From NCBI GenBank assembly GCA_007121455.1, contig SKKN01000003.1:1-64000 (forward strand): DNA of 64,000 nucleotides. The letters are read 5' to 3'. Made by a program: the position numbers and the translations under genes. Below are positions 1-64,000 of the stretch, in pieces. Positions within the stretch are counted from its first letter, which is position 1, and each line of letters opens with the position of its first letter. This DNA comes from Gemmatimonadota bacterium. GTDB lineage: Bacteria > Gemmatimonadota > Gemmatimonadetes > Longimicrobiales > Gaopeijiaceae. The notes beneath the pieces are model-generated. The model searched no databases. It had not been told where the DNA came from and saw only the letters and a list, made by a program, of their open reading frames with translations.

Positions 1-2
1 CG

Positions 3-1355
3 ACGGTGGCGTTGCCGTTTCTGGACGCCATGGTTCCGGCCGGCCGCCTGTGGCGAGAGGCGGCGAAGAGTGCGGAGAGCACACGGCTGATCGCGATCGA
101 GATGGTGCACGGGGCGGCGGGCACCGGCACCCGGGTGGGAGAGCGCATGGGACTCTGGAACCCACGCGGCGTCGGGCAGGACTTTGATCTGACCGGCACG
201 AGCCTGCAGCCGCTCGAGAGCTGGCGGAACGATATCACCGTCATCAGCAACACGGATGTGCGGATGGCAGAGGCGTACCGCCCGGGGGAGATCGGAGGAG
301 ACCACTTCCGGTCGAGTGCGGTGTTCCTGACGCAGGAGCATCCGAGGCAGACGGAAGGATCGGACGTGTACGTGGGGAAGTCGCTCGACCAGATCTACGC
401 GGAGCGGTTCGGAAGTGACACGCCGATCCCGTCGATGCAGCTCTGCATCGAGAACGTAGATCAGGCAGGAGGGTGCCCCTACGGCTACTCGTGCGTGTAC
501 ACGGACACGATCAGTTGGTCGTCACCGACGAGTCCGCTCCCGATGGTGAGGGATCCGAGGGTGGCGTTCGAGCAGCTGTTCGGGGCCGGGGCGACGCCGG
601 AGCAGAGAGAGGCGCGGCTGAGAACGGACGGGAGCATCCTGGACCGGATCGTTCACGAGCTGGGTCGTCTCGAGGCGGATCTCGGAGTGAGTGACCAGCG
701 GCGGATGGATCAGTACCTGGAGAACGTGCGGGAGATCGAGCGGAGGCTGCAGCGGATCGTGGAGCGGAACACGAGTGGGGAAGAGCGGGAGATCCCGGAG
801 GCGCCGGCGGGGGTCCCGGACTCGTTCGAAGAGCACGTGAAGCTGATGTTCGACCTGCAGGTGCTGGCGTTCCAATCGGACATGACGCGGGTGTTCTCGT
901 TCAAGCTCGGTCGGGACGCGTCTGCGCGGGTGTACCCGGAGAGCGGCACGGATCGTCCGTTCCACCCTGCGTCGCACCACGGCGACAACGAAGAGGCTCT
1001 GAGGCACTTCGCTACGATCAACCAGTACCACGTGAGTCTCTTGCCGTACCTGTTCGAGAAGCTGAAGGAGACTCAGGATGGCGACCGAGACTTGCTGGAC
1101 AAGACGGCAATCATCTACGGATCGCCGATGGCGGACGGGAATGCGCACAGTCACCGTCGCTGCCCGCTCGTGCTTGCCGGCGGTGCGAACGGAGCCCTCG
1201 AGGGCGGTTTGCACCTGAAGGCTCCGGACGGGACGCCGATGGCGAACGTCTTCCTGAGCCTGATGCAGGGGATGGGAATGAAGGACATGAAGAGCCTCGG
1301 CGACAGCACCGGCGGGTTATCCCTGAACAGCGGCGCGTACGTCTCTGCAGTCTGA
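3..1355 (+). CDS. DUF1552 domain protein, 5' end cut by window edge
   Basis: This is the body of a DUF1552 protein, a family of exported proteins of unknown function found in Planctomycetota, Acidobacteriota, Myxococcota and Gemmatimonadota, often next to DUF1592/DUF1588 cytochrome-like proteins. The first visible residues, VALPFLDAMVPAG, match the end of the twin-arginine leader and first strand of the family. The real start with its RR motif therefore lies upstream of base 1, and the GTG at base 6 is not the start. Also visible are a conserved Cys-rich segment (LCIENVDQAGGCPYGYSC), the DMTRVFSFKLGRD strand and a late HSHRRCPLVLAGG motif. The protein ends just before a strong hairpin. The family call is firm; no biochemical function can be assigned. 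Confidence 0.85.
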   Translation, partial: TVALPFLDAMVPAGRLWREAAKSAESTRLIAIEMVHGAAGTGTRVGERMGLWNPRGVGQDFDLTGTSLQPLESWRNDITVISNTDVRMAEAYRPGEIGGDHFRSSAVFLTQEHPRQTEGSDVYVGKSLDQIYAERFGSDTPIPSMQLCIENVDQAGGCPYGYSCVYTDTISWSSPTSPLPMVRDPRVAFEQLFGAGATPEQREARLRTDGSILDRIVHELGRLEADLGVSDQRRMDQYLENVREIERRLQRIVERNTSGEEREIPEAPAGVPDSFEEHVKLMFDLQVLAFQSDMTRVFSFKLGRDASARVYPESGTDRPFHPASHHGDNEEALRHFATINQYHVSLLPYLFEKLKETQDGDRDLLDKTAIIYGSPMADGNAHSHRRCPLVLAGGANGALEGGLHLKAPDGTPMANVFLSLMQGMGMKDMKSLGDSTGGLSLNSGAYVSAV

Positions 1356-1404
1356 CAGGCGACAAGGCGCGCCACCTCCAGGGTCGCGCGACGACCGCCC
1401 TCAG

Positions 1405-1446
1405 ACGAGAGGCCCTCCGACGTCCAGACGTCGGAGGGCCTCTCGT
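1405..1446. terminator. Perfect 20-bp inverted repeat, likely bidirectional terminator
   Basis: The arms, each beginning ACGAGAGGCCCTCCGACGTC when read inward, are perfectly complementary over 20 bp, with only two bases (CA) between them. The repeat lies between the stop codons of two convergent genes (DUF1552 and hemQ). There is no long T-run, so it may act as a strong hairpin for both strands and not as a classic intrinsic terminator. Confidence 0.7.
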
Positions 1447-1488
1447 CCATTCCCCCTCATCCCGGATGACCCCGAACGGAGTAGCCGG

Positions 1489-2253
1489 TCAACGAAGGAG
1501 GGTTTCAGCCAGGGTGTCCGTGTGCATCCTTCGGCCAATGTAGAAGGGCCCGAAGTCGGCATAGAGTGCGCTTACCCGGTCAAACCGCATCTCGTACACC
1601 AGCTTCTTGAACTGGAGGGGGTCGTGGGCGAAGAGCGTCACTCCCCACTCCCAATCGTCGAACCCCATCGCGCCAGTGATGACCTGCAGCACCTTCCCCG
1701 CGTACTTTCGTCCGGTTGTGCCGTGGGACTCCATGAGCTCGGCCCGCTCATCGGCCGGAAGCGTGAACCAGTTCACCTGCTCGCCCCGCCGTTTGTTCAT
1801 CGGATAGAAACAGACGTGGCGCATTTCCGGAATCTCGGGCATGAGCCTCCGCTTGAGCCAGTCCGAAAGCTCCGGGGGCTCCTCCGGCTCCTGACCGTCT
1901 TCATCGGTATCCCCATGACGGCTGAGCTCGACGACGGAGACGAAGGAAGTAGCCGGGCGGAGATACCGTGAGATTTGCAGGGTGCTGAGCCGTCCGCCCA
2001 GCTCATGCAGCTCGTCGAGCGTGGGTCGGAAGTGGAGGATCATGAGGTCCCCCTTGTGCCCCAGGATCCGGAACAGGGCGCTGCTGCCTTCCTCCGCATC
2101 CTCGACTCTCTCCGCCGCCTCGAAGAAGCTCACCGCTTCTCGGGTGATCGCATGTCGGTCTTCGGAGCTCAGTTGCTCCCACGCCGTTCGATCGAAGTGG
2201 CGAACATCGTGCAGGGCGTACCACCCTTCCAGGGTTGCCGGTGCATGTGACAT
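1489..2253 (-). CDS. hemQ: Coproheme decarboxylase / chlorite-dismutase family protein
   Basis: This is HemQ (ChdC), which decarboxylates coproheme III to heme b in the coproporphyrin-dependent heme pathway. The 254-residue length is normal. Two active-site features can be read directly. Tyr150 in CFYPMNKRR corresponds to the catalytic tyrosine, and His177 in ESHGTTGR to the proximal iron ligand. The conserved end DFGPFYIGRR is also present. The chlorite dismutase distal arginine context is not evident, which favours HemQ over chlorite detoxification. The ATG is preceded by GGAAG at a good distance. The heme product fits the large oxidase operon 6 kb away, but no other heme gene is visible here. 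Confidence 0.9.
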   Translation of the reverse strand: MSHAPATLEGWYALHDVRHFDRTAWEQLSSEDRHAITREAVSFFEAAERVEDAEEGSSALFRILGHKGDLMILHFRPTLDELHELGGRLSTLQISRYLRPATSFVSVVELSRHGDTDEDGQEPEEPPELSDWLKRRLMPEIPEMRHVCFYPMNKRRGEQVNWFTLPADERAELMESHGTTGRKYAGKVLQVITGAMGFDDWEWGVTLFAHDPLQFKKLVYEMRFDRVSALYADFGPFYIGRRMHTDTLAETLLR

Positions 2254-2491
2254 CTACAGTCTTCCATATCGTTTGGTGAGGAACATAGCCGCGGAAGCAG
2301 GCCCGGGGTGACCATCATCCCTTGCGACCCCCTTGCCCTTCGGCGTCTCGATCTTTCGTCTCTCGTCTCCTGCAAACGTATTCCGACCGTCTTGGCCGCG
2401 ACAGGGCACTTGGTGGCATGCCCTTGTGGAGAGCTGCGGCGTTCCCGACCCTTGAGGAGGCAAAGGGCCAGGATGCGAGGGCCTCTGCTCG

Positions 2492-2515
2492 CCCATCCGC
2501 CTCGAGGCGGATGGG
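2492..2515. repeat. 24-bp perfect palindrome
   Basis: The sequence CCCATCCGCCTC followed by its exact reverse complement GAGGCGGATGGG lies in the 304-bp divergent gap between hemQ and the MscS gene, about 45 bases before the channel start codon. It could be a dimeric regulator site, a REP-type extragenic palindrome or a leader hairpin. I saw no second copy in the window. Confidence 0.6.
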
Positions 2516-2557
2516 TAGGCAGATGACCCGGTTTCGAGAATGCAGGGAGCATGCCCC

Positions 2558-3661
2558 ATGACTCTGATCTTCGCGCAGTCCATTCCCGATGGGGTCCCCG
2601 ACGGCCTCGCCGCCTTCATGATCCTCGTGTCGGTGGGGCTCCTGGGGCTTCTGCTCCACGCCATCCTCTTCACTGTGATCGACCGTCGGGCGAGCCAGGA
2701 TCCAAGCATTGGGGCAACTTCCCTTCTTCGCCATGGTCGGCAGCCGATTCGCCTCCTCCTGCCTCTCCTCCTGATCGCCCTCGCTCTTCCGCCTGTCCTT
2801 CCGGAAGCCGAAGGAACGGCACGGATCTTCGCGATCCTGGTGGTGCTCTCGATCTCCTGGACCGTAGTGGCGTTGAGCCAGGTGCTCCAGGACATTCTGT
2901 TGGACCGATTTCGCATCGACGTGGCCGACAACCTGCAGGCGCGGAAGGTCCATACCCAGTTGGACCTGGTGCGAAAGATCTTCGTGGTGGTGGTCGTCGT
3001 CGTGACTGCCGCGCTGGTTCTCATGACGTTCGAGACCTTCCGGACAGTGGGAACGGGGCTCCTCGCCTCAGCCGGCATCGCGGGGCTCATCCTGGGTCTG
3101 GCTGCCCAGAAAACCCTCGGCAACCTTCTGGCCGGCTTCCAGATCGCACTGACGCAGCCGATCCGCCTCGACGATGTCGTGGTGGTGGAGGGGGAGTGGG
3201 GAAGGGTCGAGGAGATCACCCTCACCTATGTGGTCGTGCGGATCTGGGATCTTCGGCGCCTCGTGCTCCCGATCAGCTACTTCATCGAGCGGCCGTTCCA
3301 GAACTGGACTCGCACCTCGGCCACCATCCTCGGTACGGTCTTCCTCCATGTGGACTACACGGTTCCGCTCGACGCGGTGCGCAATGAACTCCGCAAGCAA
3401 CTCGAGGCCAGCCCGCACTGGGACGGAGACGTCTGTGTCCTGCATGTAGTCGAGGCTCGGGAGCGTACGGTCGAGGTCAGGGCGCTCATGAGCGCCCTTG
3501 ATTCAGGTGCGGCCTGGGAGCTTCGTTGCCACGTGCGGGAGAAGCTCCTCGAATACCTGCAGAGGGAGCATCCGGAGACGCTTCCCAGGCTCCGTGCGGA
3601 GCTGCACCCGATTGCCCGGAACGGCCCTCCAGACGAAGGGCCGCGGCTGGCCGGCGCTTGA
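2558..3661 (+). CDS. MscS-family mechanosensitive ion channel
   Basis: This is a small-conductance mechanosensitive channel-like protein of about 367 residues in the inner membrane, expected to release osmolytes on hypo-osmotic shock. Four or five hydrophobic helices fill the first 190 residues. The pore-lining helix is the Gly/Ala-rich segment GLLASAGIAGLILGLAAQKT, followed directly by LGNLLAGFQIALTQPIRLDD, the hallmark junction into the beta domain. A cytoplasmic alpha/beta tail follows. An ATG at 2540 is also in frame, but the one at 2558 has AGGGAG eight bases upstream and is preferred. It is longer at the N-terminus than E. coli MscS, resembling YbdG/YnaI-type members. Confidence 0.9.
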   Translation: MTLIFAQSIPDGVPDGLAAFMILVSVGLLGLLLHAILFTVIDRRASQDPSIGATSLLRHGRQPIRLLLPLLLIALALPPVLPEAEGTARIFAILVVLSISWTVVALSQVLQDILLDRFRIDVADNLQARKVHTQLDLVRKIFVVVVVVVTAALVLMTFETFRTVGTGLLASAGIAGLILGLAAQKTLGNLLAGFQIALTQPIRLDDVVVVEGEWGRVEEITLTYVVVRIWDLRRLVLPISYFIERPFQNWTRTSATILGTVFLHVDYTVPLDAVRNELRKQLEASPHWDGDVCVLHVVEARERTVEVRALMSALDSGAAWELRCHVREKLLEYLQREHPETLPRLRAELHPIARNGPPDEGPRLAGA

Positions 3662-3697
3662 GGGATGGCGCGAGCAGAACGTTTCGAAGCGGCATGT

Positions 3698-4642
3698 CTA
3701 CCGCCCCTCGGCAGCCGAATCCTCCCTGTCGAGTTCGACGCCGGAGAGCTCTTCCAGCAGGTGCCATAACCGATTTGCTGCCGCCATGTCTCGTGCGGGT
3801 GGAGGTGGCACCGCTTCTTGAATGCCGACGAGGTACTGCCCGGCCGCCCCCTCCAACCCCGGATCGATCGCAGCATGGACGATTTCGGACGCAGCGAGCT
3901 CGGGATCGGTCGCCCGGCCGGGAAGGAGTAAAGCGCGAGCCAGCAGTCGTAGGTGCGTCGGACAGTGCCGAAGATATCGTGTACGGGCGACGCTCGGGAG
4001 GACCACCAGGCTTCCGACGCCGGTGCCCTTCAGACGTCGACCCAGTTCCCGCGCGAGAAGCACCCTCTGGAGCATCAGATGGCGGGCATGTGCGAGCGGA
4101 TGGAAGGACACTTCCCCTTGGAGGTTCTCCGGCTCGAGGCGGCGCCTCGTCCCGGGCAGACGAAGACCTCCGGTGCCGGACACCATCACGATCCGGGAAG
4201 GTGCACCCGACCGAAGCCCTTCGAGGAGTCGGAGACTGAGCAGATATGGCGCGAGCACCTCGACCGCGAACATTCGTTCGATTCCGGCCGGTCCCAGGCT
4301 CCTTTCCGGAAGAAGCAGCCCCGCGCAGTGGACAAGTCCGTGGATTTTCGGGTGGTTCGTAAGGACCGTGTCGGCAAAGCGCTCAACTGCCTTCGGGTCG
4401 GTCAGATCAGCAGGAAAGGCCTGGACGCGTTCGTTGCCGACCGGGCCAGCGACCGCAGCCCGCGCTTCAAGGGCCTGCTCGGGTTCCCGCACCAGAAGCA
4501 CGACGTGGGCTCCTGCCCGTGCGAGCTTCCGAGCCACTGCTCTTCCGAGGCCGGATGTCGCGCCTGTGACCACGAAGGTACGGCCGGCAGGGCGAGCGAC
4601 CGGTCGGGGGGCTTCCAGCACGATTTGAGATGCGTACCTCAT
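3698..4642 (-). CDS. SDR-family protein lacking the catalytic Tyr/Lys
   Basis: The protein resembles retinol-dehydrogenase-like short-chain dehydrogenases. It has TGATSGLG for cofactor binding, a later NAG-like HCAGLL segment and the core ending in ARELGRRLKGTGV. The active-site helix that should carry YxxxK reads HPLAHARHLMLQRVLL. There is no tyrosine anywhere in it, and the lysine position is hydrophobic. The NAD(P) fold looks intact, but normal SDR catalysis is doubtful. The ATG at 4642 has GGAG five bases upstream; a TTG precedes it. The gene is convergent with the channel gene and stands alone. It could be a binding or regulatory SDR, or an early pseudogene. Confidence 0.8.
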   Translation of the reverse strand: MRYASQIVLEAPRPVARPAGRTFVVTGATSGLGRAVARKLARAGAHVVLLVREPEQALEARAAVAGPVGNERVQAFPADLTDPKAVERFADTVLTNHPKIHGLVHCAGLLLPERSLGPAGIERMFAVEVLAPYLLSLRLLEGLRSGAPSRIVMVSGTGGLRLPGTRRRLEPENLQGEVSFHPLAHARHLMLQRVLLARELGRRLKGTGVGSLVVLPSVARTRYLRHCPTHLRLLARALLLPGRATDPELAASEIVHAAIDPGLEGAAGQYLVGIQEAVPPPPARDMAAANRLWHLLEELSGVELDREDSAAEGR

Positions 4643-4811
4643 CAATCTCCACCGGTCCCTTCATCCGAGCCAATCCTCGAACCGACCTGAAGATAAGCGG
4701 TTCCCCCTCGAAGACGAGGCCCACCACCGGATCTGTTCGCGTCGTCGTTGGTACGGTACGATTCGGCGTGCCAACCGTTCCAGCGCGTCGTCCGCTCCCG
4801 GGAGTGACTGC

Positions 4812-5429
4812 ATGCGATCCCCGACCTTTGCCGCTCTGCTTCTCTTGATCCACGTGCTCTTCGGGTGCGCTCCTGAGGTCGATCCGCCTCCGCAAGAGCT
4901 GGTCACCGATTCCCCGGCTCCCTTTGAGGCATTCTGGGAAAACCTCCAAGCACATTGCGGGGACGCGTACTCCGGAGGGCTGACGCTCGAGCCACCCAGG
5001 GACGACATGCTCACCGGGAACGAGGACTTGATCGTTCATTTTCGGGAATGCGGGGCGGAGGAGTTGAGGCTTCCATTCCACATCGAGGATGAAGAAACCG
5101 GGGAGTGGGACCGCTCCCGCACCTGGGTGTTCATACGGCTCGGGGATGGCCTCGAGCTACGGCACGACCACCGGGAACCGGATGGGTCAGAAGCCGAAGC
5201 CACATGGTATGGCGGACGAACGATGGATGCGGGGACGGCGAACCGCCAGGACTTCCTCTCCGTCGAGCGGACGGAGGAATCGGGGTACGAGCGTGGGTGG
5301 CGGGTAGAGGTCGTGCCCGGCGAACGCTATACCTACGGTACGACGCGACGGGGAGAATGGTCATGGCGGGTGGACTTCGATTTGAGGAGGTCCGTGCCGC
5401 CGCCGCCGGCTCCATGGGGGCACGACTGA
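4812..5429 (+). CDS. Predicted lipoprotein, uncharacterised family
   Basis: A 205-residue protein with a lipoprotein leader: a hydrophobic stretch (FAALLLLIHVLFGC) ends in an L-F-G-C lipobox at Cys19. The mature part contains conserved-looking blocks: CGDAYSGGLT, LIVHFRECG, DRSRTWVF and LRHDHREPDGSEAEATWYGG. I recognise this pattern from uncharacterised secreted proteins of Bacteroidota and Gemmatimonadota, but no function is known to me. The two cysteines of the mature part (CGDAY and FRECG) may form a disulfide. It is divergent from the SDR gene and convergent with the FAD oxidoreductase. Confidence 0.75.
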   Translation: MRSPTFAALLLLIHVLFGCAPEVDPPPQELVTDSPAPFEAFWENLQAHCGDAYSGGLTLEPPRDDMLTGNEDLIVHFRECGAEELRLPFHIEDEETGEWDRSRTWVFIRLGDGLELRHDHREPDGSEAEATWYGGRTMDAGTANRQDFLSVERTEESGYERGWRVEVVPGERYTYGTTRRGEWSWRVDFDLRRSVPPPPAPWGHD

Positions 5430-5489
5430 GCTGTAGCCATACGTAGCGAAGTCCTCGAGGCGTCTGGGGACGGGGACAGGCGGCGACCT

Positions 5490-6914
5490 TCAGCCTCCTT
5501 GCCGCCGAATCACCGCCCGTGCTGCGTGATAACCAGCCATTCCGTGCACTCCACCTCCAGGAGGCGTCGATGACGAGCAGAGGTAGATCTTCGGGTTCGG
5601 GGTGGCGTACGGCACCCAACTGAGGATCGGCCGGCCGACGATCTGGGAAAGGTCCTGCGTTCCACCGGCAATGTCCCCTCCGACGTAATTCGGATTGTGC
5701 GCCTCGAATTCCCTGGTGTTGAAGGTGTGGCGCGCGAGGATGAGGTCACGGAACCCGGGTGCGTATCGCTCTACCTGCTCCTCGATCCGTGACGTCATAT
5801 CCCAGGTCGAGCGATGAGGAACGTGGCAATATGCCCAGGCCGAATGCTTTCTGGGGGGAGCTCGCGTGTCGTCGAAGAGGCTTTGCTGGGCGAGCAGCAC
5901 GAACGGGCGTTCCGGGTGCTCGCCTTGCCACACGGCGTGCTCCGCCCGTGCGACATCATCGAAGTCTCCTCCCAGGTGGACCGTCCCCGCACGTCTGCAT
6001 GTCGGATCCTTCCATGGGATCGGTGCGTCGAGCGCCCAGTCGATCTTGAACACACCTGGTCCATATCGAAAGCGCTCCAGGCGTCTGCGGTATCGTCCCG
6101 GGAGCTCGCCTCCAGCGATTCGGAGCACCTGTCTCGGGGTGAGGTCGAAGAGGTAGGCGGAGGCCGCCGGCAGGTCCCGGAACGCAACCACCTTCTGGTT
6201 CAGCTCGATCTCTCCACCCAGCGAGCGCAGCGTTCCCGCCAGCGCATCGGCCAGACGCTGAGCACCGCCTCGCGGCATCGGCCATCCGTCCACGTGGCCT
6301 GCTGCGCCGAGGAGGAGAGCGACTCCGGCACTGGCGGTTCGCTCCAGAGGAAGGGTCGAATGAGCGGCGAGACCCGCGAACAATCCGCGAGCGTTTCGCT
6401 CCTGGAAGAACCCCTCGGCGATCGATCGAGCCGAGCGAATGCCGCGCAGAGCGAACCGGATCGGGGGCAGGATGCGCGAGGGAATGCGAGGAGGGCCGAG
6501 GAGGATCGGCGACAGCTCACGCCATCTCGAGGTGACGGGCTCCAGCAGGCGTCGGTAGCCGTCCCCGTCCCGCCCCAGAAGTCGTGCCGTGTCCTCGACG
6601 GAACCCTCCAGCACGGCGCCGGCTCCCTCCTCGAAAGGATGGGCCACCGCGACGGGGGGGTGCACCCATTCGAGGCCGTGATCGGCCAGCGGGAGTTCCC
6701 TGAAGAAAGGAGATGCAACGGCGAGTGGATGGATGGCGGAGCAGGTGTCGTGGACGAAGCCGGGAAGGGTCAGCTCGGCGGAGCGGGAGCCTCCCCCTAC
6801 CTCCGAGGCGGCCTCCAGGACGAGGACCGACCGCCCCGACAGCGCCAGGGTGATCGCCGCCGCGAGGCCATTGGGTCCAGCGCCGATCACCACTGCGTCG
6901 TGTGGGGGTGCCAT
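5490..6914 (-). CDS. FAD-dependent oxidoreductase, phytoene-desaturase-like
   Basis: A 474-residue flavoprotein of the phytoene dehydrogenase/amine oxidase superfamily. The FAD-binding Rossmann motif [20 protein letters not shown] begins at residue 8, and the acidic end of the second strand ([12 protein letters not shown]) follows. The C-terminus holds the usual second FAD contact region ([22 protein letters not shown]). The reading frame extends 137 codons upstream, but that part has no family features, so the ATG at 6914 immediately before the Rossmann strand is chosen. The substrate is unknown. No carotenoid synthase lies nearby, so a carotenoid role is not supported by context. Related proteins are usually annotated only as NAD(P)/FAD-dependent oxidoreductases. 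Confidence 0.85.
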
Positions 6915-7095
6915 GGCGTTCGATCTGGAGGGGCGTGGGGTCGGCAGAAGGTCGCCGGCGGACACATGGTGTACCCTATCCTTCTTCGGAGTCGATGTCG
7001 AGCAGCCGCGGGGATCACGGGCCGACATCCCCGAGTAGAACAGGGGTCGGTTCGTGGAGGTCGTAACCCCCGTCCCTCCTTCCTCGTGCGGCATA

Positions 7096-7382
7096 ATGTG
7101 CACCGTAGTCGGCCACCCCCCGCTCTTCCGGTTCTGTCCGGGGGACGGCCCCATCGTGACGGTCTCGACCCATTCGGGGCATGCGGTGAGCGAGGTTGCG
7201 GCCCGCGCCCTCGCCATTGGGCCTGTGGAGAGGCTGCGAGAGGAAGATCCCTTCACGTCCTTCTGGGCGTTCCCCGGCGACTGGAGGGTCATCGGGCTGA
7301 GGTCGAGGTTCGAGGTCGATCTCAACCGCCCGCCGGAACAGGCCGTCTACCGGTCCCCTGAGGAGTCGTGGGGTCTGACGTG
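7096..7382 (+). pseudogene. N-formylglutamate amidohydrolase, N-terminal fragment
   Basis: The reading frame contains VTVSTHSGHAVSEVAARAL, then REEDPFTSFW, then SRFEVDLNRPPEQAVYRSPE and ESWGL. These are the successive conserved blocks of the front third of N-formylglutamate amidohydrolases. After WGL the homology stops and the frame runs into unrelated residues, closing at 7425. At that very point a different frame picks up ATP-grasp sequence. This is therefore a truncated remnant, most simply left by a deletion. The ATG at 7096 has no evident ribosome-binding site. Confidence 0.75.
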
Positions 7383-7879
7383 TTCGTGGTGGGCTCCGCC
7401 GAAAGTCCCAACCTCAAACAGATGATCGATGCGATCGTGCGCGACGGGTACGTCGTCGCTCAGGAATATCTTCCTGCGGCCCAGGAGGGCGACATCCGAA
7501 TGTTCGTCTTGAACGGCATCCCCCTTCAGCACCGCGGGAAATACGCCGTCTTCCGGCGCGTACCCGCTCCGGGGGAGGCGCGGAGCAAACTGCATGCGGG
7601 TGGCCGCGCGGTGCCGGTGAAGATGACGGACGAGCTGCTGGGAGTGGCCGAGATCGCCCGCCCGAAGTTGGTGCAGGACGGGATGTTCCTCGTCGGCCCG
7701 GACGTCGTGGGGGAGAAGCTCATCGAGGCGAACGTCTTCAGTCCGGGGGGCTCCGGACGGCCCAACATATCGAATCCGCGAACTTCTCCGATGTGGTGAT
7801 CCAGAGTCTCGAGCGGAAGGTTCGGTATCGAAGCGTGTGCGGCGGCACGATCGACCATGTGACGATGGCGACGCTGTGA
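7368..7879 (+). pseudogene. ATP-grasp (glutathione-synthetase-like) C-terminal fragment, frameshifted
   Basis: From about 7371 the frame reads NLKQMIDAIVRDGYVVAQEYL, then EGDIRMFVLNG, GGRAVPVKM, RPKLVQDGMFLVGPDVVG and EANVFSPGG. This is the C-terminal half of a GshB-like ATP-grasp enzyme, with its nucleotide-binding and Mg-binding strands. At the six-G run 7745-7750 the frame slips. The continuation LRTAQHIESANFSDVVIQS LERKVRYRS is in another frame and ends at the TGA at 7877-7879. One extra G would restore it. The N-terminal half of the enzyme is missing. In other genomes this ligase family is encoded beside N-formylglutamate amidohydrolase and QEGLP-motif proteins, so the two fragments are the ends of a collapsed operon. 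Confidence 0.75.
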
Positions 7880-7920
7880 TGAAAGGGGAACGCGAGCCGA
7901 GATGCTCCTAAGGTTCTAAA

Positions 7921-9021
7921 TCAGGGGGAGCTGTCGGGCTCGCCGGTCCGCCGTCCATCGGAACGTTCGGCGGTGAGTGAGTGGGTTCGTGAAGTCTCGC
8001 GCACGACATCCGCCGGCGAAGCCGAAGCCACTCCAGGGATCCTCTCCCAGCCCATGCGTTCGCGCCGAGCGACAGAGCGTTCCGCCTCCCGAAGCCACGC
8101 CACGAGCAGGACACCGACCGCTGCGGCATAGACGATGCCCATCGGGACCCACATCAGCGCGCCCGCCACCTGCTGATCGAACATCAAGTCCAGGTTCCAC
8201 GCGGTCACCCCCGCCTCATGCGCCGGGTACCACGGTTCGGGGGCGAAGGTCATGAGCGCGCCCAGCGCTCCGCTCTGGAGCGCAGTGGCGAAGACGTAGA
8301 GGATGCCTGCTCCGTAGCCTGGCCATTTGTGGTGCGCACCCACCCGGACCAGGGCCCACCAGAAGAGAAGGGCAGTGAAGAAGAAGCTCGCGTGTTCGAG
8401 GTGATGGACGAGTGGACGCTCGAGCGCGGCCTCGTACAGGAAGGGTATGTGCCACGCCCATAACGCGCCGACGTGAAGCAGGAGAACGACCACGGGGTGG
8501 CTTGCGGCACGCCAGATTCGGCGGGCGGGCGAGACGTGCTTCCACGAGCGGCGAAAAGCCGCTCGAGCGGAATCCGGCAGCGCCCATAGATACGCGAGGG
8601 GGGGACGCCCGAGAACGAGGAGGGGAGCGGCCACCACCATCAGCAGGAGATGCTGGATCATGTGCACGGAGAAGAGCGCCTCGCCCACTGCATCCACGGG
8701 GGAGATCAGGGCGACGAACAGGGCCCAGATCCCCGCCAGGTAGCATCCGGCGGACCACCTCGCGATCCCCCGTCCTCGGCCGGCCGTCCGCCAGAGTCGC
8801 GAAACCCCTCGCACATAGACAGCCGTCATCGTCATCAGCACGAGCAGGATCCACGGGTCCCAGTTCCAGGCAGTCCATGCCTCGGCGGGTCCTACCGGAC
8901 CGACTCCATGCGCGATTGCAGCGTTCGGCGTCCCGATGCCTCCCCCGGCCACCAGCATGAGCACGAGCACGACCGGCCGCTGCCAGGTGTTCGTCCGTGG
9001 GCGAGCCCCCGGGATCGTCAC
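7921..9021 (-). CDS. ctaG: CtaG-type cytochrome c oxidase assembly factor
   Basis: A 366-residue membrane protein of the CtaG_caa3 family, needed in Bacillus for caa3 oxidase assembly and thought to act in copper handling. About seven hydrophobic helices follow a possible leader. Family marks include the histidine-rich helix SVHMIQHLLLMVVAAPLLVLG, the segment VVLLLHVGALWAWHIPFLYEAAL, and LVHHLEHASFFFTALLFWW. The C-terminal 60 residues are charged and poorly conserved. Translation starts at GTG 9021, two bases after the stop of the preceding gene. It is the last gene of the minus-strand respiratory operon, in keeping with an assembly role. Confidence 0.9.
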   Translation of the reverse strand: MTIPGARPRTNTWQRPVVLVLMLVAGGGIGTPNAAIAHGVGPVGPAEAWTAWNWDPWILLVLMTMTAVYVRGVSRLWRTAGRGRGIARWSAGCYLAGIWALFVALISPVDAVGEALFSVHMIQHLLLMVVAAPLLVLGRPPLAYLWALPDSARAAFRRSWKHVSPARRIWRAASHPVVVLLLHVGALWAWHIPFLYEAALERPLVHHLEHASFFFTALLFWWALVRVGAHHKWPGYGAGILYVFATALQSGALGALMTFAPEPWYPAHEAGVTAWNLDLMFDQQVAGALMWVPMGIVYAAAVGVLLVAWLREAERSVARRERMGWERIPGVASASPADVVRETSRTHSLTAERSDGRRTGEPDSSP

Positions 9022-9023
9022 GG

Positions 9024-9530
9024 TCAGTTGCGGCAGGAGAGGATTGCCCCTGCGCGCTCCAACAAGATGATCGGTGAATCCTGGATGGGGATGTGCCGAC
9101 AGGGGTCTTCCTGGAGGAACGTGGGTAGCGCCTCCACCAGGATCAGAGCCAAGAAAAAGGTGCTGATGGCGAGCCCCCCGAGCGCGAGGAATTTCCGGAC
9201 GTGAAGCCTCCGGGTCTCCACGTCCTCCTCCGCACCTCTGTGAGTCGGTGGGCCGGTCTCACCTCGGTTCGTCGGATCAGGGTGCGTGGAATCCATCCCC
9301 GCGCGGTGGAGGCGGCGATGCGAGATCCAGGCTGCCGCAACGGAGGCTGCCGCAACCCCGCCCGTGCCGATCGTCAGAAGGTGCAAAATGACCTCCTGGC
9401 CCGTGCGGCAGACGATCGGCACGACCGCATAGCTTGCCAGAAGGTGGGCAGCCCAGGCGAACATCCCACCGAGCACGCCGAACCAGAGGAGCGGGCCCCT
9501 CACCCTCGTACGGCCGGTTGCTGGGGGCAT
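9024..9530 (-). CDS. Small membrane protein in oxidase operon
   Basis: A 168-residue protein with hydrophobic helices near residues 14-35, 45-68 and 113-133, separated by a polar, charged loop. It ends in a soluble tail (QEDPCRHIPIQDSPIIL). No family is recognised with certainty. It lies between coxC and ctaG with gaps of 10 and 2 bases, so it is certainly co-transcribed with them. This position is often taken by small oxidase accessory or subunit-IV-like proteins, and that is the most reasonable guess. The two His/Cys motifs are too few to argue for a metal site. Confidence 0.7.
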   Translation of the reverse strand: MPPATGRTRVRGPLLWFGVLGGMFAWAAHLLASYAVVPIVCRTGQEVILHLLTIGTGGVAAASVAAAWISHRRLHRAGMDSTHPDPTNRGETGPPTHRGAEEDVETRRLHVRKFLALGGLAISTFFLALILVEALPTFLQEDPCRHIPIQDSPIILLERAGAILSCRN

Positions 9531-9540
9531 GGGGTGGCCT

Positions 9541-10164
9541 CTAAATGCGCGGGGCGAGATACTGCGTCGCGTAGAAGAAGAGCGAGCTCACCGCGACGAA
9601 GATCCAGTACACGAGAAGCGCCTGAACACCGGTGTGGCGCCTGGCGCCGAAGTGCCCGCGCTTGGCGAGGGCCCAGATCACCGACCCTGCAAGGAGGACC
9701 GTCACCACGTGCAATCCCGCGTACCCACCCATACTCCAGTTGAGCGACCCATAAGCATGGGTGTTCCAGAGGTCCTCCCGGTCCAGATAGCTTCGGACCT
9801 GGAGGGCGAGGTACAGGAATGCAAGGAGGAGGCCGAGTGGGAGCGCCCAGAGGAGTGGACCGGCACGATCGCGAGCGAGCGGTCGGAGTGCCACCCAGAC
9901 CGGGACGGGGCTCAGGAGGAGGAGGAGCTGGGCGACCGTGGGCTCGAGGAGTTCGGGAGGGGCGGTACCGGCCGGCGGCCATTCGGGCGCGCCGAGGCGC
10001 AGATAGAAGTAGCTCACCACGAAGAGGGAGGCGATCGTGGCCTCGATCACGACCAGGAGGATCGCCCCCCAGACGATCGGAGACTGGAACCCGGTGAGCT
10101 GTCGAGGAAGCGAGTGCTCTCCTGCAACCGGGGCATGCTCCGGCGGTCTCGGCGGCGGAGTCAT
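9541..10164 (-). CDS. coxC: Cytochrome c oxidase subunit III, five-helix form
   Basis: A 207-residue subunit III of heme-copper oxidase. Five transmembrane helices can be counted (about 31-53, 76-95, 105-123, 147-166 and 183-202). The helix VIEATIASLFVVSYFYLRLG carries the conserved glutamate, and GYAGLHVVTVLL contains the conserved histidine. Canonical subunit III has seven helices. The two missing N-terminal helices match the two extra helices at the end of ctaD, as in Bacillus-type oxidases. The ATG at 10164 overlaps the ctaD stop by four bases (ATGA). The longer open frame upstream is antiparallel shadow inside ctaD and is not part of the gene. Confidence 0.9.
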   Translation of the reverse strand: MTPPPRPPEHAPVAGEHSLPRQLTGFQSPIVWGAILLVVIEATIASLFVVSYFYLRLGAPEWPPAGTAPPELLEPTVAQLLLLLSPVPVWVALRPLARDRAGPLLWALPLGLLLAFLYLALQVRSYLDREDLWNTHAYGSLNWSMGGYAGLHVVTVLLAGSVIWALAKRGHFGARRHTGVQALLVYWIFVAVSSLFFYATQYLAPRI

Positions 10165-12062
10165 GGCCCCTCTCCCGCTGGCCAGTGCCAGGCCAGGAGC
10201 GCAAGGAATGCGAGTGCGAGGCCAACCGGAACGAGCGCCGTCGTCCACATCGCACCGATGAAGGCCACGGAGAGCGCCAAAGCGAGCCACATCGGCCATG
10301 GGGAGGGGCCTGGCAAGACGGCTCGTCCTTCCGCGTCGGCGGATACGACGCTCGTCGTGATGCTCTCCCGAAGCTCGTCGGACGGATCGGACAGCTCTTC
10401 CAGCCAGGGGGGCCTCGTGTCCATGCCGATCCCCGCGGACTCCCAGAGCGGGTCGCGACCTCGCACCACGGGCACGTCCGCGAAGTTGTAATTCGGCGGG
10501 GGAGATGTCGTGGCCCACTCGAGCGACCCGCCGCGCCAGGGGTCGGGTCCCGCCTCGGTACCACCTCGCCAACTCACCGCAACGTTGACCAGGAAAAGGA
10601 CCACGGAGAAGGCCATGAGAAAGGTGCCGAGAGTGGAGAGGAGATTCAGCCAGTCCCACCCCAGTCCCGGCAGGTAGGTGTACACGCGTCGCGGCATTCC
10701 TTCCAGGCCGGTGAGGTGCATCAGAAAGAACGTGGCGTTGAACCCGATGACGAAAAGCCAGAAGTGCCAACGTCCCAGTCGCTCGTTCAGCATTCGACCG
10801 GTGAACTTCGGAAACCAGAAGTAGACCGAGGCGAAGATGGGGAGCACGACCCCTCCGACCAGCACGTAGTGGAAGTGGGCGACGATGAAGTACGTGTCGT
10901 GGACCTGCCAGTTGAAGGGAACCGCCGCGATCATGATGCCCGTGATGCCACCGAGGATGAAGAGGGCGATGAAGCCGATTGCGAAGAGCATGGCAGTGGT
11001 GAGCCGCTCGAGGCTCCCGTTCCAGATCGTGCTGATCCACGAAAAGATCTGGATCGCGCTGGGGATGGTGATCAGCATGCTCGCAGCCGCAAAGAAGTTG
11101 AGCCCCACGAGCGCGATTCCGACCGTGTACATGTGGTGAACCCAGACCCCGAAGCTGAGCGTGCCGATGATCACGATCGAGGCCACGACGAGGGTGTATG
11201 CCGCGAGGGCCCGCTGCGCGAAGACGGGAATGATCATCGAAACGACACCCACGGCGGGCAGGAGCATGATGTAGACGTCGGGATGCCCGAAGAACCAGAA
11301 CAGGTGCTGCCAAAGAAAAGGATCACCGCCGGCGGCGATGTTGAAGAAGTGCGTGCCGGTGAACCGATCCAGAGCGAGCATGAGGCTCGTCAGCACGAGT
11401 GCCGGCATGGCAATGACGATCATGAGCGCGGTGATCAGCATCGTCCAGACGAACACCGGCATACGGTTCAGGGACATCCCGGGCGCGCGCATCTTGAGGA
11501 TTGTGACGATGATCTCCACGGCCGCTACCAGAGCCGAGACTTCCAGGAAGGTGATCATCGTCACCCAGAAGTCGATCCCCGCTCCGGGACGGAACCCCGG
11601 CCCGGTGAGAGGCGGGTAGTTGTACCAGCCGCTGTCGGGAGCCATGCCCAGGAGGTACGCTACGTACAGCGTCACGCCGGCGATGAGGAAGACCCAATAG
11701 CCGAAGAGATTCAGGCGTGGGAAAGCCATCTCCCGCGCACCGACCATGAGGGGCACCAGGTAGATGGCGAGCCCTTCCACGAAGGGCACGACGAAGAGGA
11801 ACATCATCGTCGAGCCATGCATCGTGAAGGTCTGGTTGTAGAAGTCCGGGGAGACCACGCCGAGCTGAGGAAGCGCGAGCTGGACGCGCATCACCACGGC
11901 CTCGAGACCGGCGAGGATGAAGAAGATGAATGCGGTGATCATGAACCGGAGCCCCACGGTCCGGTGATTCACCGCAGTCATGAAGCCCCAGATCCCCTTG
12001 GGGGAATCCCAGACCCGGGAGAGGCGCTCGTGGGACGGATGAGCCTCGGCCCTTTGATTCAC
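10161..12062 (-). CDS. ctaD: Cytochrome c oxidase subunit I, unusual proton-path residues
   Basis: The 633-residue catalytic subunit of an aa3/caa3-type oxidase. Ligands visible are His82 (TMHGS) and His398 for the low-spin heme, His396 for the high-spin heme, His260 with His309/310 for CuB, and the cross-link Tyr264 in GHPDVYI. The core has 12 helices, and two more follow at the C-terminus. Three proton-path positions differ from the textbook A-family enzymes. The K-path lysine of PTGIK is Gln338 (IPSAIQIFSW), the D-path entrance Asp is Glu111 (REMAFPR), and the gating Glu of GHPEV is Asp262. The gene starts with GTG, overlapping the coxB stop (GTGA). Confidence 0.95.
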   Translation of the reverse strand: MNQRAEAHPSHERLSRVWDSPKGIWGFMTAVNHRTVGLRFMITAFIFFILAGLEAVVMRVQLALPQLGVVSPDFYNQTFTMHGSTMMFLFVVPFVEGLAIYLVPLMVGAREMAFPRLNLFGYWVFLIAGVTLYVAYLLGMAPDSGWYNYPPLTGPGFRPGAGIDFWVTMITFLEVSALVAAVEIIVTILKMRAPGMSLNRMPVFVWTMLITALMIVIAMPALVLTSLMLALDRFTGTHFFNIAAGGDPFLWQHLFWFFGHPDVYIMLLPAVGVVSMIIPVFAQRALAAYTLVVASIVIIGTLSFGVWVHHMYTVGIALVGLNFFAAASMLITIPSAIQIFSWISTIWNGSLERLTTAMLFAIGFIALFILGGITGIMIAAVPFNWQVHDTYFIVAHFHYVLVGGVVLPIFASVYFWFPKFTGRMLNERLGRWHFWLFVIGFNATFFLMHLTGLEGMPRRVYTYLPGLGWDWLNLLSTLGTFLMAFSVVLFLVNVAVSWRGGTEAGPDPWRGGSLEWATTSPPPNYNFADVPVVRGRDPLWESAGIGMDTRPPWLEELSDPSDELRESITTSVVSADAEGRAVLPGPSPWPMWLALALSVAFIGAMWTTALVPVGLALAFLALLAWHWPAGEGP

Positions 12063-13069
12063 CGGAGCCCCTCCAGGTACCGTACGAGTGCGGCCAGGTC
12101 GGCGTCGTCGAGCGGCGTGGGCGGCATGCGGACCCCGGGCTTGAACCGATCAGGCTCCAAAATCCATTGGGCGAGGTGCTCCCTGTCGTTGGGGATCGTG
12201 AGCGCTCCGAGCGAGCTCCGGGATCCGAGGTCGGTGAGATCCGGCCCCGGGTTGCCGGCGAAGCGGGGCCGGCTGACTCCTCGAATCGCATGGCACGCCG
12301 AGCAGCCGGCTTCGAGGAAGACCTCGCGACCGCGAGCCGCCTCGGGATCGGTGGGCTCCGGGGGCGTGCCGCGCCGTGCATCGAGCCATTCCTCGAATTC
12401 CTCCGGGGGCGATGCCACCACGAGCAGCGCCATGTGCGCGTGCTGCACGCCGCAGAACTCGGTGCACTGACCGCGATAGAGGCCGGCTTCCTCCGCAAAG
12501 AGCCACAGCGTATTGAAACGGCCCGGGTTCATATCGAGCTTGCCCGGGGCGAGCTGGGGAATCCAGAAGCTGTGGATCACGTCGGCCGAGGTGATGTGCA
12601 CTTCCACCGGCTCTCCCACCGGAATGTGAATCTCGTTCGCCGTGACGACCCCGTGGTTCGGGTAGTGCACCTCCCACCAGAACTGGTGCCCCACGACTTC
12701 GAGCATGACCGTCGCCTCTTCTGGATGCTCGCTCACCGCGGTGCCCGCACGAACCGACAGCGTGAGAAACCCGATGAGGAAGAGCGTCGGGATTCCCACG
12801 CCGGCGATCAAGATGAAGGTCTGTTCCCTCGACGCGGTGTGGCGGCTCGTCTCCGGGGCGGCGCGTCGATGGGCTCGATGTACGGCGTAGAGGAGCCCGA
12901 GGATCGTGAGCGATGAGAGAATCCCGGTGCTGGTGAAGGCGATCCACCACAAACTCTCGATGGTGGCTGCTCCCGGGCTCCGCGGATCGAGAGCGGACTG
13001 CCACCCTCCACATCCGATACTCAGGAAAACCACGGCAACGGGGAGGCAGCGAAGCGTTGGCCGGATCAT
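12059..13069 (-). CDS. coxB: Cytochrome c oxidase subunit II with fused cytochrome c
   Basis: A 336-residue subunit II of caa3 type. It has a hydrophobic leader ending near Cys20 (a poor lipobox), two transmembrane helices, then the cupredoxin CuA domain. The aromatic/Cys-rich CuA segment is intact: QFWWEVHYP, DVIHSFWIP and QCTEFCGVQHAHM. After a proline-rich linker comes a cytochrome c domain with CSACH as the heme-attachment site and RMPPTP as the likely Met ligand. Electrons can thus enter from a tethered heme c without a soluble cytochrome. The ATG at 13069 overlaps the stop of the cytochrome b gene (ATGA). Confidence 0.95.
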   Translation of the reverse strand: MIRPTLRCLPVAVVFLSIGCGGWQSALDPRSPGAATIESLWWIAFTSTGILSSLTILGLLYAVHRAHRRAAPETSRHTASREQTFILIAGVGIPTLFLIGFLTLSVRAGTAVSEHPEEATVMLEVVGHQFWWEVHYPNHGVVTANEIHIPVGEPVEVHITSADVIHSFWIPQLAPGKLDMNPGRFNTLWLFAEEAGLYRGQCTEFCGVQHAHMALLVVASPPEEFEEWLDARRGTPPEPTDPEAARGREVFLEAGCSACHAIRGVSRPRFAGNPGPDLTDLGSRSSLGALTIPNDREHLAQWILEPDRFKPGVRMPPTPLDDADLAALVRYLEGLR

Positions 13070-14514
13070 CGGCCTTCCTCGTTCGCCGGGTCGTGCAGAT
13101 CCGCAGCCCACCTGAGGTAGGCGAGGATGGCTTCGACTTCCGCGGCCGTCAGCTGACCGTGATAGGCGGGCATGTTCCCAATGCCGACGATGATGCGAAC
13201 CGCCATCTCCTCGGGGGACAATCGCAGCGCCGCCGTCGTGAGGTCGGGGCCGTACGTCCCTCCCTCTCCCAGGACCACATGACAGAATTGGCAGCCCCTG
13301 AAGTGAAACACACCGGCTCCGGTCCGCGCCTCCGCGGGTGCATCGCGGAGCACCTCCTCCGCGACGGGTTCGGTCTCGAAGTCGGGGACCCAGTACGGGC
13401 GGGCGCCCAGCACGGTCAGTGTGGCCCACATGAGAAACGACGCTCCCACGAGAAAAACCGCCCAGGGGCGCCTGCCCGGGTGTCGCTCCCCTCCGCTGAA
13501 GAGGATTGGAAGGAGCAGAAGCGCCGGGATGAGCAGAATGGGCAGCCAGACTAGGACGAGTTGATCCAGTGCCGCGGGTTTGTACCAGATCAGGCTGTAG
13601 TACCAGAGGAAGAACCAATCCGGGTCCGGGATGGCCTCCACCGCCGCCGGATCCGGCGGGGGGCCTGGTCCTTTGGCTCCAAATGCGAGGGCGAGCCCCA
13701 GGATCGTGCTGAACACGAAGGCGACGAAGACCATCTCCCGCCACGTTGCGTCCGGCCAGTACGTGCTTCCGCCCTCGTTCTTGCGACGCTCGTACCACGC
13801 CCTGTACGAGGTGCGGTCGACCCTCTTGCCGGCCTCCGGGGGCTCGGAGATCCCGTTGCGAACAACGAGAAAGAGGTGGAAGCCGATCACGGCGAAGATC
13901 AAGAGCGGAAGCACGATGACATGGAGCGCGAAGAAGCGGCTGAGGGTCGCTCCCCCGATGCTCTCTCCTGCCATGATGAGTTCCATCAGATGCGAACCGA
14001 TCACCGGGACCCGTCCCGCCATTGTGGCCGCGACCGCCACCGTGCTGATCCCGTCCTCGTCCCAGCGCAGGAGTTGCCCGGTGAAGGCCATTGCGAGGGT
14101 GAGGAGCAGGAGGACTACGCCGCTGATCCAGTTGAGCTCACGTGGGAACTTGTAGGATCCTGTGAGAAAGACCCTGCTCATGTGCACGAAAACGAGAAGG
14201 ACCATCGCCGATGCACCGAAGAAGTGGAGGCCACGGACGAATCCCCCCCAAAAGACTTCGGTGTTTAGGTAGTTGAGGCTATCCCACGCATGGTCGGGAG
14301 CGGGGATGTAGTGGAGCGCGAGAGCTGCACCCGTGATCACCTGTGCGAGGAAGACGAACACGAGAGCCTGGCCGAAGACGTAGTACCAGCCCTTCCGGGA
14401 GCGCCCGACCTCCGGCGGGACCTTGTGTTCGTGGAGGAAGCGGTGGAGGGGGGCGAGCCCTGCCCGGTCGTAGAGCCAGTTGCCCATGCGTCGCAGGGTC
14501 TTCATCGAGCCCAC
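13066..14514 (-). CDS. Cytochrome b fused to a C-terminal cytochrome c
   Basis: A 482-residue quinol-oxidising subunit that joins a full-length cytochrome b (N-terminal b6-like and C-terminal subunit-IV-like parts) to one cytochrome c domain. Heme b ligands are His97/His111 and His198/His213, spaced 13 and 14 residues apart, the b6f-like pattern. The Qo-site motif, PEWY in most bc1 and b6f complexes, reads PDWF (residues 298-301). The c domain has CQFCH at 408-412 and a likely Met ligand in GNMPAYHG. GTG at 14514 has GGAGAGG at a good distance; an in-frame ATG lies at 14505. It follows the Rieske gene by 70 bases. Confidence 0.93.
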   Translation of the reverse strand: MGSMKTLRRMGNWLYDRAGLAPLHRFLHEHKVPPEVGRSRKGWYYVFGQALVFVFLAQVITGAALALHYIPAPDHAWDSLNYLNTEVFWGGFVRGLHFFGASAMVLLVFVHMSRVFLTGSYKFPRELNWISGVVLLLLTLAMAFTGQLLRWDEDGISTVAVAATMAGRVPVIGSHLMELIMAGESIGGATLSRFFALHVIVLPLLIFAVIGFHLFLVVRNGISEPPEAGKRVDRTSYRAWYERRKNEGGSTYWPDATWREMVFVAFVFSTILGLALAFGAKGPGPPPDPAAVEAIPDPDWFFLWYYSLIWYKPAALDQLVLVWLPILLIPALLLLPILFSGGERHPGRRPWAVFLVGASFLMWATLTVLGARPYWVPDFETEPVAEEVLRDAPAEARTGAGVFHFRGCQFCHVVLGEGGTYGPDLTTAALRLSPEEMAVRIIVGIGNMPAYHGQLTAAEVEAILAYLRWAADLHDPANEEGR

Positions 14515-14584
14515 ACCATCGCGAGCCTCTCCAGTCGTCCGCGGGCCTGCGTGCGCCTACCGCCTCGGGCCATGCACAGCGCGT

Positions 14585-15169
14585 TCAGCCTTCTTCCCGC
14601 GGAACGGGCACCCCGATTGCCTGCACCTCAACGGCGCCGTCCCGGACTCGAACCGGGTGCTCGTCCAGAGGTCGGGGCGGGGGCCCGGCCGCTACGGCGC
14701 CGTTCGGGTAGAACGCGCCTCCATGGCAAGGGCACATGAAGAGCTGGGCCCCTGGCTCCCACCGGACGGGACATCCCACATGCGTGCAGTAGCTCGTGAA
14801 GGCGGTGAACCGGGCTTCATCCTCTCTTCGCAGCCATGCCGCGTTCCGTGAGGCGAAGCCGGCCCATGGAAGGGGACTTGGGTCCCGGTAGGTGACCTGG
14901 ATCGTGGCACCGACCGGAAAGTCCTCGACACGGCCGACGCTCCTCCAGACCGGAGGGTCTCGTCGTCGAAGCGGAGAGAGGAACATCGCGATCCAGGGCA
15001 CCGTCATCGCGGCACCGAGGACTGCACCGATTCCGACACTGAGCCAGGTGAGGAAGCCTCGTCGATTCGAGGCGGCGGATGCGCACCCATCCGTTCCCGC
15101 TCCCTCACGGTCTTGCCCCTGGGCGCGCTCGTCGGTCGAGTCCTTTGCGTCTTTGCGAAATCTCGTCAT
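14585..15169 (-). CDS. Rieske iron-sulfur protein of the quinol:cytochrome c complex
   Basis: A 194-residue Rieske protein and first gene of the respiratory operon. A single membrane anchor (about residues 43-65) follows an RRGFL motif typical of Tat-dependent Rieske insertion. The 2Fe-2S ligands lie in CTHVGC and CPCHGG, with the conserved disulfide cysteines in the same boxes. The ATG at 15169 is chosen over an upstream TTG because AGGGAG sits immediately before it. The protein transfers electrons from quinol at the cytochrome b Qo site to the heme c domain encoded by the next gene. Confidence 0.93.
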   Translation of the reverse strand: MTRFRKDAKDSTDERAQGQDREGAGTDGCASAASNRRGFLTWLSVGIGAVLGAAMTVPWIAMFLSPLRRRDPPVWRSVGRVEDFPVGATIQVTYRDPSPLPWAGFASRNAAWLRREDEARFTAFTSYCTHVGCPVRWEPGAQLFMCPCHGGAFYPNGAVAAGPPPRPLDEHPVRVRDGAVEVQAIGVPVPREEG

Positions 15170-15560
15170 GGCTCCCTCGAGGGGGAGCAAGATGCGGACC
15201 TCAGTACCTCACGGGAGTAATTGTGCGGGATCCGCTGCTCGTGTCGAGTAGGTGCGGCTCCCGCGCGATCGGAGAATGGGTTCGGCCCCCCGGAACTGTG
15301 GTCGGGGCGCATTCCCTGTCGGACGCGTGCCACAATCCACTGCTGCATTAAACCCGCGATCTGAGGAGCGCAGCCGACAGGTGAGCGCGCCGCGCAGGGG
15401 TTGTGAGCGTTGGTGGAGCCCCCGGTCCCGAGCCCGCCGTGGCTTCCAGTGCGAACTGATTGGCCCTGATCTTGCGCTTTCGCCTTCACACCTCACTCGC
15501 CGTAAGGGGGTGCGGATCCACAGACCCGCAAGCGCCACAGATACCTGAGGAGGAGCTCCC
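15170..15560. other. 391-bp divergent intergenic region
   Basis: This stretch separates the minus-strand respiratory operon from the plus-strand gene at 15561 and must carry promoters for both. I see no coding signal, no tRNA-like fold and no convincing operator. The only clear element is the AGGAGGAG ribosome-binding site just before 15561. Confidence 0.5.
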
Positions 15561-15872
15561 ATGACGAAGATCGGGAAAGCGAAGGATGTCCTCGCACAAG
15601 CGGTGAACGAAGAGTTCGGGGACTTTCGCGCCCGACTGGGAACCCTCTCCGAGACAGCGAGCGAGATCGCCCGGGATTCTGCAGGGATCAACGGAGTGTC
15701 GTCGTTCTGGAGAGGCCTTCATCAGCAGCTCGATGCGATGGCCGACACGGTCGACGAAAAGCAGACCGATGTGCTCGCTGCCCTGGCGGGAAAGCCGAAG
15801 CACGAGATCCATGCCCGCGTAAACCCTGAGCAGGCGGAACGGGTGAGGTCCGCGCGGGAGGAAGCAGCTTAG
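15561..15872 (+). CDS. Small helical protein, unknown
   Basis: A 103-residue, charged, predicted all-helical protein without a signal peptide or membrane segment. The start is secure: the ATG follows AGGAGGAG at seven bases. The sequence (KAKDVLAQAVNEEFGDFRARLG, with a later DEKQTDVLAALAGKPKHEIHARVNPEQ) has the look of an amphipathic coiled helix, but I recognise no family. It precedes the cardiolipin synthase gene by 20 bases and is probably co-transcribed with it. Confidence 0.7.
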   Translation: MTKIGKAKDVLAQAVNEEFGDFRARLGTLSETASEIARDSAGINGVSSFWRGLHQQLDAMADTVDEKQTDVLAALAGKPKHEIHARVNPEQAERVRSAREEAA

Positions 15873-15892
15873 GGCGAGGTCCGAGCACTCGG

Positions 15893-17323
15893 ATGGGCGG
15901 AGTCCCGCCGTGGGTCCTGTTCCTGCTGGCGGCCCACCTGGTGGGTTTCATCACCTCGATCGTCGCGTTGATGGAGACGCGGACAGCCGAGGGCACGGTC
16001 GCATGGCTTCTCTCCCTGAACACCGTCCCGTGGATCGCGATCCCCGCCTGGTGGCTCTTCGGAAGGTCGAGGCTGTCCGGGTACGTGACGGCGCGGCGAG
16101 GAGGTGATGCGCGTCTCCGTGACACCCTGGACCTCCCGTCGCCGGAGCTCCTCGCCTTTCGTCCGAACGGCGTTTCGACGGATCGCGGGGTCCTGGTCGT
16201 CGAGGAGTTGGCCCGCATGCCGGTCCTGCGCGGAAACGCGATCGAGGTACTCGTCGACGGAGAAGCCACCTACGAAAACCTGTTCGCAGGGATCGCAGAG
16301 GCACGTCATACGCTCCTGGTCCAGTTCTATATCGTGCGAAACGACCGGGCAGGGGCCCGGCTCCGGGACGCTCTGATTGCAAAGGCGAGGGAGGGGGTGC
16401 GGGTGTACTTCCTCTATGACGGGGCGGGGTGCTACGGTCTCCCCGATGCGTGGTTCGAGGCATTGGAGGATGCGGGGGTCGAGGTGAACGGCTTCGCGCT
16501 CCGGCGGGGCCTGACCCGGCGCGCCCACGTCAATTTCCGAAACCACCGGAAGTTGGTCGTCGTGGACGGGCGGCTCGGGTGGGTCGGGGGGTTCAACATC
16601 GGAGAAGAATACCTCGGGCGAGACCCCGAGTTCGGCGACTGGCGGGACGTCCATCTCTGGATCGAGGGCCCGGCGGTTCTCGGCCTGAAGCTCAGCTTCG
16701 TCGAGGATTGGTATTGGACGAGCGGTGAGATCCCACAGTTCGACTGGACGCCGTGCGAAGCGACGGATGGCTCGGACGTGCCGGTGCTGCTGATCCCCTC
16801 GGGGCCGGCGGATCCGAGGGAGACCGCGAGCCTCTTCTTTCAACACGTGATCCATTCCGCCACCCGCCGAATCTGGATCGCCACACCCTATTTCGTGCCC
16901 GACCAGGCAGTGATGGCGGCCTTCCAACTCGCCCGGCTGAAGGGGGTGGACGTTCGCATCTTGGTGGCGCGCCGGCCGGATAGCCTGCCCGTGCACCTCG
17001 CCTCCTTCACCTACTTCCAGCCGCTGCTCGAGGCAGGCGTACGCATCTTCCGCTACGACGCGGGATTCCTGCATTCGAAGATCTTCGTTGCCGACGACCG
17101 GATCTCAGGCGTCGGTACCCTGAACCTGGACAACCGCTCGCTCCGCCTCAACTTCGAGATCACTGCCCTCCTGATGGGATCGTGGGCGGCGTCCGAGGTG
17201 GAGGCGGTCTTCGAAAGGGATTTCGAGCAATCCACCGAAATGGCTCCGCAGGACTTAGAGGGGCACTCGCTCGGATTCCGGGTCGCCTGCCGAGCCGCGC
17301 GGCTTCTCTCCCCGATCCTGTAA
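15893..17323 (+). CDS. cls: Cardiolipin synthase, phospholipase D superfamily
   Basis: A 476-residue Cls enzyme joining two phosphatidylglycerol molecules into cardiolipin at the inner membrane. Two N-terminal hydrophobic helices (about 7-27 and 37-54) lead into two PLD domains. Both HKD motifs are complete: NHRKLVVVDGRLGWVGG and LHSKIFVADDRISGVGTLN. Length and layout match the ClsA/Bacillus type. It begins 20 bases after the small helical protein gene. Cardiolipin enrichment is a common envelope response to osmotic and drying stress, in line with the neighbours, though the sequence does not prove regulation. Confidence 0.93.
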   Translation: MGGVPPWVLFLLAAHLVGFITSIVALMETRTAEGTVAWLLSLNTVPWIAIPAWWLFGRSRLSGYVTARRGGDARLRDTLDLPSPELLAFRPNGVSTDRGVLVVEELARMPVLRGNAIEVLVDGEATYENLFAGIAEARHTLLVQFYIVRNDRAGARLRDALIAKAREGVRVYFLYDGAGCYGLPDAWFEALEDAGVEVNGFALRRGLTRRAHVNFRNHRKLVVVDGRLGWVGGFNIGEEYLGRDPEFGDWRDVHLWIEGPAVLGLKLSFVEDWYWTSGEIPQFDWTPCEATDGSDVPVLLIPSGPADPRETASLFFQHVIHSATRRIWIATPYFVPDQAVMAAFQLARLKGVDVRILVARRPDSLPVHLASFTYFQPLLEAGVRIFRYDAGFLHSKIFVADDRISGVGTLNLDNRSLRLNFEITALLMGSWAASEVEAVFERDFEQSTEMAPQDLEGHSLGFRVACRAARLLSPIL

Positions 17324-17601
17324 CCGGTTCTTCCACTGGCCCGGAGCTCCTTGGACGGGGCCAGGTCGCTCGTCGCTCCTTCGCCGCATTCCGAGTGGCG
17401 CATCCGCAGGGTCTCCGCCACACCGGCCGCGACGCTGGTGGCCCGCACGGAGGCGCCGTGGTTTTTCACCGGCCGCGGGGACGAGACGTGCTCGGCCCGG
17501 GGTCAATGCAGTTCTGGCCCGGCCCTTGCTCTTCCTTTCGAACACCGGACCGAATGGACGGGTGGAGGACCTCCCGATCTCACTCTGACGGGGAAGAAAG
17601 C

Positions 17602-17973
17602 ATGAAAGGCCAGTTGGGAGCCAGTCGCGACGACGGGGACCGCCTGATGCTCTGCACGGGGAGCCCTGAGATTCGTACGGTTCGCTCCCCCTCCGGGACG
17701 GACCTGGGCCGGATCGAGGAACTGATGATCGAGCCGGCGAGCGGACGGATCGCGTACGCGGTGCTGTCGCTCGCAGGCTTCCTGAAGATCGGGTACGCGT
17801 TTGCGGTCCCCTGGGAGTCTCTGAGCCTTTCGGATGAGGAGGACTGCTTCGTTCTTCGTGCGACAGCAGAAGAATTCGAGGCCGCCGCAGCAATGGAGGA
17901 CACCCCTCCCCCGTGGACGTGGAGTGAACACGTTGCGCCATTGCACGACCGCGCAGACCCCGGGTGGCAGTGA
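17602..17973 (+). CDS. PRC-barrel domain protein
   Basis: A 123-residue cytoplasmic protein with one PRC-barrel domain, the small beta-barrel found in photosynthetic reaction-centre H subunit and the RNA-processing factor RimM. The fold is marked by TVRSPSGTDLGRIEELMIEPASGRI, AYAVLSLAGFLKIGYAFAVP and WESLSL. The last 35 residues are acidic and Trp/Pro-rich. The ATG at 17602 is selected because the longer frame upstream runs antisense-like over the end of cls. A weak AAGAAAG precedes it. Such stand-alone PRC-barrel proteins are typical members of bacterial general stress regulons. The 278-bp gap upstream shows no other feature. Confidence 0.8.
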   Translation: MKGQLGASRDDGDRLMLCTGSPEIRTVRSPSGTDLGRIEELMIEPASGRIAYAVLSLAGFLKIGYAFAVPWESLSLSDEEDCFVLRATAEEFEAAAAMEDTPPPWTWSEHVAPLHDRADPGWQ

Positions 17974-18040
17974 GAAGCTCGGACGATCGGTAGCTGGACA
18001 CAGCAGGACAACTGTTTCCATCAACTCGAAGGAGCGGCAC

Positions 18041-18187
18041 ATGCTCTGGACGATCATTGTCATCCTCCTGGTTCTCTGGCTCCTGGGCTTCACGACGGCC
18101 GCCGTGGGCAATCTGGTGCACATCCTGCTCGTCATCGCCCTCGTGCTCGTGGTCCTGAATCTGGTACAAGGCCGTCGAACGCTCTGA
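18041..18187 (+). CDS. Lmo0937-family small membrane protein
   Basis: A 48-residue protein made of two closely spaced hydrophobic helices (MLWTIIVILLVLWLLGF and LVHILLVIALVLVVLNLV) and a basic tail. It matches the Lmo0937 family of short inner-membrane proteins of unknown function. A strong AAGGAG lies six bases before the ATG. Members are often induced by stress and sit beside PRC-barrel or CsbD-type genes, as here. Confidence 0.85.
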   Translation: MLWTIIVILLVLWLLGFTTAAVGNLVHILLVIALVLVVLNLVQGRRTL

Positions 18188-18226
18188 CCTCGGTTCGATC
18201 GCGGACCACAGAACGGAGGGAAGGCC

Positions 18227-19129
18227 TTGTCGAGAGCTAAGCGCGCCAGGAGGAGGAAACGGAGGTTCACTGCCGGAGTGCGCCGGGGAATCGACGGGTT
18301 GGCGGTCCCCTCCGACGTCTCCGATCCGGACGACGTGGCGCGTATGGCACGACGCGTCCGACGGCGTCTCGGGCCGATCGACGTGCTGGTGAACAACGCT
18401 GGTGTCATCCAGGTGGGGCCGATCGACGCGCTCAGCCTGGAGGATTTTCGGAAGGCTATGGCGGTGAACTTCTGGGGTGCCGTCCACTGCACTCTGGCGG
18501 TGTTGCCGAAGATGCAGGAGAGGGGAACGGGGAGGATCGTCAACGTCACCTCGGTCGGTGGGAAGGTGGCGATGCCCCATCTCCTGCCGTACGACTGTGC
18601 CAAGTTCGCCTTCGTAGGATTCTCGGAGGGGCTCCGTGCTGAGCTCGTACGGCACGGGATTCCGGTCACGACCGTCGTGCCGGGTCTGATGCGGACGGGC
18701 GGGCCCGCGAACGCATTCTTCAAAGGGGACCCGCCGCTCGAGTACACGTGGTTCAGCTTGGCTGACGGTACGTCTCTCACAGCGATGGACGTGGCTCGGG
18801 CGGCGCGGCGGATCGTGCGGGCGGCGAGGAGGGGAGAAGCGGAGGTGACCCTTTCCTGGCAGGCGAAGGCCGTCCGCATCACCCACGCCCTCCTTCCCGG
18901 CGCGACGAGCACCGTTCTGGGCGTCGTGAATCAGATCCTTTCTCGGGGCAGTGACGTGAAGGCCGCGATTCGGGGGAAGGAGCTGGATTCGGCCTTCGCT
19001 CCATCCGCAACGACCGCGCAAACCGACGGTGCCGCAACAAACTTGAACCAATATGGCGGGCGTCCCCGGCCGTCACCGGCCCATGCGGAACGGGTCGGCG
19101 TGGGCGGTCCGAAGGGCGAACGGCGCTAA
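18227..19129 (+). CDS. SDR-family protein missing its N-terminal Rossmann segment
   Basis: From about residue 28 this is a recognisable short-chain dehydrogenase: DVLVNNAGVIQVGPIDALS, GRIVNVTSVGGKV, the catalytic LPYDCAKFAFVGFSEG (YxxxK intact) and PGLMRTGGPANAFFKG. The first 27 residues are arginine-rich and unrelated. The TGxxxGIG cofactor-binding turn and its two flanking elements, about 45 residues, are absent. There is no room for them between the previous gene and the TTG start at 18227, which has GGAGGGAAGG upstream. The downstream coding sequence is undisturbed. It is either a recent deletion pseudogene or a product unable to bind NAD(P) normally. Confidence 0.7.
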   Translation: MSRAKRARRRKRRFTAGVRRGIDGLAVPSDVSDPDDVARMARRVRRRLGPIDVLVNNAGVIQVGPIDALSLEDFRKAMAVNFWGAVHCTLAVLPKMQERGTGRIVNVTSVGGKVAMPHLLPYDCAKFAFVGFSEGLRAELVRHGIPVTTVVPGLMRTGGPANAFFKGDPPLEYTWFSLADGTSLTAMDVARAARRIVRAARRGEAEVTLSWQAKAVRITHALLPGATSTVLGVVNQILSRGSDVKAAIRGKELDSAFAPSATTAQTDGAATNLNQYGGRPRPSPAHAERVGVGGPKGERR

Positions 19130-19146
19130 CTTGCGCCGGCCCTTCG

Positions 19147-20244
19147 ATGAATCCCCACCCGCTGGCGGGGGACGCCCCCGCGAGACTCCGGCGTGCAGGG
19201 CGAATCGCATGGGCGCTTCTCGGTCTGGTGGGGGTCGTCGTGGTGCTGGGCTACGCGATCGGTGCCCTCTCCTTCGTGGTGATTCCGCTCGTCCTCGCCC
19301 TCTTTCCGGCGACCCTCCTCGTCCCGCTCGCGCATTTGCTGAAGAAATGGGGAGCGCCGGATGTCGCCGCCGCGATGGCGGCGATTCTGGTCGGACTCGC
19401 GCTGTTCGGAGCCGTGATCGGTGCGATGGTCCCGCTGGTGGCGGCAGAGCTCCCCGCAGTCACGGAATCGGCAGGGGAGGGGATTGGGGAGGTCGAGGAA
19501 CTCCTGCAAAGGATTGCGCCAGGGACGGAGGTGCCCGGGGTCTCCGATCTGATGACGCTCGTGCAGGAACAGTTGGGAGAGGCCGGGGACGTCGCTGGTC
19601 AAGCGCTCGGGGCCGCTGTCTTTGCTTTCGAGACCGTGGCCGGCATCCTTCTCGTCCTGGTCGCCCTGTTCTTCTACCTGAAGGACGGCGCGCGCCTCAT
19701 GAACGGGGTCGCAACACTTGCCCCGGCCCACGTTCGTCCCCGAGTCGTGGGCGTCGCGGAGAGGGCTTGGGATACCCTTGGGTCCTACTTCCGGGGTCAG
19801 CTCCTCGTGGCCTTGGTCGACGCCGTGTTCATCGGGTTGGGCCTGCTCATCCTGGGCGTGCCGATGGCAGTGCCGCTCGCGGTCCTCGTCTTCTTCGGCG
19901 GCCTCTTTCCGATCGTCGGCGCGGTGGCGACAGGTGCGCTGGCAGTGTTGGTGGCCTTGGCGGACAGCGGTCTCACGGCCGGATTGATCGTGTTGGGGAT
20001 CGTCCTGGCGGTACAGCAGCTCGAAGGGAACGTGCTCGAACCGCTCATCCTGAGTCAGGCGATCGACCTCCACCCGCTCGTCATCTTGCTCGCGATCACG
20101 GCAGGGGGGCTACTGCTCGGGATTCTCGGCGCATTTCTGGCCGTACCCTTCGCGGCCACGGTCAAGAGGTCCCTTCACTATCTGATCCACGAAGCTCCTG
20201 AGGAAGAGGCCCGGGAACTCGTGATCCCCGGGCCTCCCTCGTGA
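19147..20244 (+). CDS. AI-2E/PerM-family transporter
   Basis: A 365-residue inner-membrane protein of the AI-2E (formerly UPF0118) family, whose members export or import varied small solutes; some are Na+/H+ antiporters. Seven to eight hydrophobic helices are visible. Family marks include VAGILLVLVALFFYLKDG, SYFRGQLLVALVDAVFIGLGL and VQQLEGNVLEPLILSQAIDLHPL. It begins 17 bases after the truncated SDR gene. The substrate cannot be inferred, and a quorum-sensing role is not supported because no luxS is present. Confidence 0.88.
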   Translation: MNPHPLAGDAPARLRRAGRIAWALLGLVGVVVVLGYAIGALSFVVIPLVLALFPATLLVPLAHLLKKWGAPDVAAAMAAILVGLALFGAVIGAMVPLVAAELPAVTESAGEGIGEVEELLQRIAPGTEVPGVSDLMTLVQEQLGEAGDVAGQALGAAVFAFETVAGILLVLVALFFYLKDGARLMNGVATLAPAHVRPRVVGVAERAWDTLGSYFRGQLLVALVDAVFIGLGLLILGVPMAVPLAVLVFFGGLFPIVGAVATGALAVLVALADSGLTAGLIVLGIVLAVQQLEGNVLEPLILSQAIDLHPLVILLAITAGGLLLGILGAFLAVPFAATVKRSLHYLIHEAPEEEARELVIPGPPS

Positions 20245-20284
20245 GGAGCGCGCACGCGCGCCTCCTTCGACTGCCCAGCCGTGC

Positions 20285-20458
20285 TCAGACGGGTGGCCGA
20301 CCCCGGACCGCCCGCGCGACGAAGGAGATGACCAGGAGAATGAGGAAGACGAAGAAAAGGAACTGGGCGATTCCGGCCGCAGCCCCGGCAACCCCAGTGA
20401 ACCCCAGGAACCCCGCGATCAAGGCGAGGACGAGAAATGTCAGTGCCCAACCGAGCAT
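20285..20458 (-). CDS. DUF1328 small membrane protein
   Basis: A 57-residue two-helix membrane protein of the DUF1328 family. It begins [20 protein letters not shown] and continues with [26 protein letters not shown], the family pattern. The ATG at 20458 has GGAG at seven bases. Function is unknown; members recur in general-stress clusters of alpha-, beta- and gammaproteobacteria. It is convergent with the transporter gene and divergent from the ABC1 kinase gene. Confidence 0.85.
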
Positions 20459-20605
20459 GGGAGTCTCCAATGTTCGAGTTCCAATGATCGACGAAAAAGT
20501 GCAAGCACCGTGCCCGTCGGCAGGCAGAACATTCGCTTCACCACACGGGCATGCTCGACGTGGCTCTGCCTGGGTACCGATGATGAAGAGCACAGGACCC
20601 GAACC

Positions 20606-22303
20606 ATGATACTTTCTTTGAGACCGGAGCAGTTGAGGCGCTACCGGGACCTCGCCCGGTTGTTGATCAAGTACGGCCGCGCGGACGTGGTCCGGAATGC
20701 GGGACTGGACGACATCTTCGATGAGGATCCAGCCGAGCCACGAGCAGCGGAGGCGGACGAGCTCGCATCCGACCTCGAGGCGATGGGGCCGACGTACATC
20801 AAGTTGGGGCAGCTTCTTTCGACGCGCGCCGATCTCCTCCCGGAGGCCTACCTGCATTCCCTGGCGCGGCTTCAGGACGACGTGAAGGGGTTCACCTCGG
20901 AAGAGGCGCGGAGAGTGGTGGAGGATGAGATCGGGGTCCGTATCTCAAAAGCGTTCCAGCGCTTCGACGACGAGCCCATGGCGGTCGCTTCTCTCGGGCA
21001 GGTTCACTACGCGGTGCTTCGCGACGGCCAGAAGGTGGCCGTCAAAGTGCAGCGACCGGGGGTCCGGGAGCAGGTTTCGGAGGATGTCGCTGCAGTCGAA
21101 GGTTTCGTGGAGCTGCTTGGTCGACATACGGAACTGAGTACCCGGTATGATTTACCCGGTGTCGTCCAGGAACTTCGCGAAACCGTTCGAAACGAGCTGA
21201 ACTACAGAATCGAGGCGGCGAACCTGGATCGACTTCGCGAGAACCTCGAAGGGTTCCCGCACATCCTGGTACCCAGGCCGATCCAGGACTACAGTACATC
21301 GCGAGTGCTCACGATGGAGTACATGCCGGGCCGTAAGATCACCGAGCTCGGGCCGCTGGATCGGATGGAGCTCGATGGCGTGCAGCTCGCAGACGAACTC
21401 TTCGAAGCGTATCTTCAGCAGACGCTGATCGACGGGTTCTTCCACGCGGATCCTCACCCCGGAAACCTGCTCATCACCGATGAGGGGCGGATTTCCCTGC
21501 TCGACCTCGGGATGGTGGGGCAGGTGTCTCCGCGAATGCAGGAGCACCTCCTTCGGCTCCTCCTTGCCATCAGCGAGGGAAAAGGAGAGGAGGCGGCGGA
21601 GGTGGCGATGAGGATCGGCGACCGATTGCCGTGGTTCGACAAGTCCGGATTCTCTCGTGCGATCTCCGATTCCGTGACGACCCAGATGGACCGGGAACTC
21701 GAGCACTTGCAGCTCGGGCGTGTCGTAATGTCCGTCACGCGTGCAGCAGCCGAGCATGGGGTCAGGGTCCCTTCAGATCTGACGCTTCTCGGGAAGACCC
21801 TCCTCAATCTGGACGCGGTGGGACGCGCTCTCGATCCGGGTTTCGATCCGAATGAGGCAATCCAGCGTCACGCCGCCGAGATCCTGCGCAAGCGGATGTT
21901 CCAGAGCGCCTCTCCCGGCAACCTCCTTTCGTCCACCCTGGAGATGACCGAATTCCTACAGCGGCTACCCTCTCGCTTGAACCGGGTACTCGATCGTGTT
22001 GCGACTGAAGAGCTCGAGCTCAAGGTGAGCGCGTTCGACGAGGTTCATCTCATGGAGGGCATCCAGAAGCTCGCAAACCGGATCACCATGGGATTGATCC
22101 TGGCCGCGGTGATCGTGGGGGCAGCGATGCTCATGCACGTGGACACGGACTTCACCCTCTTCGGATACCCTGGGTTCGCGATGATCCTCTTCCTTCTCGC
22201 ACTCGTCGGTGTCGTCGCCCTTTTCATCGACATTCTTACACACGACGAGAAAGTGGAGAGGGGTGGGAGCCGGCACGGAGGGGGACGCGGGTCCGGCTCC
22301 TGA
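20606..22303 (+). CDS. ABC1/UbiB-family atypical kinase
   Basis: A 565-residue protein of the UbiB/ADCK family, membrane-linked atypical kinases or ATPases that support quinone metabolism and lipid handling. The family signature KxGQ appears in [19 protein letters not shown]. The nucleotide loop is [11 protein letters not shown], the catalytic lysine lies in [10 protein letters not shown], and the catalytic and metal motifs are HADPHPGN and DLGMVG. Two transmembrane helices close the protein. The ATG at 20606 is preferred over an upstream frame extension with no homology. Here the target quinone would be menaquinone, given the menaquinol-type cytochrome b, but that is inference. Confidence 0.92.
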
Positions 22304-22541
22304 CGCTGGCCCTGCCCCAGAACTCGCGGCGGTCTGCGGTCGCGAGGCAGCGAGGATGGACAAATCGGCCACTGAGGAGTAGTACGAAAGCAGGGGAGTG
22401 CGGACCACCGCTCGGTGGCCGGCCCCTCGTGGATGTTCTGCGTCGGGCTCGCCGACCGGTTCAGACGGGTCAACGCGACATCTGCGCCGTGTGGCCGGGG
22501 AAAGCCCCGGGCCCCCACCCAAATAATCAAGTGGTGATTTC

Positions 22542-24431
22542 ATGTCCGAGCGACCTTCACCGTCCCCCCGAACACGGAGGGGACGGATCCTCCTGGGCGG
22601 CGGGTGCGCCGCTGTTCTGATCGCACTTCTCCTCTTTTTCACTCTGGCTCCTGACAGAGAACCTCCGCCGCAGGAGGTGACCTATTCTGCCCTCCTCGCT
22701 GCCTTGGAGGAGGGGCGCGTACTTCATGTGACGGTGGTCGACGGCAGAAAGGTGGAAGGACTACTGAAAAACGGCTCCGCAGTGAACGCGTCGGAGACGG
22801 GGGAACCCCCCCTCCGGTTCCAGAGCCTTCTTCCCTTTCCTTCGAGCGATCATCTCGTCAAGCAGCTTCACGCGGCAGGGGTTCCGATCGATGCCCGCGA
22901 TTCCGAAGATGCGCTCTGGAGCTCGCTTCTTCCCGTGCTCGCGTGGGCGTTCGTGATCGGTCTGTTGGGTCTTTTCTTTCTCAAGGGGCCCGGCAGCCAG
23001 GTTCTTCAGCACACCCGTTCGCGAAGCAACCTGGTGCAGCGAAGCGGCAACGAGGTCTCGTTCGCAAACGTGGCTGGCGCGGACGAAGCGAAGGCCGACC
23101 TCGAGGAAATCGTCGCCTTCCTCCGTGCCCCCCGTCGATTCACACGGCTGGGAGGACGGATGCCGCGCGGCGCTCTCCTCACCGGAGACCCCGGCAACGG
23201 AAAGACGCTTCTCGCTCGTGCCGTTTCGGGAGAAGCGGGATGCTCTTATTTCACCGCCTCCGGCTCGGATTTCGTGGAGATGTACGTGGGGACCGGTGCC
23301 GCTCGAATCCGGGACCTCTTCAAGCAGGCCCGTGCTCAGGCTCCGGCGATCGTCTTCATCGACGAAATCGACGCGATCGGGCGCCGGAGAGGTGATGGAG
23401 GGAATACGGGCGGACAGGACGAGCGGGAACAGGCGCTCAACCAGCTCCTCGTGGAGCTCGATGGGTTCGAAGCAAGTGAAAGCGTCGTGGTGATCGCGGC
23501 GACGAACCGCCCCGACGTCCTGGACCCGGCGCTCCTGCGGCCGGGCCGCTTCGACCGAAGGATTTCGGTGGACTATCCCGACCTGAAGGGACGCGAGGGA
23601 ATCCTACGCGTCCATGCCACGGCCCTTCCGCTCGGGCCCGACATCTCCCTCGAGGCGCTTGCTCGGGGCACGGCGGGGATGAGCGGTGCGGATCTGGCGA
23701 ACATCGTGAACGAGGCTGCGCTGGGGGCCGCACGCCGCGGCTCCACGAGCGTGGACATGCGGGACCTGGAGGATGCCCGGGATCGGGTGCTGCTGGGCAG
23801 CGAGCGAAGGAGCATGGTCCTGACCCCGGCGGAGAAGCGCCTCACCGCCTACCACGAAGCCGGACACGCGATCGTGGGCCTGATCCTTCCGGAGCTCGAT
23901 CCGGTCCACAAGGTCACGATCGTCCCGCGGGGCCGCGCCCTGGGGGTGACTGCGTCCCTCCCGGTACGCGATCGACATACGCACTCCCGTGCCCAACTCG
24001 GCGCCCGACTCGTGATGCTCATGGCGGGGCGCGCTGCCGAGGAAGGCGTGCTGGGCGAAGAGGAAGTGACGACCGGCGCTGGAAGCGACATCGAACGGGC
24101 TACCCAGATTGCTCGGCAGATGGTCGTCCGCTTCGGCATGAGCCCCCGCGTCGGGATGGTGGACGTCTCCGGTGAGAAGGAGGCCGTGGCAGAGCACACC
24201 TCCCGGATCGTGGACGAAGAGATCCGCCGCATCGTGGAAGAGGCATACATGTCGGCGTGCCGGATCCTGAGCGAGCACCGTGACCTGATGGACCGAATGG
24301 CGGAGGCTCTTCTGGAGCGGGAAACCCTCGGGGGCGAGGAGCTCGAGCTGCTCGTTCGAGGCGACCGGCTTCCCGACCGTCCGGGGGATCGGATGGGCTC
24401 GAGCGAACCCGAGGGGAGAACGGCGGCTTGA
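22542..24431 (+). CDS. ftsH: FtsH-family AAA+ zinc protease, divergent paralogue
   Basis: A 629-residue membrane-bound ATP-dependent protease. A first helix (about 17-36), a periplasmic domain and a second helix (about 128-146) precede the AAA module. The Walker A motif is GDPGNGKT (215-222) where most FtsH proteins have GPPGTGKT. Walker B is FIDEIDA, the second region of homology is [19 protein letters not shown], and the zinc site is HEAGH at 438-442. All catalytic residues are present, so it should be active. The altered Walker A and the non-essential-looking context suggest a second, stress-related FtsH. A short GC hairpin (22495-22510) lies just upstream. Confidence 0.9.
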
Positions 24432-24540
24432 GAATTCGAGGTCTGGATCTTGCACTCCCGTGGGCCGGTTTTCGACAGGGCGAGGGCCGGCTGCTCGACG
24501 CGTCCGAGCGGTCGGCCGCATCCGGATTCCGGCATTTGCG

Positions 24541-25797
24541 ATGGACCGAAGAAAATTTCTCCGCGTTACGGCAGGGGCAGCCGCATCCGTCGGTGCGACC
24601 GGCGGGATTGGTGCGTGCACCCCCCGGCTCGAAGGGGGGGAGCGGTGGCTCGACGTACGGGCGCTGTTTCCCATCGACGACCAAACAATTCACCTTTCCG
24701 GCATGCTTCTCGCGCCTCATCCTGTACCGGTGGCCAACGCCGTCGCACGGCACCGGGAAGCCCTCGACCTCGACCCCGCCGGATATGTGGAGGAGCGCGA
24801 TGGTGAGCTGAAGGACCGTGCCCGGCGGACGGCAGCTCGGTACATGGGGGTGGAGAAAGAGGATGTCGCCCTGACGGACAGCACCACGACGGGGATCGGC
24901 CTGGTCTACGCCGGGGTGCAAGTGAGGTCCGGGCAGGAGCTTCTCACCACGGATCAGGATTACAGCGCGACCCACCGCGCTCTGGAGTTCCGCTCGCTCC
25001 GGAATGGAGCTCCCATCCGGCAACTCCGGTTATTCGACGGCATGGGTTCACCCAACCCGGATGCGATCGTCGATCGGATCATCTCGGCTGTGAACGACTC
25101 CACCCGGGTGCTCGCGCTTACATGGGTCCACTCGGGCACGGGGCTCAAGCTCCCCGTTAAGGCGCTCGCCGAGCGCCTCGAGGAGCAGAATCGTGATCGC
25201 TCGCCTGCCGATCGGGCGCTGCTCTGTCTGGACGGCGTCCACGGATTCGGTGTGGAAGACGAGGACATCTCCGACCTGGGGTGCGATTTCTTCTTCGCCG
25301 GCACGCACAAATGGATCTTCGCACCGAGAGGCACGGGGGTTCTCTGGGGCCGACCCGCGGTGCAGGACCAGGTGAGACCCACGATTCCCACCTTCATTCG
25401 GGACGGGAGCTGGGGGGCCAGACTCTCACCCGGCGGATTCAAGGCCTTCGAGCATCAATGGTCGATGCCGGAGGCGTTCGCGTTTCACGACGCCGTTGGC
25501 GGTCGGGCGGAGATTCAAGGCCGCATCCATGCCCTCGCAACCCAGCTCAAGGAAGGTTTGGCGGCGATGAACGGCGTGGTCGTTCACACACCGTTGGAGC
25601 GCGAACTCTCCTCGGGAATCGTCTGCTTCGATGTCGATGGGACGTCGCCCGAGGAAGTAGTGGAGCGGCTGTCCGAGCGGAGGATCGTCGCCAGCGTGAC
25701 GCCGTACGCCCGGCAACACGCGCGCTTCTCGCCCGGGCTCATGAATACGGACGAGGAGATCGAGCGGGCACTCACAGCGGTACGTGGACTCCTTTGA
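24541..25797 (+). CDS. Exported aminotransferase class V-fold PLP enzyme
   Basis: A 418-residue PLP enzyme of the class V fold (isopenicillin-N epimerase / cysteine desulfurase-like). It starts MDRRKFLRVTAGAAAS, a Tat-type leader, followed by GIGAC, a good lipobox, so it is likely a folded lipoprotein exported with its cofactor. Fold marks are LTDSTTTGIGLVYAGV for the phosphate cup, LCLDGVHGFGVEDEDI for the aspartate that holds the pyridine nitrogen, and FAGTHKWIFAPRGTGVLWG with the Schiff-base lysine. The start at 24541 is fixed by the leader. The substrate is unknown. It ends 9 bases from a convergent gene. Confidence 0.85.
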   Translation: MDRRKFLRVTAGAAASVGATGGIGACTPRLEGGERWLDVRALFPIDDQTIHLSGMLLAPHPVPVANAVARHREALDLDPAGYVEERDGELKDRARRTAARYMGVEKEDVALTDSTTTGIGLVYAGVQVRSGQELLTTDQDYSATHRALEFRSLRNGAPIRQLRLFDGMGSPNPDAIVDRIISAVNDSTRVLALTWVHSGTGLKLPVKALAERLEEQNRDRSPADRALLCLDGVHGFGVEDEDISDLGCDFFFAGTHKWIFAPRGTGVLWGRPAVQDQVRPTIPTFIRDGSWGARLSPGGFKAFEHQWSMPEAFAFHDAVGGRAEIQGRIHALATQLKEGLAAMNGVVVHTPLERELSSGIVCFDVDGTSPEEVVERLSERRIVASVTPYARQHARFSPGLMNTDEEIERALTAVRGLL

Positions 25798-25806
25798 GCC
25801 CCGGGC

Positions 25807-26238
25807 TCACGCCTCCAACCGCGTAACCGTCCACGTGCCGTAGTGGTTGATGTAACGAGCACCGTGAGCAGCCATCACGGCGGCCACCCGATCGCGGGTC
25901 TCCTGGGTGGCTGGAGCGGTCACGAGATACCTCCCGGCTCGGAGTTCGTCGGCCTGACGCTGGACATTCTCGGGCTCCTTGTCGCTGTAGTGCTGCACGA
26001 GTCGCTGGAGGCGTCCGAGCAATCCGTGTCGTTCCCCCTCCGGATCGATCCTGCGAGCACCGCTCTCACCACACATGAAGGTGACCCGGTCTTCATCGAT
26101 CCCTTCTTCTTCCAGGAGCGCCTCGATGACGGCGATGGCCCCGTCGGGATCGTCCACGATGCCGACGACCGTGTCATCGGGAAAGGAAAGAGATTCCGAA
26201 CCCTGCTGGTACTGATGTTCCGGTGGGTCATCCGGCAT
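25807..26238 (-). CDS. Conserved hypothetical protein, stress-protein-like
   Basis: A 143-residue soluble protein. The start is firm, with AGGAGGATCTCC directly before the ATG. It contains DTVVGIVDDPDGAIAVIEALL, then GESGARRIDPEGERHGLLGRL and a C-terminal AAHGARYINHYGTWTVTRL. The first half resembles the alpha/beta head of general-stress 17M-type proteins (a strand followed by a helix that pairs residues around VxxIVD). The glycine-rich membrane part of that family is missing. No function is established. It stands alone between convergent and divergent neighbours. Confidence 0.7.
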   Translation of the reverse strand: MPDDPPEHQYQQGSESLSFPDDTVVGIVDDPDGAIAVIEALLEEEGIDEDRVTFMCGESGARRIDPEGERHGLLGRLQRLVQHYSDKEPENVQRQADELRAGRYLVTAPATQETRDRVAAVMAAHGARYINHYGTWTVTRLEA

Positions 26239-26377
26239 GGAGATCCTCCTTGGTGGGGAGCGTCGGATAGGGACAGCCTGGGGCCGGCCCCAGACTGCCC
26301 TTCACAACCCCCAACACTTGCAAGTTCCGCGCCGACAACGGGTTCGCCTGCTGCCCGACGGCGCGAGGGAGCGGGAG

Positions 26378-27400
26378 ATGATGCGATACGAACAGGATCA
26401 TCAACAGGAGCGGCTCGCCGCCTCATTCGTGGCTGCCGTGGCGTTCGCTGCCTTCATCGCGTTCATCTGGACCGAGGGAGCCCGCGAGGAAGAGTTCGTG
26501 CTCGCGACCGCAATCTTCGTGATCATCTTCATGCCCGTTCCGGTGCTGAGCGTGCGCCGGTGGCGTCGCTCCCTCGGCAACTGGGTCGCTGCGGATCGCG
26601 TAGTTCGTACCTTCGCTCTCCTTTCGATCCCACTCTTCCTGTACGGTGCCCAGGCTCTCCTCACCGGGGGCTTCGATCCGGCTTTCCTGTGGACCTATTC
26701 CCTCTACGCCGGGCTCCCCGCCGCGCTGGTCTTGCATGCCAGTCGCGACGGAAAGAGCCCGCTGAGCACGCCCTTTCGAACCGGACTCGCCGTTCTCCTG
26801 ATCTGGGGGCTGTTGGACTTCGGCTGGGTGACGCCGTTCCGCGTTCCGGCGGAAGCGCCTCGGGCCGTGAACCTGATGAGGGTTCTGGTTCTCACGATCG
26901 CCGTGCTCCTGTTCACCGTGACGGCGCCGGTGCGGGGACTCGGATTTACCTTTCGGATCCGCGCCCGGGAGCTTCTCGCCGCGGGCGGGGCCCTCGTCGT
27001 TCTCGCGGTGGTGCTCGTTCCCCTCGGCCTCACGATCGACTTCCTCGAAATCGGGGTCATGCCCGTCAGCCCGGCGGAATGGGCGGTGATGGCGGTCACG
27101 CTCTATCTCACAACCACGCTCCACGAGGAGTTCCTGTTTCGCGGTCTCCTCCAGAACGTCGCCGAGAAGTGGTGGCCCGGGCCCAATCCGGTATGGGGAG
27201 GGCTCCTCGTCGGCGCGATTGTGTTCGGCCTTGCTCACCTCAACAATCCGCCCGCCCCGAACTACCGGTACGTGCTGATGGCGACGTTGGCGGGGACGGC
27301 CTACGGGTGGGTTTGGATCACGACGCGAAAGATCACTGTGTCCGCGCTGACGCACCTGGGGGTGAACTGGATCTGGATGGTGGCGCTGAGAGGAGGATAG
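26378..27400 (+). CDS. CPBP-family intramembrane metalloprotease
   Basis: A 340-residue polytopic membrane protein with at least eight hydrophobic segments. Its C-terminal third holds the three CPBP (CAAX protease and bacteriocin-processing) motifs: EEFLFRG with Glu250/Glu251 and Arg255, FGLAHLNN with His287, and THLGVNW. These residues form the putative metal-dependent active site. The N-terminal half, with four or five helices, is a variable extension. ATG at 26378 has GAGGGAG six bases before it. Roles in this family range from protein sorting to prenyl-protein processing; none can be chosen here. Confidence 0.87.
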   Translation: MMRYEQDHQQERLAASFVAAVAFAAFIAFIWTEGAREEEFVLATAIFVIIFMPVPVLSVRRWRRSLGNWVAADRVVRTFALLSIPLFLYGAQALLTGGFDPAFLWTYSLYAGLPAALVLHASRDGKSPLSTPFRTGLAVLLIWGLLDFGWVTPFRVPAEAPRAVNLMRVLVLTIAVLLFTVTAPVRGLGFTFRIRARELLAAGGALVVLAVVLVPLGLTIDFLEIGVMPVSPAEWAVMAVTLYLTTTLHEEFLFRGLLQNVAEKWWPGPNPVWGGLLVGAIVFGLAHLNNPPAPNYRYVLMATLAGTAYGWVWITTRKITVSALTHLGVNWIWMVALRGG

Positions 27401-27420
27401 GTCGAGCGTTCGCCGTCAGC

Positions 27421-27621
27421 TCACTCCTCCTCCGGACCCGGCTCGCCCTCCTCTCCATTCTCTTCTGCCTCCTCGATTGCCTCCCGGGTAAGCTCCCCTT
27501 TGTCCTGGTCCGGCTTCGGGTCGAGATCCTGCGGACCGAGCTCCCGCTTCTCTCCCCGTTCCGTCTCCTCTGGTTTCTCGGGAGCTTTTTTCCCCCGCCT
27601 CTCTTCCTTCTCTCGCGACAC
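27421..27621 (-). CDS. Small highly charged protein
   Basis: A 66-residue, extremely charged protein, Glu/Lys/Arg-rich with many prolines, and no hydrophobic core (for example EEAEENGEEGEPGPEEE at the end). The start is a GTG with a near-perfect GGAGGT seven bases before it, which is the main argument that it is real. It should be unfolded in isolation. Small hydrophilic, disordered proteins of this sort are common among desiccation-induced genes, but I recognise no family. Confidence 0.55.
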   Translation of the reverse strand: MSREKEERRGKKAPEKPEETERGEKRELGPQDLDPKPDQDKGELTREAIEEAEENGEEGEPGPEEE

Positions 27622-27681
27622 CGGTACCTCCAGCGATCGTGGAACAGAATTCTGGACTGCGCCGTCGAATCGACTCGTCCA

Positions 27682-27759
27682 CTACCGGCCGCCGCGGGTG
27701 GCGAGCACCGCGCCGACGATGACCACCAACAAGACGAGCACCACGATGTATCCTAGCAT
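27682..27759 (-). CDS. 25-residue single-helix membrane peptide
   Basis: A very short frame reads MLGYIVVLVLLVVIVGAVLA then a basic tail TRGGR and TAG. The ATG is preceded by GAGAGGAGGATTC, an excellent ribosome-binding site at five bases. The product would be one transmembrane helix with a cytosolic Arg-rich end. It lies 60 bases upstream of the charged small protein on the same strand, probably in one transcript. The combination of strong Shine-Dalgarno and a perfectly hydrophobic run makes it likely real despite its size. Confidence 0.6.
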   Translation of the reverse strand: MLGYIVVLVLLVVIVGAVLATRGGR

Positions 27760-28078
27760 GAATCCTCCTCTCCATGCGCCCGCGGAGATGGATCGGCCCC
27801 CCGGAAGCATCGCCACCCGAACGACGCTGAGTTACCTGGCCTCTCCGCTGGGTTCTCTCGATCCACTACAGGATGGGGCAAGAGATGTGCCCGTAGGAGG
27901 ACCGCGAAGCGGCCGCGCCGTCATGGCGGATGGATGGCGTGCTCCTTGCTAGATCTCGCGCCTGAAGGGGGCTGGGGGGGCGTGGCGCGCTGCCTCGAAT
28001 TGGCTCCACGAACACTTCCAACGTCGCGGATCGGAAGGCCGGCGCAGGGTCTGTCGGTCCGGAAGGAGTGAGGATTCG
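27760..28078. other. 319-bp divergent intergenic region
   Basis: It lies between the 25-residue peptide gene (minus) and the Cu/Zn SOD gene (plus). Apart from the ribosome-binding sites at its two ends I see nothing in it: no hairpin, repeat or RNA-like structure. Confidence 0.5.
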
Positions 28079-28750
28079 ATGGGCAGGAAAATGCGAAGGA
28101 CGTTCCGGGGCCTGGCCGCTGTGCTGCTCCTCGGTCTGTGGGGTTGCCCGCCTCCGGACGAGCCGGTGGAGGAGCGTCCAGGCCAGGAGGGCGAACGGTG
28201 GGAGCCTGCTTTGGAGGATGCTCCGGGGGGGGAAGCGCGGGCGGAGATGGTCGATCACACGGGTGAGAGCGCAGGGACCCTCACGCTCACATCGGTCGAG
28301 GAAGGTGTTCGGGTTCAGGGACAGCTGCACATCCCCGGGGTGCCTCCCGGAGAAAAGGGATTCCATGTCCATGAGGTGGGGGAATGCGAACCCCCCGACT
28401 TCGAATCTGCGGGACCGCACTTCGATCCCCACGACCATCCGCATGGGGACCGCGACGATCCACCCACCGAGCGGCATATCGGAGATCTGGGGAACGTGGA
28501 GATCGACGCGGAGGGAATGGTGGAGATCGACCTCGTCGACGAGGTGATCGAGCTCGGCCCGGGTCCGGATGACGTCCTTGGCCGTGCAATCATTGTGCAT
28601 GCGGAGCGGGACGACCTCGAGACCCAGCCGGATGGAGACGCAGGCGATCCAGTAGCCTGTGGCGTGATCGAGTCACGGGACCAGGGGGCAGCGGACGAGG
28701 CGCAGTCTGAGCCGAGGCTGGCCCGGGAGGGAGAGTCCGCTTCCCCCTGA
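28079..28750 (+). CDS. sodC: Cu/Zn superoxide dismutase, lipoprotein form
   Basis: A 223-residue periplasmic superoxide dismutase with a lipoprotein leader ending LWGC (Cys23). Metal ligands are all present: His96 and His98 in GFHVHE, His114 in GPHFDP, His122, His133 and Asp136 in RHIGDLGN, and His174 in IVHAERDD. The disulfide pair is Cys103 and Cys194. The active-site arginine that guides superoxide (three residues before the second Cys) is Pro191 in GDPVACGV, which should lower the rate. A long acidic linker follows the leader and a charged tail extends beyond the usual end. GGAAGGAG stands before the ATG. Confidence 0.92.
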   Translation: MGRKMRRTFRGLAAVLLLGLWGCPPPDEPVEERPGQEGERWEPALEDAPGGEARAEMVDHTGESAGTLTLTSVEEGVRVQGQLHIPGVPPGEKGFHVHEVGECEPPDFESAGPHFDPHDHPHGDRDDPPTERHIGDLGNVEIDAEGMVEIDLVDEVIELGPGPDDVLGRAIIVHAERDDLETQPDGDAGDPVACGVIESRDQGAADEAQSEPRLAREGESASP

Positions 28751-28783
28751 CCTCTCTCTCACCCTGCGATCATTCGGTCGGGT

Positions 28784-31700
28784 TCATCGCTCGACGCGGT
28801 ACAGGAGGTCCACCGCCGATTGCGCTCCGCTCTCGGTCTGGAGCAACCAGCGCTCTCCGAGGTCATAGCGGATTCGGATGACACTCGTGGCTTCGAAGAG
28901 CCCGATCCCGTAGCTGACGTGGAGGCTGGGGGAGAGCTGAGCACCCACCACGAGGAGAGCCTCTTCGAAGCCTTCACCCTCTCCCGTCTCCAGGTGCGCT
29001 TCATCCAGCCCGAAGACGCCACGACCGATCCGGTCCGCGATCTGTTGTGCTCCTGCTACCCCCGCCCGGGTCGCGGCTTGTTGCAAAAGCTCTCCTTCCT
29101 CCGGGCTCGCGAACGTCATCGGCCGGCCAAGGGTCAGGTATGCAAGCACCTCGGCATCGGCCATCGAGGGTTCGGAAAAGAGCTCGGCTTCTGGTTGAGT
29201 GGCGGTTCCTCCGAGGTCCATCCCGGCGACCACCCCGTTGGCTTCCCGCGTCACCCGAACATCGAGCCCGGGGTCGGTCACGGGCCCATCGGCGAAGGCG
29301 AGGCGACCATGGTCGATGGCGAGCGTCTGGCGGAACGCGGTGTACTCACCGTCAACGATCTCCAACTCCCCCCTGCCCGTCGTCTCACGATCCGGGGCCT
29401 CGTCCACCACGAGGCTTCCGGATAGCCTGCCTGTGAGCCCGAAGGCGTCGAGGTGAACGTCGTCGCCCAGAACGACACGGACCTCCGCGTAGACGTCCCA
29501 CGGGCCGTCGGATTTCTCGATCTCCTCCTCTGCCGGGTCCTCTCCCCTCACGATCCGGACGTCCGGGGAGATGTTCACCGTCACCTCGAAGTCCCGTGGG
29601 CTGATCCGCCCTTCGGGGATCCGCACGGTCCCGCCAACATCGACCCGTCCGGGTATCGCCCTCGCGTTCAAATCCGGAGACACCACCACTCGGGCGAGGG
29701 TCGTGTTGTACGCTTCGAACTGCTCTCCGGCGGCCGTGAGCTCCGCGCTCCACTCACCTTCCGGCCCGTTCGATGGCGAGAGAGAGCCTTCGAGCGCGAT
29801 CTGGCCCTCCCCGGATGCCCCTTCCCCACGGAAGGCCCAGCGCGTCGCATTCTCGCTCGACGCATCGAAGCGGATCTCTTCGATACGGATCCCCGCGGGC
29901 AGGATGTCGGCCCGCCCGTCGGTGAGCTCGAGTACCCCCATCACCTCGGGCGCAGTCGGCGTGCCGCCCACGGCCAGGTCGACGGTCAGCATTCCTTCGG
30001 TATCGGAGAGGTCGGGCAGCAGGATTCCCGCGAGCCCCCGGTCCTGGAGCTCGCCCGTCAGGCGGCCACTCAGCGACGCATCTTCAGGAGAGGGGCTGCG
30101 GACCAGGCGAAGCTCCCCCTCGAGGCCGTCGCCGTCCATGAGCGGGAAGAGGAGGTTTGCCACGACCTCCTGGGCGTCCCCACGGACCTCGACGAAAAGC
30201 TGGTCGAAGGCTCGCTCGACCGCCTCGCGGTCCGGTCCGGGCACGTAGCGAAGGGCCCCGGGGCCGGTGGACAGAGTTCCTTCTGCCCGGAGAAGCGACC
30301 CGTCGGCTCCGACCGCTGCCTGACCCACAGCATCGAGCGACCCCTCGACTTCGACACCGGGAATCCATGGAGAGGCGATCTCGAGGGGGAGCTCCGCTGC
30401 GGCAAGGTGGCCCTCCGCACCATCCTCCCGGCTCCAGACCATGCCCAGACAGACCTCCCCACCTTCCTGTCGGACGAGGCACGCCGTATCCAGCCGTGCC
30501 GCGTCCGGGCCAACTGCGAGGGGTACGGATTCCCGAAGGATCCACTGGCCGAGGAGCGGCCCGGGAGCCTCTTCCTCCAGCTCCTCCTCTTCGATCAGAT
30601 CGCCGGGGAGCGCTCCCGGTCTCACGTCGTCGATGGAGAGCTCGTGCAACGATCCTCGCCACCGCTCGTCATCTTCGAGTCCTCCAGCGAATGCCAGAAG
30701 AACGGCGCCCGCTTGAGCGGCTCGGGCGATGACCGTGACTTCGTGCTCGGTAGAGGTACCCTCTCCATCGATCACGATCTCCGACAGCTCGGTCTGACCG
30801 ACGACGATGTCCTCTGTGTGCAGGTTCAGGAACGATGAACGCGCGTCGGAGAGGTCCAGGTCCGCCGAGAAATCGAGGGTCGCGATTTCGTAGTCGAGGA
30901 GGGATGCGTTTCGGACGGCGACCGTCGCTGCGATCGAAGGCTCCGCTCGGGCTCCCCCCACGAGGCCGTGCGCGTTCAGGCTTCCCGCCAGCGCCTCCAC
31001 GATCGGCTCGAGCACGGCCAGGTCCGCGATATCGATTTCCCACCGCAGGGCCCACTCTTCGTCCACGATTCCTTCGGCCGTCACTCCGATCACACCCGCG
31101 GAGAAGTCGAAGGTGCGAACCTCGTACCGCTCCCCGGCGACCCGAAAATGAGCCTCCCCCTCGAGGGCGAGGTCCAGGAGCGTGCCTCCGACCTGCTCGA
31201 AGTGAAGCTCCGCCACGAGCCCTTCCTCCCTCATCACCCCGCGGGATGTCATCGCCAGCTCCAGCTGGCCGGGTAGTTCGGGCTGGAGAATCCATGGATT
31301 CAGGTTCTCCGCTCGAGCCGCAAAGTCCCACGACAGCTCCTGCGCCCACGAGAGGAAGAGCTCGCCGTCGATGGTGCCGTCCAGAGCCTCGCCGGCGAGC
31401 AGCGCGTCGAGAGCGTTCGAGTCCCCGGAGCCGGTCAGAAGCCATTGGCTTTCCCCCACCAGATCGTCTTCCACCGCCGATTCCAAGCGGAAGTCGTAGG
31501 CGTCCATCGTCCCGCTCGCGGCAAAGGTGCCCATCGGGCTTCGAGCCGGTGCCTTTGGGTGCGGAGGCCATGAGAGATCCCTCCACGTCCCCTCCAACGC
31601 GAAACGCTGCTCTTCGCCCAGGTGCAGTTCCCCCGTGGCAACGAGGGAGCCGCCGGTTTCCGGCATGTCCAGCGAGAATGCGTCGAGTGACACCGAGTCC

Positions 31701-32647
31701 GCCGCATACCGTAGCTCCAACTCGGCGACGAGCTCGCCGACCTCCTCCACCCGGCCGACGAGATCCGCACGTGCGGTGGCGTGATCAGCGTCCCCCGAGG
31801 CCGTGAGCTCGAGCCCGATCTCGTGGGGCTCGAGATCCTGCAGCATCGTCACGAGCTCGAACCGTGGGACGACAAGGTGAGCATTCCAGCGAAGGTCCTC
31901 CACTTCCAGCAGCTGGATGATCGAGGCGGTGAACTCCACTTCGGTGGGTTCGCTCAGTCGGTGTCGGACGTGGAGGGCATCGAGTGACCCGTCCAGACTT
32001 CCCGTCCCCTGGAAATCGGGCAGCTCCGGAGGCCGGGCGTCCCAGTCGAAGGCAAGATCGAGGGGATAGTCGTCCCAGGCGTGCACCCTTCCGGTCATTC
32101 GCGCCACGTACGCCGCGCCTTCGATCCGCAGCTCGGAGAGAGCGAGCTCCCCATCCCGCAGAGAGGCCGCGACCACGACCTCGTCGAGCTCGATCGGTGC
32201 CTCGGCCTCGACGGGAAAGAAGCGCACTCCATGGATTCGTGCCCGGTCGAGAATGACGACGACCGGGAGTCGGAGGTCCGGAAGCTCGGTCTCCACCGGC
32301 TCCGGTGGAGGGTCGACCTCTCGGACCTGGTGCGTCACCCCTTCCACTTCGACCGCCTCGATATGGAGGGTCCGCCGCAGGAGCCGTCGGGGGCGCCAAT
32401 CGAGGCGAATCCGGTCGATCGAGGTAACTCCACCCTCCGCGCGCAGCTCGACCCCGTGAAGGGTGAGCGGACCCAGGAAGCTACCTTCGACCCGCTCCAC
32501 CGAGGCGTCATCGGGCAGAAATCGTGCAGTCGCCCAATCGGCCCCCGCTCCGGTCGCGACGAGCCAGTAGGTGAAGGCGCCGACAGCGACGAGGAGGACC
32601 CCGACCGCGATCAGCACGGTGACGAGAGCCCGGCCAAGCGTTTTCAC
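28784..32647 (-). CDS. tamB: TamB, translocation and assembly module inner-membrane subunit
   Basis: A 1287-residue AsmA/TamB-like protein. One N-terminal anchor (VTVLIAVGVLLVAVGAFTYWLV) is followed by a very long beta-rich periplasmic part with repeated VxGxVxx and AxGxL units. The C-terminal DUF490 domain is evident from DITVNISPDV-like strands, GELEIVDGEYTAFRQTLAIDHG and the closing SVIRIRYDLGERWLLQTESG. TamB bridges the envelope and helps insert outer-membrane proteins or move phospholipids. The GTG at 32647 overlaps the tamA stop by four bases (GTGA), which fixes the start and shows tight translational coupling. The C-terminus is convergent with sodC. Confidence 0.92.
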   Translation of the reverse strand: MKTLGRALVTVLIAVGVLLVAVGAFTYWLVATGAGADWATARFLPDDASVERVEGSFLGPLTLHGVELRAEGGVTSIDRIRLDWRPRRLLRRTLHIEAVEVEGVTHQVREVDPPPEPVETELPDLRLPVVVILDRARIHGVRFFPVEAEAPIELDEVVVAASLRDGELALSELRIEGAAYVARMTGRVHAWDDYPLDLAFDWDARPPELPDFQGTGSLDGSLDALHVRHRLSEPTEVEFTASIIQLLEVEDLRWNAHLVVPRFELVTMLQDLEPHEIGLELTASGDADHATARADLVGRVEEVGELVAELELRYAADSVSLDAFSLDMPETGGSLVATGELHLGEEQRFALEGTWRDLSWPPHPKAPARSPMGTFAASGTMDAYDFRLESAVEDDLVGESQWLLTGSGDSNALDALLAGEALDGTIDGELFLSWAQELSWDFAARAENLNPWILQPELPGQLELAMTSRGVMREEGLVAELHFEQVGGTLLDLALEGEAHFRVAGERYEVRTFDFSAGVIGVTAEGIVDEEWALRWEIDIADLAVLEPIVEALAGSLNAHGLVGGARAEPSIAATVAVRNASLLDYEIATLDFSADLDLSDARSSFLNLHTEDIVVGQTELSEIVIDGEGTSTEHEVTVIARAAQAGAVLLAFAGGLEDDERWRGSLHELSIDDVRPGALPGDLIEEEELEEEAPGPLLGQWILRESVPLAVGPDAARLDTACLVRQEGGEVCLGMVWSREDGAEGHLAAAELPLEIASPWIPGVEVEGSLDAVGQAAVGADGSLLRAEGTLSTGPGALRYVPGPDREAVERAFDQLFVEVRGDAQEVVANLLFPLMDGDGLEGELRLVRSPSPEDASLSGRLTGELQDRGLAGILLPDLSDTEGMLTVDLAVGGTPTAPEVMGVLELTDGRADILPAGIRIEEIRFDASSENATRWAFRGEGASGEGQIALEGSLSPSNGPEGEWSAELTAAGEQFEAYNTTLARVVVSPDLNARAIPGRVDVGGTVRIPEGRISPRDFEVTVNISPDVRIVRGEDPAEEEIEKSDGPWDVYAEVRVVLGDDVHLDAFGLTGRLSGSLVVDEAPDRETTGRGELEIVDGEYTAFRQTLAIDHGRLAFADGPVTDPGLDVRVTREANGVVAGMDLGGTATQPEAELFSEPSMADAEVLAYLTLGRPMTFASPEEGELLQQAATRAGVAGAQQIADRIGRGVFGLDEAHLETGEGEGFEEALLVVGAQLSPSLHVSYGIGLFEATSVIRIRYDLGERWLLQTESGAQSAVDLLYRVER

Positions 32648-34413
32648 AGGTCCGGCCCCAACGTGACGTGGAGCCGGAGTGGGATTCCGGATCGGCTGAG
32701 CTGGGTGGCGACGTCGACCCGAACCATCCCGATAGGTGAGATCCAGCGCGCACCCACGCCGGTCCCCTGCTCCAGGCGATCGTCGAGCCGGTTGACGGCA
32801 TTCCCCACATCGTAGAAGACGGCTGCGCCCCACGTGTCACCGAAGAGGTGTTCGTACTCGACGCTGGCGGTGAGGAGGTGGCGGCCGCCCACCGTCGTAT
32901 GCTCATCCTCGGTAGGAGGCCCGAGGGCCTGGAAGCCGAACCCCCGGATGCTTCGGTCACCTCCGGCGAAGTAGCGGTAGGTCCCGGGGAGTCGCGCGAA
33001 ATCATCAACCCAGGTGGCGCCCAACTCCGTTCGTCCCAGGAGACGGCCCGATGCTCCGGCCGGGCGGATCAGGTTTCCTCTGAGGGTGCCCTGGACGAAG
33101 GAGACATGGGATCCGAGCACGGGGTCGGTGCCACGGGTCTCGAACGCGATCCGGTCCCCGCGGGTGGGGTATATGCGATCGTTGTACCGCGTTCGCGACC
33201 ACTCCGCGCCAGGGAGGACAAGGGTCGTCACGCCTTCGACCGCTCCGACCTCGAACCAGGCCCGGATGATGTTCAGATAGAGGGTTTCTCTCCAGCCCCA
33301 CCGTTCCTGGCTCAGGGATGTACCGAGGCTGAGCGTTTGCCCACGATAGGTCGCCACATCGTCGTCACGGAAGGATGCCGTGAACAGCCATTCTTCCCCG
33401 GCTCCTCCGTAGGGAATGGTATAACGGGTCTGAATGGCCCTGCGCACGAACGACGCTCGGATGTCCCCTCGGAGCTGATGGCCCCGACGATTCAGCCGGC
33501 GGATCTCCCATGCGAGGGAGCCACGCGTGCCCGTATCCGTGCCATAGCCGAGCCCTATCGCGTACTCGAGGCGAGGAAGAGGCTCGAGGATGACCACGAT
33601 CGGAACCTCGAGGTTTTCCGCCTCGGCTTCGCGCGCGTCCACATTCACGATCTGGAAGAGGCCCGACCCGGCGAGCGCGTTCTGGAACTCGAGCAGCTCG
33701 CGGAGATGGAAGACGTCGCCCTGCTCGAAGGGAACGAACCCCTCGAGTAGCTCCTCCGAGAAATCCTCCTGCTCGAAACGAACGGCTCCGAAACGATGTC
33801 GTTCCCCGGTCTCCAGGTGGAGGATGACCCGAGCGGTGTTCGCCTCCAGGTCCACCGGGACCGTGCGGGCGGCAAAGCTGGAGGCGAAATACCCACGCTC
33901 CTGGGCGACGCGCTCGAGGCGCATCCTCCCCTCCTCGTGAGCGCCGTGATGGAGGGCATCGCCTTGACTCAGAGGGAAGGCGGCCACTGCCTCCCGGAAG
34001 AACGGATCGGCCTCTCCCGGTCCCGAAAGCTGGATGTCGAGTTCCTCCACAACGACCGGCGGGCCGGGGTCGATCCGGTACTGCGCGGTCCATTGACCAT
34101 TCTCATGGACCAGTTCCTGGGTGAGGTCGGGATGGTAGTACCCAAAGGGTCGCAGCGCCTGCTGGATTTCACCGGCAGCGCGCTCGTGCATTCGACGGAT
34201 GTCCCCCCTCGACAGCTCCCGGTCCCGCTGCTGGAAGATCGTCAGGGAGGCTTGGACGTTTTCCCGAACAGCTCCATCGACCCCGGCCAGCTCGACGGAA
34301 AGCCCTTCGGCCCCGGTCGATTGCAGGGCGCTCATGGATGCCGCGGACACGGCGTGAACGAGTGCGACCTGGACGAGCACTGAAAAGGTGCTGCGCACGG
34401 CCCGACCGGCCAT
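32644..34413 (-). CDS. tamA: TamA, outer-membrane BamA/Omp85-family protein
   Basis: A 589-residue outer-membrane protein with a short leader (RSTFSVLVQVALVHAVSA), two to three POTRA domains up to about residue 290, and a 16-strand Omp85 barrel. Barrel marks are the LGYGTDTGTRGSLAWEIRR strand, the GGDRSIRGFGFQALGP loop (the RGF motif of Omp85 proteins) and SVEYEHLFGDTWGAAVFYDVGNA, with a final LRLHVTLGPDL strand. ATG at 34413 has AGAGGA before it. It is the first gene of the tamAB operon and divergent from ligD. Confidence 0.92.
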   Translation of the reverse strand: MAGRAVRSTFSVLVQVALVHAVSAASMSALQSTGAEGLSVELAGVDGAVRENVQASLTIFQQRDRELSRGDIRRMHERAAGEIQQALRPFGYYHPDLTQELVHENGQWTAQYRIDPGPPVVVEELDIQLSGPGEADPFFREAVAAFPLSQGDALHHGAHEEGRMRLERVAQERGYFASSFAARTVPVDLEANTARVILHLETGERHRFGAVRFEQEDFSEELLEGFVPFEQGDVFHLRELLEFQNALAGSGLFQIVNVDAREAEAENLEVPIVVILEPLPRLEYAIGLGYGTDTGTRGSLAWEIRRLNRRGHQLRGDIRASFVRRAIQTRYTIPYGGAGEEWLFTASFRDDDVATYRGQTLSLGTSLSQERWGWRETLYLNIIRAWFEVGAVEGVTTLVLPGAEWSRTRYNDRIYPTRGDRIAFETRGTDPVLGSHVSFVQGTLRGNLIRPAGASGRLLGRTELGATWVDDFARLPGTYRYFAGGDRSIRGFGFQALGPPTEDEHTTVGGRHLLTASVEYEHLFGDTWGAAVFYDVGNAVNRLDDRLEQGTGVGARWISPIGMVRVDVATQLSRSGIPLRLHVTLGPDL

Positions 34414-34674
34414 GGTTCCTCTACTTCTATGCTGGAAGAGCCAGCAGGACGTTCGGTCGAACGCCGGGCAGGGCTTCACGGTGCAGCGAACTATGGATTC
34501 GTACAGGTCCGGGGTGTGGGGTGTTCCCTTACCTATCGCGCGGTCGCACCCCAATCCTCGGACAGGCCCCCAGGCACGGAACTTGAGATCTCACTCACAA
34601 ACGGATGCGTGGGCGCTGCGCGTTCCGGCTCTCCGGTCGCGTCCCCTTCACCAACCTGCGCCTTTTGTAAAGAT

Positions 34675-37308
34675 ATGACCGAGCGTCACGAGGGTTTGGA
34701 CCGTTATCGCCAGAAACGCGACTTTGCTCGCACCCCTGAGCCCACGGGCTCGGAAACGGAGGACTCCTCTGGCCCAGGAGCGGAAGCGAGGGGGGCTGAC
34801 GAGCTCCGCTTCGTAGTTCAGAAGCACGCGGCTCGGCGCCTCCACTATGACCTGCGACTGGAGTGGAGAGGCACGCTCAAGAGTTGGGCGGTGCCGAAGG
34901 GGCCGAGCCCGGATCCGGATGTCCGTTCACTCGCGGTACATGTGGAGGACCACCCTCTGGAGTACGCGGACTTCGAAGGTGTCATTCCGGAGGGCGAGTA
35001 CGGCGGCGGCACGGTGATGGTGTGGGATCGGGGAAGTTGGATCCCGCTCGAGGACGTGGATCGAGGCCTGGCCCGTGGCCGACTGAAGTTCCGGCTCCAC
35101 GGCGAACGGCTTCGAGGCGGTTGGATCCTCGTGCGTATGGACGACGGAGCGGCGGACAAGGGCAGGAACTGGCTGCTACGGAAGGTGAAACACGACAATG
35201 CGGCGGAAGGGCCAAGGGGTGGAGTTCGATTCGACGACCAGGAAGTCCGAAGCGTGAAGAGCCGTCGCACTCTCGGGGAAATCAGGGAGTCGGCAGAGGA
35301 TGGAGATCCGGGCGGAACAGGAGAGGGTCCGATTCATTCCCTTCCCACCACGGAGCTTCCCGCACCTCCGTTGAGAGCCACACCAGCGTCGCTTCCCAGA
35401 GATCCTCGTCCCCAACTACCCACGCTCGTTCGCGACGCCCCGCGAGGAGAGGGTTGGCTGCACGAGCTCAAGTTGGATGGATACCGGATCATGGCCCGGA
35501 TCGACGGGACCGAGGTCCGGCTCATCACCAGGCGGGGGCACGACTGGACGGACCGGTTTCCCGCAGTGGCCCGTTCGATCGCCGAAGTGCCCTGGGGGTC
35601 GGCGCTCGTGGACGGCGAAGTAGTAGTCGTCGCGCCGGATGGCACCACGGACTTCCAGGCTCTCCAGAACATCCTCAAAGGCGAAGGGCCGGGCAGGCTC
35701 GCATATGTCGCGTTCGATCTCATGCACTACCGCGGATACGACCTCTCGGATCTGCCTCTCGAGGAGCGGAAGGAGCTCTTGCGGAAGGCGCTCGCCGGTC
35801 ATTCGGGCGGTGGGGTGCTCAAGTACTGCGACCACATCGTGGGCCACGGACCCGAGGTGGTACGGCATGCCTGTACGCATGCACTCGAAGGAATTGTGGC
35901 GAAGCGAATCCACAGCCGATACCGGCCCGGGCGCCACCGGAGTTGGGTGAAGGTGAAATGTATGAACCGGCAGGAGTTCGTTGTCGGAGGGTGGACAGAG
36001 CCGAAGGGTTCTCGGTCGGGCCTCGGCGCGCTCCTCGTGGGATGGTACGACGAAAAAAGCCGACTCATCTACGCGGGTCGGATCGGAACAGGCTTCACAG
36101 GCTCCATGCTCGACCGGCTGGAACGGCTACTGGCCCAGCATCGCGCCGAATCACCACCTTTCCATGGACCGCCGACCGGGAGTGCAGCCCGCGGGGTGCA
36201 CTGGGTGGCCCCGGTTCTTGTGGTCGAGGTGGAGTACGGGAGCTGGACGGAGGCGGGAATCCTTCGGCACGCTTCGTTCCGGGGGCTTCGTGAGGACAAG
36301 GTCGCGAAGGAGGTGACCCGAGAGATGCCGGTGGAGCGGAAGACGGAGGGCACGAGGATGAAGAAGGCGGACGCGGAAGCTCCGCAGCGCGAGCCCCGAA
36401 CCCGCGGCCCGGTCCGTGTGGCAGGGGTCCGAGTGACGAGTCCCGACCGCGTCCTCTATCCGGAGCAGGGGGTGACAAAACGGGACCTGGCCCGATACTA
36501 CGAAGCTGTGGGAGAGTGGATCCTCCCCCACCTGCGGAGCCGACCCCTCACGATGGTCCGCTGTCCGCGTGGAACGGAGGGCAAGTGCTTCTATCAGAAA
36601 CACTTGACGGAAGGGATCCCAGAGCCGGTCCGAGGCATTCAGGTAGGGGAAGGTGGTGAGCCGGACGTGTATGTGACGGTCGCTGACCTGGCGGGCTTGA
36701 TCACCCTCGTCCAGTTCGGCGTCCTCGAGCTTCACCCGTGGGGAAGTCGAGGAGATCGGCTCGACCGTCCCGACCGGCTCGTGTTCGATCTGGATCCGGG
36801 CGAGGGAGTCCGATGGAAGGAACTCGTCCGCGCGGCCGTGCTCCTGAGGGATCGTATCTCCCGGATCGGTCTCGAAAGCTTCGTCCGGACCACGGGAGGG
36901 AAGGGTCTTCACATCGTGGCTCCCCTGGTTCGGCGATCGGGCTGGGAGGAGGTCAAGGCCTTCGCGCGGGGCATCGCCAGGAGTCTCGCGCGGAGTGAAC
37001 CGGATCGGTTCGTGGCCACCTCGGCCAAGGCGAAGCGGGCCGGTAAGATCTTTGTGGACTATCTCAGAAACGGACGGGGGGCCACGGCAGTGGCCTCCTA
37101 CTCCACCCGGGCACGACGGGGCGCTCCGGTCGCGACTCCCCTGCGCTGGGAGGAGCTGTCCGCCCTCGCGGACCCGCACGTCTATACGGTCAGGACCGTG
37201 CCCGAACGACTGTCCCGGGTCGAGCGGGACCCATGGGATGGGTTCTTTGCGCTCCGGCAGTCCCTCACGAAGTCGATGAAGGACGCCGCCGACGACGTAG
37301 GGCGTTGA
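34675..37308 (+). CDS. ligD: DNA ligase D, PE-LIG-POL multidomain NHEJ enzyme
   Basis: An 877-residue LigD for non-homologous end joining. Domain order is phosphoesterase, ligase, polymerase, the Pseudomonas arrangement and not the mycobacterial one. The PE domain opens with LDRYRQKRDFARTPEP and FVVQKHAARRLHYDLRLE. The ligase has its nucleotidyl-lysine at Lys266 in ELKLDGYR and the WVKVKC motif. The POL domain begins near residue 581 (VTSPDRVLYPEQGVTKRDLARYY) with metal-binding Asp705 and Asp707 in FDLDPGE. The ATG at 34675 is chosen from this conserved N-terminus; its ribosome site is weak. The 3' end overlaps the convergent ku gene by 44 bp. Confidence 0.95.
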   Translation: MTERHEGLDRYRQKRDFARTPEPTGSETEDSSGPGAEARGADELRFVVQKHAARRLHYDLRLEWRGTLKSWAVPKGPSPDPDVRSLAVHVEDHPLEYADFEGVIPEGEYGGGTVMVWDRGSWIPLEDVDRGLARGRLKFRLHGERLRGGWILVRMDDGAADKGRNWLLRKVKHDNAAEGPRGGVRFDDQEVRSVKSRRTLGEIRESAEDGDPGGTGEGPIHSLPTTELPAPPLRATPASLPRDPRPQLPTLVRDAPRGEGWLHELKLDGYRIMARIDGTEVRLITRRGHDWTDRFPAVARSIAEVPWGSALVDGEVVVVAPDGTTDFQALQNILKGEGPGRLAYVAFDLMHYRGYDLSDLPLEERKELLRKALAGHSGGGVLKYCDHIVGHGPEVVRHACTHALEGIVAKRIHSRYRPGRHRSWVKVKCMNRQEFVVGGWTEPKGSRSGLGALLVGWYDEKSRLIYAGRIGTGFTGSMLDRLERLLAQHRAESPPFHGPPTGSAARGVHWVAPVLVVEVEYGSWTEAGILRHASFRGLREDKVAKEVTREMPVERKTEGTRMKKADAEAPQREPRTRGPVRVAGVRVTSPDRVLYPEQGVTKRDLARYYEAVGEWILPHLRSRPLTMVRCPRGTEGKCFYQKHLTEGIPEPVRGIQVGEGGEPDVYVTVADLAGLITLVQFGVLELHPWGSRGDRLDRPDRLVFDLDPGEGVRWKELVRAAVLLRDRISRIGLESFVRTTGGKGLHIVAPLVRRSGWEEVKAFARGIARSLARSEPDRFVATSAKAKRAGKIFVDYLRNGRGATAVASYSTRARRGAPVATPLRWEELSALADPHVYTVRTVPERLSRVERDPWDGFFALRQSLTKSMKDAADDVGR

Positions 37309-38308
37309 TCAAATCCTTTCGGCCCATCGTGCTTCGGCCAGGGACGTCCAGGGCCTTCGCGCGCTCGTAGAGCCTCGTTTTCGGCAGCTTGTCCAGGCTC
37401 TCGTCCTCCGGGGAGTGGCCGCTTCCATTTCCACTTCCGTTTCCGGTGGATCCGTCCTCTCCCTCCAGCCTGAGGCGTATCGTCTCGAGGAGGTCGACCT
37501 CCTCGAAGTCCTCGGATGGCTCGGGTGTCGGGTCCGGACGGGCATCGCCCTCCTCCACCTCGATGACGTCCCTTCCGGCTTCGTGCTTCCGGGACGCCAA
37601 TCGACGGAGATCCTCCGAGTAGTCGTCCCGCAGCTCTCCCGGGTCGAGGGCGTCCCGGCTCGAGCGCGCAATCGACGCTTCAAGGCGCCTTACCTCCGCT
37701 TCGCCTACCTTCTCCGCGGCCGTGAGCCCCATCTCGTCGGGATTTCGGAGCTCTTCTTGAAAGCGGAGCGTCTCCGCGCATAGGATCCCGTCCTCGGCCA
37801 GGATGGCGACCAGGTATTCCTTGTTTCTCATCACGAAGCTCGCGATCCCTGCACGCTGCGATCGCTCCATGGCCTCAGCGAGGAGGCGGTAGGCCTTGTT
37901 CGAATCCCCGGTCGGGGTGAGGAAGTAGGAGCGTTGGAAGAAGAGAGGGGGGATGTCGGAACGGGGCACAAAGACCTTGAGGTCGATCTCCCGGCTCTTC
38001 TTCGGCTCGACGGTCTCCAGCTCCTCATCGGAAACGACGACGTACTGGTCGGGTTCCACCTCGAACCCTCGCACGATCTCGTCGGGCTCCACTGCGCGTT
38101 CGTGTAAAGGACAAAAGTAGCGGCGGCGAAGAGGCGTGCCGTCCTGGTCCAGCATCCGGAGCGAGACGGCGCGGCGACGGATCGCCGGGAAGAGCTGCAC
38201 AGGCACGCTGATCAACCCGAACGTGATCGTCCCTGTCCAGAAGGCATGCGGCGTCGGGCGCCCTGGCTCGGCTTTCCGTCCCTCGTTTGCGGATTTCGCT
38301 TGCGGCAT
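37265..38308 (-). CDS. ku: Ku protein with C-terminal SAP-like tail
   Basis: A 347-residue bacterial Ku, the DNA-end-binding partner of LigD. The core opens with AFWTGTITFGLISVPVQLFPA and holds RYFCPLHERAVEPDEIVRGFEVEPDQYV, SREIDLKVFVPRSDIPPLFFQRSYFL and SDEELETVEPKKS. After an acidic linker of about 60 residues with a Gly/Asn/Ser run, the end LPKTRLYERAKALDVPGRST resembles a SAP or HeH DNA-binding helix pair. ATG at 38308 has GGAGG six bases before it; an upstream extension is not used. Its stop lies inside ligD on the other strand. A second Ku gene precedes it. Confidence 0.95.
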   Translation of the reverse strand: MPQAKSANEGRKAEPGRPTPHAFWTGTITFGLISVPVQLFPAIRRRAVSLRMLDQDGTPLRRRYFCPLHERAVEPDEIVRGFEVEPDQYVVVSDEELETVEPKKSREIDLKVFVPRSDIPPLFFQRSYFLTPTGDSNKAYRLLAEAMERSQRAGIASFVMRNKEYLVAILAEDGILCAETLRFQEELRNPDEMGLTAAEKVGEAEVRRLEASIARSSRDALDPGELRDDYSEDLRRLASRKHEAGRDVIEVEEGDARPDPTPEPSEDFEEVDLLETIRLRLEGEDGSTGNGSGNGSGHSPEDESLDKLPKTRLYERAKALDVPGRSTMGRKDLINALRRRRRPSSTS

Positions 38309-38351
38309 CGAATTCCTCCGATCCCCAGCCCCGATACGTGGTGCTGCCTGC

Positions 38352-39125
38352 TCACCCCAGGTGTGCGATGCTTTCCTCGAGGAGCCTCGCGAGGTCGTCG
38401 GGCTCCTGTGCCGATTCATCCTCCTGGGGAGGAGCGGACACTTCCTCACCTCGGCGCTTCCGCTCGATGAGCTCCAGCACGCGAGCCCGATATTCATCGT
38501 GGAAGGCCTTCGGGTCGAAGCGCTCCTCCAGGGCCTGGATGAACTTTTCGGCCATCTCCCGCTCCCGTCGTTCGAGCTCCCGCCCCTCCGGAGGCTCCAG
38601 GTCCGATGTGGAGATCACCTCACCGGTCCGACGCAAGGTGAGGAGCGCAAGATGAGGCCCCTCGGCGCGCAACGCCCCCGCGTAACCCTTCTTCCTCATG
38701 GTCCACCGCACGACCCCCTCCCGTTCGGCACGGCCGAGTGCTCGCACGAATGCGGAGAACGTCGAACGGCTCCCGTCCGGTCCCAGGAAGTAGGGGCGAT
38801 CGTACCACTGGTGGTTGATCGCATTGGGTGGGACGAAACGGAGGACCTCGATCTCCCGCGAAGGCTCCGGCTCCAGACCGGAAAGTTCCTCCCCCGAAAT
38901 TCGAACGAAACGGCCGGGCTCGATCTCGAGGCCACGTAGGGCATCCGAGTACTCGACGACCTTTCCCGTGGACGGATTCACCATCGCCTGGCGGAGTGGA
39001 ACGGCGTCCTCCTCGTGAAGGAGCCGAAAGCGGATGCTGCGGTCTTCGATCGCCGAGAAGATCTTGACCGGTATACGCTCGTCGTCGTAGACGATCGTTC
39101 CTCTCCAGATTGCTCGTGTCGACAT
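38352..39125 (-). CDS. ku: Second Ku protein, short form
   Basis: A 257-residue Ku paralogue directly upstream of the other ku gene, 43 bases away and on the same strand. It has the core (RAIWRGTIVYDDERIPVKIFSAIED, a GLEIEPGRFVRISGEELSGL block, EIEVLRFVPPNAINHQWYDRPYFLGP) but no C-terminal SAP-like extension. Some residues of the CPLHE region are replaced (VNPSTGKVVEYSDA). ATG at 39125 has GGAGG just before it. Two different Ku chains in tandem suggest a heterodimer, as reported for some rhizobia, but this is inference. Confidence 0.93.
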   Translation of the reverse strand: MSTRAIWRGTIVYDDERIPVKIFSAIEDRSIRFRLLHEEDAVPLRQAMVNPSTGKVVEYSDALRGLEIEPGRFVRISGEELSGLEPEPSREIEVLRFVPPNAINHQWYDRPYFLGPDGSRSTFSAFVRALGRAEREGVVRWTMRKKGYAGALRAEGPHLALLTLRRTGEVISTSDLEPPEGRELERREREMAEKFIQALEERFDPKAFHDEYRARVLELIERKRRGEEVSAPPQEDESAQEPDDLARLLEESIAHLG

Positions 39126-39323
39126 GCCTCCCGTCCTCGGGGAAGGTTCACCTCGATGCGCCTTCCGAAACCTTCTGGAAGGTTCGTGCCGCGGAGTCGG
39201 TGAGTTCCTTTCCCACGTCCCCCTTGGCGGATCGAAGGCCGGCCGTGCGGTTGGGTGGTATATCCCTTGCGCCATTCCTCTCTGGAACATGGGATTCGAC
39301 CCACACTCCGAAAGGGAGCAATC

Positions 39324-39986
39324 ATGGAAGGACTAAAAGGCGGCCGCCTCCAGCGCTCGAGGCGACGCGGACGGTTCCGCGCATCGATGAAACGGCCGAA
39401 CATCCTGCTCGTCGTAGGCGGCCTCATGACCGTCGCGGCGTGCAATGACGACGACCCAACGGCACCGGGTGAGACCGGTCTCGACCCGGGCACCTTTGAA
39501 GCGACGATATCTGGCGACCTGAGCGCATCGCTCGAAGGCACGGCCGCGTATCAGGCCTCCACATCGACGGTGAACGGTCTCTACCTCCATGCGATCCAAC
39601 TCGTCCCGGAGAACCAATTTCCCGGCGAGCCAAGTTGGTTCATGTTCGCGGGGAGCGAGCCGGAGCTCGAGGAAGGCACCTATCCGGTGGTGAGGGTCAC
39701 CGAGGAGGATTGGGAAGAAGCGGAAGCGGGCTGGGTACCCGAAGCACTCACCGAGGGCGTCGGCTACCTCGGCTTCTTCAGTGAGGAAGGGGTGTGGGCC
39801 TCGATCGTTCTTTCGAGCGATGGAGAGATCACATTCCGGTGGACGGACGCAGGAGGCCTCGAAGGGGAGTTCGCCATCCAGGGGGATGGCCGCAGGGTCG
39901 AGTTCACAGGCGAAGCGGAGGAGGACATCAGCGTAGATCTCGCGGGCGCCTTCCATGCGGTTCCCGGATCGATCACGCTTCCCTGA
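39324..39986 (+). CDS. Predicted lipoprotein
   Basis: A 220-residue exported protein with an arginine-rich N-region, hydrophobic segment and lipobox VAAC, followed by NDDDPTAPGETG, a style seen often in Gemmatimonadota lipoproteins. The mature part has beta-rich stretches such as DLSASLEGTAAY and EITFRWTDAGGLEGEFAIQGDG and likely forms a sandwich domain. ATG at 39324 has AGGGAG six bases upstream; ATG at 39387 is inside the leader. No function is known. It is divergent from the Ku genes. Confidence 0.75.
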   Translation: MEGLKGGRLQRSRRRGRFRASMKRPNILLVVGGLMTVAACNDDDPTAPGETGLDPGTFEATISGDLSASLEGTAAYQASTSTVNGLYLHAIQLVPENQFPGEPSWFMFAGSEPELEEGTYPVVRVTEEDWEEAEAGWVPEALTEGVGYLGFFSEEGVWASIVLSSDGEITFRWTDAGGLEGEFAIQGDGRRVEFTGEAEEDISVDLAGAFHAVPGSITLP

Positions 39987-40267
39987 CGCTGCTCCGTCAT
40001 ATCCTCCGGCCGGCGGCCTCCGAGGCACACGGCCCGGTCGGCAGCGGATTGATCGGCCGGGATCCGGGCGAGCGTGAGCACCCTTTTTTCCCCGGAGCCG
40101 CCCGTAAGTTGCCCGCGTGTGAAGCACACGGCTGGGGCACGGCCTTGATCCGGGGGTCGGCACGGATTGTGCATTTTCTCCCCCGGCACGGAGCGGGGGT
40201 TTCCGGACGGCCGGTACGACCCGCTGCAGTGCATTCATCTCCGGAAAGTAAAACGGGAGGACGAACG

Positions 40268-40759
40268 ATGCCGATGAGAAATCTGCAGGATGCTCTTGTC
40301 GAGGAAATGCAGGACCTCCTCCACGCCGAGCGACAGATCAAAGCAGCCTTGCCCAGGATGGCCGAGAAGGCGTCGAACGACCAACTCAGGAACGCCTTCG
40401 AAGAGCACATCAAGCAGACCGAGGGTCACATCGAGCGGCTGGAGCAGGCGTTTCGGGAGATCGGCGCCGAGGCGAAGGCGAAAACGTGCGAAGGGATCCA
40501 GGGCATCCTCAAGGAAGGCGAGGAGTTGATGAACGACGACGTGGATCCGGACGTGCTGAATGCGATCCTGATCGCGTCCGCCCAGAAGGTCGAGCACTAC
40601 GAGATCGCGAGCTACGGAACCGTGTGTACGTGGGCGCAGATGCTCAAGCACGGGAAGGCCGCCGACCTGCTCCGGCAGAGCCTGGACGAAGAAAAGCAGA
40701 CGGACGAACGGCTCACCCGCCTAGCGGAGGAGAACGTCAACAAGAGGGCGCAGGCGTAG
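40268..40759 (+). CDS. DUF892 ferritin-like protein (YciE/YciF family)
   Basis: A 163-residue four-helix-bundle protein of the YciE/YciF (DUF892) family, related to ferritins and rubrerythrins. It begins NLQDALVEEMQDLLHAERQIKAALPRM and holds the carboxylate/His-bearing helices FEEHIKQTEGHIERLEQAF and SAQKVEHYEIASYGTVCTWAQ, which would carry the di-metal site. The start has GGGAGGA six bases before. Family members are general-stress proteins in enterobacteria and pseudomonads. It is monocistronic here; the 281-bp gap upstream shows nothing distinctive. Confidence 0.9.
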   Translation: MPMRNLQDALVEEMQDLLHAERQIKAALPRMAEKASNDQLRNAFEEHIKQTEGHIERLEQAFREIGAEAKAKTCEGIQGILKEGEELMNDDVDPDVLNAILIASAQKVEHYEIASYGTVCTWAQMLKHGKAADLLRQSLDEEKQTDERLTRLAEENVNKRAQA

Positions 40760-40922
40760 CGAATTCGCGGCACGCGCGCTGATCGAAGTAAGGTGCCGGG
40801 AACTGGTTCCGGCGCCCCGACCGGGGGGGCGGGTCCGACCAGGGGAGTGCGCTTCGGGAAACTCGAAGGCGGCAGTGTCCTGATCGGATCCGCGGGGACT
40901 CGAGAAGCCCAGGGGAGGCGTG

Positions 40923-41936
40923 ATGCGTTCGATGGACCGATCGGAAGTAGTCGTGATCACGGGGGCTTCTGCCGGCGTGGGACGCGCCACGGCGATGGAG
41001 TTCGCACGCCGCGGGGCTCGTATCGGCTTGTTGGCGCGCGGTCGAGCCGGCCTCGAGGGTGCTCGCCGGGACGTGGAAGAGCGAGGTGGCGAGGCTCTCG
41101 TGATCCCGACGGACGTGGCGGACGCGGAGGCCGTGGAAGCGGCCGCCGGACAGGTCGAAGAGGAGTTCGGCCCCATCGACGTTTGGGTCAACAACGCAAT
41201 GACATCGGTGTTCTCACCCATCCGGGAGATGCAGGCGGAGGAGTTCCGGCGAGTGACCGAGGTGACGTATCTCGGATATGTCCACGGGGTGCTGTCCGCG
41301 CTCCGGCGCATGCAGCCGCGGGACAGAGGGGTGATCGTGAACGTCGGGTCCGCCCTCGGCTTCCGCGGCATCCCCCTGCAGTCTGCCTACTGCGCGGCGA
41401 AGCATGCGATTCAGGGGCTCACCGAATCGCTTCGCTCGGAGCTCCTGCATGACGAAAGTCGGGTGCGCGTCACCGAAGTCCACCTTCCGGCGTTGAACAC
41501 CCCCCAGTTCAGCTGGGTCAAGAGCAGGCTTCCCCGTCGGTCGCAGCCGGTGCCACCGATCTTTCAGCCGGAGATCGCCGCCGAAGCGGTCAAATTCGCG
41601 GTAGACAGCGGCCGACGGCATGTGTGGGTCGGGTGGTCCACCCTCCGAACGGTTGCGGGCAACGCGATCGTACCGGAGTACGTCGACCGGTTCCTCTCCC
41701 GCGAGGGATACGAGGGGCAGCAGACCGATGAACCGGAGGGGGAGCGACCCCACAACCTCTGGGAGCCGGTCGACGAGAACGAGGATCACGGGGTGCACGG
41801 AACCTTCGATGATGTGGCCTCCGGACGAAGTCTACAGTTTTGGGCAAGCCGTCACCGCCGGAAGCTGGGAATCCTCGGTGCAGGGGTGGCCGCCGGGGTG
41901 ACCGGCCTGATGATTCGAAATGGAGGGGGTGGATGA
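40923..41936 (+). CDS. SDR-family oxidoreductase with C-terminal extension
   Basis: A 337-residue short-chain dehydrogenase. Cofactor motif TGASAGVGRATAMEFARRGAR, NNA box WVNNAMTSVFSPI, catalytic SAYCAAKHAIQG (YxxxK) and VEVHLPALNTPQFSWVKS are all normal. About 90 residues follow the SDR core. The extension ends in a small hydrophobic Gly/Ala segment (LGAGVAAGVTGLMI) that may anchor it to the membrane. ATG 40923 has AGGGGAGG upstream. It is first in a three-gene run with the ASRT-like and GH15 genes (gaps 58 and 25 bp). The substrate is not evident. Confidence 0.88.
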   Translation: MRSMDRSEVVVITGASAGVGRATAMEFARRGARIGLLARGRAGLEGARRDVEERGGEALVIPTDVADAEAVEAAAGQVEEEFGPIDVWVNNAMTSVFSPIREMQAEEFRRVTEVTYLGYVHGVLSALRRMQPRDRGVIVNVGSALGFRGIPLQSAYCAAKHAIQGLTESLRSELLHDESRVRVTEVHLPALNTPQFSWVKSRLPRRSQPVPPIFQPEIAAEAVKFAVDSGRRHVWVGWSTLRTVAGNAIVPEYVDRFLSREGYEGQQTDEPEGERPHNLWEPVDENEDHGVHGTFDDVASGRSLQFWASRHRRKLGILGAGVAAGVTGLMIRNGGGG

Positions 41937-41994
41937 CGGTGGGTTCCGCTACGGGCTTGGCCTCCCACTCCGATCTCGATCGGAAAGTGTATGC

Positions 41995-42372
41995 ATGACC
42001 GAAGCGATCGGCCATCGCCGCTGGGCGATCCCCGAGGGCTACATCCCGGCGCAGAGCCACGGTCCCGAGCCCGAGATGCTCAGCCACGAGACGGCGTGCA
42101 TCCTGAACACCGGTCCGGACGAGGCGCGTATCTCGATCATGGTGTACTTCGAGGACCAAGATCCGGTCGGGCCGTACCGGGTCGTCGTACCGCCGCGGCG
42201 GACCCTGCATCTGCGGTTCAACGACCTCGACGACCCGGCACCCATTCCCCTGGCCACCGACTACGCGAGCGTGATCGAAGCGAACGTGCCCATCGTGGTG
42301 CAGCACACCCGCCTCGATTCACGGCAGGCAGAAAATGCCCTTCTCTCCGTGACGCCGTACGGAACGGATTGA
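41995..42372 (+). CDS. Sensory-rhodopsin-transducer family protein (ASRT-like)
   Basis: A 125-residue soluble protein of the ASRT family, first known as the transducer of Anabaena sensory rhodopsin. It has RRWAIPEGYIPAQSHG, then ETACILNTGPDEARISIMVYFEDQDPVGPYRV, then LHLRFNDL and VPIVVQHTRLDSRQAENAL, a compact beta-sandwich pattern. No rhodopsin gene is near, so a light-sensing partner is unlikely in this organism. It lies between an SDR and a GH15 enzyme, in line with proposals that the fold binds sugars or related metabolites. A short GGAA stretch is the only ribosome-binding candidate. Confidence 0.88.
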   Translation: MTEAIGHRRWAIPEGYIPAQSHGPEPEMLSHETACILNTGPDEARISIMVYFEDQDPVGPYRVVVPPRRTLHLRFNDLDDPAPIPLATDYASVIEANVPIVVQHTRLDSRQAENALLSVTPYGTD

Positions 42373-42397
42373 CGGTGCCCGCGATGGTTCTCTTCCT

Positions 42398-44305
42398 GTG
42401 AGCGAAGGTCCACGTCGCACGCCCGCCTATCGCCCCATTGCGGATTACGGGGTCGTGGGAAACGAGTGCTCCGCGGCGCTGGTTCGGATCGATGGAAGCA
42501 TCGACTGGTGCTGCCTCCCCTTCCTGGACAGCCCCTCGGTCTTCGGTGCCCTCCTCGATGCTCGCCGCGGCGGCTATTTCCTGGTGCACCCGACTACCCC
42601 CGCCACGGACCGGTCGCAGAGATATGTGGACGACACGAACGTCCTGGTGACGGTCTTCGAGACGGACGGAGGGCGGCTCGAGGTGTGGGATTACATGCCC
42701 GCTGGAGGGCGGGTCGCCCAGGCGGATCCGGCACCGGCCGAGCCCTCGATCTACCGGCACGTCCGCTGCGCGGGTGGTCGGGTCGAGGTCGAGACCGTGT
42801 GGGTTCCACGGCTCGATTACGGCCGCGGCAAGACGCACGTCGAGCGGTCAGCGGATGGGTTCCTCGCGCACGGGTACGGAGGGGTCCTCGGGATCGCCGG
42901 ATTGGAAGGTGGCTCCGTCCAGAGCTCCGATTCGGACTCGGGGCCGGTCGTGGTCGAGCGCTTCCACCTCGAGGCGGGGGAGGAGCGGGTTCTGCGCACG
43001 ACCTGGGATGACCGACATCCGCAGGCAAACCCGAAGGAAGCCCGTGTACGACTGGAGTCGACGATTCGTGAGTGGCGCTCCTGGGTTGAGCGGGCCGAGT
43101 TGGAGGAGGGCCGGGCGTGGGCAGGAGCGTGGCAGAAAGAGGTGGTGCGCTCCGAGCTTCTCCTCAAGCTCATGACGCAGCCCCGCTCCGGGGCCCTCGC
43201 CGCAGCGCCCACCACGTCCCTTCCCGAGACGATCGGAGGAGTTCGCAACTGGGACTACCGCTTCGCCTGGATCCGTGACTCGGCCCAGATCGCCCAGGCG
43301 TTCTTCGCGGTCGGCCATCCGGAGCATGTGGATGCCTTCATCCGCTGGGCGGAGAAGGTCGCAAGCATGAGCGACGTCACTTCAGGCTCAGCGATTCCGA
43401 TTCTCCATCCGCTACGGCCCGATGCCCGGGTGGGCGAGGTGAAGCTGGATCACCTGGAGGGCTATCGCGGGTCCCGGCCGGTCCGGGTCGGCAATGCAGC
43501 CGCCGACCAGGTGCAACTCGACGTGTATGGCGAGCTCCTGAACGCCGTTTCCGAACGCGTCCGACTCAGTGAGAAGTTCGATCCGCAGGCAGGGCCGTTC
43601 CTATCGGAAATCGCGGATGCAGCGTGCCGGAAGTGGCGGCTCCCGGACTTCGGAATCTGGGAGATGAAGAACGGGCCCTCCCACCAGGTCTACTCGAAGG
43701 CGATGGTCTGGACCGCGCTCCACCGCGCCCTCTGGTTGGAGGAGGAGGGGTACCTCCAGGGGGCCGTCGAGACGTGGCGGTCGACGATGGAGCGGATCAG
43801 GGAGGAAGTCCTCCGGTTCGGGTATGACGAGGAGTTGGGGAGCTTCGTTCAGCGGTATGGCGCGCAGGATCTCGATGCGGCCAACCTCCTCCTCCCGATG
43901 ATGGAGTTTCTTCCTCCCGACGATCCCCGCGTGCAGAGTACGATCGATCGTACTCTTGAGCGTCTCACGGTGAACGATCTGGTCTACAGGTATCGAACCT
44001 ACGACGGCCTTCCCGGCGAGGAGGGATGCTTCGTCCTCGCCACCTTCTGGCTGGTCGATGCCCTGGCGCTATCCGATCGGTTGGATGAAGCGAACCGGGT
44101 CTTCGAGTCACTCCTCGGCCGGGTGAACCATCTCGGGCTCCTATCGGAGCAGATCGATCCGTATTCCGGTGAGTTCCTGGGAAACTTCCCGCAGGCCTAC
44201 TCCCACCTGGGGTTGATCAACTCGACCCTCTACCTGGGAATGAAAGAAGGCAGGGATCTTCCGGTCGGTCCCCTTCTGGGTGCACGTGCGGCCGGCACGG
44301 ACTGA
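42398..44305 (+). CDS. Glycoside hydrolase family 15 protein (glucoamylase/trehalase-like)
   Basis: A 635-residue cytoplasmic enzyme of the GH15 family. It has an N-terminal beta-sandwich domain (YRPIADYGVVGNECSAALV, DGSIDWCCLPFLDSPSVF) and a C-terminal (alpha/alpha)6 catalytic barrel. GGVRNWDYRFAWIRDSAQ is the first catalytic box, with GIWEMKNGPSHQVYSKAMVWTALHRAL later. Family substrates are trehalose, maltose or short glucans; mycobacterial relatives are trehalases. No signal peptide is seen. GTG start at 42398 follows the ASRT gene by 25 bases. The gene ends exactly at a hairpin shared with the convergent DUF2071 gene. Confidence 0.9.
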   Translation: MSEGPRRTPAYRPIADYGVVGNECSAALVRIDGSIDWCCLPFLDSPSVFGALLDARRGGYFLVHPTTPATDRSQRYVDDTNVLVTVFETDGGRLEVWDYMPAGGRVAQADPAPAEPSIYRHVRCAGGRVEVETVWVPRLDYGRGKTHVERSADGFLAHGYGGVLGIAGLEGGSVQSSDSDSGPVVVERFHLEAGEERVLRTTWDDRHPQANPKEARVRLESTIREWRSWVERAELEEGRAWAGAWQKEVVRSELLLKLMTQPRSGALAAAPTTSLPETIGGVRNWDYRFAWIRDSAQIAQAFFAVGHPEHVDAFIRWAEKVASMSDVTSGSAIPILHPLRPDARVGEVKLDHLEGYRGSRPVRVGNAAADQVQLDVYGELLNAVSERVRLSEKFDPQAGPFLSEIADAACRKWRLPDFGIWEMKNGPSHQVYSKAMVWTALHRALWLEEEGYLQGAVETWRSTMERIREEVLRFGYDEELGSFVQRYGAQDLDAANLLLPMMEFLPPDDPRVQSTIDRTLERLTVNDLVYRYRTYDGLPGEEGCFVLATFWLVDALALSDRLDEANRVFESLLGRVNHLGLLSEQIDPYSGEFLGNFPQAYSHLGLINSTLYLGMKEGRDLPVGPLLGARAAGTD

Positions 44306-44329
44306 CGAGCCGGCTACTCTCCGGCTCGT
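44305..44329. terminator. Hairpin exactly filling a convergent intergenic gap
   Basis: The arms ACGAGCCGG and CCGGCTCGT are perfectly complementary over 9 bp with a 7-base loop. The left arm starts on the last base of the GH15 stop codon, and the right arm ends on the base next to the stop of the convergent DUF2071 gene. It is most likely a compact bidirectional terminator. Confidence 0.65.
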
Positions 44330-45094
44330 TCACACGCGGGAGCCGGGCCCTACCTTCTTCGGAGGCCACGCCACCACATCCAGTTGGCGGGCCACATGGG
44401 TGAGCATCGGCTCAGGCTCGAGGCTCAAGTCCAGCGGAGCCGCCATCGTGTTCGTGTGGATGTGCGGTTCGCCCACCTGGAGAGGCCAGGGCGCGTGGTG
44501 GACCTCCCCTCGGTAGAGGCAGTCCCCATCGTGGCTGTACAGACAGTACCGCTCCGTCAACCAATGCTCGAGCGTGCCTGGATCGGCATGGTAGACAGGG
44601 CCCGTGGCCTTGTAGGACGCCCGGAAGCGAACCGGGTCGTCCTCCTCATCGAGTCGCTCGCTCTCATACCTCACTTCGCCATCCTCCTGCACCTCCAATG
44701 CCATCTTTGCCGGATAGTAGGGAAGGTGATACGTCCAGCGAGCGCCCCGCACGGCCAAGGAGTTGGCGGCATCGAGGCTGAAGAACCAGATGCCCGGCTT
44801 CCCCTCCGCGGAGACGTAGGTGCGGAGGTTCATTTCCGGAAACGAGGAGATGCCAGGCAGTGGAGGGGTGAGACGCGCCCGTACGCCGCTCATCAGGAAG
44901 GGCGTGAGCCCCAGCCATGCGGTGTCGCCAAAGGTGTCCAGGCTCAGGCCCGGGGGAAGCAGTCGCCTCAGGTGATCCGGGTCGACCGGCCAATGGAGGA
45001 AGGCAAGATGCTCCCAGCGCATGAAGAGGACCCAGGGCCCCCGCGGGACCGGCCAGGGCCGATGGGCAGTGGGTGCAGGTGCTCCGAGTATCAT
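44330..45094 (-). CDS. DUF2071 / YqjF-family protein
   Basis: A 254-residue soluble protein of the YqjF (DUF2071) family. Diagnostic segments are WEHLAFLHWPVDPDHLRRLLPPGLSLDTFGDTAWLGLTPF, a split here into family pieces, then NLRTYVSAEGKPGIWFFSLDA and HLPYYPAKM. It ends in HIHTNTMAAPLDLSLEPEP. The ATG at 45094 carries GTAGGAGG before it, and this ribosome site belongs to the 3' end of a decayed SDR gene whose stop overlaps the ATG. Function is unknown; family members are often in stress or acetoacetate-decarboxylase-like contexts. Confidence 0.88.
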   Translation of the reverse strand: MILGAPAPTAHRPWPVPRGPWVLFMRWEHLAFLHWPVDPDHLRRLLPPGLSLDTFGDTAWLGLTPFLMSGVRARLTPPLPGISSFPEMNLRTYVSAEGKPGIWFFSLDAANSLAVRGARWTYHLPYYPAKMALEVQEDGEVRYESERLDEEDDPVRFRASYKATGPVYHADPGTLEHWLTERYCLYSHDGDCLYRGEVHHAPWPLQVGEPHIHTNTMAAPLDLSLEPEPMLTHVARQLDVVAWPPKKVGPGSRV

Positions 45095-45180
45095 CCTCCT
45101 ACCAGTTCCCCGCCATTCGGATGCAGGGTCTGACCCGTGAAGTAGGTGGAATCGCTCGATGCGAGAAAGAGATAGCGTGC
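45091..45180 (-). pseudogene. C-terminal remnant of an SDR gene
   Basis: Upstream of DUF2071 the minus strand encodes ARYLFLASSDSTYFTGQT then LHPNGGELVGG and TGA, the typical end of a short-chain dehydrogenase (LASxxSxYxTGQ, xxNGG). About 30 residues remain. The frame further upstream has no SDR sequence. The stop overlaps the DUF2071 start as ATGA, showing that the two were once a coupled operon. Confidence 0.65.
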
Positions 45181-45301
45181 TGGGGCGGGGGAGTATCTCC
45201 CTGCTGCTTCATCTCGGTCCTCCATCTACGGATAAAGACGCGGCGTGGATGTCCGTAGCTGAGCGAGTGCAAATCGCCCGGTGCCGCTGCGACACGATTC
45301 T

Positions 45302-46084
45302 TCAGCCCTTCAGGAGCGACTGGCCGCCGTCGATCCATATCTCGGTGCCCGTGACGTGGCCCGAAGCGTCGGATGCGAGGAACAGGACGAGTTCCGCCAC
45401 GTCCTCGGCCGATGCCGGACGGTCATCCGTGAGGGGAATGGCGTCGTCGGGAACCGCTCGTGGGTCGCGCATGAGGGACGTATCGCGGTCGTCCGTATGC
45501 TCGTCGAGGTCCGTCTCCACTGCACCAGGACACACGACGTTCACGCGGATCCGGTGCTTGGCGAGCTCGAGCGCGAGCATCCTGCCCAGGACCACCTGTG
45601 CGCCCTTGGTGCAGGCGTACGCCGTGGCTCCCGTGTTGCTGAACATCCGCGTCCCGTTCACTGAGGAGGTGACGATGATCGAGCCGCCGCGCTCCCGCAG
45701 GTACGGAACGGCATACTTGAGAGTGAGAAACGTACCGTTGAGGTTGATGTCGACCGTGCTCCGCCACTCCTCCGGGGATAGCTCCTCGATCGGAGCCCAG
45801 ACTCCGTTTACGCCGGCGTTCGCGAAGACGATGTCGAGGCGGCCCCAGCGGTCGATGACCTGCCCGTAGCCACCTTCGAGGGCCTCCGCCTCGACGATGT
45901 CCACAGCGAGGGGGAGCGCCTCATGCCCCTGACCCCGAATCCCCGCTGCAACCCCGTTCAGGTCCTCCTCCGTTCGGCCCAGCAGAGCGACCCGCGCGCC
46001 TTCCCGGGCGAGCCGTCGCGCCGCGGCCGCTCCGATTCCCGACCCAGCTCCGGTCACCACCGCCACCCGCTCCTTCAATTGCAT
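45302..46084 (-). CDS. SDR-family oxidoreductase, glucose-dehydrogenase-like
   Basis: A 260-residue classical SDR with complete motifs: TGAGSGIGAAAARRLAREGARVAL, NAGVNG, catalytic Ser in IIVTSSVNGTR, YACTK for the Tyr/Lys pair and PGAVETDL. The end, GHVTGTEIWIDGGQSLL, is canonical. The start at 46084 has AGGAGG six bases before it. The reading frame remains open far upstream, but that part is antisense shadow over the next gene. Its substrate is unknown; related proteins act on glucose, alcohols or acyl chains. Confidence 0.9.
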   Translation of the reverse strand: MQLKERVAVVTGAGSGIGAAAARRLAREGARVALLGRTEEDLNGVAAGIRGQGHEALPLAVDIVEAEALEGGYGQVIDRWGRLDIVFANAGVNGVWAPIEELSPEEWRSTVDINLNGTFLTLKYAVPYLRERGGSIIVTSSVNGTRMFSNTGATAYACTKGAQVVLGRMLALELAKHRIRVNVVCPGAVETDLDEHTDDRDTSLMRDPRAVPDDAIPLTDDRPASAEDVAELVLFLASDASGHVTGTEIWIDGGQSLLKG

Positions 46085-46215
46085 CTGCACCTCCTGCGGT
46101 ACCGTCGAAGGATCCCCCGCGAAGGATTGAGTGGTTCGCGAAGGGCCGCACTGAGCCCACCTCCGAGTGCAAAAACCAGACCTGCTCCACACCGGGGGGA
46201 GGTGTGGTGTGCCGG

Positions 46216-47703
46216 TCACACGAGGCGCACCGCCGGGACGATCACGAACCAGCCGATGTACAGCAGGGAGGAAGCCATGAGGAAGTCGATTCGACGCTCG
46301 GGAGCCCCCGCACGCAGGTAGCGAGCGAGGAGGAAGATCAAGGCGCCGGCATGGGGCACCGCAATCCACGAAAGACCCTGGAAGGCGGGAACCCCGGACA
46401 GGCCGAGCGTGAGCGCCGCCGAAACCGCGATGAGCAGGAGCGCGGCACGGGCGGCGGGCCCGGTTCCAAACGACACGGCGAGCGTCCGCTTTCCTGCAGC
46501 GGAGTCTGCGCTCCGATCGGGGATCCCGGCGAGAATGATCGCGGGCGACACGGCGAGTCCGATGGTGAGCCCGAAAATCCATGGAAGCGGGTCCAGGAGG
46601 CTCCCTCCCTGAACGACATGTCCGAGCAGGACGACGCCGGGACCGTGTGTGAGAGCCACATCGATCTCCCCCAGGCCCCGGTGGCTGAATTGGAGGGGTG
46701 GGATGGTGTAGCCGAGTGCGATCACGGCGAGGACGGCCAAAATCGCGAAGACGGGGCCGGGCGACGGAACGGTCGCGAGGAGAGTTGCCGAGGAGATAGC
46801 GAAGACGCAGAGGGAGAGCTGGGCTCCTCGCCACAGCTCCGTCGGCTTCATCCCGCGTTCGTGAAGACTCCGGCTCCCCCCTGTGAACGGGCTCCAGTTC
46901 CGATTCTGCGCATCGCTTTCGCGGTCGTAGAGGTCGTTCGTGATGACGGTCGCGATCTTCAGGCTGATCATCGCTACGAGCCCGAGCGCGAAGGCGAAGA
47001 GCGTGATGCCTGCACCCGCTACGAGCGCTCCAATCAGGTAGCCGAGAATGCTCATTGGGTAGAACTGTGGTCGTACCGCGCCCACCCACATCCTGATTGC
47101 GCAGGTGACCCGCTGCCGTGTGCTCCGAGGCCCCCGGGCGAGGAGGAGACCGAGGTCCCGCGCAGCAGTCAGCCAGGCACGGCGCGCTTGCTCCTCGCTG
47201 TGGCTCGGCCGGGCGAATGCCGTGGCCTTCACGGTCTCGATGCCACAGAGCGCCAGGGTCGCGCGACGCATCGCCCGCGTTCCAGGAGCGGCCTGGATCC
47301 AGCGGTAGACGAGCGGTGGGACGTCCATCGTGGTGATCAGCTCGGCGGTGCGGCCGTGGAGCAGGCCGTAGTAGTGACCGTTCCGCTCGCGAAAGGCGAA
47401 CCCGGGCAGGAGTACCCGGTCGAGGAACCCTTTCATCCGTGCAGGCATCGTTCCCCACCAGTTCGGATAGACGAAGACGAGATGCTCCGCCCATTCGATG
47501 AGCGCTCTCGCCTCTGCGAGATCGGGTTCGAGGGGCTGCTCCGCCGGAGATGTCGCCAAAACGTCGGGGTCGAACCTAAGGCTGCCGATCTGGACCTCGA
47601 CCACCTCGCACCCCGCTTCGCGTGCGCCGTCCGCATAGGCCGACGCGATGGCGCCGTTCAGGCTGCCGCTCCTAGGGTGGCCGAGGATGACAAGTACCCG
47701 CAT
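46216..47703 (-). CDS. Flavodoxin-type quinone reductase fused to MenA-like prenyltransferase
   Basis: A 495-residue two-part protein. Residues 1-195 form a NAD(P)H:quinone-reductase-like flavodoxin_2 domain: VLVILGHPRSGSLNGAIA for FMN phosphate binding, FVYPNWWGTMPARMKGFLDRVL and GYYxLL-like GHYYGLLHGR. Residues 200-495 form a UbiA/MenA-type prenyltransferase with eight to nine helices. It has Asp motifs NDLYDRESD (256-264) and GIPDRSADSAAGKRTLAV (396-400), the latter MenA-like. The joint is in one uninterrupted frame with no internal start. ATG at 47703 begins the flavodoxin strand; the frame upstream is unrelated. The prenyl acceptor is unknown; a quinone-like one is implied. Confidence 0.88.
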   Translation of the reverse strand: MRVLVILGHPRSGSLNGAIASAYADGAREAGCEVVEVQIGSLRFDPDVLATSPAEQPLEPDLAEARALIEWAEHLVFVYPNWWGTMPARMKGFLDRVLLPGFAFRERNGHYYGLLHGRTAELITTMDVPPLVYRWIQAAPGTRAMRRATLALCGIETVKATAFARPSHSEEQARRAWLTAARDLGLLLARGPRSTRQRVTCAIRMWVGAVRPQFYPMSILGYLIGALVAGAGITLFAFALGLVAMISLKIATVITNDLYDRESDAQNRNWSPFTGGSRSLHERGMKPTELWRGAQLSLCVFAISSATLLATVPSPGPVFAILAVLAVIALGYTIPPLQFSHRGLGEIDVALTHGPGVVLLGHVVQGGSLLDPLPWIFGLTIGLAVSPAIILAGIPDRSADSAAGKRTLAVSFGTGPAARAALLLIAVSAALTLGLSGVPAFQGLSWIAVPHAGALIFLLARYLRAGAPERRIDFLMASSLLYIGWFVIVPAVRLV

Positions 47704-47921
47704 CGGCCCGCTCGTTGCCTCTTTGTGAAGGGCGGTGAGACCCTGGTGCCCAGGGTCCGGTCGGCGTCGCGAACGCGCAGGGATGCAAGTGACAGGCCCG
47801 TTCGAAGGAGGAGCAGGGGATGGCACCGGCGCGAGTGGAACGGAGTTTGCAACTCATTGGGGATGCCGAGCACCCGCAGCAGGGTGTGCGTTTCGACCAT
47901 CCTCAATGTGGAGCCATACCG

Positions 47922-48458
47922 ATGAAGATCATGCACCTGACGACTCTGGCGTTCGTTTCCGTCATGCTGGTGGGATGTGAGCCGCCCGATCCAGAGGAGC
48001 CCGCCGTACCCGATGACGATCAGCCCGTGATGGAGGAGGACCGGGACTTCGAGGAGGAGACGGTGAGTCTCGGTGACGTCGATGACTCTGGTGTGACTGG
48101 GGAAATTCGGTTGGTCGAGGACATGAACCGGACCCAGGTGATGCTGGAGGTCGAAGGTGCCCAGCCGAACGCTACGCTTTCGGCCCGGGTGGCGATGGGC
48201 AGCTGCGACCGGATCGATGAAATCGACCGCGGAGAGCAGCCGGATGAGGAGCCGGGACAACAGCCGGGCGAGCAGATGATGGATCAGCAGCAGGAGCTCG
48301 AAACCATCCAAACAAATCCGGATGGGTACGGAGTGAGCTCGACTGTCCTCGAGATGCCGATGAATCAGCTCGTCGACGGGAACCATGTGCTGATCGTGGA
48401 GGACGAGGCTGGACAGATCGTCTCCTGCGCGGACCTCGACCGCGGAATGGGCTGGTAG
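47922..48458 (+). CDS. Predicted lipoprotein, possible SOD-like beta-barrel
   Basis: A 178-residue lipoprotein: leader MKIMHLTTLAFVSVMLVGC with lipobox LVGC, then an acidic stretch. The mature part has SGVTGEIRLVEDMNRTQVMLEVEGAQPNATLSARVAMGSC, read here in two family blocks, and a late LVDGNHVLIVEDEAGQIVSC. The order of blocks and the two cysteines resemble Cu/Zn SOD or CHRD domains, but the metal-binding histidines are missing. A Gln-rich run lies in the middle. The start has GGAG eight bases before it. No enzymatic role is suggested. It is divergent from the flavodoxin-MenA gene. Confidence 0.7.
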   Translation: MKIMHLTTLAFVSVMLVGCEPPDPEEPAVPDDDQPVMEEDRDFEEETVSLGDVDDSGVTGEIRLVEDMNRTQVMLEVEGAQPNATLSARVAMGSCDRIDEIDRGEQPDEEPGQQPGEQMMDQQQELETIQTNPDGYGVSSTVLEMPMNQLVDGNHVLIVEDEAGQIVSCADLDRGMGW

Positions 48459-48490
48459 CAACATCGCGAGCTGCAGAGGCCGGCATGAAT

Positions 48491-48538
48491 CCCGGGCGGC
48501 GAGGTTTCCCCGATCCGAGGGGAAACCACCCGCCCGGG
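48491..48538 (+). terminator. Two-part GC hairpin after lipoprotein gene
   Basis: CCCGGGCGG pairs with CCGCCCGGG and, inside a small internal loop, GGTTTCCCC pairs with GGGGAAACC, leaving a 7-base apex loop. It begins 33 bases after the lipoprotein stop and ends 58 bases before the next start. No T-run follows beyond TT. Confidence 0.6.
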
Positions 48539-48595
48539 TTGCCGTGTGCGACTGACGGCCAGAACCAGATAGCAATTCAATCCCCAGGAGGTACC

Positions 48596-49273
48596 ATGGC
48601 CAAGGCAGTCTTTTGCATAGCGAATACGAGAGATCAGGCGGAGACCATCGTCGATCGGCTCCGCGTGGCAGGATTCACCGGCGACGACATCTCGGTGCTG
48701 CTTCCCGATAAGTCGGGAACGAAGGACTTCGCCCACGAGAAGGCGACGAAGGCTCCCGAGGGCGGTCTGACAGGGGCTGGAGCAGGCGGGGTCGCGGGCG
48801 GTGCCCTCGGGTACCTGGCCGGCATTGGAGCGATTGCCATTCCCGGCATCGGGCCGCTCGTCGCGGCCGGGCCGATCATGGCAGCCCTGAGTGGCGCGGC
48901 GGTCGGTGGGGCTGTGGGAGGTGTAACCGGGGCGCTGGTCGGGATGGGGATGCCGGAGATTGAAGCCAAACGGTACGAAGGGAAGGTGAAGGAAGGCAAC
49001 ATCCTGATCTCAGCGCATGCGGAGAATCAGGAACAGAGCCGTGTGGCGAAATCGATCTTCGAGGAAGTCGGAGCGGAGGACATATCGACCGGCGGAGTCG
49101 AGGATGTGGATGAGGACACCGAGGGAAGGCGTGCCGGCGAGGGCCGGTCTCGGGAGATGCGGACCGGCGAGCGGAGCGTCGGACACGGCCGTGGCATGAG
49201 TGAGGCCGAGCGGCGGGGGGAGCGGGACATCGAGGGCCCCGGTCCCGGTCCTGATCCGGAGCGGCGGCGATAA
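48596..49273 (+). CDS. General-stress 17M-like protein with glycine-zipper core
   Basis: A 225-residue protein in three parts. An alpha/beta head (AKAVFCIANTRDQAETIVDRL, DDISVLLPDKSG) is followed by a Gly/Ala-rich double hydrophobic segment (about 58-118, including GAGAGGVAGGALGYLAG and AAVGGAVGGVTGALVGMG). Then come a conserved end EAKRYEGKVKEGNILISAHA and a long charged Gly/Arg/Glu tail. The pattern is that of low-temperature-induced/general stress 17M proteins, which likely insert in or associate with the membrane. AGGAGG is five bases before the ATG. Confidence 0.82.
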   Translation: MAKAVFCIANTRDQAETIVDRLRVAGFTGDDISVLLPDKSGTKDFAHEKATKAPEGGLTGAGAGGVAGGALGYLAGIGAIAIPGIGPLVAAGPIMAALSGAAVGGAVGGVTGALVGMGMPEIEAKRYEGKVKEGNILISAHAENQEQSRVAKSIFEEVGAEDISTGGVEDVDEDTEGRRAGEGRSREMRTGERSVGHGRGMSEAERRGERDIEGPGPGPDPERRR

Positions 49274-49698
49274 GGGTCGCCACGATCCACTGGGTAACAT
49301 CCGGCGCTGTATCTCGAGGCGCCGCACGAAGCGGGGAAGGTCCTTGAGGACCTTCCCCGCTCTTGTCTCAAGGTTTGCCGGTAGGAGGAGCTTCCGCGCC
49401 CGCTCGCAGCCTGCGATCGAGGGAGCTGTCGCGACCGAAGGAAAAAAATCCCTGCCCCGTCGGCTTAGCTCCCGCTTTAACGTCTGTGCCAGTCGTCGAG
49501 CGGTGGGTGCATTTGCTCGGTGCGGCCGGCCTCGGGACACCATGTAACATGCGTCCTATAAGTGACTTACACGTCTCCATGGTGGTTTGATCTGCTCATG
49601 GCACACGACTTGCTCTTTGCCTCGTGCACCAGCCATCGGATGCCTTCCGGGGGCTGATCGAATGCACCACTCGACAACGTCATCTAAAGGAGGGTTCC
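49274..49698. other. 425-bp intergenic region
   Basis: It holds the terminator at 49331-49360 near its left side and the strong ribosome-binding site AAAGGAGGG before 49699. The remaining 330 bases show no coding potential and no repeat. A promoter for the next gene must lie here but I cannot name one. Confidence 0.5.
49331..49360 (+). terminator. 14-bp perfect hairpin terminator
   Basis: GCGGGGAAGGTCCT and AGGACCTTCCCCGC are exact reverse complements separated by TG, 57 bases after the stress-protein stop. The sequence after it (TCTTGTCTC) is only moderately T-rich. Confidence 0.65.
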
Positions 49699-50181
49699 AT
49701 GTACCGGAGATCGCCCAATCCCTACTCCGCAACGGGAGTGCTGATCGTCCTCGTGGCTGGTGTCTGGGCCTTTGGCCCAGTGGACGCACCTGACACGGCC
49801 GCGGAGTCGCAGTTTGCTCAGCAGTTCGCGGACACGATTCCCGAGCAGCCGGAGCAGCACGATCCACAACAGGTGCCTGGAGCCCAGGAGGAACAAGAGT
49901 GCCAGGCCACCTTCCAACCCGAGTCGATCGAGGCCGGGACGGTTCACGAAGAGGTGCACGTGACGTTCACGGAGCCCATCCAGCATGTGGAGGATGTGGA
50001 AGTGGACGAGGAAAGTGGTCTGAACGTCCTGTGGACGCACGACGACGACGATGACCTCGCAACTGCCGCTCGGGTCCGCGTAAGTGCCGTCGGCGCGCAG
50101 GAGGGCACCTGGCGGGTGACGTTCGAAGATGAGGCAGGCAAACTCTGCGAGGGTCGGATCACCGTTACCGGCGGGAACTGA
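49699..50181 (+). CDS. Predicted exported protein with Ig-like domain
   Basis: A 160-residue protein with an N-terminal hydrophobic segment (ATGVLIVLVAGVWAFGPV), a Gln/Pro-rich linker, and a beta-rich domain from about residue 65. The domain runs from QECQATFQPESIEAG to EAGKLCEGRITVTGG, so two cysteines bracket it. This is the layout of Ig or TIG-like sandwiches. An acidic run of five Asp residues lies between strands. It is anchored in or exported across the inner membrane. AAAGGAGGG before the ATG and an excellent terminator after the stop show it is monocistronic. No family is recognised. Confidence 0.7.
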   Translation: MYRRSPNPYSATGVLIVLVAGVWAFGPVDAPDTAAESQFAQQFADTIPEQPEQHDPQQVPGAQEEQECQATFQPESIEAGTVHEEVHVTFTEPIQHVEDVEVDEESGLNVLWTHDDDDDLATAARVRVSAVGAQEGTWRVTFEDEAGKLCEGRITVTGGN

Positions 50182-50255
50182 CGGCCACCTCTGATTCGCC
50201 ATCGGTCCGACGCCGGGTCGCAGAAGGTTTCCAACTCCTTCCCCGCGCCTTCCCG

Positions 50256-50295
50256 AAGGGGGGGCAGCCCGCTCCAGGGCTGTCCCCCCTTTTTT
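50256..50295 (+). terminator. Intrinsic terminator with T-run
   Basis: AAGGGGGGGCAGCCC pairs with GGGCTGTCCCCCCTT (one G-T pair) around the loop GCTCCA, and six T residues follow. It is the best rho-independent terminator in the window and serves the gene at 49699. It may also stop transcripts of the convergent PBP gene. Confidence 0.85.
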
Positions 50296-50339
50296 GCTCG
50301 TCCGGAATCCATGGCGCCGGCGTAAACCTGCTCCGGCGC

Positions 50340-53300
50340 TCAGTCGCTCTGGGCGATCTCCCGCGAATCGGCAAGCCCGGCCGCGTCCGATTCGAACAGG
50401 GGCGAGAGCGCCGGCCCGAGCATCCGGAGCACCTGGGCCGGGAGCGAACTCGTGAAGGTGTAGCCGCCGGAGGCTTCGCCGGAGACGAACACGGTGAGTG
50501 TGCCAAAGAACCGGTCGCCCAGGATGAACACGAAGGTCGCAGTCCGGTTGACGGGCCGTTCGTCGACGAGCCGTCCTCCGGGAGCGAAGACCTTGAACGT
50601 ATGGTTCCCGGTGCCTGTCTTTCCCGCCACGGAGACTGTGCCTCCCCCCGGCAGTGGGATCCCTCCTGCAAGCCTTCGCCCAGTACCCTCGCTCACCACC
50701 GAGGCGAGTGCCGCACGCCCGACCGCGGCGGCCGCCGGTGAGAGCACGGCCTCGCCTCCCTCGGGCGAGGACCGGAAGATCGTCTCGTACGGGGTGTTCT
50801 CCGCGAAGTGGAGCTCGGTCACGCGCTCGACCGGTTGTCGGACGCCATCGTTCAGCAGGATGCCCACGAGTTCGGTAAGGGCATCCGGTCGGTCGGCCGA
50901 GCTTCCGATCGCGGTTGCATAGGAGGGCACCAGGGCATCGAAGGGGTAGCCGAGGCGCCTCCATGCCCGGTGAACCTCCTTGAAGGCGTCCTCCTCGATC
51001 AGGATCCGGATCCGCTGGTCTTGCGCGGATCGATGCCGGGTGCGAACGAGCCATCCATAGCTCTCGAGGCGTGCCTCCACGCCGGCATCGAGGACCTCGG
51101 AAAGGGTCGCCTCCGGGCGGGCGAGGAGATGGCGGGCCACCTGAAGCTCGAGGGGGTGGATGCCGGCGAGATAGCCGAGATCGGCAAGCCCCCATGCCGA
51201 GGGGTTGGCTCGCCGGAAGAGGTCCTCGGTCCGCTCGGCCGTCAGCGACGCTCCTTGTGGGCGGGACCGGAGGAACTTCGCCATCTCGTCGAGCCTGGCG
51301 GCGGGAAGGACCGCGCGAAACGCCCAGGCGAGACGAACCGGCGTGACGGCCCCACCGTCGGCCAGCACTTCGAGAATCCGCTCCGATGTTCGGTCCTCGG
51401 CCCCCGCGGGATAGCGCCGGTAGAAGCCGGACATGAACTGGCTGCCCTCTACATGCGCGAAACGCTCGAGGTACCACTCTCTGCGTGGGTCCTGGGGATC
51501 CTGGAGCACGTCCCAGGTGGAGGCGTCGATGTGGTGACGGACCAGGTCACGCATGAGCCGGATGAAGGGGAGATTGATGGAATGGGCAAATGCATCCCGC
51601 ACCGAGACCACCTGGCTGTCGTGGATCCGATCGAAGTTCCGGAAGGTGTGGACGCCTCCACCCGTGAAGAATCGCTCGGCCGGGCTTGCGGAGTAGCGAC
51701 GATCCATCGCTGCCTCGAGGAGCTCCACCACCTCCGCGTCGGGACGTCGTCGGAGGAAGTCGACCGTCCATTGCGCGAGCCGGTGCTCCGGGTGGATGGC
51801 CACGGCCTGCAGTTCCTCGGGGGGGAGGGCCGAGAATCGCTGGTGAAGCTGCTCCATCACCTCCAGGTAATGGACGAAGGTCCGAAGCTTCGCCGTAGAC
51901 CCGAGGTCGAGCTTCGTCCCGCGGTTCAGGTTGAACGGTCCCTCGAAGTTGTCCGTGTCCACTCGGATGAAATTCGCGTTCTCCCCCCTTTCATAGAGGG
52001 TGAAGGCGTACTGTACCCCTGCCGGGCCCCCTGTTTGGAGGAGGCGTGCGGCCCGGAGTCCCTCGGTCTGCACGAAATCCTCGTCGTGGAGTCGTGCGAG
52101 GAGGGCTGCGACATCCCTCTGAACGGAATGGTCGAAGGTGCTCCGTACCGTAAGGTCCAGCCGGTCGAGCTCGTACAGGTCGGTCAGCCCCAGGGTCTGC
52201 GTGAGCGAGGACCGCACTGCGTTCGCTGCCTTCCGGTCGACGAACTCCGGCCGCCCCCGCTCCGGCGCTCGTGTCCGGAGGGTGGTCTCGGCCTGTCGGG
52301 CCGCTTCCCCCAACTCGGCCGAAATGATGTTCCGCCCGACGAGAAGGTCGAGGTATACATCGACCATCCGGTCCAGACCTTTCCGACCTTCTGGTCTCAC
52401 GAGGTGCCACGAGGGTCTCCGCTGCGCCAGAAGAAGGCTGAGGACCTGACGGTACGCGACGGCCTGCTCGGCGAGTTCCTCGGCTACCCGTCCGCCGTCT
52501 CCCACGTCAGCCGTGAGCAGCTCGGACACCCGATCCGCATCGACTCCGTACCACGCCCACAGCCCGTCCTTGAGGCCGGTCACCTCCCCATGCCCTGCGA
52601 TGGCCGCGAACGGCACCGAGTTCAAGTAGTCGACGGCGACACGCCGCCGGGCCCCCATGCTGTTGTCTCCGTCCAGGTATGTACGGAGGGAGGCGGAGGC
52701 CATTTGCCTGAGCTTCTCCCCGGGGCCGGGAGTGATTCCTTCGGGAGAATGCCGGAACTTCTCCATCTGAGTGGCCAGGGTGCTCGCACCCGGAACGGAG
52801 CCGTCGGTCAGGGGAGCCATGACCGTGAACTCGATGGAGGCGCGAGCGAGGCGGCGCCACTCCACCGCCGGGTTCCGGTGAGGATAGCGGGAATCGAGGA
52901 GGGTTCGGTTCTCGATGAAGAGGAGAGTCTCCACGATCAGAGGGGGAACCGATTCGAAAGTGGGATATACCCGCTCTGGCTGAGTCGCGCGAAAGAGTGG
53001 CTGGTCGTTCCTGTCGAGCACCTCGAGGCCGGCCTGCACCTTTTCACGGTACACGGGGATGAGACCCCATCGAGCCAATCGGTGGAAGGGCGGCGAGACC
53101 TGCGCCTGGTGATCGATCCGAAACCCCCGCTCGTCGAGGCGGGAAGTCCATTCCGGAATCCGCGGATACCCGAGACGCTCGTTGTACGGGCCCGAGGTCG
53201 GAAATACGATGGACGAGCTCGGCCCCGGCTCGACCTGGTAGCTGAGGGTCGGGGCCACATACGTGCCCAGAACGTGGGCTTGCATGCGGGAGGTGACGCC

Positions 53301-53507
53301 TTCGAACCCGACCAGGGCAACGATCGCGCCGGCAAGGAGCGTCGAGAGGGTGAACGGATGAAGGAGCCTGCGTATAATCCGTCGAGGGAGGGGGGCGGAT
53401 GGCCCGTGTCCGGTCGTGGCATCCTCCTCCTCGGCGGATGGACGAGGCGACGGTCCGGGGGTGGTCCTGGAGTCCCTGCGAACGGACCTCCGGGAGAAGG
53501 GTTTCAT
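50340..53507 (-). CDS. Class A penicillin-binding protein, bifunctional
   Basis: A 1055-residue peptidoglycan synthase. A basic cytosolic head and one transmembrane helix (LLAGAIVALVGFEGV) are followed by a glycosyltransferase-51 domain. This domain is divergent: the catalytic box reads LLFIENRTLLDS and the second box SVPGASTLATQMEKF. The C-terminal transpeptidase has all three motifs: the nucleophile in GSTAKLRT, HSINLPF as SxN, and AGKTGTGNH as KTG. It is larger than most PBP1 proteins, with long insertions. Start 53507 is chosen because CAGGA sits before the paired ATGs; the open frame upstream is antisense to the Usp gene. It is divergent from the Usp gene. Confidence 0.85.
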   Translation of the reverse strand: MKPFSRRSVRRDSRTTPGPSPRPSAEEEDATTGHGPSAPLPRRIIRRLLHPFTLSTLLAGAIVALVGFEGVTSRMQAHVLGTYVAPTLSYQVEPGPSSSIVFPTSGPYNERLGYPRIPEWTSRLDERGFRIDHQAQVSPPFHRLARWGLIPVYREKVQAGLEVLDRNDQPLFRATQPERVYPTFESVPPLIVETLLFIENRTLLDSRYPHRNPAVEWRRLARASIEFTVMAPLTDGSVPGASTLATQMEKFRHSPEGITPGPGEKLRQMASASLRTYLDGDNSMGARRRVAVDYLNSVPFAAIAGHGEVTGLKDGLWAWYGVDADRVSELLTADVGDGGRVAEELAEQAVAYRQVLSLLLAQRRPSWHLVRPEGRKGLDRMVDVYLDLLVGRNIISAELGEAARQAETTLRTRAPERGRPEFVDRKAANAVRSSLTQTLGLTDLYELDRLDLTVRSTFDHSVQRDVAALLARLHDEDFVQTEGLRAARLLQTGGPAGVQYAFTLYERGENANFIRVDTDNFEGPFNLNRGTKLDLGSTAKLRTFVHYLEVMEQLHQRFSALPPEELQAVAIHPEHRLAQWTVDFLRRRPDAEVVELLEAAMDRRYSASPAERFFTGGGVHTFRNFDRIHDSQVVSVRDAFAHSINLPFIRLMRDLVRHHIDASTWDVLQDPQDPRREWYLERFAHVEGSQFMSGFYRRYPAGAEDRTSERILEVLADGGAVTPVRLAWAFRAVLPAARLDEMAKFLRSRPQGASLTAERTEDLFRRANPSAWGLADLGYLAGIHPLELQVARHLLARPEATLSEVLDAGVEARLESYGWLVRTRHRSAQDQRIRILIEEDAFKEVHRAWRRLGYPFDALVPSYATAIGSSADRPDALTELVGILLNDGVRQPVERVTELHFAENTPYETIFRSSPEGGEAVLSPAAAAVGRAALASVVSEGTGRRLAGGIPLPGGGTVSVAGKTGTGNHTFKVFAPGGRLVDERPVNRTATFVFILGDRFFGTLTVFVSGEASGGYTFTSSLPAQVLRMLGPALSPLFESDAAGLADSREIAQSD

Positions 53508-53738
53508 CATTCCTGTCGGAAAGGGTTGGCCTCGCCGAGGAGGGAGCTCATCGGCTCGCCTTCTACCCCGGGCCCGTCTCTCCGGTGCCTCAGCACCTCT
53601 CCTCGTCCTCACGGTCGAATGGAGAGACGGGTTTGGGGGCCGTCCAGGTGGCGAGGGCTGGCACCGGAGTGGTGATCTTCCAATCTTCACGAAGGATCGA
53701 CAGAGGAAGGTCCAGCCCAAACCGCAAGGAGGTGCTCC

Positions 53739-54698
53739 GTGTACCGAAGGATTCTCGTTCCCCTGGATGGTTCCCGCTTTTCGGAAAACGCCATACCGCG
53801 GGCACTGGCCATCGGAGGTGAGGAGCCTTCGCGGGTCCATCTGGTTGCCGTCGCCGGCTCGAGCATCGGAACGGAAGCTCGAACCGCCGTTCGGGCTCCC
53901 GCGGAGGCGGAGGATCGCACCCGCGCCATCCACGCCGCGGATCGGTACCTCGAAGGCGTCGAGGAGCGTCTCGGGGCATTGGCCCCGGAAGCGCAGGTGA
54001 GTCGAAGGGCACTTCCACCGGGAAACGTGGCTCATTCGCTCCGGCGGGAGATCGAAGAGGAGTCCCTGGATCTCGTGGTGATGTCGACGCACGGGCGCGG
54101 AGGGGTTCGCCGGGCCTGGTTGGGAAGCGTGGCCGACGGCCTCATCCGGAGCTCGCCCGTTCCGGTTCTGCTGGTTCGGCCGGAAGGGGAGGGTGCCGAC
54201 TCCGAAGAGTATCCGGACCCATTGTCCGAACCTGCGGCAGGCCCCTTCAGGCATGTGTTGGTACCGGTCGATCGTTCTCCCGACTCCGCCGATCTGGTAC
54301 GGCATGCGGTGGGTGTCGCTCGAGGGGGTGCGAAGGTGACGCTCCTGCACGTCGTACCACCCGTCCCCGCCGGGGCATATCCGTACATGACGCTGCCCGC
54401 AAGGGAAGATGAATCGGCGGAGGAGCTGGTTCGCACGGCGGAGGAGGAACTGGAATCGTTGGCTGCAGGGATTCGCGGAAAGGGAATCTCGGTCGACGTG
54501 AAGGTGGTCGCCCCAAGCGAGCCGGTGCCCGGGATCTTCAGCGTCGCGGAGGAAGGAGGTGTAGATGTGATCGCGATGAGCACCCGAGGGAGAGGCGGAG
54601 TCGCGCGCCTGCTGCTCGGAAGCGTTGCAGACAAGGTGATCCGTGCGTCGCGGATGCCGGTGCTCGTATACCGTCCTCCCGAAGAGCAAGTGGGATGA
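53739..54698 (+). CDS. Tandem UspA-domain universal stress protein
   Basis: A 319-residue cytoplasmic protein with two UspA domains (about 1-150 and 167-315). Each opens with a Rossmann strand (RRILVPLDGS, RHVLVPVDRS) and ends with the ATP-binding pattern G-2x-G-9x-G(S/T). This reads STHGRGGVRRAWLGSVA in the first domain and STRGRGGVARLLLGSVA in the second. Both domains should therefore bind ATP. Translation starts at GTG, with AAGGAGG at a good distance. The stop overlaps the next ATG (ATGA). Confidence 0.93.
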   Translation: MYRRILVPLDGSRFSENAIPRALAIGGEEPSRVHLVAVAGSSIGTEARTAVRAPAEAEDRTRAIHAADRYLEGVEERLGALAPEAQVSRRALPPGNVAHSLRREIEEESLDLVVMSTHGRGGVRRAWLGSVADGLIRSSPVPVLLVRPEGEGADSEEYPDPLSEPAAGPFRHVLVPVDRSPDSADLVRHAVGVARGGAKVTLLHVVPPVPAGAYPYMTLPAREDESAEELVRTAEEELESLAAGIRGKGISVDVKVVAPSEPVPGIFSVAEEGGVDVIAMSTRGRGGVARLLLGSVADKVIRASRMPVLVYRPPEEQVG

Positions 54699-55342
54699 GG
54701 GGGACGAGTCCGCCGCGGAGGATCCGGTGCGGGGCTCGGTGCTTTGCCCTCCTGTTCGGCCTCGTTCTGGTAGCCACTCCGGCCGCAGCGTCGGATCCGG
54801 GTGGCGACGAGTTCAAGGGGGCCCTGGTCGGGTCCGGCTTCGCTCCGGTCGCCAACCCTCTCGAACTGCCGGAGGCTACCCCTCACTCAGGGGGCAGGGA
54901 AGCACGCGAGGTCGGGGTCGCTCAGGAGTATTGGCACGGCCTGCGGGGTGTCGCGGCAGCGGATCGCCTCTACGCCGGAGCCTGGGCGCTTCACTTTCGG
55001 CGCATGCACGATGGCCTCAGTGTGCATCCGTTGCTCGGCTTGAGCCGGTCCGGCTTCTACGCCGCCACCTTCGTCAACTCCCATGGAAATCGCTCGTGGG
55101 CGGGAGGGATCAGTCGCACCGTTGCCGCGTTGGACCGGAGGGATGCGGGCATCTCGCTCGGGTACCGTGTGGGAGGCGTAGCCGGTTATGACGAGAGGTT
55201 GACCGATCTGGCCGGTCGGTGGCCCGTGATTCCGGCGGCCGAGGTTACCCTGTCTCTTCGCTTCCGGCGCTTTGGCATCCAGCTCGGCTCAGCCGGAGTG
55301 ATCGCTTCCGTCGGCACCTTCATCGAACTGAGGTCGCGGTAG
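54695..55342 (+). CDS. Exported protein, possible outer-membrane barrel
   Basis: A 215-residue protein with a cleavable leader (CFALLFGLVLVATPAAAS). The mature part is Gly/aromatic-rich with alternating strands such as LYAGAWALHFRRMHDG, SGFYAATFVNSHGNRSWAGG and AGISLGYRVGGVAGYDE, and it ends in short hydrophobic strands. This looks like a small outer-membrane or periplasmic beta-barrel, reminiscent of PagP-sized proteins, but no conserved catalytic His/Ser set can be assigned. It overlaps the Usp stop by four bases and abuts the PrmA-like gene, so these three genes form one operon. Confidence 0.7.
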   Translation: MRGTSPPRRIRCGARCFALLFGLVLVATPAAASDPGGDEFKGALVGSGFAPVANPLELPEATPHSGGREAREVGVAQEYWHGLRGVAAADRLYAGAWALHFRRMHDGLSVHPLLGLSRSGFYAATFVNSHGNRSWAGGISRTVAALDRRDAGISLGYRVGGVAGYDERLTDLAGRWPVIPAAEVTLSLRFRRFGIQLGSAGVIASVGTFIELRSR

Positions 55343-56251
55343 ATGGAAGGGACCGAAGGTGATCTGGGGATGGCCCCCCTCGTTCCCCGCCAATGGCTGG
55401 TGTTCTCGATCCGGCGGCCCCCGCTCGGAGAAGAGTTCCTGGTCGCGGACGCCTTCGTTCGGATGGGCGGGCGGGCCGTGGAGCGCCGAGAGGGCAGGAT
55501 CAGGGCATACTTCCCTCCGGCGCCCGACCCGGATGCGTTCGCTCTGGAGCTCGAGTCGGTCCTGCGTTCCCGGACGACCGTCATGAATCTTGGGTTGGAG
55601 TGGCAGTGGGACCTGACCGGGAGGGCCCCGCATGGAGCATCAAGGGGGGCGCGGGCTCGACGCGTAGGCCCCCGACTCGTGATCGTTTCTCCTGGTCCCG
55701 ACTCTCCGGTGCCGCCCCCGGAAGGAAGGGACATTTTCCTTCAGATCGATTCGGGAATCGCGTTCGGGAGTGGGGAGCATGGGTCGACTCGTGCGGCCCT
55801 TCGGCTTCTGGCCCTTTCCGTGCGGCGCGGCGACCGGGTGCTCGATGCCGGGGCGGGGTCCGGCATCCTGTCCGTGGCGTGCGCACGATTGGGCGCCCAC
55901 AGCGTGACCGCGGCCGACGTAGATCCCTATGCTTTGGCGTCGGCCCGGCGTAATGCGGAGCTGAATGGGGTGGCCGAGCAGGTTCAGGTGCGTCGCCTGG
56001 ACCTCACTGCGGAGGTCCTGACGGAAGCGGATTCCTACGACGGGATCCTCGCGAACCTCGAAAGCGATGCGCTCCTCGAGTGCCTTCCGGGCCTCGAGCG
56101 GGTGCTCTCCGAGGACGGTTGGTTCATCCTCTCCGGTGCTCCGAAAGGGGAGCGGGCGGTCGTGGTCGAGTCGGCCGAGGTCACCGGGATGATGCTCGTG
56201 GAGGAGGCGGTGGACGACGGATGGTGGGCGGGGCGATTCCTCCGAGCGTGA
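55343..56251 (+). CDS. prmA: PrmA-like ribosomal protein L11 methyltransferase
   Basis: A 302-residue class I methyltransferase related to PrmA, which trimethylates ribosomal protein L11. The N-terminal substrate domain (about 1-110) is divergent. The SAM domain has IDSGIAFGSGEHGSTRAAL, matching the FGTGxHxTT box, DAGAGSGILSVACARLGAHSVTAADVD and ANLESDALLECLP. In true PrmA this last box reads xxNI, so assignment to L11 is probable but not certain. It starts directly after the previous stop. A weak hairpin (56260-56274) lies between it and the convergent gene. Confidence 0.8.
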   Translation: MEGTEGDLGMAPLVPRQWLVFSIRRPPLGEEFLVADAFVRMGGRAVERREGRIRAYFPPAPDPDAFALELESVLRSRTTVMNLGLEWQWDLTGRAPHGASRGARARRVGPRLVIVSPGPDSPVPPPEGRDIFLQIDSGIAFGSGEHGSTRAALRLLALSVRRGDRVLDAGAGSGILSVACARLGAHSVTAADVDPYALASARRNAELNGVAEQVQVRRLDLTAEVLTEADSYDGILANLESDALLECLPGLERVLSEDGWFILSGAPKGERAVVVESAEVTGMMLVEEAVDDGWWAGRFLRA

Positions 56252-56284
56252 GACGCGAGCATCCCGGTGGGATGGAACGCGACC

Positions 56285-56902
56285 TCATGGATGACAGAGG
56301 TACACCGTCGCCGGGAGCACATTCCTGGGCTCGAACTCCGATTCGACCTGCCTGAAGACCCTTTCGAGGGGCCGCCGTATCGTAGGGGAGAACTGGTAGA
56401 CCAGCATCGCCCCTTCGGGGTCGAGAATCGACCTCGTGTGTTCGAGAATCGAGTCCCGCAACGCCTCCGGCATCAGGCTGAAGGGGATCCCCGACAGGAC
56501 ATAATCGGCTCGTCCGGCGCCTCGTTCCTCCAAAGCCGCTGCGACCTCCTCCGCAGAGCCGTGGATCACTTCGAGGCGTGGATCCTGGATCTCTTCGAGG
56601 TGGCGCACGAAGTCCGATTGCGTCTCGAAGACGAGCAGGCGTCCGTCCGGCCGCATGCGTTTGAGGATCTCCTCCGTGAACGTCCCCAGGCCCGGGCCGT
56701 ATTCCACGATCAGGTCTGCCCGCTCCCAATCGACCTGGCGCAACGCCCTCCGCACCAGGTACCGGGAGCTGGGGATGAGCGACCCCAACATCGCCGGGTC
56801 CTTGAGGAAGGTCCGACCGAAGACGAGGAGATTGTGGCCTCTTGAATGGCCGTTCGATCCATTTCCGCGTTGGGCGCGAGGCGACTCGTTCGACATGTTC
56901 AT
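56285..56902 (-). CDS. PmtA-like SAM-dependent methyltransferase
   Basis: A 205-residue methyltransferase of the phospholipid N-methyltransferase (PmtA) / rRNA dimethylase-like group. The lead-in FLKDPAMLGSLIPSSRYLVRRAL, the SAM motif LIVEYGPGLGTFTEEILKRM and the SGIPFSLM box (xxxPF) fit this group. PmtA methylates phosphatidylethanolamine toward phosphatidylcholine. Without a search I cannot exclude a small-molecule or RNA substrate. The protein would sit at the membrane surface. There is no co-transcribed partner. Confidence 0.78.
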   Translation of the reverse strand: MNMSNESPRAQRGNGSNGHSRGHNLLVFGRTFLKDPAMLGSLIPSSRYLVRRALRQVDWERADLIVEYGPGLGTFTEEILKRMRPDGRLLVFETQSDFVRHLEEIQDPRLEVIHGSAEEVAAALEERGAGRADYVLSGIPFSLMPEALRDSILEHTRSILDPEGAMLVYQFSPTIRRPLERVFRQVESEFEPRNVLPATVYLCHP

Positions 56903-57004
56903 CCGTGATTGTGGCGTGTGTAGAACAACTTCAGTCTGAGAAGGTGCAAGGTTCGGTGCGTTTGCGCACGTCGGGGCGGAATCTGCTCATCCAGCCGCGG
57001 ACAT

Positions 57005-57736
57005 TCAGGAGCCCGTGGCCGGGAGGTGCTCCGGTCCGGGCTCGACAGAGTACTGCAGCACGTCCCGTGCCCGCCTCCACACACGGTCGAAGGCGTCTTC
57101 CGTCAATCTTCCGGTGAAGGTATTCTGCTGGCTCGGATGGTAGGATCCGAGGAGGAGGAGGCCGTCGTTCAATCGAACCTCCGCGCCGTGGCCGAAGAGC
57201 GGCTTCGGACTCGGGACGGGGAGCTCGCGGTCCCGGAGAATGCGCAGGCTGTGGTCCCACGCGAAGCTCCCGAGCGCGACGATGCACCGGAGGCGGGGAA
57301 GGAGGCAGTCGATTTCCCGTTCCACGAAGGGGCGGCAGTTCCGACGCTCCTCCGGTCGGGGCCGGTTCTCCGGAGGCGCGCAGTGCACTGCGGCCGTCAG
57401 GTACGCGTCGACGAGCTCGAGACCATCCTCCGGGTGGGTCGCCTCGGCCTGAGTAGCGAAGCCGGCGCGGTGAAGAGCTCGAAAGAGCCAGTTCCCGGAG
57501 CGGTCTCCGGTGAACATGCGACCGGTGCGGTTCGCTCCGTGTGCTGCAGGCGCGAGTCCCATGATGAGCAGTCGTGCCGCCGGATCTCCGAAACCGGGGA
57601 CCGGTCGTCCCCAGTAGGCCTCGTCCCGATAGGCCGCCCGCTTCTCCCGAGCCACTTTTTCCCGCCAGGCCACGAGGCGTGGACAGGCGCGACATTGCAC
57701 GACGTCGTCTCGTATGCTCCGTAAAGACTCGTCCAT
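57005..57736 (-). CDS. Family-5 uracil-DNA glycosylase (UdgB-like)
   Basis: A 243-residue Fe-S uracil-DNA glycosylase. Four cysteines, CRAC near the N-terminus and HCAPPEN plus NCRPFV spaced by 14 residues, are positioned to bind a 4Fe-4S cluster, as in families 4 and 5. Motif A reads GLAPAAHGANRTGRMFTGDRSG, where family 5 lacks the catalytic Asp/Glu of other families. Motif B is GSYHPSQQNTFTG. It removes uracil and related deaminated bases. The ATG at 57736 is used; a GTG at 57787 is the alternative. It is divergent from the LysR gene. Confidence 0.88.
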   Translation of the reverse strand: MDESLRSIRDDVVQCRACPRLVAWREKVAREKRAAYRDEAYWGRPVPGFGDPAARLLIMGLAPAAHGANRTGRMFTGDRSGNWLFRALHRAGFATQAEATHPEDGLELVDAYLTAAVHCAPPENRPRPEERRNCRPFVEREIDCLLPRLRCIVALGSFAWDHSLRILRDRELPVPSPKPLFGHGAEVRLNDGLLLLGSYHPSQQNTFTGRLTEDAFDRVWRRARDVLQYSVEPGPEHLPATGS

Positions 57737-57829
57737 GGCACCGGATACCGGTTGGTCATCATGGGGTTCCGGTGGATCGGGACGCACCGGTTCGATATTC
57801 CCGGGAACGAGGACCTTCCGTCTCCTCCG

Positions 57830-57848
57830 ACATTAGCCTGCCTAATGT
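57830..57848. promoter_or_regulatory. Palindromic LysR-type operator
   Basis: ACATTAG and CTAATGT form a perfect 7-bp inverted repeat around CCTGC, containing a TTAG-N5-CTAA box that fits the T-N11-A rule of LysR regulators. It lies 10 bases upstream of the -35 element of the lysR promoter and is unusually AT-rich for this genome, so autoregulation is likely. Confidence 0.7.
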
Positions 57849-57857
57849 ATCTGCGGG

Positions 57858-57885
57858 TTGACATAACAAAAATTCACCCTATTCT
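57858..57885 (+). promoter_or_regulatory. Sigma-70-type promoter of the lysR gene
   Basis: TTGACA at 57858-57863 is a perfect -35 box, and TATTCT at 57880-57885 follows after 16 bases. The predicted transcript start is within a base or two of the ATG at 57893, leaving no room for a Shine-Dalgarno sequence. Confidence 0.7.
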
Positions 57886-57892
57886 TGTAGCC

Positions 57893-58807
57893 ATGTCATT
57901 TGATGCGATCAAGGTTTTCTGTGACGTGGCTCAGCAACGGAGCTTCTCGGAGGGCGCGAAGCTGAATGGGATTACCCAGTCTGCCGCGTCCCAGCGTGTT
58001 CGTACGCTCGAGGAGGAGCTCGGCGTCCAGCTGATCGACCGCTCGACCCGCCCCTGCCGCTTGACCGCGCAGGGCCGGTCCTATTTCCGCGGATGCCGGG
58101 ACATCCTCGATCAGTACCAACGCCTGATCCTGGAGATCGAAGGGAAGGCGCGCCCGCTCCGGGGGCATGTGGAAATCGTTTCGATCTACTCTGCCGACGT
58201 TGCCCACCTGGAGCGCGTCAGAGAACGCTTTCACGAGAGCCACCCGGGGTCTCGCGTGCAGATCCATTACCTTCAACCTGCGGCGATCAACGATTGGGTG
58301 AAGGATGAGCAGTGTGATTTCGGGATCCTTTCCTATCCGGAGAGGTGGCCCGCGCTCGCATCCATCCCCCTTCGGGACGAGGGAATGGTCGCAGTCTTCC
58401 CGCCCGGCCATCGCTTCTCGAAGCGCGCAAGCATCTCACCTGCCGACCTGGCGGAGGAGAAGCTGGCCGGTTTCGACGGGGAGCTCCCGATATCGAAGGA
58501 GATCCGTTCCTACCTCCGGCATCACGGCGTACGGCCAAAGCTGGCGGTTTCCTTCGACAACGTCGACACCATCAAGGCGGCAGTCGCCGATACGGGCGCG
58601 GTCGCGATCCTTCCGGAGCGGACGGTTCGCTCGGAAGTAGGGCGGGGCATGGTCGGTACGGTTACGCTCCGCCCCACCTTGACCCGGCCACTGGCCGTGG
58701 TTCACAGACGCGACCGGGAGTTTCCTCCGGTCGTTCAAGCATTCCTCGACGAGCTCTTCCGGTCGGAAGGGCTGGAGTCCGAGGAACGGCGTCGCGCTGC
58801 GGTCTAG
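57893..58807 (+). CDS. LysR-family regulator beside glutamate synthase genes
   Basis: A 304-residue LysR-type regulator with an N-terminal winged helix (AIKVFCDVAQQRSFSEGAKLNGITQSAASQRVRTLEEELGVQLIDRSTRPCRLTAQG, shown here only as the order of its parts) and a periplasmic-binding-like effector domain. The helix-turn-helix residues AKLNGITQSAASQRVRTLE are typical. The ATG at 57893 begins the conserved domain. It lacks a ribosome-binding site and is probably leaderless. It lies 148 bases upstream of gltB in the same direction, the arrangement seen for GltC and gltAB, so control of glutamate synthesis is the leading hypothesis. Confidence 0.9.
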   Translation: MSFDAIKVFCDVAQQRSFSEGAKLNGITQSAASQRVRTLEEELGVQLIDRSTRPCRLTAQGRSYFRGCRDILDQYQRLILEIEGKARPLRGHVEIVSIYSADVAHLERVRERFHESHPGSRVQIHYLQPAAINDWVKDEQCDFGILSYPERWPALASIPLRDEGMVAVFPPGHRFSKRASISPADLAEEKLAGFDGELPISKEIRSYLRHHGVRPKLAVSFDNVDTIKAAVADTGAVAILPERTVRSEVGRGMVGTVTLRPTLTRPLAVVHRRDREFPPVVQAFLDELFRSEGLESEERRRAAV

Positions 58808-58955
58808 GCGTCGGCTCTACACAAGACGATTGATTGAAGGGCCTGGCCCCGGGGTCGCCGTCGCACCTGCGAGGCGGATCCGGCCGGGCTCTTGCGCGCG
58901 CCGCACCACATCGGACGGCGTCCCCGCGCGATAGACTCAGTTCGAGGAGAATTCG

Positions 58956-61900
58956 ATGGACCGGTTTCGATTTCCGGAGGCTCAGGGTCTGTACGACCCT
59001 CTTCAAGAAAAGGACAATTGCGGAATTGGACTCGTTGCCCATGCGAAAGGGGAGCGGTCTCACGGGATCGTGAGGGATGGCCTCTCGATGCTGGAACGCA
59101 TGTCTCATCGAGCCGGTCGGGGATGCGACGACGAGACCGGAGATGGAGCGGGGATTCTGGTGGCGCTCCCTCACGCATTTTTCCGGAGGGTGGTCGGGGG
59201 CGAACTGGACGTGGATCTGCCCGAATCAGGCCGCTATGGGGTCGGCATGATCTTCCTCCCTCGTGATCCGGAGGAGCGAGGGTTGTGCAAGCAGCTTCTC
59301 GAGGGATTCATCGCGGCCCAGGGTCAACGTGTGCTGGGCTGGCGCCGTGTCCCCACCGCCAATGACGGAATCGGGAGGGATGCCCGGACTTCCGAGCCGG
59401 TCGTGGAGCAGGTGTTCATCGAGGCGGTCGGAGAGATCGACCAGGACGCCTTCGAGCGACAACTCCTCCTCATCCGCAAGCAGGCGTACCACACGATCCG
59501 GGAGAGCGACCTCCGGGAAGTGGATGCGTACTACGTCTGCAGTCTCTCGAGCCGCACCGTCGTCTACAAAGGACAGCTCACCCCCGAGCAGCTTTCCTCC
59601 TATTACTCCGACCTTCGTGCGCCCGATTTCAGCAGCCATGTCGCGCTCGTACACGCGCGATTCAGCACGAATACGTTCCCGAGCTGGTCGCGTGCGCAGC
59701 CGATGCGCTTCATGGGTCACAATGGGGAGATCAATACCCTCCGCGGCAACGTGAACCGGATGCGCGCCCGCCAGGGCGTGCTCAAGAGCTCCCATTTCGG
59801 TCCGGAGCTCAAGAAGATCTACCCCGTCATCGATCCGGAGACTTCGGATTCCGGCATCTTCGACAACGTCCTCGAGCTGCTTGCGCTGGCAGGGAGAAGC
59901 CTGCCGGAGGCCGTCATGATGATGGTGCCGGAGGCGTGGGAGAACGACGAGGCGATGTCGCCGGACCGGAAAGCGTTCTACGAGTATCACGCGTGCCTCA
60001 TGGAGCCGTGGGATGGCCCGGCTTCGATCGTCTTCACGGATGGCCGATTCGCCGGCGGCGTGCTCGACAGAAACGGCCTCAGGCCGAGTCGGTTCTGGGT
60101 CACGGATGACGACCGGGTCGTCCTCGCGAGCGAGGTTGGGGTGCTCGACCTGCCGGCGGAGCGGATCACCGCGAAAGGCCGGCTACGCTCCGGATGGATG
60201 TTCCTGGTCGACTTCGAGAAGGGACGCCTCGTTGCGGACAAGGAGATCAAGGAGGTGATCGCGGGTCGCCGGCCTTACCGGCAGTGGAACGATCGGCAGC
60301 GAATCCGACTCGAGGATCTGCCCGAAGCGGCCCCGCCGGGCGGAGACCCCGAGACGCTTCTTCCTCGCCTGAGGATGTTCGGGTATACCAGCGAGCATCT
60401 GGATTTCGTCATGCGACCGATGGTCCAGAAGGGGAAGGATCCCACGGGTTCGATGGGCAACGACGCGCCGCTTGCCTTCCTGTCCCATGACGGACGCCTG
60501 CTGCCCGAGTACTTCAAGCAACTCTTCGCACAGGTGACCAATCCCCCCATCGACTCCACGCGGGAGGCGGTGATGATGTCCCTTCTCGCGCCCACGGGCC
60601 CGGAGGGGAACATCCTGGAGTCGGTGGAAGCCGATGCCGAGCGTGTGTGGATCAAACATCCGGTCCTCACGGATCAGGGTCTGGCGCGCCTCAAGGAGCT
60701 CGATCACGGGGGATGGAAGAGCTCCGTCATCGACATCACCTATCCACGGGATGCCGGAGAGGAAGGGCTTCAGCCAGCGCTCGACAGGATCTGCGCCGAA
60801 GCATCCAGGGCGATCCGGGAAGGCTATCGCTTCATCATCCTCTCCGATCGGGCCGCAGGCATGGACCGCATTCCGCTGAGTGCGCTTCTCGCCGTCGGGG
60901 CGGTCCACCAACACCTCGTAGGCTCGGAGGAGCGGACCACCGCCGGGCTTCTCGTGGAGACCGGCGAAGCCCGTGAGGTCCATCATTTTTGCACGCTTCT
61001 CGGCTACGGAGCGGATGGGATCAACCCGTACCTCGCCTATGAGGCGCTCGACAAGCTTCGCACCGATGGCCACCTCCCCGGAGTCTCGGCCGATGAGGCG
61101 CGGAGCCGGTATCGCGACGCGATCGGAAGCGGAATCCTGAAGGTGATGGCGAAGATGGGCATCTCCACGCTGACCGGGTACAAGGGAGCTCAGATCTTCG
61201 AGGCCGTTGGACTCGCGCCTGAAGTGGTGGAGCGCTCGTTCGCAGGCACCCCGAGTCGGCTGAAGGGCGTCGGGTTTCGGGAGCTGGCGCGAGACGCGGT
61301 TCGGCGGCACCACGCCGCCTGGCCGGTCCGGACGACCGGCCGGCTCCCCGCTCTCTCGAATCCCGGCCAGTATCACTGGCGGCCCCGGGGCGAGAAGCAC
61401 ATGTGGAATCCGGAGGCGATCTCGGCGGTGCGCCGCTCCGCTCAAGGCGGAGACCGACAGTCGTACGAGGAGTTCGCACGGCTCTCGAACGACGATGCAC
61501 GCGGACGTTGCACGATTCGAAGTCTCCTCGGGCTCCGCACGCAGCCTGCGATCCCGGTCGAGGAGGTCGAGCCCGCTGCCGAAATCGTGAAGCGGTTCTC
61601 GACCGGCGCGATGAGCTTCGGAGCACTCTCCAAGGAAGCACACGAAACGCTCGCCGTCGCCATGAACCGGATTGGGGGCAAGTCGAACAGCGGGGAAGGC
61701 GGGGAGGACCCGGTGCGCTTCTCTCCGATGGCGAACGGCGATTCGCGCCGATCCGCGATCAAGCAGGTGGCCTCCGGGCGCTTTGGAGTGACCCTGGAAT
61801 ACCTCGTGAACGCGGACCAGCTCCAGATCAAGATGGCGCAGGGAGCGAAGCCCGGGGTCGGGGGAGAGCTCCCTGGATCGAAGGTGAGCGATGAGATCGC

Positions 61901-63623
61901 CCGGGTGCGCCACACTACGCCCGGGGTGACCCTCATCTCGCCTCCTCCCCATCACGACATCTATTCGATCGAGGACCTGGCGCAGCTCATCTACGATCTG
62001 CGGAACGCGAACACGCGGGCTGATGTGAGCGTCAAGCTCGTCGCGGCGATGGGCGTCGGGGCGGTGGCCGCCGGAGTCGCGAAGGCTGGGGCCGATCACA
62101 TCCTGATCTCGGGACACGATGGAGGGACGGGGGCTTCGCCGCTGACGAGCATCAAACATGCCGGCCTCCCCTGGGAGCTCGGGATCTCCGAGGTCCACCA
62201 GACGCTCGTGATGAACGATCTTCGAGGCCGGGTCCGCCTCGAGACGGATGGACAGATGAAAACCGGCCGCGATGTGGTGATCGCGGCGCTGCTCGGGGCC
62301 GAGGAGTTCGGGTTCTCCACTGCGCCCTTGATCAGCATCGGGTGCATCATGATGCGAAAGTGCCATCTCAATACGTGCCCGGTGGGCGTCTGCACCCAGG
62401 ACCCGGAGCTGAGGGCTCGGTTTTCGGGACAGCCGGAGCACGTGATCAACTACCTGTTTCTGGTGGCGGAGGAGGCGCGCGAGCTCATGGCGGGGCTCGG
62501 TATCCGCACGATGGATGAGCTGATCGGCCGCGCCGACCTGCTGGAGGCGAACCTGGATCATGCGGAAGAGCGGGCTGCCGGCCTCGACCTCACGCCGATC
62601 ACCACTTCGGCGGTGGCTCCGCGACCCGGTGTGGCGGTGCATCGAGTGAGAAGCCAGTCGCGCGGGTTGGACCAGGTCCTGGATCGCAAGCTGATCTCGG
62701 AAGCCCGCGAAGCCCTCGAGCATGGGCGGCCGGTGCGGGTGAAGACCGCAATCCGGAATGTGGACCGAACCGTGGGCACGCTTCTCAGCCAGGAGATCGT
62801 CCGGAGGTATGGGCCAGGCGGAATCCCCGACGGAGCCGTAGCGGTGGAGCTCGCGGGCTCTGCCGGCCAGAGCTTCGGAGCATGGCTCGTCGAAGGCGTC
62901 ACGCTCGAGCTGGAGGGCGACGCGAACGACTACGTCGGAAAGGGCCTGTCCGGTGGACGGATCATCATCCGGCCTCCGGCGGAATCTCCCTTCGTGGCGG
63001 AGGAACACGTCGTGCTCGGAAACGTGGCGCTCTACGGGGCGATTCGAGGCCAAGCCTACTTCAGGGGCAAAGCGGGCGAGCGGTTCTGCGTCCGCAACTC
63101 GGGGGCCGTGGCCGTGGTGGAAGGAGTCGGAGATCATGGCTGTGAGTACATGACCGGAGGGCGGGCCGTCATCCTGGGTGCCACCGGACGGAACTTCGCC
63201 GCCGGCATGAGCGGAGGAGTGGCGTACGTTTGGGACGTCGACGGGAGGTTGGCGAGCCGGTGCAACATGGAGCTCGTGGAGCTGGGGGGAGTGCACGAAG
63301 CGGACCAGAAGGAGCTCCGCTCTCTGGTGGAGGCGCACCTCCGGTACACGGGGTCGAATGTGGCGCGCCGGCTTCTCGCGGAGTGGGAGGCGGAGGTCCG
63401 GCGGTTCGTGAAGGTGATTCCCGCCGAGTACCGGAGGGCGCTCGAACGGCGGAAGGAGCAGGCCCAGATGGAAGAAGGGGAGAAGGTCGTGCTGACGGAC
63501 ATGGGGAGTGGCGGGCCGGGATCGCACCGGTCGGGTGCCGTGCGTGGCGGCGAGGCGAACGGCGCACAGACGTCCGTCGACCGAAAGGACAAGGCTCTCT
63601 CGCCGCGTGCAGGAGACGACTGA
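58956..63623 (+). CDS. gltB: Glutamate synthase large subunit
   Basis: A 1555-residue glutamate synthase alpha chain that makes two glutamates from glutamine and 2-oxoglutarate. The mature N-terminal nucleophile is Cys22 ([12 protein letters not shown]) after a 21-residue propeptide. Domains follow in normal order: glutaminase to about 430, central domain, FMN-binding synthase (about 830-1200) with the 3Fe-4S cysteines C1130, C1136 and C1141 in [12 protein letters not shown]. The glucosyl-like GXGXG beta-helix then runs to about 1500. A charged tail of about 50 residues is longer than usual. AGGAGA precedes the ATG. It overlaps gltD by one base (TGATG). Confidence 0.97.
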
Positions 63624-64000
63624 TGGGAGATCCGAGAGGCTTTCTCAAGCATCGGCGCACGGAGGTTCCGGAGCGGGATGCGCGTCAGCGGCTTACCGAC
63701 TTCCTCGAAATCTACGCGGAGGAGGACCAGGGAGAGCTTCGCGCACAGGGCGGCCGTTGCATGGATTGCGGAGTGCCCTTCTGCCAGGCCGACGCGGGAT
63801 GCCCGATCGAGAACCTGATTCCCGAGTGGAACGATCAGGTTCATCAGGGACGATGGAGGGATGCCTTCGAGCGATTGTCGCGCACGAACAACTTCCCCGA
63901 GTGGACGGGGAGGATCTGCCCCGCTCCCTGTGAGGACGCTTGTGTGCTGGGCATCACCAGCCCTCCGGTGACGATCAAGCGGATCGAGCATGCGATCGCG
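63623..64000 (+). CDS. gltD: Glutamate synthase small subunit, cut by window edge
   Basis: The first 126 codons of the beta chain, which passes electrons from NAD(P)H to the large subunit. The start ATG shares its A with the gltB stop. The visible part is the Fe-S N-terminal domain: [19 protein letters not shown], then [29 protein letters not shown] and [21 protein letters not shown]. These cysteines bind two 4Fe-4S clusters. The FAD and NAD(P) domains lie beyond base 64000. Confidence 0.95.

What the first reader, a model, noticed from the sequence alone, without database searches (positions are those of the whole stretch)
10161..12062. Oxidase subunit I with altered proton pathways
CtaD keeps all heme, CuB and Tyr264 residues but carries Gln338 where A-family oxidases have the K-path lysine (IPSAIQIFSW against the usual VPTGIKVFSW). 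It also has Glu111 in place of the D-path entrance Asp, and Asp262 in place of the gating Glu of GHPEV. Lysine loss blocks many studied A-type oxidases, so this may be a naturally rewired pump.
Basis: partly seen in the sequence, partly recalled or inferred. Interest (0 to 1): 0.72.

Follow-up and report, generated by a model that had tools for sequence, protein, structure and literature searches.

The report
Respiratory oxidase lacking one proton channel
This is an oxygen-consuming respiratory enzyme that has lost one of the two textbook routes by which such enzymes take up protons, as has its whole branch of relatives, and it has gained three acidic residues in or near the other route, so it may be a naturally occurring case of the impaired-pump mutants that laboratories build on purpose.

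Summary
The residues are real. The gene (minus strand, 12062-10161, 633 aa) has Q338, E111 and D262 where Paracoccus has K354, D124 and E278, with all six metal-binding His and the Tyr intact. It is not a one-off. Among 122 related A-family subunits I, all 76 lacking the K-path lysine form one fully supported clade. It includes coxMNOP-type oxidases of Rhizobium, Sinorhizobium, Agrobacterium, Bradyrhizobium and Caballeronia. The K-path entrance Glu of subunit II is lost in the same operons (0 of 72, against 40 of 40 in operons with Lys), so the whole pathway is gone. D124E and E278D are conservative swaps fixed in the window's 7-genus subfamily. Best reading: an active cytochrome c oxidase, always (where checked) beside a canonical one, that takes all protons through a glutamate-rich D-type route, probably with reduced or no pumping. 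K-channel loss in family A is already reported; I found no report of the subunit II co-loss or the glutamates. H+/e- was not measured.

The parts
10161..12062 (-). ctaD (cytochrome c oxidase subunit I, 633 aa), A-family haem-copper oxidase without K-path lysine; two weak C-terminal helices (591-625) resemble a fused CtaF/COX4 tail
   Evidence: Pfam COX1 1.2e-150; NCBIfam CtaD_CoxA above cut-off
11049..11051 (-). Q338 codon at the K354 (Pd) / K362 (Rs) K-path lysine site
11730..11732 (-). E111 codon at the D124 (Pd) D-path entrance
11277..11279 (-). D262 codon at the E278 (Pd) gating glutamate
11514..11516 (-). E183 codon at N199 (Pd) / N207 (Rs), D-channel lining
   Evidence: Glu in 51/62 of derived K-less clade, 0/46 of K-bearing
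11541..11543 (-). E174 codon at G190 (Pd), helix IV; invariant signature of derived K-less clade
   Evidence: 62/62 vs 0/46
11775..11777 (-). E96 codon, helix II, one turn from the N113 (Pd) site
   Evidence: Glu in 52/62 vs 0/46
11763..11765 (-). I100 codon at N113 (Pd) / N121 (Rs) of the asparagine gate
11271..11273 (-). Y264 codon, active-site tyrosine retained
12059..13069 (-). ctaC (subunit II, 336 aa) with CuA motif and fused C-terminal cytochrome c; K-path entrance Glu replaced by Leu87 (12809-12811)
9541..10164 (-). ctaE (subunit III, 207 aa, short form)
   Evidence: Pfam COX3 3.6e-14
9024..9530 (-). small membrane protein of the operon, no family match, conserved in relatives at this place
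7921..9021 (-). ctaG, Caa3_CtaG-type copper assembly factor
   Evidence: (2.7e-62)
13066..14514 (-). cytochrome b fused to a c-type haem domain (quinol:cytochrome c branch)
14585..15190 (-). Rieske iron-sulfur protein

Best explanation
The gene encodes the catalytic subunit of an active cytochrome c:O2 oxidoreductase of A-family descent that works without a K-pathway. It receives electrons from a bc complex encoded in the same operon, through the cytochrome c fused to subunit II. The catalytic centre is unchanged. Chemical protons, and any pumped ones, enter by one modified D-type route: E111 at the mouth, N118, E183 in place of the gate asparagine, E96 and E174 higher in helices II and IV, then D262 beside the active site. 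Shown here: loss of the K-path in both subunits, its single origin in the sampled tree, the gain and conservation of the three glutamates, and purifying selection. Inferred: that these glutamates carry protons, and that pumping is reduced or absent because an acid in the asparagine-gate region decouples model oxidases.
For: K354 absent in 76/76 clade members and present in 46/46 outside; one change on the tree. Subunit II E78 present in 40/40 K-bearing operons and absent in 72/72 K-less ones (hand count of the printed table). E174 62/62, E96 52/62, E183 51/62 in the derived clade, 0/46 in K-bearing enzymes. E183 and E96 were lost together in about 4 of 7 independent contrasts, never in opposite directions (not significant). 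N207 (Rs) is listed as D-channel lining (PMC10341450). D132/N121/N139 mutations decouple pumping (PMC4321873), S197D in R. sphaeroides abolishes pumping (PMC7341133), and Paracoccus N131D is a decoupled structure (3ehb). Ligands and Tyr invariant. Operon conserved in the subfamily. Fold Z 54.9 to E. coli bo3 and about 53 to R. sphaeroides aa3.
Against: No biochemistry and no coordinates: side-chain geometry could not be measured, and by helical periodicity E174 may face away from the water chain. Some members of the same clade have lost E183, E96 and the D124 acid (e.g. Caballeronia L043: V, Q, S), so this chain cannot be the universal solution. The basal K-less branch has no extra glutamates at all, and many of its members have Trp instead of E278. 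Whether an N->E at this site decouples an enzyme that lacks the K-path is unknown.
Confidence: 0.55

Rival explanations
1. Non-pumping oxidase that takes its chemical protons from the periplasmic side, as cytochrome c-dependent NO reductases do. The N-side routes have degenerated and the new glutamates serve structure or stability.
For: Both canonical N-side entrances vary or are lost in parts of the clade: D124 is N in 17 and S in 3 of 62, and E278 is W in 10 of 14 basal members. D132N mutants are thought to draw protons back through the exit route (PMC4321873). Where both forms were visible, genomes with the Gln form also carried a Lys-bearing oxidase.
Against: In the window subfamily a carboxylate is kept at both ends of the D-path and the polar residues between are largely kept (E111, N118, S176, T187, D262). 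Invariance of E174 suggests a functional role.
Confidence: 0.2
2. A normal pump whose K-path still works through water and Gln338, with Y264, S275 and S335 kept.
For: Y264, S275 and S335 are retained; 60 of 62 derived members have Gln.
Against: Two orthologues in the window's own subfamily have Trp at the site; Ala or Ser occur in the basal branch; the subunit II entrance Glu is gone in all 72 operons. Published work holds that K-path delivery needs K362 (PMC10341450).
Confidence: 0.1
3. A lysine or other carrier from a neighbouring position or subunit fills the K-path.
For: K-less enzymes have basic residues R39 and K/R190 that most K-bearing ones lack.
Against: R39 (helix I) and K190 (end of helix IV) align near the N-side ends of the D-channel helices, not the K-path helices VI-VIII; no new charged residue occurs in helices VI-VIII.
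Confidence: 0.05
4. A nitric oxide reductase derived from an A-family oxidase.
For: Known NO reductases of this superfamily lack the channels (general knowledge).
Against: Those lack the active-site Tyr or alter the ligands (general knowledge); here Tyr and all six His are invariant in 76/76, and CuA, subunit III and CtaG are present.
Confidence: 0.03
5. Sequencing error or decaying gene.
For: The assembly is in 80 contigs.
Against: Seven independent genera share the changes; dN/dS is about 0.15-0.2.
Confidence: 0.01

Closest known systems
coxMNOP / 'COX operon type a-II' (A1 subtype a) oxidases of Rhizobium, Sinorhizobium, Bradyrhizobium, Pseudomonas
   Same: Same clade; same operon order coxB-ctaD-short coxC-small membrane protein-CtaG; same K354Q with E96/E174/E183 in R. 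etli NXC12, S. meliloti pSymB, A. fabrum, B. barranii and D. shibae
   Different: Window subfamily has D124E and E278D and carries Rieske and cytochrome b genes upstream; rhizobial copies have D or N at the entrance and keep Glu278
K-channel-less family A oxidases noted by Degli Esposti et al. 2021 (PMC8239418)
   Same: Natural loss of the K-channel in family A, read from sequence
   Different: That text treats archaeal COX1 and counts losses; the subunit II co-loss and glutamate gains are not described in the part I could read (its supplementary figure was not available)
Mycobacterium smegmatis aa3 of the III2-IV2 supercomplex (6adq, 6hwh)
   Same: Closest solved sequence; oxidase working with a dedicated bc complex
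   Different: Has K-path Lys, D-path Asp and gating Glu; bc partner is a different type
Decoupled laboratory mutants of Paracoccus / Rhodobacter aa3 (e.g. 3ehb, N131D)
   Same: Acid placed in the asparagine-gate region of the D-channel
   Different: Single engineered change at N131 (not N199) in an enzyme that keeps its K-path

Membership tests
A-family haem-copper oxygen reductase (by descent and fold) | Six His ligands and GHPxVY cross-link Tyr | tested here: met
A-family haem-copper oxygen reductase (by descent and fold) | Fold and nearest relatives are A-family | tested here: met
A1 type as fixed by proton-channel fingerprints | K-channel: Lys in subunit I and Glu in subunit II | tested here: not met
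   Q338 and Leu87(II)
A1 type as fixed by proton-channel fingerprints | D-channel: entrance Asp, Asn gate, gating Glu | tested here: not met
   E111, I100/N118/E183, D262 (carboxylates kept at both ends)
COX operon type a-II / coxMNOP | Gene order coxB-ctaD-short COX3-CtaG(Caa3) | tested here: met
COX operon type a-II / coxMNOP | Subunit I groups with coxMNOP-type subunits I | tested here: met
   inside the 62-row derived clade (SH-aLRT 98)
COX operon type a-II / coxMNOP | COX1 fused to a COX4/CtaF-like tail | tested here: inconclusive
   two low-confidence helices at 591-625; no Pfam match
NO reductases derived from oxidases | Loss of active-site Tyr | tested here: not met
   Tyr in 76/76
Proton-pumping cytochrome c oxidase | H+/e- near 1 | not testable with these tools
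   needs purified enzyme

The most novel reading that the evidence does not exclude
A widespread clade of A-family oxygen reductases has dropped the K-path in both subunits and replaced the asparagine-gated D-channel by a buried glutamate route (E96/E174/E183). All protons move by one pathway, with a changed (perhaps zero) pumping stoichiometry: a natural decoupled oxidase kept beside a canonical pump to discard electrons at low energy cost.
Probability: 0.4. Interest if true: 0.8.

Novelty: new variant of a known kind. Interest (0 to 1): 0.62.

Why it matters
The two-channel scheme and the link between the asparagine gate and pumping rest mainly on mutants of a few model enzymes. A whole clade that lives without the K-path and with acids where laboratory mutations decouple the pump would let both ideas be tested on enzymes shaped by selection, in tractable bacteria such as Sinorhizobium and Rhizobium. 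It would also warn against annotating every ctaD as a full proton pump in energy budgets.

Tried and rejected
Plus-strand ORF at the stated coordinates: a long antisense shadow frame, ignored. Replacement Lys in the K-path: none found among helix residues. Sequencing error or pseudogene: rejected. NO reductase: rejected on the invariant Tyr and ligands. Functional Gln: unlikely because Trp, Ala or Ser replace it. Side-chain distances: not obtainable, since the AlphaFold model (mean pLDDT 86.6) gave no coordinates and PDB files are not held. Paper searches for K-less A-family biochemistry, coxN channel residues and mutant tables gave little; key subscription papers and supplementary figures were not readable. 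The plasmid copy in Gemmatirosa is a canonical Lys-bearing oxidase, not a K-less one.

Full report
WHAT IS THERE. The reading frame is on the minus strand, 12062 to 10161, 633 aa. It is subunit I of a haem-copper oxidase: Pfam COX1 1.2e-150 and NCBIfam CtaD_CoxA above its cut-off. It lies in a tight minus-strand operon: Rieske protein (14585-15190), cytochrome b fused to a cytochrome c domain (13066-14514), ctaC with fused cytochrome c (12059-13069), ctaD, short ctaE (9541-10164), a small membrane protein (9024-9530) and ctaG (7921-9021). The order is conserved in relatives of the same family wherever the contig reaches, including Rieske and cytochrome b in four of them. The host assembly (3.5 Mb, 95.6% complete) has two further A-family oxidases with the usual Lys, Asp and Glu, and one B-type oxidase.

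CHECK OF THE OBSERVATION. I aligned the protein with P. denitrificans CtaD; the sequence I used matches PDB 1ar1 exactly. K354->Q338, D124->E111, E278->D262, Y280->Y264, and all six His ligands are kept. In R. sphaeroides numbering N199 is N207, one of the residues that line the D-channel, and N113/N131 (N121/N139) form the asparagine gate (PMC10341450).

NOT A ONE-OFF. Six orthologues from other genera of the same family (73-79% identity) all have E111 and D262; four have Gln and two have Trp at the Lys site. Relatives on named plasmids (Azospirillum, Catenovulum, Sinorhizobium, Caballeronia, Mesorhizobium, Peteryoungia) also have Gln, as do R. etli NXC12, S. meliloti pSymB, A. fabrum, B. barranii and D. 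shibae. A scan of named genomes gave 80 more loci. In a tree of 122 rows with the trait columns removed, all 76 Lys-less rows form one clade with support 100, and the trait needs a single change. The sample was picked by similarity to the window protein, so this does not exclude separate Lys losses elsewhere; Degli Esposti et al. infer several within family A under one rooting (PMC8239418).

THE K-PATH IS GONE IN BOTH SUBUNITS. In Paracoccus the K-path starts at Glu78 of subunit II. I aligned subunit II from the same loci (reference checked against 1qle/1ar1). All 40 operons with Lys have this Glu; none of 72 Lys-less operons has it (window: Leu87) (hand count of the printed table). This is independent evidence from a second gene, and it also argues that the Gln is not a working substitute.

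WHAT REPLACED IT. Comparing columns, the derived Lys-less clade (62 rows) has Glu at window position 174 in 62/62, at 96 in 52/62 and at 183 in 51/62; in 46 Lys-bearing rows each is 0. At the N113 site 53 of 62 have Ile, Val or Leu. The basal 14 Lys-less rows keep the asparagine gate (one has Ile at N113) and lack these glutamates; ten of them have Trp where the gating Glu should be. If the root lies among the Lys-bearing rows, the order of events is K-path loss first, glutamate gain second. E183 and E96 tend to be lost together, but the test cannot reach significance. Basic residues R39 and K/R190 also mark Lys-less enzymes. The subfamily of the window then exchanged Asp124 for Glu and Glu278 for Asp, keeping a carboxylate at both ends.

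HOW IT PROBABLY WORKS. The catalytic centre, CuA and the fused cytochrome c are intact and the gene is under purifying selection (dN 0.15-0.20, dS 0.9-1.1), so an active cytochrome c:O2 oxidoreductase is the safe core. In canonical enzymes the D-channel carries all pumped and some chemical protons, and the K-channel one or two (PMC8079940; PMC8239185). Without K, all must come through a D-type route or from the other side. The simplest route uses E111, N118, E183, E96, E174 and D262. Acids in this region matter: changes at D132, N121 or N139 decouple pumping (PMC4321873), S197D abolishes it (PMC7341133), and 3ehb is a decoupled Asn-gate Asp mutant. From memory, N207D in R. sphaeroides has the same effect. 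I therefore expect reduced or no pumping, but this is inference. The glutamate route cannot be universal, because some clade members (e.g. Caballeronia L040, L043) lack E183, E96 and the entrance acid.

PHYSIOLOGY. In 200 genomes of the phylum, every genome listed with the Gln motif in an oxidase context also listed a Lys motif (list truncated, read by eye). R. etli coxMNOP mutants had no growth defect, and other cytochrome c oxidases could not replace Cta plus Cyo (PMC4274787). Many rhizobial copies sit beside PQQ- or GMC-type dehydrogenases, an FdhF/YdeP oxidoreductase, and cytochromes c. An accessory, perhaps energetically cheap, electron outlet fits; the window's version has its own bc branch.

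WHAT IS KNOWN AND WHAT IS NEW. Known: the coxMNOP / type a-II operon (PMC4013037, PMC6431628) and K-channel loss in family A (PMC8239418). Not found in the literature I could search: the strict co-loss of the subunit II Glu, the glutamate signature, and the D124E/E278D subfamily. By descent and fold this is an A-family oxidase; by the channel fingerprints used to define A1 it fails. I rate it a new variant of a known kind.

Noticed in passing
L023, L059, L060, L066, L067, L073, L074, L021, L056, L065 (ctaD): Basal Lys-less branch with Trp at the gating Glu position (GHPWVY) and Ala, Gln or Ser at the Lys site, in Burkholderia, Caballeronia, Rhodanobacter, Methylobacter and others; both proton routes lack their key residue.
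   Followed up: partly
window 13609-13629 (-): Cytochrome b of the operon has PDWF where quinol-oxidising cytochromes b usually have PEWY (or PDWY), and carries a fused C-terminal c-type haem domain.
   Followed up: no
window 11493-11495 and 11946-11948 (-): K190 and R39: basic residues near the N-side, present in most Lys-less and absent from nearly all Lys-bearing relatives; possible electrostatic partners of the new glutamates.
   Followed up: partly
L039, L041, L134, L137, L138, L139: Lys-less oxidase operons on rhizobial and roseobacter plasmids next to PQQ-, GMC- or FdhF/YdeP-type oxidoreductases and small cytochromes c, suggesting a periplasmic electron outlet.
   Followed up: no
L130 (G000:C41:155500-174500): The same genome has two canonical A-family oxidases about 6 kb apart in opposite orientation.
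   Followed up: no
window 10185-12470 (+): A 761-codon open frame antisense to ctaD/ctaC, most likely a high-GC shadow frame.
   Followed up: no
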